The position numbers and the translations under genes were made by a program. DNA of 36,318 nucleotides from IMG/VR virus record IMGVR_UViG_3300035698_002075, positions 1 through 36,318 of that record; one strand, 5' to 3'. The notes beneath the pieces were generated by a model. It was not told where the DNA came from. It did not search any database and worked only from the letters and a program-made list of their open reading frames with translations. Below, one piece after another: positions 1-36,318 of the stretch (positions are counted from its first letter, which is position 1; every line of letters begins with the position of its first letter). The stretch is from a virus.

Positions 1-119
1 CCTTACTAGCTGAATCTCCTAAAAACTTCAGAAAAACTATTTTAATTATGGATTCCTTACAAAAACAATTTACGGAAGATTGGGAAAACGTAAAAAATGA
101 GTATGTAGAAAATGAGTAA
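1..119 (+). CDS. C-terminal end of an unidentified gene (5' truncated by window)
   Basis: An open frame enters from the left edge (first complete codon at position 3) and ends at the TAA at 117-119. The visible 38 residues start LLAESPKNFRKTILIMDSLQ and end in an acidic tail, NEYVENE. The stop overlaps the start of the dNMP kinase gene by 8 nt, which is the tight packing used throughout this block, so the two are probably co-transcribed and translationally coupled. No motif is visible in this fragment and I do not recognise the product. By position it belongs to the replication/nucleotide block. Confidence 0.6.
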   Translation, partial: LLAESPKNFRKTILIMDSLQKQFTEDWENVKNEYVENE

Positions 120-693
120 AACCGTAGTAATACTTAATGCACCACCTTATTCAGGAAAAGACACCATAGCAGACATAATGGTACTAGGCCTTAAAGCTTC
201 TAAACAGGAGTTTAAACAGGCTTTGTATGAAGAGACGGCTAATTACTACAACTGGGACTTAACTACCTTTATAGAGGCTGCTAGGGACCCTTTAATAAAA
301 GACAGTTTATTTAGTGGATTCTATTTAACCCACCAGTTGTCAGTTAGACAAGCATTAATACACGTATCTGAAGTAGTGGTTAAACCTAATAAAGGTCTTA
401 ATTACTTTGGTATAAAAGCAGCAGAACAACTAAAGGAAGGACTAAATGTATTTGCTGATGGTGGTGGGTGGGTTGAAGAATTAATGCCTGTATATAGACA
501 AGCAGATACTACAATAATATGTAGGTTATTCCGTCATGGATTTAACTTCGAAAAAGATAGTAGAAACTACTATGACCCGGCAAAGTTACCCCCTAATGTA
601 AAATGTTGTGATATTCATTTGGAAGAAGATAAGGCTTTAGCTGCTGTAGACCACATAGCTAGATTAATAAAACTAGGAGAACAAAATGGTTAA
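112..693 (+). CDS. Deoxynucleoside monophosphate kinase-like protein (T4 gp1-like)
   Basis: Probable cytoplasmic dNMP kinase that phosphorylates deoxynucleoside monophosphates with ATP to supply phage DNA synthesis. The 193-residue protein opens with a beta strand and P-loop, VVILNAPPYSGKDTIAD, at residues 5-21. The SGKD(T) form of the loop is typical of T4 gp1-type dNMP kinases and adenylate-kinase relatives. The C-terminal part (DIHLEEDKALAAVDHIARLI) looks like the last strand and helix of the fold. An Arg-rich stretch (CRLFRHGF, about residues 137-144) could be part of the lid. The start overlaps the previous gene by 8 nt and the stop overlaps the next gene by 8 nt (686-693), so it sits in an operon. 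Which nucleotide it prefers cannot be told. It could be another P-loop nucleotide kinase. Confidence 0.72.
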   Translation: MSKTVVILNAPPYSGKDTIADIMVLGLKASKQEFKQALYEETANYYNWDLTTFIEAARDPLIKDSLFSGFYLTHQLSVRQALIHVSEVVVKPNKGLNYFGIKAAEQLKEGLNVFADGGGWVEELMPVYRQADTTIICRLFRHGFNFEKDSRNYYDPAKLPPNVKCCDIHLEEDKALAAVDHIARLIKLGEQNG

Positions 694-1030
694 ACTATTA
701 GGTTTAGCGGCAATATCTGCTTTTGTACCTAAAATTATAGATGTTATCGAACACCGCTTTGATGACATAGTAGGTTACTTCTTTGATAGTAATGAGGAAG
801 AAATCTTAATTGTTGAAAAGCCAAGAAAGAAACACGATACCACTAAATTTACTTTGGAACAAATTGAGTACATCGTGCGGTTTAGGAAGCTTTCCGACAA
901 AACAGGAAAAGAAGATACCGCGTATCTAAACGACTTATTTAATTTAGACAAGTCAGAATCTTCCTATGTTCGTGTATGGAATAATTTAGTAGATTTAAAT
1001 ACTTTAGATGAAACGGAGTTTGAAGTATGA
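686..1030 (+). CDS. Small protein of unknown function, possible DNA-binding C-terminus
   Basis: I do not recognise this 114-residue protein. Residues 1-30 are mildly hydrophobic (LLGLAAISAFVPKIIDVI), too short and polar for a confident membrane helix. The middle is basic (EKPRKKHDTTKF, about residues 44-55). The C-terminal half (TLEQIEYIVRFRKL through DKSESSYVRVWNNL) has the helix, glycine turn, helix pattern of a helix-turn-helix domain and ends in an acidic tail. It overlaps the upstream kinase gene by 8 nt and the downstream ATPase gene by ATGA (1027-1030). A DNA-binding or replication accessory role is only a guess from pattern and position. Confidence 0.6.
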   Translation: MVKLLGLAAISAFVPKIIDVIEHRFDDIVGYFFDSNEEEILIVEKPRKKHDTTKFTLEQIEYIVRFRKLSDKTGKEDTAYLNDLFNLDKSESSYVRVWNNLVDLNTLDETEFEV

Positions 1031-1686
1031 AAACTAAGTTACTAATAGCAGGTTTACCTAATACAGGTAAAACCACATTATTGCAGTCGTTAAATAATGT
1101 GCTTGTTTTTGCCAGAGATGGTAAGAAATACCCCTTTCCTCAACCACATGTAAACGTAGAAAGTTTCACTTATGTAAGTGAGTTATTAGAGGTTATAGAA
1201 GAAAAAATTCATACCTTTAAAGAAAAAATGGGTAAGTACCCTGATACTGTTGTTATCGATAGTATGTCTAAAATTTTATTAGACATCGAGAGTACTACTT
1301 GTGCAAGAGTAAAGTCCTTTCCTTATGGAGTAGTTAACGGGGAAATATCCGCACTCATGGCTTTTATTGAAACAAATTTAGCCGACAATTTTAATATTAT
1401 TTTAGTATCCCATGCCATATTTGACCCAGACACTGAAAACTATAACTTAGTTAATCCCGGTGGTTCGTGGGGCAAAAAGGGCGGTATACTTTCTGAAGTA
1501 GACCAAAGTATTTTTATAGAAATAATAGGAAAGAAGCGTGTAATTCACTTACGTAATGCAAACATGGCAGCTAGAACTACCATAGAAGAATTACCAGATA
1601 AGGTGAATGAAAAAGACTTCTGTTTACAGGAACACCTAGATTTACTACAAAAACACCAGTCTGTCGCAAGCGACTTTAGCCTCTGA
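1027..1686 (+). CDS. P-loop ATPase, Sak4/RecA-like (N4 gp44-like)
   Basis: Predicted ATPase of the RecA-like phage group that includes Sak4 and N4 gp44 and works with an ssDNA-binding protein in recombination or replication. The 219-residue sequence has a Walker A motif, GLPNTGKTT, at about residues 9-17 and a hydrophobic strand ending in Asp, TVVIDSMSK, at about 74-82, which fits Walker B. A third hydrophobic strand, NIILVSHAIF, at about 122-131 resembles the RecA/AAA_24 sensor strand ending in a polar residue and His. Length and motif order fit phage nucleotide-binding proteins of this class. It starts within the stop of the upstream gene (ATGA) and is followed 68 nt later by the SSB candidate, its expected partner. 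Strand-exchange versus helicase-loading activity cannot be told from sequence. Confidence 0.75.
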   Translation: MKTKLLIAGLPNTGKTTLLQSLNNVLVFARDGKKYPFPQPHVNVESFTYVSELLEVIEEKIHTFKEKMGKYPDTVVIDSMSKILLDIESTTCARVKSFPYGVVNGEISALMAFIETNLADNFNIILVSHAIFDPDTENYNLVNPGGSWGKKGGILSEVDQSIFIEIIGKKRVIHLRNANMAARTTIEELPDKVNEKDFCLQEHLDLLQKHQSVASDFSL

Positions 1687-1724
1687 AAGGGTAAGTTCGA
1701 GTCGGGCAGAATAAAATAACCAAT

Positions 1725-1738
1725 TGCCAATAATGGCA
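1725..1738 (+). other. Perfect 5-bp inverted repeat upstream of the SSB candidate gene
   Basis: The 68-nt spacer at 1687-1754 is the longest gap in the rightward block. It holds TGCCA-ATAA-TGGCA at 1725-1738, a perfect hairpin with a 4-nt loop, 16 nt before the ATG and just upstream of the RBS-like AGAGGTAA. There is no T-tract, so it is not a terminator. It could affect translation or mRNA stability of the next gene. I see no convincing sigma70 promoter in the gap. Confidence 0.35.
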
Positions 1739-1754
1739 TAAAAGAGGTAACAAA

Positions 1755-2495
1755 ATGGCTTTAAACGATTTAAAGATGGACGCAGATGTAGAGAAGGCAA
1801 CAGATACTTTAGGTTCTGGTGGTGTACTCGATACTGATATTTATAATGTAAAAATTAAAACAGTATATTTTGGAGAGTCTGAAAAAACAGGTGCTATGTC
1901 AGCCACTATTATAGGTGAGTTAGACGATGGTAGTGAATTCAAATCTACTCAATGGGTAAAATCAGGGAAAGCTAAAGGTGGTAAACCTTACTACGAGAGA
2001 AATGGTAAGAAATACCCTTTACCAGGTTATTCAGTAATTGATGACCTATGTCAGCTTACTCTAGGCATCTCAGTAAGTGATGCAGACGTAGAAGAGAAAA
2101 CTGTTAAAATTTACGACTTTGAAGAACAGAAAGATGTTGCTCAAGAGGTAGATTGTCTTTGTGACATAAAAGACCACGTAGTACTAATAGCTATCCAGAA
2201 GCAGTTAGAAGATAAGACAGAAGCAAATGTTGAGTTTGATGCAAGTAAGCCAACAGGGCCTACTAACTTAGCTCGTTCTGTTACTGGGGAAACTCGTGAG
2301 ACCAACGAAGTTGCTAAAGTTTTTAATGATGATGGATTTACCTTTATCGAATTAAATACTGAAGCTGAAGCTGCTCACGGTCAAAAGTGGTTAGATAAGA
2401 ACAAAGGTAAAGTGCGTGACCGTACTAGCAAGAAAGGAGGAGCAGGTACAGCAGGCTCACCTAAATCTTCTGCTAAGAAAAAGATGTTTAACTAG
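1755..2495 (+). CDS. Single-stranded DNA-binding protein candidate (N4 gp45-like)
   Basis: Probable ssDNA-binding protein. The 246-residue length is close to N4 SSB as I recall it (about 265 residues). The N-terminal 160 residues alternate short beta-type stretches and turns (YNVKIKTVYFGESEKTGAMS, then a strand pair and a loop rich in G, K and Y at about residues 70-95), consistent with an OB-like fold with aromatic and basic residues for ssDNA. The C-terminal third is polar and flexible and ends in a basic tip, SSAKKKMFN, unlike the acidic tail of bacterial SSB. In N4, SSB also activates late transcription by host RNA polymerase through its C-terminus; whether this one does is inference. Its place directly after the gp44-like ATPase supports the call. 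The RBS AGAGGTAA sits 7 nt before the ATG. Confidence 0.62.
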   Translation: MALNDLKMDADVEKATDTLGSGGVLDTDIYNVKIKTVYFGESEKTGAMSATIIGELDDGSEFKSTQWVKSGKAKGGKPYYERNGKKYPLPGYSVIDDLCQLTLGISVSDADVEEKTVKIYDFEEQKDVAQEVDCLCDIKDHVVLIAIQKQLEDKTEANVEFDASKPTGPTNLARSVTGETRETNEVAKVFNDDGFTFIELNTEAEAAHGQKWLDKNKGKVRDRTSKKGGAGTAGSPKSSAKKKMFN

Positions 2496-3031
2496 TGAGT
2501 ACCTGGTCGTCAGTAGGGGGGTTAGACCCCTCTTTAGATAACTTTGGGATGAGTAGAGGAATAATCGTTTGTGACTTAAAGAGTAAGGTTAAAACTTTAA
2601 CAATTAATCAAACTCTTTTAATAACCACAAAAGGGGATGAATCTACCCGTTACAAAAATATGGATGACCTTCGAAGAGCTAGGGAGCTTGGGGTACAAAT
2701 GAACCATTTTTTTGCTATGACTGATACCATTTATGTAGAACTACCCACAGGAAGCCAATCAGCTCGAGCTATGGCCTCCTACGGTATTTGTGTAGGACTG
2801 GTAGCTGCTCTTGGAAAAAGGGTAGTAAGAGTATCCGCAAAAGATGTAAAAATGATTGCAACCAATAATCCTAAAGCCTCGAAGAAGGATATGATTAAAT
2901 GGGCCAATAATAAATACCCTAAACTCCCTTGGCTTACTCGTAAGCTGCACGGTGAATTAGTATTAACCAACGCCAATGAACACATTGCAGACTCTATAGC
3001 AGCGATTCATGCAGGCCTTAACATGAAATAA
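2495..3031 (+). CDS. RuvC-like Holliday junction resolvase
   Basis: Predicted structure-specific endonuclease of the RuvC/RNase H-like fold that cuts branched DNA before packaging. The acidic catalytic set is visible: D11 in GGLDPSLDNFG, E82 in TIYVELPTGS after a hydrophobic strand, and H163/D166 in NEHIADSIAAIHAGL, the usual HxxDA-type helix at the C-terminus. The 178-residue length matches RuvC-type enzymes. The start is GTG at 2495, overlapping the TAG stop of the SSB gene by one base (TAGTG), so translation is probably coupled. Its position between the SSB candidate and the gp49-family gene places it in the recombination block. The RuvC family call is firm; the substrate (four-way junction or replication fork) is inferred. 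Confidence 0.8.
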   Translation: MSTWSSVGGLDPSLDNFGMSRGIIVCDLKSKVKTLTINQTLLITTKGDESTRYKNMDDLRRARELGVQMNHFFAMTDTIYVELPTGSQSARAMASYGICVGLVAALGKRVVRVSAKDVKMIATNNPKASKKDMIKWANNKYPKLPWLTRKLHGELVLTNANEHIADSIAAIHAGLNMK

Positions 3032-3043
3032 GAGGAGTATAAA

Positions 3044-3355
3044 ATGCTAGAAAATGAAGTAATTTTGCCTACAAAAATAACAGATTTAGATGTAGAAAAT
3101 GTCATAGCCAGTTCAAGTTATTATGTGTTTCCTGACACAACTCATACTGTGTGTTGTATTACATTAATTAATGGATACACCGTAATAGGTGAATCTGCTT
3201 GTGTTAACCCTTCTGAGTTTAATAAAGAAATGGCTGAACAAATTTCTTTTCAACAAGCAAGAAAAAAAATATGGATGCTAGAGGGTTATTTATTAAAAGA
3301 AGTAACCTACGGGCATTCCACTTATTTATCAAGTAAAGAGGAGTTAAAATCTTGA
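3044..3355 (+). CDS. N4 gp49 / Sf6 gene 66 family protein
   Basis: A 103-residue member of the small family named for N4 gp49 and phage Sf6 gene 66. The diagnostic stretch is present: NGYTVIGESACV at residues 43-54, a conserved Asn-Pro and Phe just after it, and KIWMLEGYLLKE at about 75-86. The family's function is not known, although it is widespread in phages. The gene lies 12 nt after the resolvase with an RBS (AGAGGAG) close before the ATG. Its stop overlaps a TTG start of the next gene (TTGA). In N4 the gene of this family lies just before the virion RNA polymerase gene 50, and the same neighbourhood is kept here, though in convergent orientation. Function of this copy is unknown. Confidence 0.88.
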   Translation: MLENEVILPTKITDLDVENVIASSSYYVFPDTTHTVCCITLINGYTVIGESACVNPSEFNKEMAEQISFQQARKKIWMLEGYLLKEVTYGHSTYLSSKEELKS

Positions 3356-3705
3356 TACCTGTACTAGTAGTATCTAAAGTAGAAATACCACCTATAAAAG
3401 AAGATGTAATTGCTAACTTAATCAAAGCAGAAATCCTAAAGGATAATCCAACTTTGGTTATAAATTCAATATCTTTTGAGCGTAAATTAAGCCCACAACG
3501 TACTGAAGCAGTTGTTGAAGCTTCTTTAGCTGGTTCAGTAAGTACACCTACTATGCCAGAAAAAGAAGAAACTCTTCCTGCAGTTAAGGAAGAGTTTCAA
3601 GAAACCCTACCTTTAGTGGAAAAAGAGTCAGTATTAGAACCTGACCCTAAACCCCTAGCTGAAGTAGCAAAAACTGTAGCAAAACGTAAGAAAGTATTTA
3701 CCTAG
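3352..3705 (+). CDS. Short protein of unknown function with acidic/proline-rich tail
   Basis: I do not recognise this 117-residue protein. The first 60 residues look like a small alpha/beta domain (VPVLVVSKVEIPP-like opening strand, a helix around residues 18-30, then the strand NSISFERKL). Residues 65-105 are Glu/Pro/Thr-rich and probably disordered. The end is basic, AKRKKVFT, echoing the AKKKMFN end of the SSB candidate. The proposed TTG start at 3352 is supported by AGAGGAG about 8 nt upstream and by overlap with the stop of the gp49-family gene. It is the last gene of the rightward block and runs into the terminator hairpin. Confidence 0.6.
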   Translation: MIPVLVVSKVEIPPIKEDVIANLIKAEILKDNPTLVINSISFERKLSPQRTEAVVEASLAGSVSTPTMPEKEETLPAVKEEFQETLPLVEKESVLEPDPKPLAEVAKTVAKRKKVFT

Positions 3706-3707
3706 TC

Positions 3708-3738
3708 AATAAAGCCCCTTTATGGGGCCTTATTTTTT
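3708..3738. terminator. Intergenic terminator between convergent blocks
   Basis: A GCCCC/GGGGC stem (3714-3718 with 3724-3728) and TTTAT loop is extended outward by five A/T pairs after one A-C mismatch. On the plus strand it is followed by a run of six T (3733-3738), a classic intrinsic terminator for the rightward operon. Read from the minus strand the tail is shorter (TTTATTG), so it may also work, less well, for the polymerase transcript. The vRNAP stop codon overlaps the T run. Confidence 0.8.
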
Positions 3739-6700
3739 ACTCTGTTAGAGCCCCACCTACCATTTTATATAAAGGATTTAGTTGTATTACATCACCTACT
3801 TTAGTGAAAGGTTCTTGTAGTATATTACCTAATTCTGCATTACCAATTAAATAGTTAGAATCAAATATGTTAGCTCCCCCAGAAAGCTGAGTTTGTAACC
3901 CATACTGCATTATAGCTCTTGAAGCATTTTCATCAAAAGCATCTGCAGCAATTCTTTGAGCTCTAATTTTATACTTAGTAAACATCATAAAACCAGTAGA
4001 TTCTAAAGCCTCTATTGGTTTAGGAGAAGATACGTTATAGTCTAAAAATAGGTATTTAACTTTAGCTAAATTCTCTGTATCACTCATACCTCGAACTTTT
4101 CTATTGTGTTCATACATAGCAAACTTAAACACAAAATCAGTAAGTATAGTTGCTTGTTGCATTAAATCATAAGTAGCACTATCTTCTAACAAGAAGGTCT
4201 CTTTAATAGCTTTTCCAAGAACACCGTCAGATAAAAAGGTTTTGTTGAAAGAGCTTCTAGCTTTACCCCTAACACTATGAGCGTTTGTTGCTTTTATACT
4301 AGGGTCCGTAATAACAGTACTTAGCTCACCTGCTTCAGCTAATGCGTGTATAGGAGATAACTCCATATTACGTTCTAAAGCTGCTTCAAGACTCTGTAAT
4401 CTACGCACTTCATTAGAATTTGTATTAGGCTTAGCATTTTCCTGAGCAATAAGAACTATTAATTTATTGGCTTGCTTCCTATACCCTATATAATCCCTAG
4501 CATGTTTTACAGCCGCAATAGAGTCTTTAGCAGTCTCCAAAACGTCCATACCATAAAGCGCAGTAAGTAAAACATTAGATACAGAGTTAGCATAAGCAAC
4601 CGTACCTGTTTTAACAACAATTGCTTTAGCCAATTCACTCACATACTCCTTAGTGTAATAATGTACAAACGCGCCTATACGGGTATTAATTACCGAAGCC
4701 ATTAGATTGTTAAGCTGTCTGCCTATTTCAGCCGCTGTGGTAACCTCAGGAGCATCATTACGCTGTACGTCTTCTACAGTAAAAGAATGATAACCCATCA
4801 TTCCTGTTAACTGGTTTGATTTAATATACATAACACGGTTATCAGTACCACCTCCAAAAGAGGAAAACATTCTAGATTTAGTTCCTTCATCCCAACTAGC
4901 AATAATACGCTCGTATCTTGCATCATCAGGAGTGAGTTTTACAAAATCATTAGGTTTAGAGGCAAAATCTCTATTAAAGGTATCTACTAAACTATTCAGC
5001 ACATCCATATTATGAATAGGCGCATTTACCTTATAACTTAATTGGGCAAGTCCTCCGGCTAACGAAGCTGAGTAATCCATATCTAAACCTAAATACTTTT
5101 CTTTAAATTCCGTAGTCACCGGATTCATACGTAATCTGCCTATATTCCCATTCTTACTGAAAGTAGGAATTAAGTTAGCTTTGCCTGCTAAGTTACTAGG
5201 AACACGTCCTGAAGCATACGCATCGCTAGTACGTCTTATATCTGCACGTTGAGCATCGTCATAAGCCCTACGCTGTACTTCAATAGTACCGGAAGGTAAA
5301 TGAGAGTTAGCTGCTTCTAATAAGCTACTTAAGTCTTCACCAAAAGATTTATTAGTAGTAGACAATATAGCTGAATTAGACTTAACTTTATTCCCTCCAA
5401 AATCTCTAGTATATATACCCATTCTCAAAGGTTTAGCTGCCAACATTCCAGCAGGTATCGATATCTCTTCTCTTAATGTATATCCTTTTTTATTCTGAAT
5501 ATCTTCTTCAGCAATAGGAGCCATTATTAAATCAACATTCACATTAGTATTTTGTAAGTAGTACCCTTTACGATATAAATGCTCAGTAGCAGGACTATTA
5601 AATTGAGTGTTTTTAGCTGTAATAATAGCCGCTCTTTGCATAGATAATATATTAGCAATACCATTTTCCGTATCAGGGTTCACTAACATATCTGCAATAC
5701 TAGATTTAGCTGCAATGCTTGTTTGGTCAAGTGCACTCAAAGTAAGTAGTAAATCTACTTGGCTTTGTAAAGTAAAAGAATTAGCTTTAACTACAGGGTC
5801 TATATTTCCCACGTAATTAATAATGTTAGTGGCGTTTAAGAAAGTAGGACCTAAGTCTTGGTTCTCATTAACCATAAAATTAGATGTAGCACGTATATGA
5901 CCAAATATACGTTGAGCAGTAGAAGCACTAGTCATACCTTCGATACGATTTAATATTTTATTCATATCCCTCTTAGCTTCACCAGGGTCCCTTAATAAAT
6001 TAAGAATGGCTTTATTACTTACACCTTCTGCATATAAGTAACTGAGCTCAGTACGTCCTATTACGTTAGTAATATCTCTGTTTTGGTCTTCACTTGGAAT
6101 AGTAATAAAACTTTTATCTATCTGCTCTAAAATAGCTGTTTTAATATTATCAGCTACAGCATCTACTGCAGCCGTTCCTTTACTTATTAAACGACCTAAC
6201 TCAGCACCATCTACTTTATCCCCTGCAAGATGAACACCTATATCCCTAACGTGCTCATTTATAAAAGAACTCTTAGTATTAATAGCATCACGTATTAAAT
6301 TCATAAGAGTATCAACCCGAGTAACAGAAACTACTTCCCCTCGTTTAATCGCATCTACTCTATCTGCTTCATTTCTACGTTCAAAGGCTTGAGCCAATCT
6401 ACTTTTAAGAAGCTTTTCTGGTGTAACAGCTACAATAGTATTAGTCGCTGCATCGTTTATAGCTACTGTAGTGTTTTCCACCACTTCACCCATGGCCTTT
6501 AAAACACTATTTTCTTTACGAGACTCTTTAAGACCGTTAACTACTGAAGTAGTACGAACAAATAAATCATCAAGTTGTTCTTGTACGTTCTTACCTTTAG
6601 GCACGTCTTCATCTAAACTACTCATTATATGTCCAATCATGTTACTAATTAAACGAGATAACTGAGCAAACCAACCTTTAGGTTTAGTTCTAGTTTCCCT

Positions 6701-9700
6701 TAGTACATTACTAAGTTTATTTCTAAAGGCCTCATTAGTAGTAGCAAAAGTTAAAAATTCTTCAAGACCTTCTTTACCGTTTCTAAACGTGTGGTCAAAA
6801 TGTTCCTTAGCAGTCTTAATCTCTGCAGCACTATGATTTGAGCCATCACGCAAAAACACTGTGTAGTCCAAATCTTTTATACCATTTACTTGATTAAATA
6901 AACGAGTAGCATTCTGACGAATAGCCCTGTCACTTAAACCAAATCTCCACATAGGGTGAACTAACTCGTGCACTAATACTTCTTGAGCAGACATACTAGT
7001 GGCGCCTAGTCCGTTACGATTACGTAAATTTACTTGAATAGTAGAAGCAGCTTCATCAAAGACCACTCTACCTTCATTACCCCCATTATCCTGCCTACGG
7101 CCTATATTTATGTTTACTGCGTGTCCTAGTGCTTCATAGGCACCACTGGCAGCAGATATAATACTCTCTAGATAGCTAGTATGCTCCTTGCTAAGACTGC
7201 TTTCTGTAGTTCTATTACTGGTAAGAAGTTCTCTAAACATTTCAAGAATACTTTTACCATTAGTATCTGTACTACTTTCCTGCACAGCATTATCTGTAAA
7301 TGAGCCAGTAGAATTAGCAGTATTTTTATTTACTGCAGTATTTGTAGATTCGTCTACTGAAGCATTATCCGCTACTTCTTTATCTGTAGTTGGGTCTGGA
7401 GTAATACTTGCAGTTTCTTTTTCTAAACTGGCTTCTGTGGAAGCAAGCACTTCAGGGGTGTTAAGCCCCTCTTCTAATAAAGATTCCGAATCAGCATCTT
7501 TTTTAGTATTTTCCATCTGTTCTAAAGCCATTAACATATAAGCTTGTACTGCTTCGAATTCGTCTTCAGTAAGGCTCTGTGAATCGTACTTATCTACTAT
7601 TTCAATCCTTTTATTTAGTGCTTCAGAAGACTCAAATACCATACCTAATTTAGCAGAAGCTAGTAAAGATTGTACGTAAGTACCTAAGTCTTTAATGTAT
7701 TGCTTATACGCCTCACCTTCTACCCCTTTGGCGCTACTACTATTCATGCGGTCAGTATTCTTTTTCTTTCTATCAGCAGCAGCTATTTTGTTACCACTAG
7801 TAGGTATCTCATAGTTATTTATAACTACTTCTTCTCCTAAAGTGGTTTCCAAAGAAGCTGACTCTGCCGCTCTGGATGCAACAACAGAATCATTAGACGT
7901 TTCTGCATCAGCCAAAGTACCTGAAATAGTGGGAGCCATTACATCGGCATACTGGTTAGTTTGTACAATATTCTTATTATTAGAAGACCTATACTTAACC
8001 AAATGAGAAGCCACTATATTAAGTTGCTCTACTAATTGCTCATGAGTGTATTCTCTATAGACTAAAGAACCTTCTGAATTTATATAGTCACCACTTTTTA
8101 ACTTAACCGGGGTATCAAAGTTAAGTAACTTACCTATAGAAACATCCTCGTCTGCTTTATAGCCATAAATACTTTTAACTTGTGCACCTGCAAAAACAAT
8201 AGCATCAGCCATGGCACTTAAAGGAGAAAAATTCTCATTAGTAATATTAGCGTGAAAAGATTTATTAGCCGCTTTAGTACCTTCGTTCTTTAAAGGGTCT
8301 TGTATTATGCCATCATATACTTGAACAATATTTTCATCAGCCAGTAAAGCATCTACTATTACAGCAGCATCCATGGAGTGTATGGCATAAGGAGAACCTA
8401 CTACATGCTCAGAAGCTAAAGTGTCTTTAAACATTGAATTATTCTTAGCTGGATTCCCTTTACCTGTTACGCTATTAATGGTTTGAGATTTACTACCTCT
8501 TTTCATATCAGAGTTGTGAATAACAAGCAGTGATTCTTTTGTAGAACCATCTGTATTAGTTAGTATAGAAGCAATACCCGGAAAGGCTTTTGCCATTTGT
8601 TCATTAACACTTTTTACATCGTCTTCAGTAACATAATCATTACCAGATGCGTCTTTAAGTTCTCGTATCAAACGGTTGTAAACAGATGCATATAACTTAC
8701 CTAGTACTACAACGCCTTTGTTAAACCTACCAGCAACCGCTCTAGAGGCTCCGAACTTCTCCTCTATCACCTCTAGAGTACTATCGCCTAATATTAAGTT
8801 AATACCTTCTGACAGAGCTTCTGAGAGCTCCGTAGAAGTTTTTAAAACCTTTTTACCTTGCTTTACTTGTACACGTCCATTTTCAAACGTGAGATATACA
8901 GCAGCTTTAGGTTTAGCATTCTGAATTATTTCGTTTTCATTATTCTTAGTAAGTAAAGACAGGTCTTTTAGTTGTCCGTTAATTACCTTAAGAGCAGAAA
9001 TAACCTTAGTAGTTTCCATTACATTTTTAACTTCTAAAGCAGAGTAGTCAGCTTGAATCTTTTGTATTTTGGCTAACAAAGTTGAAGTAACTAAGTCGTG
9101 TACACTACCTAGTATGGCTTTATCTCCAGCACCATATATGTAACGCATAAGAGGCTCTTTAACCACATTTCTCATGACCTTATCCAAGTTACTACCATCG
9201 TCACCTAATACAAGTTGCTTAGCTCTATCAACCATAGAAAGCAAATTACCTAAATTATCTGGGTTAGATACCGATAAATATTTAGGAATTATTTTACTTT
9301 CAGGTAAAGGACCCTCAGGTTTGACCGTACCTGTTCTATTTACAAGACCTAAAATGGGTTCAGAAAAGTACTGATACATATCTTGTATTTTAGTATTTGA
9401 AGCGTAAGCAGCATCTCTACGTTCCATTAATCCTTCGGTGCCTTTAACCTGAACACCTACTCTACCAAACAAATCATTTAATTCTGAACCATCTTTAGCA
9501 TTAATACCAAAAGAGAACATAGTAAAAGCAATACCGTTTGCTATTCCATCATCTTCACGGAACATACTAAGTTCTACAGACCTTTGACCTATTGGTTTAT
9601 TTAAGGCATCAAAGTAAGCCCCTGCTGCCACTAAACCTGTAAACGACTCCATTGCTAACCCACCTTGGTCTATCGCATCCTGTAGTATCTTAGAGTCTTC

Positions 9701-12700
9701 AGAATTTAAACTTTCTACTGAATCACCTGAGTTATATAAGTTGAATGCAATTTCTGCCCCTTTTCTAGCCGTAGAACCGGGAATAAAAGTCTTATCAAAC
9801 TCACTTAAAGTACCTACAGGACCCAGCTTATTTACATCCATCATTCTCATGATAGTTATTCTAGCTATATCTCCTTGGGTTAAAGTAGAACCATTTATTT
9901 TACTATCACTGTCTAAGTCATAAGTAGAATCAAAATTAGCAAATAAACCTCGTATCAGTTTATGGGCCTGAGGGCTTGTTCCACTATGTTGAGTAAGACG
10001 TAGGTTTTTAGCTACTAAGGCTCTTTGGTATATTTTATCGTAGTCACCTTCATTAGCTATAATATATTCTAAGTGGTGACGTAAAGAAGCAAGCACTTCC
10101 CTATTAGAGTCAGTACCTTCTATTTGAATATCTAAAATATTACCCCCACTTTCAATACCAAACATCTCTTCTTGTACTGAAATAGGCATACTTAAAAACA
10201 TTTTAATTAAATTAAAATTAGGAGATAAAGAACTTTTTGCTGCTATATCAATAGCCTTTTGATGCTTAGCAGTAGGCTTAGTTCTTACTGTAGTATTTTT
10301 TTCATCATACTCATTAATAACACCCACACCTTGACGGTTTGAATCAGTTAATCTACTTAAGTAATCTAAAATATCACGAGATACTGCACGTATACTGGCT
10401 AACCCATCAACAGCACCCTTATCTCTATACTGTGGGCGTTTAAAAGTGTAAAGACTGTATTGATGGGTATAAACAGAAGTCCTCTTTTTCGTAGTAATAG
10501 GGGCAATTTTTATACCTTTCTTACCATCGGCACCTATGAAGAATGTTTTAGATTGCAAGGCACCAGAACCCTCCAATAGATTAAGCATTTCAAAACCAAT
10601 ACTATTAGCAGTATGTTCCTTTAAGTTGCTACTTGCAGCGCCAACAGTAGTTATGCCCAGAGTACTCATACCTCTTTTACCTAGTGCATCTATCATGGCT
10701 GTTTTAGTAATACCTGCCCCTGTAAAGAAATCAGGTAAAATAGCGTTCTCTTTTAACTTAAGTGTTTTTATTACAGACTCAGACAAAGAAGCAGAACTAG
10801 GTGCGCTACCGTCAGTAAGAGCATAAGTAATAGTTGTCAAAGCTAACGTGTCTAAGATGTCCCCTGCATTAGGCATAAGCGCAATTTTGCCATCTACCAT
10901 TCTATATAGTAAATCTGCCATAGGGTTAAGAGGCATACCGTTCTTATCTTGTTTACCCAACTGGGCTAGTATTCCTTGCTGAGCTTCATACAAAGAAAGT
11001 GCAGGTCCTTTAGTAGCCTTACTACTAGCATTAATAACACCCTTCATTACCTTAAGTCTTTCTGCGGAAAACTTACTGGCTAAAGCAGAAAACTCTTTTA
11101 CTTGTTCTACTTGTGAAGGATTTAAACCATTACGTAATGCATCACTTGCATTAGAATCACCCATTAAAGTATTAAACAAATTAACGACATTATTAGCTAG
11201 TCTGCCTTTAGTAAACTTATACATGGCTTTCACAGAAGCAGGCCAGTTATTTGCAGCTTCTTTAGTTTCATTATGATTAGGAGTAGCTGTGATAGGTGCA
11301 GACTTTTTATTCTTAAAAGAATTTATTATCTGATTTTTATTTATAAAATCTATAGCCTGTTTAATACCCAGTTGAATAACACCATCACTGGCGCTATTTA
11401 ATATTGCAGGAGCTCTTGTGTTATTTAAGCCACTTTTCTCTATAACTTCTCTTAGGGCAATAAGCATCTCTGAGTAAGTATTACCTTCTTTAAGACCTTG
11501 TCTAACGTATTCGATATAGCCTACTTTTTTATGTACTGGCTCATTTACCTTATCTAAATCGTCTTGGCTAACTTCTACTGACTCTCGTGTATCTGATAAA
11601 TTACTTTCTCTATACAATCCTCCAAATACATCAGGAAGTACTGAGTTTATATATCCGGCTAAGTTATCTCCAGGGGTAGAATCAGATGCTTGAATAGCTT
11701 TATCTATTTTATTTAGTATTTCCATAGTAAGTTGGGAATTGGTTTTATTTTTCTTGGCTCTAGGTGTTGTTAAATTACCTGAGTCATTACGAGTTACTCC
11801 ATTTATAAAGTCACGTTCTTCTTGCGTAAATCCAATACTAGGTACTAAAGCCGCAATAGTACCTTCAGTGCCCCCTATCTCACCCTTTATCTGATTGCTG
11901 TCAATGAGTGCTTTAAAAACCCTATTAGCTGCATTAGGTTTAAGAGATACATTACTATTTTCAGTATTTAATATTTGAGCTTGCTTAATACCTGTATTAG
12001 TTACACTGGGAGATTTACCTGATAAATCGGTACCTGCATCAAAGTCTACATCTTTAAATGTACTTTTAAGAAGAGCTGCATTACTTCTACTCTGTTCGAT
12101 AGCAGCTTTAGTCATATCGATTTCAGCACGTATAACTACTTTTAACTTATCGTACTTGGCTTCTTTATATCTTGTCTCTCTAATATTTAGTTGGTCATTT
12201 AAGTTGTTCATAGCTAATTGGAGTGAAACAGCATCTTTAGTAGAAAATGCTTTTTGAGCCATAGTTATATTAGTAGATACATTTTCAATAACCTCTTCGT
12301 TTATCTTTGTTATATTATCACTACCTGCTTTGTTAACACTCCCTGGATTAGCAAGAGCAAGTTTTTTAGCTTTAGCAATAACACGTTTAAAATTATCAAT
12401 TGCTTTAATTAATTTACTATTAGAATCTTTAGCAGTTTTTTGCTGACTAGGGGAACTACCCTTAGATTCTGTATTACGCATTATATTATCAGTGTTTCTA
12501 TCTAGTATCTGTGTTTGAGTGGCTGTGTTAGTAATGGTACTAGTACCACTTGCCACAGGAGCAGCCGCAGAAGCAATCTCAGAGGGTTTAGCCTTAGATA
12601 CGTCTTTTGCTACTTGTGTTGCAGTGTTAATGTCCTCACCAGACTGTAAGACAGCTTGGGCAGCTTTGTTAGATTCAATACCCTTTCGTCTAGAAATCTC

Positions 12701-14731
12701 TTTTTTAAGAACATCTCTATTAGACTGTAAGGTTTTAATCTCTACTTCTGTTAAGGATTCTGTATTATCTAAAGCTTGCATTACTGTTGAATAGAGTTCT
12801 TCTACTATTTTAGTTTCAGGTACTTTTTCTTTTAAAGCTTCTTCAGTCAATCTACGAGCTTTTACGGTTGTATCATATTTAGATACTGTTTTCTCAGATT
12901 CAGTAATAGCCTCTTTAAAGGTTTTGTCTAAAACAGATTCTGTAGTTTCATACGTAGGTAAAGAATCCCCACTTTCATAGGCACTGGCTTCCTCTTCTTC
13001 CCTTCTATTGAGTTCTGCAGTGGCTGCTTTACCTAACTTGGTGTCCTCACCGGATAACTCTTCTAAAGTACTAGTAGAGCTTAAATCAATATCTTCACTA
13101 CTAAAGCTATCTCCGTGGGTTTTGTTTACAACATCTACATTAGTTATAGTAGTAGATGGAGCACTAACCTCTTCTAAGAGCTCTTTAGTTACTTTAGAGC
13201 CTCTTTTACCGAATGGTAATTTAGCAAGCTTAGACGCTCCTTTAGCAGCTAATTGAGGGACACCTGTTTGCATGGCCTGACCTGCACCAAAACCAAGTAC
13301 ACCACCTACAAATGCTTCTTTCTGGTCTAATTTATCCACATCCTGTTTAACAGCAAATTGACCTAAGTTACTCTCTACATATTCTTCTGCAAATTCTTGA
13401 ACACCTGCTTTAGTATTTCTAACAACGCCTTTGGCAGTGCTTGTAATAGTTTTTCGTATTTTACCTCTAGCAGCTTTAGTTGCTTTTTGTGCCTCAGTAA
13501 GAACCTTTGGCTTAATCCCTATAGATTCTCTTAACTTACCCGCACCTGCTAATACTTTATCACCAGCAGCACTAACCACAGCTTCACCAGCAGACGCAGC
13601 AAGAGCAGTAGTTTCTTGTTTAGTAGTTAAAATCTTACCTTCATTGTCTTCACGTAAATCTTCTATGTTTGTAGTAAATGTACGCGCAAACGCAGCAGTA
13701 CTACCTAGAAGAAAGTTCTTAGATACTGCATACATTTCAGGAGCAGATTCTGCAATTATTTGAAGAGTCGCTTCAGGATTACGTAGTATACTAGTAACAG
13801 TTTCCCCGGTAACTGCAGCAATGGCCCCGGCCGCTTTTAAGTAAGCACGGTTCTTATCCCCTAATTTTAATAATTCATAAGCTTCTAATAAGGAAGCTTT
13901 AGCTTGTTCAAAGCTTTGTCTTGCTTCTGAAGAAGCAAGAGCAACTTTAGTTTTGTCTACGAACCTATCTCCTGATTCTACAAAACTCTTAATAGCTTTA
14001 TTACGTTTAATATCTTTAAAGTATTCTTGATAAACATCATATTTACTATCATCATTTTCAGAAGCCTTAGTAACAAAGGCAGATTCTTCATCAGACATAG
14101 AATCAAATATATTAGATATTTCTACTGAGTTGTCTTTATCTTCTGCTTTAAGTTTATCAATCTGTTCCATTTTAGGAGCCACAGAAGCATAAGTAACGTT
14201 ATCAGTTTCAGCCTCTATACCATTACCTAGTTTATCTATAAAAGTCTCAGCCTCAAAAGGTAGAGTAACTAAGGTGTTACCTACTAATTTAGCAGCAGCA
14301 TTTAAACCAGCTAAACCAATGTTAGCTGCACTACCCCCTACATTATTAACGTTGAACAAAGCAGGGTTATTAGTGTCTTTATTTAAAAAGTCTCTTGAAG
14401 TATCAGGAACAAAAGCATTTTCTGGTGCAGGAGTAAAAGGAGTATATGCACTTTGTTCTTGAGCAACCGGAGTAGCAATAAGAGGTAAAGCCGCTCTGTT
14501 AGCTGCATTATCTCTAGAGTTTTGTAGGTAAAAATTATCTCTATCATTCTGGGGAATATCAACATCAGAAGTAAGAAACTCATATCTACTCATACTATCA
14601 GCAGTAGCCTTTGCATGTGCTTGAGGGTCCCTATCTCTATTCTTTTGATTAGTAGCTTGTTCGTTAGATAAAGTCTTCTCTTCAACTAATGAAGGTTTAA
14701 CGGGAAGAGGGGTATTAAATTCTTCAAACAT
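3737..14731 (-). CDS. Virion RNA polymerase (N4 gp50-like) with metallopeptidase-like module
   Basis: Giant 3664-residue protein (N4 vRNAP is about 3500), expected to be packaged in the virion, injected with the DNA and to transcribe early genes. A T7-type core is visible: R1578 in KNLRLTQHSG aligns without gaps to the T7 R425 region, since SPQ..K..RGLF follows at the same distance as T7 NPQ...KGLL. Motif A is DDGIANGI (catalytic D1728). Motif B, RNVVKEPLMRYIYG, has R1854, K1858, M1862, Y1866 and G1867. Motif C is IHSMD (H2118, D2121). The A-to-C spacing of 393 residues is close to N4 (392 by my memory). The N-terminal ~1300 residues hold Ala/Gly-rich hydrophobic helices and polar linkers. 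A Ser/Thr/Asp-rich linker (about 2400-2490) leads to HELVH at 2588-2592 with EE at 2657-2658, a gluzincin-like peptidase signature. The C-terminal part (FTKYKIRAQR) resembles phage ejection proteins. The start is supported by CCAAGGA before the ATG. Confidence 0.92.
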   Translation of the reverse strand: MFEEFNTPLPVKPSLVEEKTLSNEQATNQKNRDRDPQAHAKATADSMSRYEFLTSDVDIPQNDRDNFYLQNSRDNAANRAALPLIATPVAQEQSAYTPFTPAPENAFVPDTSRDFLNKDTNNPALFNVNNVGGSAANIGLAGLNAAAKLVGNTLVTLPFEAETFIDKLGNGIEAETDNVTYASVAPKMEQIDKLKAEDKDNSVEISNIFDSMSDEESAFVTKASENDDSKYDVYQEYFKDIKRNKAIKSFVESGDRFVDKTKVALASSEARQSFEQAKASLLEAYELLKLGDKNRAYLKAAGAIAAVTGETVTSILRNPEATLQIIAESAPEMYAVSKNFLLGSTAAFARTFTTNIEDLREDNEGKILTTKQETTALAASAGEAVVSAAGDKVLAGAGKLRESIGIKPKVLTEAQKATKAARGKIRKTITSTAKGVVRNTKAGVQEFAEEYVESNLGQFAVKQDVDKLDQKEAFVGGVLGFGAGQAMQTGVPQLAAKGASKLAKLPFGKRGSKVTKELLEEVSAPSTTITNVDVVNKTHGDSFSSEDIDLSSTSTLEELSGEDTKLGKAATAELNRREEEEASAYESGDSLPTYETTESVLDKTFKEAITESEKTVSKYDTTVKARRLTEEALKEKVPETKIVEELYSTVMQALDNTESLTEVEIKTLQSNRDVLKKEISRRKGIESNKAAQAVLQSGEDINTATQVAKDVSKAKPSEIASAAAPVASGTSTITNTATQTQILDRNTDNIMRNTESKGSSPSQQKTAKDSNSKLIKAIDNFKRVIAKAKKLALANPGSVNKAGSDNITKINEEVIENVSTNITMAQKAFSTKDAVSLQLAMNNLNDQLNIRETRYKEAKYDKLKVVIRAEIDMTKAAIEQSRSNAALLKSTFKDVDFDAGTDLSGKSPSVTNTGIKQAQILNTENSNVSLKPNAANRVFKALIDSNQIKGEIGGTEGTIAALVPSIGFTQEERDFINGVTRNDSGNLTTPRAKKNKTNSQLTMEILNKIDKAIQASDSTPGDNLAGYINSVLPDVFGGLYRESNLSDTRESVEVSQDDLDKVNEPVHKKVGYIEYVRQGLKEGNTYSEMLIALREVIEKSGLNNTRAPAILNSASDGVIQLGIKQAIDFINKNQIINSFKNKKSAPITATPNHNETKEAANNWPASVKAMYKFTKGRLANNVVNLFNTLMGDSNASDALRNGLNPSQVEQVKEFSALASKFSAERLKVMKGVINASSKATKGPALSLYEAQQGILAQLGKQDKNGMPLNPMADLLYRMVDGKIALMPNAGDILDTLALTTITYALTDGSAPSSASLSESVIKTLKLKENAILPDFFTGAGITKTAMIDALGKRGMSTLGITTVGAASSNLKEHTANSIGFEMLNLLEGSGALQSKTFFIGADGKKGIKIAPITTKKRTSVYTHQYSLYTFKRPQYRDKGAVDGLASIRAVSRDILDYLSRLTDSNRQGVGVINEYDEKNTTVRTKPTAKHQKAIDIAAKSSLSPNFNLIKMFLSMPISVQEEMFGIESGGNILDIQIEGTDSNREVLASLRHHLEYIIANEGDYDKIYQRALVAKNLRLTQHSGTSPQAHKLIRGLFANFDSTYDLDSDSKINGSTLTQGDIARITIMRMMDVNKLGPVGTLSEFDKTFIPGSTARKGAEIAFNLYNSGDSVESLNSEDSKILQDAIDQGGLAMESFTGLVAAGAYFDALNKPIGQRSVELSMFREDDGIANGIAFTMFSFGINAKDGSELNDLFGRVGVQVKGTEGLMERRDAAYASNTKIQDMYQYFSEPILGLVNRTGTVKPEGPLPESKIIPKYLSVSNPDNLGNLLSMVDRAKQLVLGDDGSNLDKVMRNVVKEPLMRYIYGAGDKAILGSVHDLVTSTLLAKIQKIQADYSALEVKNVMETTKVISALKVINGQLKDLSLLTKNNENEIIQNAKPKAAVYLTFENGRVQVKQGKKVLKTSTELSEALSEGINLILGDSTLEVIEEKFGASRAVAGRFNKGVVVLGKLYASVYNRLIRELKDASGNDYVTEDDVKSVNEQMAKAFPGIASILTNTDGSTKESLLVIHNSDMKRGSKSQTINSVTGKGNPAKNNSMFKDTLASEHVVGSPYAIHSMDAAVIVDALLADENIVQVYDGIIQDPLKNEGTKAANKSFHANITNENFSPLSAMADAIVFAGAQVKSIYGYKADEDVSIGKLLNFDTPVKLKSGDYINSEGSLVYREYTHEQLVEQLNIVASHLVKYRSSNNKNIVQTNQYADVMAPTISGTLADAETSNDSVVASRAAESASLETTLGEEVVINNYEIPTSGNKIAAADRKKKNTDRMNSSSAKGVEGEAYKQYIKDLGTYVQSLLASAKLGMVFESSEALNKRIEIVDKYDSQSLTEDEFEAVQAYMLMALEQMENTKKDADSESLLEEGLNTPEVLASTEASLEKETASITPDPTTDKEVADNASVDESTNTAVNKNTANSTGSFTDNAVQESSTDTNGKSILEMFRELLTSNRTTESSLSKEHTSYLESIISAASGAYEALGHAVNINIGRRQDNGGNEGRVVFDEAASTIQVNLRNRNGLGATSMSAQEVLVHELVHPMWRFGLSDRAIRQNATRLFNQVNGIKDLDYTVFLRDGSNHSAAEIKTAKEHFDHTFRNGKEGLEEFLTFATTNEAFRNKLSNVLRETRTKPKGWFAQLSRLISNMIGHIMSSLDEDVPKGKNVQEQLDDLFVRTTSVVNGLKESRKENSVLKAMGEVVENTTVAINDAATNTIVAVTPEKLLKSRLAQAFERRNEADRVDAIKRGEVVSVTRVDTLMNLIRDAINTKSSFINEHVRDIGVHLAGDKVDGAELGRLISKGTAAVDAVADNIKTAILEQIDKSFITIPSEDQNRDITNVIGRTELSYLYAEGVSNKAILNLLRDPGEAKRDMNKILNRIEGMTSASTAQRIFGHIRATSNFMVNENQDLGPTFLNATNIINYVGNIDPVVKANSFTLQSQVDLLLTLSALDQTSIAAKSSIADMLVNPDTENGIANILSMQRAAIITAKNTQFNSPATEHLYRKGYYLQNTNVNVDLIMAPIAEEDIQNKKGYTLREEISIPAGMLAAKPLRMGIYTRDFGGNKVKSNSAILSTTNKSFGEDLSSLLEAANSHLPSGTIEVQRRAYDDAQRADIRRTSDAYASGRVPSNLAGKANLIPTFSKNGNIGRLRMNPVTTEFKEKYLGLDMDYSASLAGGLAQLSYKVNAPIHNMDVLNSLVDTFNRDFASKPNDFVKLTPDDARYERIIASWDEGTKSRMFSSFGGGTDNRVMYIKSNQLTGMMGYHSFTVEDVQRNDAPEVTTAAEIGRQLNNLMASVINTRIGAFVHYYTKEYVSELAKAIVVKTGTVAYANSVSNVLLTALYGMDVLETAKDSIAAVKHARDYIGYRKQANKLIVLIAQENAKPNTNSNEVRRLQSLEAALERNMELSPIHALAEAGELSTVITDPSIKATNAHSVRGKARSSFNKTFLSDGVLGKAIKETFLLEDSATYDLMQQATILTDFVFKFAMYEHNRKVRGMSDTENLAKVKYLFLDYNVSSPKPIEALESTGFMMFTKYKIRAQRIAADAFDENASRAIMQYGLQTQLSGGANIFDSNYLIGNAELGNILQEPFTKVGDVIQLNPLYKMVGGALTE

Positions 14732-14748
14732 ATTTTTTCCTTGGGATA

Positions 14749-14775
14749 ATAAAAAGCCTACAGAGTAGTAGGCTT
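14749..14775 (-). terminator. Intrinsic terminator ahead of the vRNAP gene
   Basis: On the minus strand an 8-bp perfect stem (AAGCCTAC/GTAGGCTT arms at 14775-14768 and 14761-14754, 6-nt loop) is followed by TTTTTATT. It lies 27 nt after the muramidase gene stop and 18 nt before the vRNAP ATG. It should stop most transcription coming from the upstream virion genes. Confidence 0.8.
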
Positions 14776-14776
14776 C

Positions 14777-14805
14777 AGTATAGTTTTAATTAAGAGCGTG
14801 TTCAA
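14777..14805 (-). promoter_or_regulatory. Sigma70-like promoter for the vRNAP gene
   Basis: Read on the minus strand: TTGAAC (14805-14800), a 17-nt spacer, then TATACT (14782-14777). The spacing is ideal and both boxes are near consensus. The expected start of transcription, about 7 nt past the -10 box, falls inside the first arm of the terminator hairpin at 14775-14768. Transcripts started here would therefore lack most of that arm and escape termination. N4 late genes use host sigma70 RNA polymerase, which fits. Confidence 0.6.
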
Positions 14806-17138
14806 CTTTGTTTGTTGTCCTCTGCTCTCATTCTTGCCGCTAACCTATCAGCCCTGCCTCCAACTTGCCTTGCCCAGCGAGAATCTAGCATTGCATCAGC
14901 AGCAGCTGAGTAATCTTCTTTTTGTAAAGCTGCCCACATATCTTCAAAACCTTTAGTACTATCTAAGCTATTACCTGATAGGCCTAACTCTCCTAAGTTA
15001 AAAACCATATTGTGTAATATATTTTTTATCTCTTCGGAGGGGTTGATACCAAACTTTTTAACCATTCTATTTGTCTGGTCAGTAGCTTCTTTAATATCTT
15101 GTGCATACCACTCGTCTACAACTTTTTGAGGTATTCCAGTACCTACAGGATATTTTTCTCTTTCAGCTTTAGTAAGTAAGTGGCCTTTCCCCCCAGTAAG
15201 GTTACCCTTTCCTGTTATCGGGTCTATTTCGCTATCTTCATAGCTAATATGATTGCCTGCTTCATTCCTCACTTCTCCCTCGTCCTGACTTAACTGGGAA
15301 TACTTATTAGATTCCTTACTTATAGTATCTTCAGGGAGTCCTTGAGGTTGCTTACGTCTTAAACTATTTAAAGAGGCTCGTTGTCCTTTCTGATTAGAAT
15401 CACTAACAAAGCCATCTACTTCGTAGATGGCTAAATCAGGTTCCCTTTTTTCAGACTGAGCTTTCAATATTTCTTTTATTATACCTATCTCTCTAGGGTC
15501 ACCTTCACCTGTTTTGAGATACTCCTTAACTGAACGAACTGCGTCACTATTTTCCCTTAACTTTTTATTACCTAGATGTTTTTTAAATTCATCATAGAAC
15601 TTATTATCATATCTAGTGGGAGCATCAAAAGGAATACCCTGTTTATTATATTCAAACGCCTTAGTAGCAGTAGGGTCTAGTCTAAATTTTACATTATTAT
15701 CCATATCCCTGAGCATTCTACTACCTAAAGCGGTATTTACTCTTTTGGTGGCTGATTCAAGCGCTTTCTTAGTGCGTTTAATATCGGCGTTTTTAATTTT
15801 TGCATTAGCAGTTCTCTCTTTGTTATTTATAATTACTTCTTCTTGTTCGGATTTAGATAAATCATTAAAATCGTCTTTATCCATTCCATGTACTTTTTGA
15901 AATAAACCTAAAAAACCGGGAGTACTTTCTAAATCTATATACTCCTCTCTTTGATTAGCAATTCTGTATTTTTCATAATCATAGTCTTTATTATCTGTGG
16001 TAGGTGCTTGACCTCCACTAGGAGCGAGAGTACCAAAAGAGTCATTAGTATTACTGGCTGTATTAGGAAAGACAGGTTCACCCTCTAATTCTTGAAAAGA
16101 ACTAGCTTCTTCACTTTCTTTACGGGTTTTAGCTTCAGCGTTTCTAATGGCTTGCCTAGCCTCGGCTTGGTTAGTAACCTCTTCTCTATCTCTTTGAGTG
16201 TCGAAAGCAGCTTTTTCCCCTAAAGTAGTTCCCCTGAACTTTTGAAAACCTAAATTAGAGTTGTTGTAAGCACGTCTATTCCTATCTACTTGGCTTTCTT
16301 TAAACAAAGTAACTTCATCATCTATACCTTGTATATCTGCTTGTAGTTTAGCCTGACCTTGTGCAGCAGAGGCTCTTAGAGTATTACCCGCTTGTAGCAT
16401 AGTCTCAGAACGTAATCCGTAAGCTTTAGCTTTATCTCCTGCACTAAGTTCTCCTGTTAAATCACTGTCATCTATTCCGGGTATCCAACTGGTCCAAGTG
16501 TTTTCTTCTAGAGCCCCATTCATCATATCGTTTATCTGAGTAGATGTAGGTTTTCTTCCTGTAGCCTGCTGAAAACCAGCAATGATGTCATTCATTTGAC
16601 TACCATCATCACCTATTTTATTCGTCCATGCGTCAGCGGCTCTTACAGAAGCATCTGCATCTGCATCAGGAGCATTCATAGCATCGATACTAGCGTCATA
16701 CATAGTAGTAGAACCATCAAACTGATTTACTTGGGTATCTCTGGCTTGTTTAATTTGAGCCAAATTTTCAATAGTAGTCAAATTAGCTACATCGGCATCT
16801 CTAGTCCTGTCTGCTTCTATACCATATTGCTTTTGTTCCATACTCCGTTCTTGAGCACCTGCATTTATAGAAGTTTGTTGGTCTTGAAAAGCACTTACAT
16901 CTAAACCTCTTTCAGCACCTACTCGAGCTATGCTATTACGCACATCTGCATTACTGCCTTCCTGTGCATCGATAAGAGGGTTTATAGTCTGTCTTAGCCC
17001 TAACTGCTTAGCTTCGTTGCCAATACCTTTTAGAGAGCTACTGATGTTGTTTATAGCACTCTGTTGCTGTTCATTACCCACTTGAATATTACGAATGAGT
17101 CTTGAGTTATCATTTCTAGTGAAATCAATAGTAGCCAT
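14802..17138 (-). CDS. Internal virion/ejection protein with C-terminal GH24 muramidase domain
   Basis: A 778-residue protein likely carried in the virion that opens the peptidoglycan during DNA entry. Residues 1-590 are mostly helical, polar and rich in Gln, Asn, Asp and Ala, as in podoviral ejection proteins. The C-terminal ~160 residues are a T4-lysozyme-type domain: E626, D635 and T648 with H653 in GGKGHLLTK. The E-x8-D spacing is the same as T4 lysozyme E11/D20, and T-x4-H matches T26/H31. The D-to-T loop is longer (13 versus 6 residues). The gene lies between a Q/N-rich virion gene (1-nt overlap, TAATG) and the vRNAP gene, and it precedes a terminator. It lacks a signal sequence, so it is unlikely to be the lysis enzyme. 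Virion role is inferred from context. Confidence 0.82.
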   Translation of the reverse strand: MATIDFTRNDNSRLIRNIQVGNEQQQSAINNISSSLKGIGNEAKQLGLRQTINPLIDAQEGSNADVRNSIARVGAERGLDVSAFQDQQTSINAGAQERSMEQKQYGIEADRTRDADVANLTTIENLAQIKQARDTQVNQFDGSTTMYDASIDAMNAPDADADASVRAADAWTNKIGDDGSQMNDIIAGFQQATGRKPTSTQINDMMNGALEENTWTSWIPGIDDSDLTGELSAGDKAKAYGLRSETMLQAGNTLRASAAQGQAKLQADIQGIDDEVTLFKESQVDRNRRAYNNSNLGFQKFRGTTLGEKAAFDTQRDREEVTNQAEARQAIRNAEAKTRKESEEASSFQELEGEPVFPNTASNTNDSFGTLAPSGGQAPTTDNKDYDYEKYRIANQREEYIDLESTPGFLGLFQKVHGMDKDDFNDLSKSEQEEVIINNKERTANAKIKNADIKRTKKALESATKRVNTALGSRMLRDMDNNVKFRLDPTATKAFEYNKQGIPFDAPTRYDNKFYDEFKKHLGNKKLRENSDAVRSVKEYLKTGEGDPREIGIIKEILKAQSEKREPDLAIYEVDGFVSDSNQKGQRASLNSLRRKQPQGLPEDTISKESNKYSQLSQDEGEVRNEAGNHISYEDSEIDPITGKGNLTGGKGHLLTKAEREKYPVGTGIPQKVVDEWYAQDIKEATDQTNRMVKKFGINPSEEIKNILHNMVFNLGELGLSGNSLDSTKGFEDMWAALQKEDYSAAADAMLDSRWARQVGGRADRLAARMRAEDNKQS

Positions 17139-17644
17139 TAACTAAATCCCCCTTGCTGAGGAGGTACATATGGAGCAGGTTGATTAGCAAACATGCTGGC
17201 ATTATTAGGCTGATTCATAGGTTGCCCTTGTGGAAGACCCATTTGATAACCTTGGTTTACTTCCCCGGGGTTAAATAAAGACTTACCTGCCCCTTGTTTA
17301 AATTGTTGAGTAAATAAACTATTTAAATCTACTTGTTGGTTATTACCAAGAAAAGCCCTAGTACCATTTTTAGCATCCACTTGGCTACGAACGTTCGCCA
17401 TGCTAAATGCATTATTAGATGCAATTTCTTGTTTGTTTAATTTATTGGCTTCTTTAGCATTTTTGTAACCGCCATAGGAATTCCACAAATCAATACCCTG
17501 ACTAAAAGCATTTAATACTGTGCCTATGTTATCCATAGTTTCTCCACCCATAAGAGTGTTAAACCAATTGCTAGTAGTACTAGCTGGGGTACTAACTACA
17601 TTACTGCTTCCATGGCTGTTAGGGAAATTATATTCTTCACTCAT
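17138..17644 (-). CDS. Small Gln/Asn/Pro-rich internal virion protein candidate
   Basis: A 168-residue protein. Residues 25-65 form an amphipathic helical stretch (NTLMGGETMDNIGTVLNAF, then WNSYGGYKNAKEANKLNKQ) of the type seen in small podoviral ejection proteins such as T7 gp14 or P22 gp7. The last 60 residues are rich in Pro, Gln, Asn and Met and are likely disordered. The gene is placed between the membrane-belt protein (6-nt gap) and the muramidase protein (1-nt overlap), which suggests it belongs to the set ejected with the polymerase. By order it is a counterpart of one of N4 gp52-gp53. The role is inferred from composition and position, with no catalytic motif visible. Confidence 0.6.
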   Translation of the reverse strand: MSEEYNFPNSHGSSNVVSTPASTTSNWFNTLMGGETMDNIGTVLNAFSQGIDLWNSYGGYKNAKEANKLNKQEIASNNAFSMANVRSQVDAKNGTRAFLGNNQQVDLNSLFTQQFKQGAGKSLFNPGEVNQGYQMGLPQGQPMNQPNNASMFANQPAPYVPPQQGGFS

Positions 17645-17650
17645 AGCGTC

Positions 17651-19723
17651 TTACCTTTTTTTAAATATATCTAACACTTCATCAAGGTTAGGGGGTGTTA
17701 AATTATTAATATGAAAGTAACTAGGCATACCTAGTAAGATTTTATTTATCTGCAACCCTGATTGTATTCTAGGGTAATACTGTTCAGCACTTTCTGACTT
17801 TAGATGTATAGGTTCTATCCTTCGAGATTCTAAAAGAATAGCAGCTACATCGATATCTATTCTACCCCCTAATAACTCTTCCATTACACGGTCTATCTCT
17901 TCAGCCAGTTTATTACTACGCTCCATGAGCTTATCTATCTCTTCCATCATATCTTTTATGATATCTTGAACTGCTTGAGAGTATCCCTGTACCAGACCTG
18001 AAAACATTTCTAGAGTAGCATTTAGATTTAATGTACCTGTATACAAAGATACAACTGCTACCGCTATTATTACCCATTTAGCCCACTCTGCTCCTAAAGA
18101 ATCTACTAGTAATATTGCGGCATATTTCAAAGCTATACTTATTATAAACTGCAAGCTTATCGCTATAGTAATAGCTACTGCATAGGATACTCCAAGAGCA
18201 GCTACTATACTAGGTGCTGCAGTTCCTACAGTTAGTACTGTAATTATAATAGCTGCTACTACTAATATGAAACTAAATGCACTTGTTTCATACCACTTCT
18301 CTTTTCTTTTATCAAAAGTACTTATAGTTAAATACATACTAGAGTGGAATAATTTATTTCTGTCAGCTAACTTCATTGTTTTAACAATACGTCTATGAAC
18401 AGGAATCATCATAAGTGTGGTGTCGTTAGCACTATCTTCTAAATTAATATCAATAGTGTGTTTGCCATATATATAATCGATACTCATTAAGCCATACACA
18501 AATACAGTACGAATGATATTAGGTCCTGCCTGATACTGATAAGTAACTCCGCTTCTTTCAGATTCAAAAAGTCTAATACCTAACACATCTACCATAGCAG
18601 CACGGTCTTGGATATCAAAACTAACGGTAGCTTCTTCTAAGACACCTGCAGTGTCTACTGAGGTAATATACTGATAGTTTAAAGCTGTTCTATAAGAACC
18701 GTCTTGAATAATAATGTCCGTATGAGGAGGTACTACACTTTGAGGAGAAGACAACCACCTATCAAATTTACTTTTAGAGTTAATATTGGCTTCATATAAA
18801 GAATAAAAGTATCGTGCCAAGTACTCAGTAACTATTCGGGTGTTATCTCTTATATTTACTTTTACCCCAAAAGTAACAAAGTCGATGTTATCTACATTTT
18901 CATTTGCGTTAATACTGGCCCCTAAATCATCTACATTGAGGGTTAGTTTTTTCATCATAAATTTACTGGTTTTATATAAAGAAGTTTCTTTCTTATCTTC
19001 TGCTACCATATCTACGTTATCCATACGTATGGGCACTACTGGGTAATATGGACTTACTTCTTCGGTACTGGCGTTTAGTTCTATAGAAGGGTGAGTATTG
19101 GTGCCTAACTCATAGGTCCATAATACGTCCTCAGTGGACGTAGAATGAGAGAACGTTATATGTAGGTAGCTTTTATCGGGTATAAAGTTAACAACAGTTT
19201 CTGTGACCCTCACGGACTCCTGTGCATTCTCAGCAAGAAATACCAATTCAACCTGGTTTACGTCTATAGAATTCACATCTACCAGGAGTACCGTACCTGC
19301 CATACCTGCAGGAGGGCTACTTACAATATCAGTAGCGGGGTCGTATCCGTATTTACTGGCTAAAATACTTTGAGCAAATACACGAGCATCTGCTACATCT
19401 TGGCTTACTCGGGTTACCTTTATTGAAGAAAACAAAGGAAATTCCGTTATAAGTACTGGTAATATTTTTAATATAGATACTGCAGAATGGTCTGAACTAC
19501 CTTCAGGTAATCCATTGGTATAACTATTTTTACCATAAACGTAATAACGTTCTGCCATGGAATACATACCTTCCATGTGTGAACGTAAAATAGTTTCAGA
19601 TATAGAAACACGAGAAAGTACTGCAGATAGGACGGCTTTTCGGTTGGAATCATCTGCCTCTTCCAGCAAACTTACGTGCTGGGTAGAGACATTAATAATA
19701 GTCTTTCTGCTAAAGAAGCCCAT
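17651..19723 (-). CDS. Virion protein with central membrane-helix belt (ejection channel candidate)
   Basis: A 690-residue protein. The N-terminal ~470 residues look beta-rich and soluble. Residues about 484-565 hold three to four strongly hydrophobic helices (FSFILVVAAIIITVLTV, YAVAITIAISLQFIISIAL, KWVIIAVAVVSLY). They are followed by an acidic coiled coil at about 575-620 (MMEEIDKLMERSNKLAEEID) and a short basic C-terminus. Such a belt within a virion-gene cluster fits a protein that enters or spans the host inner membrane during genome delivery. The gene sits in the unit with the muramidase protein and vRNAP. It corresponds in position to one of N4 gp53-gp54. I do not recognise the family; a holin-like function is unlikely given the size. 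No other domain is visible. Confidence 0.62.
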   Translation of the reverse strand: MGFFSRKTIINVSTQHVSLLEEADDSNRKAVLSAVLSRVSISETILRSHMEGMYSMAERYYVYGKNSYTNGLPEGSSDHSAVSILKILPVLITEFPLFSSIKVTRVSQDVADARVFAQSILASKYGYDPATDIVSSPPAGMAGTVLLVDVNSIDVNQVELVFLAENAQESVRVTETVVNFIPDKSYLHITFSHSTSTEDVLWTYELGTNTHPSIELNASTEEVSPYYPVVPIRMDNVDMVAEDKKETSLYKTSKFMMKKLTLNVDDLGASINANENVDNIDFVTFGVKVNIRDNTRIVTEYLARYFYSLYEANINSKSKFDRWLSSPQSVVPPHTDIIIQDGSYRTALNYQYITSVDTAGVLEEATVSFDIQDRAAMVDVLGIRLFESERSGVTYQYQAGPNIIRTVFVYGLMSIDYIYGKHTIDINLEDSANDTTLMMIPVHRRIVKTMKLADRNKLFHSSMYLTISTFDKRKEKWYETSAFSFILVVAAIIITVLTVGTAAPSIVAALGVSYAVAITIAISLQFIISIALKYAAILLVDSLGAEWAKWVIIAVAVVSLYTGTLNLNATLEMFSGLVQGYSQAVQDIIKDMMEEIDKLMERSNKLAEEIDRVMEELLGGRIDIDVAAILLESRRIEPIHLKSESAEQYYPRIQSGLQINKILLGMPSYFHINNLTPPNLDEVLDIFKKR

Positions 19724-19726
19724 AAT

Positions 19727-20593
19727 TTATAATACAGGTACCACTACCGGACATGTAGCAGGCTCCGTAGCAGGTTCTGGGGTAAGTTCTGTATACACTA
19801 CTGCGCTAGGTTGCCCAAGGACATTGTCATTCTTGGGTTCGTGCTCAGCAGCTTGATTAGCAACCCCTGCAGACAGTGCACTAACTGCGGCTGAAACAGC
19901 AGCAGGTGTAATACCCCAGTCTGCTATAGTACCTCCAAAATCATCTAAACCTGCATTACTTTGTAATACAGCAAAAGCATCTAACATGGCTCTAGCATTT
20001 TGTTGTTCCGATAAACGAAGATAGCCATTAGATTGGTTACGATACATGCCTCTTTGTTGCCCTGTAATACCTTGTACAGTGACACCATCTACTGTATCCC
20101 ATATTTGAGCTTCTTCTGTTTTAGTTTTTTGAACGTACAGTTTAATTTCAGCATCTATTTTAGCAATTTGTTTAGTAAGTAAATTACCTTGTGTTTTAGA
20201 GTTGGCAGTATCTTGTAAAATACTGGCATTACCTGCTTCCAGTTTTTTAATTTCGTTCTTTAGTAAACACTCACGGTACTTAGCATTAAATACCTCAAAG
20301 TCTTTTAAGGTTTTGTCTGATTCTAGTATCTCGCCTTCTTTTATTAAGTTGGCTTTTTGTATCTCTAGAATAGAATTTTCAAGACTAGTAGTTTCTTTTT
20401 CTAAGAGAAACCTCACGGACTCTGCCATAGTACTCTGCAAGGCGCCTAAATAAACACTGGCATAATTTACTGAAGTAATACGTTCTGCTGAGTATTCTGC
20501 TTCTAAGTGAGCCTTTACAGAACGCATTAGTTCATCAAATACGCCTGTACCTGTAGTTTCGTTTGTAGTTAGGTCATCAATAGTTATAGTCAT
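19727..20593 (-). CDS. Virion protein, longer paralogue of the neighbouring 132-residue protein
   Basis: A 288-residue protein. Its first ~75 residues share a clear pattern with the gene just upstream: TTNETTGTGVFDELMRSVKA followed by an EYS..RI....YA.VYLG block, then a long coiled-coil segment (about residues 60-150). The middle (WDTVDGVTVQGITGQQRGMYRNQSNGYLR) is Gly/Gln-rich, and the rest is helical with a Pro/Thr/Val tail ending CPVVVPVL. It is in the virion transcription unit between the capsid and ejection genes, with a 1-nt TAATG overlap to the 132-residue gene and 3 nt to the membrane-belt gene. The likely role is a structural or tail-tube component; the function is not known to me. 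Confidence 0.62.
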   Translation of the reverse strand: MTITIDDLTTNETTGTGVFDELMRSVKAHLEAEYSAERITSVNYASVYLGALQSTMAESVRFLLEKETTSLENSILEIQKANLIKEGEILESDKTLKDFEVFNAKYRECLLKNEIKKLEAGNASILQDTANSKTQGNLLTKQIAKIDAEIKLYVQKTKTEEAQIWDTVDGVTVQGITGQQRGMYRNQSNGYLRLSEQQNARAMLDAFAVLQSNAGLDDFGGTIADWGITPAAVSAAVSALSAGVANQAAEHEPKNDNVLGQPSAVVYTELTPEPATEPATCPVVVPVL

Positions 20594-20991
20594 TATCCGT
20601 GAAATCCGTTGTGGTTTTTAAGATTGTCAGTTTCTTCTATTAATTTAAGAAGAGTTTGGTTACCTATTTCGATGTCTATCAAAGCTTTTGTTTTATTAAG
20701 CTCTAACACTTGATTTTGTATTTGAAGGTTTTGTAACTCAAGATTGGTTTTTTCTTGGTTTAGGGCATACATCATGGATTTATCTATAATGTTGTTCATT
20801 GTCCCTAAATAGACTTGTGCGAAGTCATTACCTGTAATCCTTCCTTTGGTATATTCTTCTGCTAAATGCACCTTACAGGCTCTCATTAGAGAGTCGAATG
20901 TACCAGTACCGTTCAAAGTACCTGTAGTCATATCACTTATATTTATTTCTAAAGGTACGGGTGTAATTGGAAGTACTGGTACGGTAGCCAT
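20593..20991 (-). CDS. Virion protein, shorter paralogue of the neighbouring 288-residue protein
   Basis: A 132-residue protein. Residues about 15-85 match the neighbour's N-terminus (MTTGTLNGTGTFDSLMRACK, then EEY..GRI....FAQVYLG). After that comes a coiled coil with Gln/Asn/Leu heptads (LELQNLQIQNQVLELNKTKA) and a short polar end. It lacks the neighbour's C-terminal ~150 residues. The two genes overlap by 1 nt (TAATG), and the stop of the upstream HeH/LEM-like gene directly abuts this ATG. The arrangement looks like tandem duplication with loss or gain of the C-terminal part. N4 has, as I recall, five genes between vRNAP and capsid and this phage has six, so this copy may be the extra one. 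It is presumed to be a virion component. Confidence 0.6.
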   Translation of the reverse strand: MATVPVLPITPVPLEINISDMTTGTLNGTGTFDSLMRACKVHLAEEYTKGRITGNDFAQVYLGTMNNIIDKSMMYALNQEKTNLELQNLQIQNQVLELNKTKALIDIEIGNQTLLKLIEETDNLKNHNGFHG

Positions 20992-21519
20992 TTAAACAGA
21001 ATCCTCTAAGGTTTGTTGAGAGACTTGACGTTTCTCGATATTAGCCACTTCTTGCGGAGTTAATTGGGCCAATCTAGCTACATTGTAGCGAGGCTCTAAA
21101 GAAGAAACCATCTTGGTAATACCAAACTGTTCTTTCCCGGGTATCCATGCTTGATACTTAGACTCTTCCATTACGTTTACTAATATCTGAGGCATGAGCC
21201 ATGGCTTATTAAATTGAACAAACTTCTTTACGGTACCTACTAAGCTATTACTTGCCATAATATAAGTACCCGCTCTTTTCTTCATTGTAGGGTCAAAGCA
21301 GGTTACACGTACTCTAATTAAAGCAGTAGATTCCTTACGCTTACGTGCTCGTTTTTCTTCTTTAGTTTCGCCTTTAACTTCTCGGATTACTTTAGTAGAT
21401 TTAGCTATGATGGCTGCATTTACTTTTTCTTGTAATTTTACTTCTCCAATATTGGGAGAGAAAGTTATACCTAATTCGGTTGCTTTTGCTTTTAATGTGA
21501 CTAACGCTTCTTTACTCAT
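20992..21519 (-). CDS. HeH/LEM-like domain protein next to the capsid gene
   Basis: A 175-residue protein. Residues 1-36 (ALVTLKAKATELGITFSPN, then GEVKLQEKVNAAI) have the helix-extended-loop-helix pattern of HeH/LEM domains, common in phage proteins near capsid genes. A basic linker (KEEKRARKRKE, about 50-62) joins it to a beta-rich domain of about 95 residues (STALIRVRVTCFDP, then GTYIMASNSLVGTV, with KPWLMPQILVN). It is the first gene of the transcription unit that follows the capsid terminator, and its position matches N4 gp55. The RBS AAAAAGGT stands before the ATG. It is likely a virion or head-completion component, though this is inferred; the HeH part may bind DNA or another virion protein. 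Confidence 0.6.
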   Translation of the reverse strand: MSKEALVTLKAKATELGITFSPNIGEVKLQEKVNAAIIAKSTKVIREVKGETKEEKRARKRKESTALIRVRVTCFDPTMKKRAGTYIMASNSLVGTVKKFVQFNKPWLMPQILVNVMEESKYQAWIPGKEQFGITKMVSSLEPRYNVARLAQLTPQEVANIEKRQVSQQTLEDSV

Positions 21520-21555
21520 AATCCTACCTTTTTAATTATTTTACCTTTTCGGTCG

Positions 21556-21597
21556 TTCTAGAAACCCTTCCAGAAACTTAGTAGCTAAATGCTACTA
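21556..21597 (-). promoter_or_regulatory. Operator-like direct repeats and inverted repeat in the gap after the capsid gene
   Basis: The 123-nt gap 21520-21642 is one of the largest in the window. On the plus strand it has two direct repeats, TTCTAGAAAC (21556-21565) and TTCCAGAAAC (21568-21577). Each holds a near-palindromic TTCYRGAA core and the centres are 12 bp apart. Next to them is a perfect 7-bp inverted repeat, TAGTAGC-TAAAT-GCTACTA (21579-21597). The layout after a terminator and before a new gene suggests a control region. A weak -10-like TAAAAT lies near 21540, but no good -35 pairs with it. Confidence 0.4.
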
Positions 21598-21600
21598 CCT

Positions 21601-21623
21601 AAAAAGGGAGCCGAAGCTCCCTT
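21601..21623 (-). terminator. Strong intrinsic terminator after the major capsid gene
   Basis: On the minus strand, 8 perfect pairs (AAGGGAGC/GCTCCCTT) close a TTCG tetraloop (written CGAA on the plus strand, 21612-21615), and the stem runs into TTTTT. It lies 20 nt past the capsid stop. A UUCG loop with a GC-rich stem and U-tract is the textbook form. It ends the upstream late transcript and separates the capsid from the ejection-protein unit. Confidence 0.88.
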
Positions 21624-21642
21624 GTTTAGTACTACTTAGTTC

Positions 21643-23082
21643 TTACCACTCAGCAACAGTTTTAACAACTGCTATACGCTCAGGACGAGTCACTAATGAA
21701 CCATAGAACCAAGTGATTGAACTGAATCCAGTCAATCCATATGGGTCTAGTAAGTCAGCAGTTTCTTTACCCGGCATCTTGTTGATGATAGAAAACTTAG
21801 AAGTTTTTCCGTCAGTCTGGAAACCGATACTATTGAAAGCATCATTACCTACTACTAGCATTGGGAATACATCATATTTCCCACCAGTTTCGCGGTAACC
21901 ATCATTAGTGCTAACATCAGCACCTGCGCCTGCCCAATGCATCATTTCTTGTGCCACTACGATAGTGAATTGACCTACTTTACCAATCTCACCCATTATA
22001 GTAGAACCAGCAGATGCATACTTCTCAATAGAAATAAACGCAGAACCTGCAACACCGTCAATACCTGCCATGCGCTCAACCATAGGTTGAAGCTCAGAGC
22101 CAATGTACATTATACGAGTTGCGCGTACTGTACGAGTATCCGTAAGACGTGAACCTGTTATAAGCTTGGTATCTTTTTCACAACGGTTATTATCTAAATC
22201 AATAGACAGTTTCATTAAGTCAGTATAAGTAACTAAATCAACTGCACCTGCTTCACCTGATATTTCAGTCGTTCCTGTAGCATCACCTGCAAAACGGATA
22301 AGACCTGCACCATTAAGTAAATCAATCTGAATAGCATCTTCAGTTACTTCATGAGCAGCATTCATCATTTCACGTACTTGATGCATATGCAATTCAGCAT
22401 CTGTATCGAAGTCTAGTGAGTCTTTAGTCCAAGTACGGTAGAAACCAAAACGTTCAAATGAACCAGTAAGTTCAATACGTCTACCACCGATACGGTTCTT
22501 TTGACCACCATTCTCGTCTAAACGAGGAAGCTTATCTGTAACAGTACCTACGTCTTTAGAAGAACCGTACATGTTACCAGCAGACATAACAGTATCGCGG
22601 GTATCGTCAACAGCGGTACCTTTTGATATTGCATCTGCTTTAGCAGCAGCATAATTAGCACCTGTAAAGCCAAGTTGATTAACTAAGATATCTAAAGCTC
22701 GTGCTTCTGCTGCTGTAGTTGCAGCACCTGAGTTTGCTCCAGTACCTAAGGCGTATAGAGTTTCATAAATATTCTCTATACCAGTACCTGCGTTACCAAA
22801 ATCACCTATAATTTTGATAGTCTTTTCTTGTTCTACTTGCAAACCTTGTGCATCAATACCTTCATCGTTGATGTTGGCATCATCTAACACAGGAATGTAG
22901 TGGTAGCGTTTAATAGTTTTACCCATATGTTTGGGCATGTTTATTGAAGATACAATAGGAGAGAATACTGCTTTTTTAGCAACTTCTATCAACGCTTTAC
23001 GTTGATATTTCCACATGTTGAATTGTTCGTCACCTATACTAGAAGGTGTTCCACCAATCGGGTCGTTATATTGAAGGGCCAT
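21643..23082 (-). CDS. Major capsid protein, N4 gp56 family
   Basis: Main head shell protein, expected HK97 fold, 479 residues (N4 gp56 is nearer 400). The family pattern is visible: an N-terminal helix (NMWKYQRKALIEVAKK), then GKTIKRYHYIPVLDD with a nearby N/D-E-G (NDEGIDAQG), the FGFYRTWTKDSLDFDTD segment before the long spine-helix region (HMHQVREMMNAAHEVTEDAI), and a C-terminal domain with alternating strands. A low-complexity Ala-rich stretch at about residues 115-155 may be an insertion. The gene is preceded by the scaffold-like gene (11-nt gap, RBS AAGGT) and followed by a strong terminator. The identity is well supported by pattern and gene order, since two genes separate it from the portal as in N4. 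Confidence 0.9.
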   Translation of the reverse strand: MALQYNDPIGGTPSSIGDEQFNMWKYQRKALIEVAKKAVFSPIVSSINMPKHMGKTIKRYHYIPVLDDANINDEGIDAQGLQVEQEKTIKIIGDFGNAGTGIENIYETLYALGTGANSGAATTAAEARALDILVNQLGFTGANYAAAKADAISKGTAVDDTRDTVMSAGNMYGSSKDVGTVTDKLPRLDENGGQKNRIGGRRIELTGSFERFGFYRTWTKDSLDFDTDAELHMHQVREMMNAAHEVTEDAIQIDLLNGAGLIRFAGDATGTTEISGEAGAVDLVTYTDLMKLSIDLDNNRCEKDTKLITGSRLTDTRTVRATRIMYIGSELQPMVERMAGIDGVAGSAFISIEKYASAGSTIMGEIGKVGQFTIVVAQEMMHWAGAGADVSTNDGYRETGGKYDVFPMLVVGNDAFNSIGFQTDGKTSKFSIINKMPGKETADLLDPYGLTGFSSITWFYGSLVTRPERIAVVKTVAEW

Positions 23083-23093
23083 TTTATATTACC

Positions 23094-24164
23094 TTATAAT
23101 CCTGAGCCGTACTTTCTTTCAAATTCTTCGTCAGATAAGTCAGCTATTGCATATTGCTCTTTGACTCTGGGGTTTCCCCTTGGAGTCGCTGCAGCACGTT
23201 TTTTGTCATTAACATCATTGGGTATGTTTTTCTTAACTGGAGGGGGTATATCAACACTTGCATTGGCTGGGTTAAAAGCACCCTGAGCATTCATAGCGTC
23301 ACCTACAGTCCTGTAAGCTGTATAATCATCAACACCATACAGTTTCCCTAACATTCTTTCTCTATCAACACCTGCACTAATTTTCTCATATATACCACTT
23401 TCTACATGAGCATTGATTGTGCGGATATCAGCAGGAGAAGAAGCCAGAGCTTTTCTACTTGATTCATCCCACTTATTGCCAATGATATCAATCGTGGTAG
23501 CATAAGCACTAGAGTCTTGCAAGTCCTCTAAAACGTTATCCAATTGCACTTGTTTATCATCTACAGTGTAAGCATTAGGCTTATAATCAATATCAGATTC
23601 AACGTCTATATCCATAGGATTTAGTTCTGAATCTTTTAACAACTTAGCAATAGCCTCTGGATTTTTCTTATCCAAGTCTATTAAATAACTAAGCTTTGTT
23701 TCATCTAACAAGTTATTGGACTGTAACATCTTAATAAACTTTTGGTCTTTTTTAGCTTCGACCATCTTCTTATTAAATCCAGCACCCATACTCATTAGCT
23801 GTCTTACTTCTTCTGAGTCACCAGGGGTCACCATTCGACCATTGGCTTTAAACTCAGCCATTATTTTATCATACTCTGCTGCTTTGTCTAATGGTGTACC
23901 CTCAGGAGCTTTATTTAGCTCTCCAGGGGCTTGTTCGACATTATCCAATACATCTGTCGCCTCTCCTGAGTTCTCCTCTGCATTTGCTTCCTGCGTGGGT
24001 TCCTGCATCGATTCGAAATCCATCTTTTCGAATTCTTCATCGCTCATTCCCCTATCAAAATCAACAGAACCCGTTTCTTCTTCTTTTTGTTCGACTTCTT
24101 GTTGATTTTCTATATCATTAATAACGTCTTCGTTCTCTACTTCATTAAGTATTTCATTAGACAT
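23094..24164 (-). CDS. Capsid scaffold-like acidic protein (N4 gp57 position)
   Basis: A 356-residue protein. The first 75 residues are very acidic and low complexity (NEVENEDVINDIENQQEVEQ and more Glu/Asp runs), then comes Pro/Gly/Ala linker, and helical segments around residues 100-270. The end is short and basic with an aromatic tail (KRAAATPRGNPRVKEQYA, then EEFERKYGSGL-like). An acidic N-terminus, helical middle and basic C-terminus immediately before the major capsid gene is the common form of phage scaffolding proteins, whose C-terminus binds the capsid protein. It overlaps the previous gene by 1 nt (TAATG). No protease motif is visible. Scaffold role is inferred from composition and position. 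Confidence 0.65.
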   Translation of the reverse strand: MSNEILNEVENEDVINDIENQQEVEQKEEETGSVDFDRGMSDEEFEKMDFESMQEPTQEANAEENSGEATDVLDNVEQAPGELNKAPEGTPLDKAAEYDKIMAEFKANGRMVTPGDSEEVRQLMSMGAGFNKKMVEAKKDQKFIKMLQSNNLLDETKLSYLIDLDKKNPEAIAKLLKDSELNPMDIDVESDIDYKPNAYTVDDKQVQLDNVLEDLQDSSAYATTIDIIGNKWDESSRKALASSPADIRTINAHVESGIYEKISAGVDRERMLGKLYGVDDYTAYRTVGDAMNAQGAFNPANASVDIPPPVKKNIPNDVNDKKRAAATPRGNPRVKEQYAIADLSDEEFERKYGSGL

Positions 24165-24502
24165 TATACGCTCCCCCTAATTAACTCTTCTCGCGTAAGT
24201 TCATTTTGCTTAATGGCATCTGCTGCCATAATACCTGTAATTCTTTTAGTACGTAAATACTCCCCAAATACGGAAATACCTAACATGTCTGCATCTAACT
24301 TTGCTTGCTTTTCTGGAGTTTGAAAACTCTTATCTGCTTTAAGCATGACTAATCTAGCAGCATCATCTCTAAAATAACCTTCAGTAACCAATTCGATAAA
24401 TTCAGGGTCGGCTTGGAATTTAGTAACCAGTTGTCCTAAGCGAACCTTTTTAATGGCTTCTTCTATTTCTATTTCAATTTCTTGTATATCGTTATTTAAC
24501 AT
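24164..24502 (-). CDS. Small helical protein between portal and scaffold (N4 gp58 position)
   Basis: A 112-residue protein, mostly helical by composition (IQEIEIEIEEAIKKVRLGQL, later EKQAKLDADMLG). It has no membrane helix or catalytic motif. It starts 57 nt after the portal stop with a good RBS (GAAGGAAT) and ends in a 1-nt overlap with the scaffold-like gene. Two genes, this one and the scaffold, lie between portal and capsid, the same number as in N4. I do not recognise its function; a head assembly or head-completion role is inferred only from place. Confidence 0.58.
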   Translation of the reverse strand: MLNNDIQEIEIEIEEAIKKVRLGQLVTKFQADPEFIELVTEGYFRDDAARLVMLKADKSFQTPEKQAKLDADMLGISVFGEYLRTKRITGIMAADAIKQNELTREELIRGSV

Positions 24503-24559
24503 TTTAATTCCTTCGAGTGTCCTTGCCTTACTAAAAGTAAGACTAAGTTTATGACCTAA

Positions 24560-26728
24560 TTATTTAGAGCCATTTCCTTTTAGATTTGCATCTAAAATTT
24601 TATCTTCTACTGAAGCCTGCCTGTTAAGACCATGCTCCATTAACTTAGTTTCTGCTTGTGCCTTAGATTGTTCTGCTGCGTTATCCAAGTTTCTATTATG
24701 AGTTACACCTGCTTCTTGTTCCAGATAGTCTAAATTGTTCTTGTCTGCTTTACTACTTAGTTCTTTAGTTTTAGCACCTTCGGTAATCGCTTTAGCATCA
24801 TCAAGAACCGCTTCTGCTCTGTTCTCTTCTACGATTGAGTATTCCTTAGCAATCTGAGCTTTAAGTAATTCTATTTCTAGTAATTTACGTTCTTGCTCTA
24901 ATGGGTCAGGCTGAGGTGTGTAATCTTTAATCTTTTTAGCTAACACAGGCATCTTACGTAATGTAGCTATCTCTACTAAAATTATCTTACGCATTTCAGG
25001 GTCTTCGTTAGGTCCCATAGTTTGTAGCATAAATGCCAATTCTTGTGCCCTAGCTTCATCTTCTTCTGCAGTACTAATTGTTAAACGTAAATCAAAATTC
25101 CCGGTTAAGTCGTCAGGACGCACTACTACAAACTCTTCATTTGTAATACGTACTACTTCATCTTCAGTAAGGAATTTCTGATTCATAGCAACGGTCTTTC
25201 GACCTATTTTAATCATACCCTGTACAAAACGTCTGAGAATGCCTGTATCCCGTTTACTGGTAGCATCTAATGCAGTCTTAACCCCAGCAGCCGTTTCAGA
25301 GCCTACGGCCCCTTGTTGACTTTGAGCGAAGGGTCTAACACCTGTCATAGATTCAGCATCTGAAGTCATTAACTGATTCATCACCATAGCTGATTGGGGT
25401 AACTCAGGGTATTTATGTATATGGAAAGATTGGTCAGGATTCATATTAGGATTAAATTCATAATCATCCCCGGCTAGGAATTTACGCTTATTAGTAATAT
25501 CCATAGAGCCTTGTGCATAACCTTGTTGACCATTAGCACTACGGGCCATTATATCGATAGAGCCTCTTATTACTGCACCAATTATTTTCTGGTTATCTTT
25601 AATTAATTCACCATCAGGTTCACCAAAATTACTCTTACGCACTGGCAACATCTGAACCAATACAAAAGGGAGTTTCTTGTCAGGGAAAGGGTTCTCTTCT
25701 AAGCGAATCATTACATCGCCCACATAAGTAGCCACAATGGGTTTAACAATACCCGTACCGTCTATATCCCAATAGCCCCAATACTCATGCATAACTATCT
25801 TTTGACGTGGTTTATCTTTAAACACGAAAGAAGATTTATCAGTATTATCATAATCAGCTGCAGTAGTGGGAGCCGCACTTGCAGGTATAGAATCAATATT
25901 TTTATATATACCATCTTTCTTTAATTCAGAAGTCGAAGTATCACTACTATATATAATAAACTGAGCTTTATCGGTATCGCCTTCGCATGTAGGGTCTATA
26001 GTAAGATTACGAAAATTACATACAGTCCATGTAGGTTGATTTTTTATAGTGACTTTTACTTTTTTAGTACCATCCTCATAAGCCATTACAGGTAATTGTC
26101 TTTCCATAGTTAGCTGAAGAGAGTTTTGTATATGTTCAGGCATTTCTGTCTGAAATCTTTCTGGGTCCTGTTGAGCCATTTTAACTAAATTAGATAGTTG
26201 CTCTTGTTCCTTAGGGTCATCAGTAACTCTGTATACGTAATTAGGTACGTCTTGTTCTTCTTCTTCAAAGTCCCAACCTACCCGAACTACTACGGTACCT
26301 TCGTCTACGCCAGTGCGTACATATTCATCTACGAAAGCTACTTTATCCATCTTAGTATTTACTTGGTTATTAATTACTAAAGCATTTTGTACTGCAGAGC
26401 GTTTGTCTTCGTAGGTAACAGGGTCTACATCGAATAATTCAGTAGTACTCATGAATGGTTCAGATAATGCAGCATAACGCCATTCAGCTTGCTTACGAAT
26501 AAGTTTAGGCTGAACAGTAGACCTACCATCTACCTTAGGTATAGCCGCGGTTCCTGTAACTTTTATTAAGTCTAGCCAGCCATCTACACGCAATGTTTGT
26601 TGATTCTGGTCAGATTGTGCTGAAGTGTAGTCTGCTTGTAAGTCAGATACTTTAGGTGGATTCTTCCAATTAGTTAGTGCTACCACATCGGGCACATCTA
26701 AAATAGATACTTCATCTTCTTCAGTCAT
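24560..26728 (-). CDS. Portal protein (N4 gp59-like)
   Basis: Ring protein at the head vertex through which DNA is packaged and ejected. The 722-residue length is near the N4 portal (about 760 as recalled) and far above most siphophage portals. Features that fit are a helical N-terminal part, the segment EYWGYWDIDGTG-IVKPIVATYVG at about residues 318-340 (wing beta strands), FPDKKLPFVLVQMLPVRKS followed by GEPDGELIKDNQKIIGAVI (portal clip/stem region) and a long charged helix at the C-terminus (about 600-720) rich in Glu, Lys, Ala and Gln. It lies downstream of the small beta-rich protein with a TAATG overlap. Family assignment rests on size, pattern and gene order, and is firm in this context. 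Confidence 0.85.
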   Translation of the reverse strand: MTEEDEVSILDVPDVVALTNWKNPPKVSDLQADYTSAQSDQNQQTLRVDGWLDLIKVTGTAAIPKVDGRSTVQPKLIRKQAEWRYAALSEPFMSTTELFDVDPVTYEDKRSAVQNALVINNQVNTKMDKVAFVDEYVRTGVDEGTVVVRVGWDFEEEEQDVPNYVYRVTDDPKEQEQLSNLVKMAQQDPERFQTEMPEHIQNSLQLTMERQLPVMAYEDGTKKVKVTIKNQPTWTVCNFRNLTIDPTCEGDTDKAQFIIYSSDTSTSELKKDGIYKNIDSIPASAAPTTAADYDNTDKSSFVFKDKPRQKIVMHEYWGYWDIDGTGIVKPIVATYVGDVMIRLEENPFPDKKLPFVLVQMLPVRKSNFGEPDGELIKDNQKIIGAVIRGSIDIMARSANGQQGYAQGSMDITNKRKFLAGDDYEFNPNMNPDQSFHIHKYPELPQSAMVMNQLMTSDAESMTGVRPFAQSQQGAVGSETAAGVKTALDATSKRDTGILRRFVQGMIKIGRKTVAMNQKFLTEDEVVRITNEEFVVVRPDDLTGNFDLRLTISTAEEDEARAQELAFMLQTMGPNEDPEMRKIILVEIATLRKMPVLAKKIKDYTPQPDPLEQERKLLEIELLKAQIAKEYSIVEENRAEAVLDDAKAITEGAKTKELSSKADKNNLDYLEQEAGVTHNRNLDNAAEQSKAQAETKLMEHGLNRQASVEDKILDANLKGNGSK

Positions 26729-27051
26729 TAAAATACTCTCAAAATTGTTTTAATAGTGCGTTCTTCTGAATGAGAATCTAAGTTAATTACCCTATCAGAT
26801 TTTACATTACATGTTATATCGAAAAACCCTGTAGTTAAAGTACAAAGTTTTACTGAAGCAATTAACCCATTAGAATAGGAGTCATTAGATATAATACCTT
26901 CTGGTATATTCCACTCTACTTGAATGTTTAAATCCTTAGAGCCATCTAACCACCTAGATAAATCTAAATGATAAAATACATCAGACCCTAAAGTAGCGTC
27001 TGGAAAATGGTCTCCGTCTATCTCTTGGTAAGGAAACTCTTTATAACTCAT
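26728..27051 (-). CDS. Small beta-rich virion protein (possible fibre-tail adaptor)
   Basis: A 107-residue protein with alternating hydrophobic strands and no helix-forming stretches (DVFYHLDLSRWL, LNIQVEWNIPEGI, GLIASVKLCTLTTGFFDITC, IKTILRVF). This looks like a single Ig-like or jelly-roll sandwich, similar in type to small fibre-tail adaptor or decoration proteins found next to phage tail genes. It lies between the portal gene (1-nt overlap) and the J-like fibre gene (36-nt gap) and has a strong RBS, AGGAGT, before the ATG. The adaptor role is a guess from fold type and position. Confidence 0.5.
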   Translation of the reverse strand: MSYKEFPYQEIDGDHFPDATLGSDVFYHLDLSRWLDGSKDLNIQVEWNIPEGIISNDSYSNGLIASVKLCTLTTGFFDITCNVKSDRVINLDSHSEERTIKTILRVF

Positions 27052-27087
27052 GGCTTATGACTCCTGGTTTTCATCATTATATGTTAA

Positions 27088-28869
27088 TTATACTTCTTGG
27101 GACAGTATACTTAAATCTCTTGTAGCTTTTGTATTAGGTAATAAATTAACGTTATTTATAACAGCAGACAAAGTATAGTTTCTAATGGCAGTAGTCTCTT
27201 CATTATCGAAATAAGTAAAGGTGCCTAATACCTGCTGAGACGTAAAAGTCTGTGCATTATCCTCATTAGTACATTGATAAGTTCCTATATATGTTTCTTG
27301 TTTAACTACAGAATCCGTATCATCTTTCAATGTCATAGTTACTGTAGGGTTAGCTGGAGCAGGATTAGGACATGCTGTATTCTCTAAACCAGAATTATAT
27401 GAAGCGTTTACGCTACAATTAATTGCTATTTGTCCCCCATTAGAAGAATAATTACCTGTGGAAATAGAAGGGGTATTAGTAAAACTAGCATCTTGTCTGC
27501 TTACCACTAAAGTACCTGCTATTATAATTCCACTCAGATACTGGTTACCAACAGCATCTTTCCAAGATTTCCCATTAATCTTATTTAAGTTGGCTAGTAT
27601 AGCAGAGCCGTTTAATACATTATTAGCCGTAGGCCCATACCACTCAATTAAGTTATCAGGTCCAAAAGGGTCAGGCCTATTTACTGTCATATAAGTAGTA
27701 CCTATACTTTCTATAAGAGAGCCCGTGATAGTACCTCTTATTTTGGCGTTATTAAATTCAACATCCCCATTAGAGTATATTCCCCAACCCTCTACGCCCG
27801 GGGTAAACGTAGCAGACTTAATCTGAGTTTCTGACTGATTTTCGTATAAACCAAGTCCTGTACCCAGTACTACGTTATTCATGTAAACAACCCCACCTAC
27901 TATACTAAAAGGTTGTACGTCTGTTGTGGCATCCCGAAATCTAAACTGGTTAGCTACAATATATACTTTAGAGTCGTTGCCATTATTTACCATACCAATA
28001 GAAGAAGTCAGTTCTCCTACTGTAGCTTCTATCTGCCAAAGTGCGTTTATTTCGCTATTAGAATCCCTTACAATTTCTAACTGGTTAGTAATAGAGTCTT
28101 CTCCAATATAAAGAGCTATGTTTACTGCTACTTCTAAAGCGTCTGTATAGTCCTTAGAGGCAATAATTGACTCACTTTTAATCCTAGCATCCCCTTCTTC
28201 TACTTCTAGTAAGAGACCTGCTAAGCTTTCCCCATTCGATTCTTTGTAAGCTATAAGGGATAAATTGGCGCTATTTGCTGTAGTAGCTACTGCTGCAGTG
28301 GCTTGGGCTAATTCGTTACCTGCATCATCAGTGTATACTTTCATGAGACGCTGAGCTTCAGCATCTCCAGCGCCTATAGCATGAGTCATCGTTGCTGCAG
28401 AAGCTCCAATAGATTCATTCGTGTAAGTAGTCATTGACTGTATAGCAAACGTATCCCCATCTAAGAGTTCTTGGGTGATATTTTGTATCTCAGTATCAGT
28501 GTGATTTAACAAATCATTAAACCGTTCATTCCAAGAGTTTTCTAAATCTACTAAATCTTGAGGAGGTATAGGAGTTGTGTACTGTAGAAGTTCGCCTAAA
28601 GTAATAGGACTAGGGGTAGTATCACTTACTACTGCATCCCCTAATATACGCCATTCGTCTAAGTCCCAATCCCTATCTTGAAGTACTTCTATATAAAATA
28701 AACCATTAGATACATTAAAGTTATAAACACCCACAGAGTTTGTAGTGTACAAACCAAAAACAGGGGCTACCATATCCCCTTCCCCTTGTACCGAAGTTAC
28801 TCTGATAGGGGTATTAGGCATATAATTAAATAAAGGGTCCCTTAGCGTACCAACTACATTTACACTCAT
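27088..28869 (-). CDS. Tail fibre/appendage protein with lambda J-like (DUF1983-type) segment
   Basis: A 593-residue fibre-type protein likely to sit at the tail and help bind the host. Residues 1-62 resemble a carboxypeptidase-like beta sandwich seen at fibre N-termini (GVYNFNVSNGLFYIEVL). A helical zone follows (about 105-245, Ala/Thr/Glu-rich). Residues about 260-345 resemble the end of lambda J (IEATVGELTSSIGM, then VYIVANQFRFRD, PFSIVGGVVYMNNVVLG). Residues 394-413 (MTVNRPDPFGPDNLIEWYGP) recur in the neighbouring 487-residue fibre protein. The C-terminus, with several Cys and a beta pattern (ENTACPNP, TYIGTYQCTN), looks like a small Ig-like tip. It overlaps the PAS-protein gene by 4 nt at its start. 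Receptor unknown. Confidence 0.72.
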   Translation of the reverse strand: MSVNVVGTLRDPLFNYMPNTPIRVTSVQGEGDMVAPVFGLYTTNSVGVYNFNVSNGLFYIEVLQDRDWDLDEWRILGDAVVSDTTPSPITLGELLQYTTPIPPQDLVDLENSWNERFNDLLNHTDTEIQNITQELLDGDTFAIQSMTTYTNESIGASAATMTHAIGAGDAEAQRLMKVYTDDAGNELAQATAAVATTANSANLSLIAYKESNGESLAGLLLEVEEGDARIKSESIIASKDYTDALEVAVNIALYIGEDSITNQLEIVRDSNSEINALWQIEATVGELTSSIGMVNNGNDSKVYIVANQFRFRDATTDVQPFSIVGGVVYMNNVVLGTGLGLYENQSETQIKSATFTPGVEGWGIYSNGDVEFNNAKIRGTITGSLIESIGTTYMTVNRPDPFGPDNLIEWYGPTANNVLNGSAILANLNKINGKSWKDAVGNQYLSGIIIAGTLVVSRQDASFTNTPSISTGNYSSNGGQIAINCSVNASYNSGLENTACPNPAPANPTVTMTLKDDTDSVVKQETYIGTYQCTNEDNAQTFTSQQVLGTFTYFDNEETTAIRNYTLSAVINNVNLLPNTKATRDLSILSQEV

Positions 28870-29477
28870 AATTTACCTATCACCATACCTACAGTAAATT
28901 TACCACCACTTGGTAGAGTTATGGGCCATTTAACATACTCAACCGGAACACGTTCTCCTTTGACTATCATGTAAGTATCCGACCTATATGGCTTATAGTT
29001 AGAATAAACAGCAATGTCCCCTTCTTGGTATATTTGAGCTAAGTCTGGTGGATACAAATCGTAATCACTATAGCCTATCATCTCTCTTTTAGTCATGCCA
29101 TAATCAACAGTAAATTGTTCATTTATGGTTACTATTCGGAATATGCCATCCTTTCCTCTTACTTTAATCCATGCTGGAAAAGGCAAAGATTCTAATACTT
29201 CGGCTAGTAACTCTGCTTGGGTAGTTTTATCTTTTACCTGGCTTGTTAAATCCATAATAGAATTTGCTTGTAATATTAACTTAGCTAAATAAGCCTCTTC
29301 ACGTTCTCTAGCTACTTTTAACTGTTCTGTAAGTGTTACAATTATTAACTGTATTTGAGACAACTCTTTGGATGATTCTGCTTGAGTAGTTTCAGCCCTA
29401 AAAGCTAATGCACCGTTGAAAGCCGTTCCTATTACCCCAATAATCGCTACTGCAATAAGCGTCTTATTCCATTTCAT
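28866..29477 (-). CDS. Membrane-anchored PAS-domain protein (periplasmic topology predicted)
   Basis: A 203-residue protein. Residues 7-27 are a single hydrophobic helix after a basic N-terminus (MKWNK), so the rest should lie outside the cytoplasm. Residues 30-95 are a Gln/Glu-rich coiled coil. Residues 96-203 read as a PAS domain: SLPFPAWIKVRGKDG, then INEQFTVDYGMTKREMIGYS, DYDLYPPDLAQIY, a Gly-Asp pair, and the last strand pair ending GGKFTVGMVIG. The start at 29477 is chosen because AGAAGG sits 6 nt before this ATG; an upstream GTG at 29528 would add 17 polar residues, overlap the neighbour and lacks an RBS. Topology resembles an inner-membrane spanin, but the PAS-like head is not spanin-like. 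Function is unknown. Confidence 0.72.
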   Translation of the reverse strand: MKWNKTLIAVAIIGVIGTAFNGALAFRAETTQAESSKELSQIQLIIVTLTEQLKVAREREEAYLAKLILQANSIMDLTSQVKDKTTQAELLAEVLESLPFPAWIKVRGKDGIFRIVTINEQFTVDYGMTKREMIGYSDYDLYPPDLAQIYQEGDIAVYSNYKPYRSDTYMIVKGERVPVEYVKWPITLPSGGKFTVGMVIGKL

Positions 29478-29483
29478 AGGTTG

Positions 29484-29489
29484 CCTTCT
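29484..29489 (-). promoter_or_regulatory. Ribosome binding site that decides the PAS-protein start
   Basis: AGAAGG on the minus strand, 6 nt before the ATG at 29477. The longer reading frame that starts at GTG 29528 has no such site, so the shorter 203-residue protein with an N-terminal membrane helix is preferred. Confidence 0.65.
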
Positions 29490-29518
29490 GTTGTTTTCTT
29501 TCTCACTGTGAATCACGG

Positions 29519-30271
29519 TTAAACCCACCCGTTTCTGGTGGCTTTATAATTAGTAGTATTATTAGATACGGTTAAACCTCTGGTTTCAATTACCTTAAGA
29601 GCTGCTTCATACCTACCTAAGAAAGTATTAGAATCACTAATACCTTCTTTAGCAGGCATACCTGTAGTCATACGCATTCCTATATAATTAAGTAATGCAT
29701 TTAAGTACACATCAGGTAAATCTATTTCAGCAGTTTCTATATCAAAATCTGTTAAACGTATTGGAGGTAAAGAAGCTCTGTAGTTGACTAGAAGTATTTC
29801 TTCCGTGGGAAAAGGAACAATAAAAGAAGTAAGACCTACTGTTATAGATTGAGAATCTGCTGCATCATTTAAAATCTTATCCAGATAATCTACAGTGAGA
29901 TTACCTACTTCATCACGTACAAACTTACTAGCAGCTCTGTTACATGACTTACCTTGAATAGTCTCAATACGTAACACGTCCCCTAAGAAAGGCGTGTACA
30001 CGTCATCTAGTATATATAAGTTATTAGAATAACCAAATGACTGAGTAAAGCTAGGATGTAAATGATATTCCATTATGTCAGGACTACACTGAATAGATAT
30101 GGTTTTGTTTACCGCATCTAACCTTTTGTATAACTCAGTTACTGCCATATTAATATGGGGAATAATTTTATCATAATTGTGGCGAAGAACTCCACCATCG
30201 TCCATACCCCCAACAGATAAAGTTCTTAACTCTCCTTGTGCTAAATGCTCGAATATATCTTTAATTAACAT
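29519..30271 (-). CDS. Neck/adaptor protein candidate (podoviral tail-adaptor type)
   Basis: A 250-residue protein. It begins with a helix (MLIKDIFEHLAQGELRTL), has a helical stretch with a hydrophobic face (HINMAVTELYKRLDAV) and a beta-rich middle (residues about 60-170: TISIQC, YILDDVYTPFL, VLRIETIQG, SFIVPFP). It ends in LPDVYLNALLNYIGMRMTTG and a GRYEAALKVIETRG helix. The LP..Y..AL..Y...R pattern near the C-terminus is common in podoviral adaptor proteins that bind under the portal. It starts 11 nt after the terminase stop. N4 gp67 lies next to its terminase gene in a similar place, and this may be its counterpart. The call is by pattern and place; it is not certain. Confidence 0.52.
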   Translation of the reverse strand: MLIKDIFEHLAQGELRTLSVGGMDDGGVLRHNYDKIIPHINMAVTELYKRLDAVNKTISIQCSPDIMEYHLHPSFTQSFGYSNNLYILDDVYTPFLGDVLRIETIQGKSCNRAASKFVRDEVGNLTVDYLDKILNDAADSQSITVGLTSFIVPFPTEEILLVNYRASLPPIRLTDFDIETAEIDLPDVYLNALLNYIGMRMTTGMPAKEGISDSNTFLGRYEAALKVIETRGLTVSNNTTNYKATRNGWV

Positions 30272-30282
30272 GTGATTCCTTA

Positions 30283-31866
30283 TTAAACTATGTATGAATT
30301 TATAGAGGCTTCTTTAGCAACTGGGTCACTGAATTCCCATATATTATCTTTATTCTTATGCCCTAATAAAGGAGGGCTGGGTTTCCAAGGCTCCATGACA
30401 GATAACATAGATATGCCGTCTATACAGTCATCATTCTTAGACTGAAACTTTGCTTTAGTGACTAGGGATAATTCTTCAATTATCTCTGTCATCTCTGCAC
30501 TGTCTTTTCTTCCTTTAGGGAAAAACATCTTTCCTGCTTTAAACATAGGTACCATTATCTGGAATCTAGTCATTTTATCTTTATTAGGTCTTATACCTGC
30601 TTCTCCTGAGTTCTTATCAGAAGATAAAGAAAAGAAGTTACGTCTTGTTAGCATCTCTCTTTGTATCCAAGGTATGAAACCACCTTGTTGACCAGATATT
30701 TCGATACCTACCCCTAGAGGTTTATAACGCTGAACCATGATAAATAAATCATCCATGTTTTTTCCCATATCCTGTTTCTTAACTATACCATCAATCCAGT
30801 ACCAGTCTCCATTAGAGTTATAACCCCATACAAATATTACGCTGTAATCTGCGGCATCTAAAGCGGATGTGGCAAAATCAGTGGTAATATAGATGTTAAA
30901 AGCATCTAAATTATCTTCTACATTTACTTCGTCATACCACCTAATATCCTTATCTTCTACTAAACGGTCTTCGTCAGATGTAATCCTAAGCATTAATTCT
31001 TGGTTGAATGCCTGAAGTTCCCCACTATCTTTTAAAACCTCATACTCATTCTTTACAAAATCATAAGTAAATCTGTCTTCCCAAGCACCCCTGAAATCCT
31101 CTCTACTGCACGGAAACTTCTCACATATAGGATATACTTTAGTTTTCCATCCTTTGCTTCCTGCAGCTCCATACAAAGGGTCACGTTTATTAAACGGGGT
31201 ACCTGTCCATATCATCTTACGTTTTTTAGGATGCAAAGCTTGTCTTGCTGCTTTATAAACAATATTCTTTATGTCTTTTACAATGGTAGCGGATTCTGCA
31301 TTCTTATCTGACATTAAATCATCAAACCCACACCATGTAGGTCGCTGACCGTATTCCTTAAATCCCCTAACTCCCGTACTTGCCCCAAATCCCCTAACTA
31401 CGAATGCTTTACCTGAAACATTAAAAAATTCCCACCTAACGTCTGTAAAATTAGCGTTTGGTATGTACTTTTGTAAAAAATCGGATTTGTTATAACGAAA
31501 CTCTAAGTTCTTACGCATACTCTTGACACCATTATCGATAGTGTCCGAAACATACATAGCTACGTTTACTTCTCCAAATTCAAAGAAATCTCCATAAGTG
31601 GCTAAGTACAAATACATGTATTCATGCAAGGCAGTAGTTTTAGCTGAGCCCCTGAAACTAACATAAAGGTTTTCATTATTTTCAGCAGCATGGTCTATCA
31701 TATCTAAATGGATGACAGGGCTTTTATTCTCTTCGCCTTCTGTGCCATTTACTAATTTAATAAAGGCTAAAAAATGAAGAGCAGCCACACCGGGTATGTA
31801 AGATGTGTTTAGAAAAGAGTAATCCACTTCGTTGATTAAATCCTCTAACTCTCTTTTTTCTGCCAT
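30283..31866 (-). CDS. terL: Terminase large subunit (N4 gp68-like)
   Basis: DNA-packaging motor, 527 residues. ATPase part: Walker A-like SFRGSAKTT (K76) near residues 70-78, and Walker B WCGFDDL with D182/D183. An Arg- and Lys-rich segment with WTGTP (about 220-224) fits the coupling motif. Nuclease part (RNase H-like): D330 in IYITTDFATSALDAADYSV, E389 in PLGVGIEIS, and D483 in NDDCIDGISM. All key acidic residues are present and length is usual for the family. The ATG overlaps the upstream gene's stop by one base. No small terminase is recognised in the window. The call is firm. The packaging type (N4 has short terminal repeats) cannot be told. Confidence 0.93.
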   Translation of the reverse strand: MAEKRELEDLINEVDYSFLNTSYIPGVAALHFLAFIKLVNGTEGEENKSPVIHLDMIDHAAENNENLYVSFRGSAKTTALHEYMYLYLATYGDFFEFGEVNVAMYVSDTIDNGVKSMRKNLEFRYNKSDFLQKYIPNANFTDVRWEFFNVSGKAFVVRGFGASTGVRGFKEYGQRPTWCGFDDLMSDKNAESATIVKDIKNIVYKAARQALHPKKRKMIWTGTPFNKRDPLYGAAGSKGWKTKVYPICEKFPCSREDFRGAWEDRFTYDFVKNEYEVLKDSGELQAFNQELMLRITSDEDRLVEDKDIRWYDEVNVEDNLDAFNIYITTDFATSALDAADYSVIFVWGYNSNGDWYWIDGIVKKQDMGKNMDDLFIMVQRYKPLGVGIEISGQQGGFIPWIQREMLTRRNFFSLSSDKNSGEAGIRPNKDKMTRFQIMVPMFKAGKMFFPKGRKDSAEMTEIIEELSLVTKAKFQSKNDDCIDGISMLSVMEPWKPSPPLLGHKNKDNIWEFSDPVAKEASINSYIV

Positions 31867-32180
31867 TATTTATTTTCCTTTCGAGGTTTAACTATAATTT
31901 TAGGTATAGAATACACACCTGTAAGAAGTTCACCAGACGGGCTGTTACCTTCTATAAGAGATTCTTCGTGAACTTCCGCACAGATAGTCCTATTATCGTA
32001 TATATCCCCTTCTACGAGGTTTCTGGGCTTCTTAGTGCCAAAAAATATAGGAAGTAAAAACCTACCATCAAATACATTGAAGTCTTCTAATTGGCCCAAA
32101 CTAACTAGAACCAATGTAACTTTTTTACTTTTAGTTAATAAACCGTAAGTGGCTAAACCTAAACTAGACACGGGTAACAC
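31866..32180 (-). CDS. Small protein of unknown function upstream of terminase
   Basis: I do not recognise this 104-residue protein. It has a mixed beta pattern (KKVTLVLVSLGQLEDFNVFD, GRFLLPIFFGTKKPRNLVEG) and a basic end (IIVKPRKENK), with no membrane helix. The proposed GTG start at 32180 overlaps the previous gene by 17 nt; another GTG at 32171 would also work, and no strong RBS decides between them. It is joined to the terminase gene by TAATG. By place it may be a small virion or packaging protein. Confidence 0.5.
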   Translation of the reverse strand: MLPVSSLGLATYGLLTKSKKVTLVLVSLGQLEDFNVFDGRFLLPIFFGTKKPRNLVEGDIYDNRTICAEVHEESLIEGNSPSGELLTGVYSIPKIIVKPRKENK

Positions 32181-32577
32181 TACTCACTGTTTCACCATCT
32201 CCGCTTATTACTTGTATAATATCACCCGCTTGCCTGCGGGTAGTGCTAACAGTCATAGTAGCTTCAGAAGATAAGCCATGTATTAAATGTAACTCGTTTA
32301 CTTTAAGAGTGGTGGCTTCATTATCGATAGAGGATATTTCCTTCTCCCCATCCCACTCTAATGACCCCTGCCCTAGTAGTTTGCTACCATTAAAAAATCT
32401 GACAACATAACTACCTTCACTCGTAAGAGGCAAATGACCGAAATAAATACCCGTTTGGTTATTTTCAGACATTAAAATAGCATAGCCAACTTGTACAGCC
32501 AGTTCATTATATAAATAGGCATATACGGTAAGTCCGGTTTCCCTCTCAGGATTACCATAATACTGTAATTCATTCAT
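32164..32577 (-). CDS. Small beta-sandwich protein, tail/neck associated
   Basis: A 137-residue protein made of short strands (GLTVYAYLYNELAVQVGYAI, YFGHLPLTSEGSYVVRFFNG, LLGQGSLEWDGEKEI), with the pattern G-Y-VV-F-G then W-D-G that is typical of small Ig-like phage tail or neck domains. The end (LHLIHGLSSEATMTVSTTRR, then AGDIIQVISGDG and VTRV) is a pattern I associate with phage tail-associated proteins. It lies between the fibre gene (12-nt gap) and the 104-residue gene. No enzyme motif is seen. A structural role is likely, but the exact partner is unknown. Confidence 0.52.
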   Translation of the reverse strand: MNELQYYGNPERETGLTVYAYLYNELAVQVGYAILMSENNQTGIYFGHLPLTSEGSYVVRFFNGSKLLGQGSLEWDGEKEISSIDNEATTLKVNELHLIHGLSSEATMTVSTTRRQAGDIIQVISGDGETVSSVTRV

Positions 32578-32589
32578 TTAGCTTACCTC

Positions 32590-34053
32590 TTAAGATAGGT
32601 CTTCTATGCTTAATATAGACAAGTCGTGTATATCTATACTACTTAAACTATGAAAACGGTCTTCATTAGTCACCTGTGCTCTGTACCATACATTACCTGT
32701 TACTGAGTTATTATCAGTACTTATAACTTCTGATGCCATTTCTTCATCTATAATACAGAAATTACCTTCACTTTCATAAAAAGTACCTGTACTGCCTGAT
32801 AGTGGTGTAGTACTTCCTACAGGTGTCCATGTAGTTCCATTAGTAGACCTTTCTATTATCAAAGCCCCTGAGGGTTGTGTAGGACTCACAGGGCAACTTC
32901 CTGAAGGTTGGCTGTTCGCTTTATACAAGTAATTAACTTTCAATTGCCGAGGGTTACCATAGCTCTGAAAGGGTCCTAACACCAAAGTACGATTAAGGTT
33001 TTTATCCGTGCTCTTTTCCGCATTCTTAGCCAAGTTAATACTAGAAGTTATAGTATTACTATCCCCTGTAATGTCCCTCCATTCTGTAGCATTGGCTCTA
33101 GTTACTGAAGCAAATATAACATCCTCATTACTATCTACGAATTTAGGTCCAAAGTACCATACCAAGTTATTAGGGCCTACTCCATCAGGGTCATTAATTT
33201 CCATATAACTTGCACCTATAAGTATCAAGGTGCCTCCTATTAATTGGCCTCCTCTAACAATAGGTGAAGTAATTTCTGTACCTGCTTCAAGAGTATCCCC
33301 TCTTAATGTTCTTTTTACGATAACGGAGCCGGGGAATATATCTACCGCACTAGTCCAGAACGTACCGCCAAACTCAAAAGCTACTGAATCTGTACCATCT
33401 ATTCTTGTTTGAGTGAACAAATCCCCTTCTGCAGGTAATCTGCCAACTTTTTCCAAGAAACGAGTAGTTATAACAGAAGTGCTATAAGAGATAGTAGAGT
33501 AAGTGCCATTATAAAGACCTGCCCCAGGTGTGCCTGCTTGACCTGCAGGAGCGAAAGTAATGTTATTTAGGGAAGAGTATTCCCCATTTATACTACAATC
33601 AAACCTGTAAGCACCTGCTATAGGTTCTTCGCTAGTATATACAATTAACCCATCTATATAATATTTAACAAATAAACCATCATTTATTACAGACAGCACG
33701 GAGCCTTCTACGTAAGTACCTATTTGTGCCTTGTAACTACCACTTTCGAATACTTGTATATTTCCCGTGTTTGAGACAAATATAGCAAAATCAATTGAGT
33801 TAAACCCGGCACCTGTGCCATCATCATTAGATAACCCAAACATAATATTAGGGGTGGTATCGCTTACAGTACAAGAAGTAGAACATGTTATATAAGACTC
33901 TTTCGAATAAGCCCCTGAATCCCAACCATTTGTGCTAATTATCTTTTGTACAGTAGTGGGAGTAACTTTACAATTTGCCGTGTTTAGTAAAGTAAAAGAA
34001 CCCACCCCGTCATTAACATCAAATAAAGTTATAAACCCTGTTGATGTTCTCAT
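32590..34053 (-). CDS. Tail fibre-type protein sharing a module with the J-like fibre
   Basis: A 487-residue beta-rich protein. The start at 34053 is chosen over an upstream ATG at 34074 (494 residues) because it begins MRTSTGFITLFDVNDG, the same N-terminal pattern as the gene before it (MRTSVGVITLMDIKDG), and its ATG overlaps that gene's TAA (TAATG). Residues about 20-170 look like a concanavalin/laminin-type sandwich. A Gly-rich turn (GQAGTPGAG) follows. Residues 284-303 (MEINDPDGVGPNNLVWYFGP) and the stretch after it recur in the 593-residue fibre. The C-terminus holds paired Cys and Ser/Thr-rich strands, then a short helix-like end (LSILSIEDLS). Likely tail or appendage component; receptor unknown. 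Confidence 0.66.
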   Translation of the reverse strand: MRTSTGFITLFDVNDGVGSFTLLNTANCKVTPTTVQKIISTNGWDSGAYSKESYITCSTSCTVSDTTPNIMFGLSNDDGTGAGFNSIDFAIFVSNTGNIQVFESGSYKAQIGTYVEGSVLSVINDGLFVKYYIDGLIVYTSEEPIAGAYRFDCSINGEYSSLNNITFAPAGQAGTPGAGLYNGTYSTISYSTSVITTRFLEKVGRLPAEGDLFTQTRIDGTDSVAFEFGGTFWTSAVDIFPGSVIVKRTLRGDTLEAGTEITSPIVRGGQLIGGTLILIGASYMEINDPDGVGPNNLVWYFGPKFVDSNEDVIFASVTRANATEWRDITGDSNTITSSINLAKNAEKSTDKNLNRTLVLGPFQSYGNPRQLKVNYLYKANSQPSGSCPVSPTQPSGALIIERSTNGTTWTPVGSTTPLSGSTGTFYESEGNFCIIDEEMASEVISTDNNSVTGNVWYRAQVTNEDRFHSLSSIDIHDLSILSIEDLS

Positions 34054-35105
34054 TAGTCGGTTACCACCGTACAAGTAAACATGTTAGAACTATCATTATC
34101 TACATCACCCGGGCCAACTGTTAAAGTCCTAGAAGTGCCTGGATTGCCTACAGGAAAACCTACTCCATCCCTTAACCAAGTATACGTTATTAAATTGGGG
34201 TCTATTAAGTTGTTATTATTATTATCCCATACGTCTACTTCTAATGTTTTAGCACTACCTTGGTTATTTTTAAATACCTGACCACCGTCCACCGTAGTAA
34301 TAGAAACCGTTAAAGAGGCTGGTCCTGTCTTTCCATCTTGTATTTTAACAATACTGACTACGTCTACTCCTGCAGGGTCTCCAGTCACTTTAATAGCAAA
34401 CGTATTAGCAGTACCAAAATTAGCGGAAGATATTACAATACTGTCTGAAGGAATCCCATCAATATCTAAAAGCTTAGCTTTGTTAACTCCTGTGCCTTGG
34501 ACTAAAGGGGCAAACGCTTGACTATTACGACTGTAAAAAGCATTCATACCTCCCGTAACGCCCTCAGTTTCCACACTTATAGTAATATCCCCATCACTTG
34601 TTACATCATTTTCATCATAAGAAAAGGTTTGACGATTAGGAATCATACTGACTATTGAGCCACCTGCTCCCTGTATTACTTTGTTTATAGAAATAATGGG
34701 TTTTACTGTGGTGATATTGCCTAATTTATTTCTTACATCTATCTCAACTACTAGATTAGTTGAGCGTTGGCTTTCGCTGTCTCCATTAGGTACATTGGCT
34801 AATTTAATTACAGCTTGGTTGTTAACTACTGTAATGCTGGTAGACCAATTACCATTACTAGATGTAGAAGTTACCCCAATAACTTTATAAGTTTCTACAG
34901 GTTGGGTTGCTAATGATGTGTAAGGGATTCGGTCTACCCCTATATATACATAAATCTCACACTCAAAATCATCTATTACTGCATTAGTGACCCCACCATA
35001 AGAGTCTGCTGTTAAAGAATGGGATTGGTTTCCAAGGACAAGAGAGATAGGGTCAAACCCATCCTTTATATCCATTAATGTTATTACGCCTACACTTGTT
35101 CTCAT
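34053..35105 (-). CDS. Ig-like tail protein
   Basis: A 350-residue protein. It begins MRTSVGVITLMDIKDGFDPI, with an opening like the DG-rich strand of phage tail fibres. It then has several beta-sandwich domains: about residues 20-140 (ending VKPIISINKV), 140-255 and a last Ig-like domain at about 265-350 (GGQVFKNNQGSAKTLEVDVW, ITYTWLRDG, then NMFTCTVVTD). That last domain matches the one in the 143-residue ORF upstream (GNVFRNNIG..K.L). The stop overlaps the ATG of the next fibre gene. RBS AAAGG lies before the ATG. No enzyme motif is seen. It is probably a segment of a multi-part tail or appendage; N4 uses unrelated gp65/gp66 there. Confidence 0.66.
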   Translation of the reverse strand: MRTSVGVITLMDIKDGFDPISLVLGNQSHSLTADSYGGVTNAVIDDFECEIYVYIGVDRIPYTSLATQPVETYKVIGVTSTSSNGNWSTSITVVNNQAVIKLANVPNGDSESQRSTNLVVEIDVRNKLGNITTVKPIISINKVIQGAGGSIVSMIPNRQTFSYDENDVTSDGDITISVETEGVTGGMNAFYSRNSQAFAPLVQGTGVNKAKLLDIDGIPSDSIVISSANFGTANTFAIKVTGDPAGVDVVSIVKIQDGKTGPASLTVSITTVDGGQVFKNNQGSAKTLEVDVWDNNNNNLIDPNLITYTWLRDGVGFPVGNPGTSRTLTVGPGDVDNDSSNMFTCTVVTD

Positions 35106-35117
35106 TTCAATTACCTT

Positions 35118-35549
35118 TTAAATTTGGGTGACTCTACAAAGTATTTGTAAATTTCCACCATCTACTATATCAGAGGGGTCTACTACTATGATTTGGGTAT
35201 TAGTACCAAAATCTACGTCAGGGTCAGCAGGGGATAACCCAACTGCAGGAAAAAGACTTACTAAATTATTCTGACCATCTAAATATAAAACAGAATCTTC
35301 AGAATACCATCTGTATTTTAAACTGAGGGTATCTGTTATTAGTTCGCCATTTAAATAACTGACAGCTTTAAGTACCTTATCTATGCCTATATTATTTCTG
35401 AATACGTTACCCTGACTTACATGTATCTCAGTAGTTAAGGCGTACCCATCAGCACCAGGAACAGTACTATCTTCACCTGCTTCCCCTTGTGGCCCTTGGG
35501 GGCCTTCGTCCCCCTGTGGGCCTTCTACGGAGCTTGCATATACTTTCAT
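35118..35549 (-). CDS. Short collagen-like/Ig-like tail protein
   Basis: A 143-residue protein. Residues 8-23 hold Gly-X-Y collagen-like repeats (GPQGDEGPQGPQGEAG), followed by DSTVPGADGYALTTEI. The rest is one Ig-like domain (GNVFRNNIGIDKVLKAVSYL, LKYRWYSEDSVLYLDG, then QILCRVTQI) homologous by eye to the last domain of the 350-residue protein downstream. The collagen repeat is a common trimer-forming phage tail spacer. It is flanked by 10- and 12-nt gaps. It likely forms part of the tail or appendage together with the neighbours. Confidence 0.6.
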   Translation of the reverse strand: MKVYASSVEGPQGDEGPQGPQGEAGEDSTVPGADGYALTTEIHVSQGNVFRNNIGIDKVLKAVSYLNGELITDTLSLKYRWYSEDSVLYLDGQNNLVSLFPAVGLSPADPDVDFGTNTQIIVVDPSDIVDGGNLQILCRVTQI

Positions 35550-35559
35550 TAATTACTCC

Positions 35560-36318
35560 TTAAACAGGTACGCGCACAATCCTAAGCTTTCTTTGAAATA
35601 TAGGAGCAAGTTTATTGTCTTCTAAATCGTATATAACAAACTGGTGAGTGTAATCACCGTAAAACGTCATAAGGTTTCTAGAAATATCCACTATAAATTG
35701 GTCACCTGATACAGTAATACCACTGCCTAGGGTTAACCCTATCAGTACGCGATTACCTCTATCATAAATAGAATATTCCGCTTTACTCGCTAAATTAGGA
35801 GAAAAAGGAACACCTACAAATTCAGCTTCTACAGGAAATATATTATCACTATTCTGCCATAAGGTGTCTACACTATATTTAACTACTGTAGTAGTTATAG
35901 GGGTTACTACAACATCTGCACTTTCTACGATTACAACTCTAGTAACTTCATCTGCTTCATTGTTGGCTAAATCTACTGAATTATACCTAAGAACATAAGT
36001 ACCTATTTCATTAATTAAACCTCCATCATCCACTTCTACAGAAGAACCATCATCCGTACCATAAGTAAATACAGGTAAATCATCCCCTTTTTTAATGGTT
36101 GTTACCGGGTCACCACTTACAGTTATTACTGGTTTAGTGGTATCTACATCCCCAGACGCATTTACGTTAATAAGCGCAGTAGCTATATTACTTTCTAAGT
36201 TATTTGAATCAAACACCTGACAAGTAACATTAATCTGACTTGCACTAGAAGAGGTAGGTGCTGTGAGGGTAATAGATGGGGTAACAGCGCCATTAAACCA
36301 CAAATAAGTATGCGTATC
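35560..36318 (-). CDS. Ig-like tail protein, N-terminus beyond window edge
   Basis: The frame is open to the right edge: codons before the TTG at 36303 read DTHTYLWFNG, an Ig-like strand, so the gene begins outside the window and that TTG is not the start. The visible ~252 residues hold the end of one Ig-like domain (INVTCQVFDSNN), then a DUF5011-like domain at about residues 55-135 (DTTKPVITVSGDP, a Gly-Asp turn and TYVLRYNSVDLANNEAD). A beta-rich C-terminal domain follows (VKYSVDTLWQNSDNIFPVEA to RIVRVPV). Similar domains are common in surface-binding proteins. It lies 10 nt before the collagen-like ORF. It is probably a tail or appendage part; full length is unknown. Confidence 0.65.
   Translation of the reverse strand, partial: DTHTYLWFNGAVTPSITLTAPTSSSASQINVTCQVFDSNNLESNIATALINVNASGDVDTTKPVITVSGDPVTTIKKGDDLPVFTYGTDDGSSVEVDDGGLINEIGTYVLRYNSVDLANNEADEVTRVVIVESADVVVTPITTTVVKYSVDTLWQNSDNIFPVEAEFVGVPFSPNLASKAEYSIYDRGNRVLIGLTLGSGITVSGDQFIVDISRNLMTFYGDYTHQFVIYDLEDNKLAPIFQRKLRIVRVPV

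Follow-up and report, generated by a model that had tools for sequence, protein, structure and literature searches.

What a small membrane protein with a PAS-like domain might do among the tail and packaging genes of a phage is the question raised by one gene in the 36,318-nucleotide stretch of viral DNA analyzed here (the window). The window belongs to an N4-like phage, as judged from its virion RNA polymerase (3664 aa, E=6e-138), SU10-type portal and adaptor, terminase, and major head protein.

Position of the gene and its neighbors

The gene originally predicted at positions 28866 to 29477 proved to be real but lies on the minus strand, where an uninterrupted ORF of 203 aa starts at ATG 29477 (Table 1); the plus-strand reading of the same interval is riddled with stops. 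This ATG was preferred over upstream GTG codons because the sequence AGAAGG is found 6 bases upstream of it. The predicted placement among tail and packaging genes also held, with the gene sitting between those encoding the adaptor and the tail-tip protein. It is translationally coupled to the tail-tip gene via an ATGA overlap.

Table 1. Features of the PAS gene and its immediate neighbors in the window
Feature	Coordinates	Strand	Basis
CDS, 203 aa: TM/signal segment, long helix, and PAS domain	28866..29477	-	ORF, profile match, model and fold search
Shine-Dalgarno-like AGAAGG, 6 bases before the ATG	29484..29489	-	Read from sequence
ATGA stop/start overlap (4 bases) with the downstream tail-tip gene	28866..28869	-	Sequence
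Hydrophobic stretch without charges (residues 6-26), either a membrane anchor or a signal peptide open to cleavage (A23-L24-A25 motif)	29400..29462	-	Hydropathy; motif read from sequence
Long helix/predicted coiled coil, residues 30-95	29193..29390	-	Model, in which two helices (32-78, 84-96) have low to middling confidence
PAS domain, residues 96-203; conserved P-x-P-x-W-x-K at 99-105, K183	28869..29192	-	Profiles, alignment of phage homologues, model and fold search
Upstream neighbor, SU10-type adaptor (neck) protein	29519..30271	-	PF24175 E=2.8e-8, phrog_2125
Downstream neighbor, tail-tip/fiber protein	27088..28869	-	Profile matches

The flanking tail and neck genes and the coupling to the tip gene would suit a virion or ejection protein, that is, a minor tail-associated membrane protein for DNA entry. 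Against this, the PAS genes of Cellulophaga phages phi14:2, phi18:3, and phi19:1 (described below) are without the virion MS/MS annotation that many of their neighbors carry, and we consider a virion role improbable. We know of no virion protein with a PAS fold.

The N4 lysis cassette is located among the late genes, beside the portal. It consists of gp60 to gp63 (PMC12642591). No holin, endolysin, or spanin was recognized among the annotated proteins of the 36-kb window, which lacks roughly half of the usual N4-like genome.

Two other regions of the window drew attention. The adjacent minus-strand ORFs at 19727-20593 and 20593-20991 are similar to each other and both match the N-terminal part of phrog_2050, a family of virion proteins, which points to a tandem duplication or a split gene. 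Upstream of the terminase lies a minus-strand run of tail-like genes (32164-36303), in which one gene encodes collagen-like GPQG repeats (35118-35549) and another has an Ig-like match that is weak (35560-36303); fiber genes ahead of the terminase seem unusual among N4-like phages.

Fold and topology of the encoded protein

The PAS-like domain of the original prediction was borne out by profile search and structure prediction alike. Pfam PAS_4 matched residues 98 to 192 (E=4e-4; 20.9 bits, slightly below the curated cutoff of 23.1), and the sensory_box profile TIGR00229 matched the protein with E=0.004. The PAS_4 cutoff was passed by phage homologues of the same architecture, namely those of Chryseobacterium phage MA9V (32.3 bits) and L084 (25.3 bits). 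A profile built from five PAS domains of phages retrieved only PAS-containing proteins from the PDB sequences, the best being VqmA (7DWM, E=0.0013). An AlphaFold model from the single sequence was discarded as too poor (pLDDT 43). The model used was built from three sequences and had a mean pLDDT of 55 (61 to 78 by blocks over residues 131 to 200); with moderate confidence, and with strand B unresolved, its elements follow the PAS order of a strand, helices at 130 to 160, and three strands at 164 to 202. When it was compared with the PDB by Foldseek, 89 matches were obtained at E<=1e-3, and among the matches listed nearly all were PAS, LOV, or Cache proteins, with E about 1e-4. The Pfam matches included no Cache family, and dCACHE structures were present among the fold matches. 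Because of the PAS_4 profile matches, the group of phage homologues, and a model with PAS proteins as its best fold matches, the assignment of residues 96 to 203 to the PAS fold goes well beyond chance, and we regard it as nearly certain. Close relatives of the protein were absent from the viral and genome collections searched, one alignment (A4) was too divergent for use as a search query, and defense-system profiles gave no match.

The protein contains neither Cys nor His. On the predicted sequence this would exclude LOV adducts and c-heme, and b-heme bound via His is unlikely. Because both residues are missing, sensing through heme, Fe-S, or covalent flavin is likewise unlikely, so that, of the small-molecule and redox sensing that the original prediction named as usual for PAS domains, the redox part is improbable for these cofactors; the binding of a small molecule is kept in the model below.

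The single N-terminal membrane segment that had been predicted was recovered at residues 6 to 26, which carry no charges, have a mean hydropathy of 2.0, and follow a basic MKWNK. The predicted coiled coil was upheld in the form of a long helix, shown in the model to be long enough for a coiled coil, with low to middling confidence. The side of the membrane on which the PAS domain lies is less clear-cut. Export is favored because of the positive-inside rule and the signal-peptidase-like A23-L24-A25 motif, as the original prediction of a periplasmic domain would have it, whereas this rule would place the PAS domains of phi14:2, L084, and MA9V in the cytoplasm, opposite to the window protein. Those of phi18:3 and phi19:1, judged by eye, look exported. 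Classical PAS domains are mostly intracellular and Cache domains are outside (PMC8694187). We think it somewhat probable that the PAS domain of the window protein is on the periplasmic side, with the protein either anchored or cleaved.

The original prediction had likened this topology to that of a spanin, and an N-terminal TM segment followed by a helix and a periplasmic head does resemble an i-spanin; moreover, N4-like phages place spanins in this region, as seen in L020, L022, and L028, where a lipobox ORF is embedded within a TM gene. As an i-spanin or unimolecular spanin, the protein would span the periplasm and help membrane fusion, the PAS domain being a mere periplasmic head. This comparison broke down on inspection. 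No o-spanin partner was found, there being no same-strand lipobox ORF of at least 25 aa at 26700-30300, either near or inside the PAS gene. The lack of Cys anywhere in the protein means that it has no lipobox, and its TM segment is N-terminal rather than C-terminal, both of which argue against a unimolecular spanin. A PAS head is not, to our knowledge, a spanin feature, and a spanin function is very unlikely.

Signaling modules in relatives and beside lysis genes

A search of other N4-like genomes for the same gene, which the original prediction had suggested, yielded none: PAS was found in 0 of the 41 other viral contigs searched, 40 of which are N4-like. Because it is absent from all 41, the PAS gene is accessory, and its slot holds an accessory signaling module in few members. 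Receivers were found among the same contigs only in L008, L071, and one non-N4 contig. The portal of L008 is 75% identical to that of the window, and the first 120 residues of the window tail-tip protein are 58% identical to the product of the gene following the L008 receiver gene. Before this tip homologue, L008 has a 3TM-holin-like gene, an 88-aa TM-coil gene, and an overlapping CheY-like receiver (PF00072 E=2e-16). In L071, which has an N4-type adaptor, a 98-aa TM-coil gene comes after the adaptor gene and overlaps a receiver (2.5e-17) sharing 48% identity with the L008 receiver; beyond it, the other strand encodes a GTA_holin_3TM protein (3.8e-11) and, in an ORF without a Pfam match, what reads like a phage lysozyme/transglycosylase endolysin. 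From sequence reading, L020, L022, and L028 have endolysin or spanin genes between the adaptor and portal. The adaptor protein and the tip N terminus, used as search baits, brought in no new relatives beyond L008.

PHROG 2524 contains both the 3TM-holin-like gene of L008 and a 3TM holin-like protein from Alteromonas phage H4/4. This family (L008:685-1101, L064:6474-6845) is listed as of unknown function. It has a TWKDEY motif and adjoins lysis genes, its L071 counterpart matches GTA_holin_3TM, and by sequence it looks like a 3TM holin family.

PAS homologues were also gathered from unrelated phages, by sequence or fold and independently of position. In the crAss-like Cellulophaga phage phi14:2, the TM-coil-PAS gene g078 overlaps the endolysin gene g077; in MA9V, a GH108 endolysin precedes PAS gene 249 by two genes; in phi18:3, gp090 (172 aa) itself precedes a GH108 endolysin, again by two genes; and in phi19:1, gp108 (240 aa) precedes a lysozyme by five. 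The last two were named by the fold search as proteins and assigned to genes via length and sequence reading, by which they have a membrane segment, a helix, and a PAS-like motif, with no Pfam match. The exception is a soluble PAS relative in Brevundimonas jumbo phages, which some 39 kb separate from the lysozyme. A test of adjacency to lysis genes over the five PAS lineages, with Brevundimonas counted, gave a combined P=2e-4 under a uniform null, a rough figure from few genomes, and P=0.007, equally rough and again from few genomes, when only 40% of genes were allowed as positions.

Receivers have comparable surroundings in Alteromonas phages. The order is holin, TM-coil, receiver, and second membrane protein in H4/4 and R8W (a 3TM gene in H4/4) and TM-coil, receiver, and GH108 lysozyme in R9Y2. 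The TM-coil and receiver genes overlap by 4 to 8 bases in every receiver locus (Alteromonas, L008, and L071), and the phospho-acceptor Asp, the Ser/Thr, and the Lys are intact in the receivers. Adding two Alteromonas receivers to the adjacency test gave 4e-5 (uniform) and 0.004 (40% of positions), with few genomes in either case. The "Receiver domain" of N4 gp63 (PMC12642591) was not counted, this being the label given to a mutated patch close to the TM segment and not a CheY-like domain.

Several annotations in these phages deserve comment. The Alteromonas genes at L064:6016-6477 and L067:4016-4477, annotated as a DNA-binding response regulator (PhoB), encode receiver-only proteins of about 153 aa beside a holin; PF00072 is the sole Pfam match above the cutoff in the L064 protein, and the DNA-binding annotation looks wrong from the sequences. 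In the Brevundimonas jumbo phages (L002:5359-5799), the PAS gene overlaps one whose product is a coiled-coil protein ending in a membrane segment at the C terminus, an architecture like that of N4 gp63 or XhlA. The MA9V endolysin may be split over two genes because the gene after it (L003:4083-4751) has a lipoprotein-like N terminus and a PG_binding_3 C terminus.

A different reading is that the protein mimics or titrates host signaling, in line with the dead-end dimers with a host sensor suggested in the original prediction: the PAS domain would dimerize with, or the protein divert, a host PAS-containing kinase or cyclase, altering late host physiology. PAS domains commonly dimerize, the receivers that occupy this slot retain catalytic residues with which they could take phosphate from kinases of the host, and an Alteromonas receiver has been read as PhoB-like and linked to low-phosphate adaptation (PMC8228385). 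However, the modules recur among lysis genes and not among early host-takeover genes, a PAS domain in the periplasm, if that is where it lies, could not meet cytoplasmic PAS proteins, and receivers of about 150 aa without a DNA-binding domain are not full-length PhoB homologues. Host mimicry is unlikely.

A possible role in lysis timing

The reading we prefer, to which we give about an even chance, is that the window gene encodes a late, membrane-tethered PAS protein giving regulatory input to the lysis machinery. The helix would form dimers or higher oligomers, the PAS domain would bind a small ligand or partner protein, and the bound state would alter a holin or endolysin step, so that lysis is advanced or delayed. 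A PAS domain in the periplasm would have the periplasmic T4 antiholin RI as its nearest working model; one in the cytoplasm might act on the cytoplasmic part of the holin, as proposed for N4 gp62/gp63. The window protein itself has only one TM segment and no holin-family match. The original suggestion that it times lysis thus stands in part: the slot in relatives and the recurrence near lysis genes in unrelated phages speak for it indirectly, and the lack of a recognized lysis gene in the window speaks against it.

A special case of this lysis-regulating role is a periplasmic superinfection sensor that would register the arrival of further phage and keep the holin closed, triggering lysis inhibition. 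N4 shows lysis inhibition with the sensor unknown (PMC12642591), and the N terminus of the window protein looks like a cleavable signal peptide, a feature that the periplasmic antiholin T4 RI has (PMC8385771); its charge and A-x-A motif agree with predicted export. On the other hand, no sequence relation to RI was seen, N4 itself is without a reported PAS protein, and relatives with a C-in topology could not work in this way, which makes the sensor a rather unlikely variant.

Taken together, the loci suggest a broader pattern of PAS and receiver modules beside lysis genes, which is the most interesting result of this study; a search joining PAS or response regulators with phage lysis found, within the literature library searched, no paper describing or stating the association. 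It is possible, although we hold this tentatively, that unrelated phages repeatedly put signaling input domains into lysis cassettes, either a PAS domain fused to a membrane-anchored coil or a receiver paired with one, as one-component or phospho-gated sensors that make the time of lysis depend on the state of the host or envelope, the window gene being the N4-like PAS version. In only a few phages, T4 among them, is it known in detail how the environment controls lysis, and the superinfection or cell-state sensor of N4-like phages is an open question (PMC12642591). If the module does recur beside lysis genes, cultured phages offer candidates for deletion (phi14:2 g078, H4/4 gp44, and MA9V-2 gene 249), and a new reading would follow for the Alteromonas phage gene currently interpreted as PhoB-like and metabolic (PMC8228385).

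Among known systems, T4 RI and N4 gp62-gp63 are likewise small phage proteins of the membrane or periplasm; they adjust when the holin acts, and the N4 proteins belong to an N4-like lysis locus. They differ from the window protein in having no PAS domain and no sequence similarity that we could see, and its own lysis function is one that we infer. The PAS proteins of phi14:2 (g078), L084, MA9V, phi18:3, and phi19:1 share its arrangement of TM segment, helix, and PAS domain in about 170 to 240 aa and are encoded next to or near endolysin genes, but they are only about 14 to 24% identical to it, and the charge pattern of the first three predicts the opposite orientation. VqmA of phage VP882, the best PDB profile match, was ranked 9 in the fold search, and K183 of the window protein aligns with the VqmA Lys next to KxP. 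A Lys equivalent to K183 is common in PAS_4, so that sharing it implies no ligand, and a VqmA-like DPO ligand would be a lead only. VqmA is a phage PAS protein that links a small signal to lysis through transcription (PMC8284805); unlike the window protein, which is predicted to be membrane tethered and is without a DNA-binding part, it is a soluble DPO-binding transcription factor (PMC8284805). In the TM-coil and CheY-like receiver pairs of the Alteromonas phages, L008, and L071, the receiver replaces PAS and is encoded by a separate, overlapping gene, whereas the slot or lysis surroundings and the combination of a membrane coil with a signaling domain are the same.
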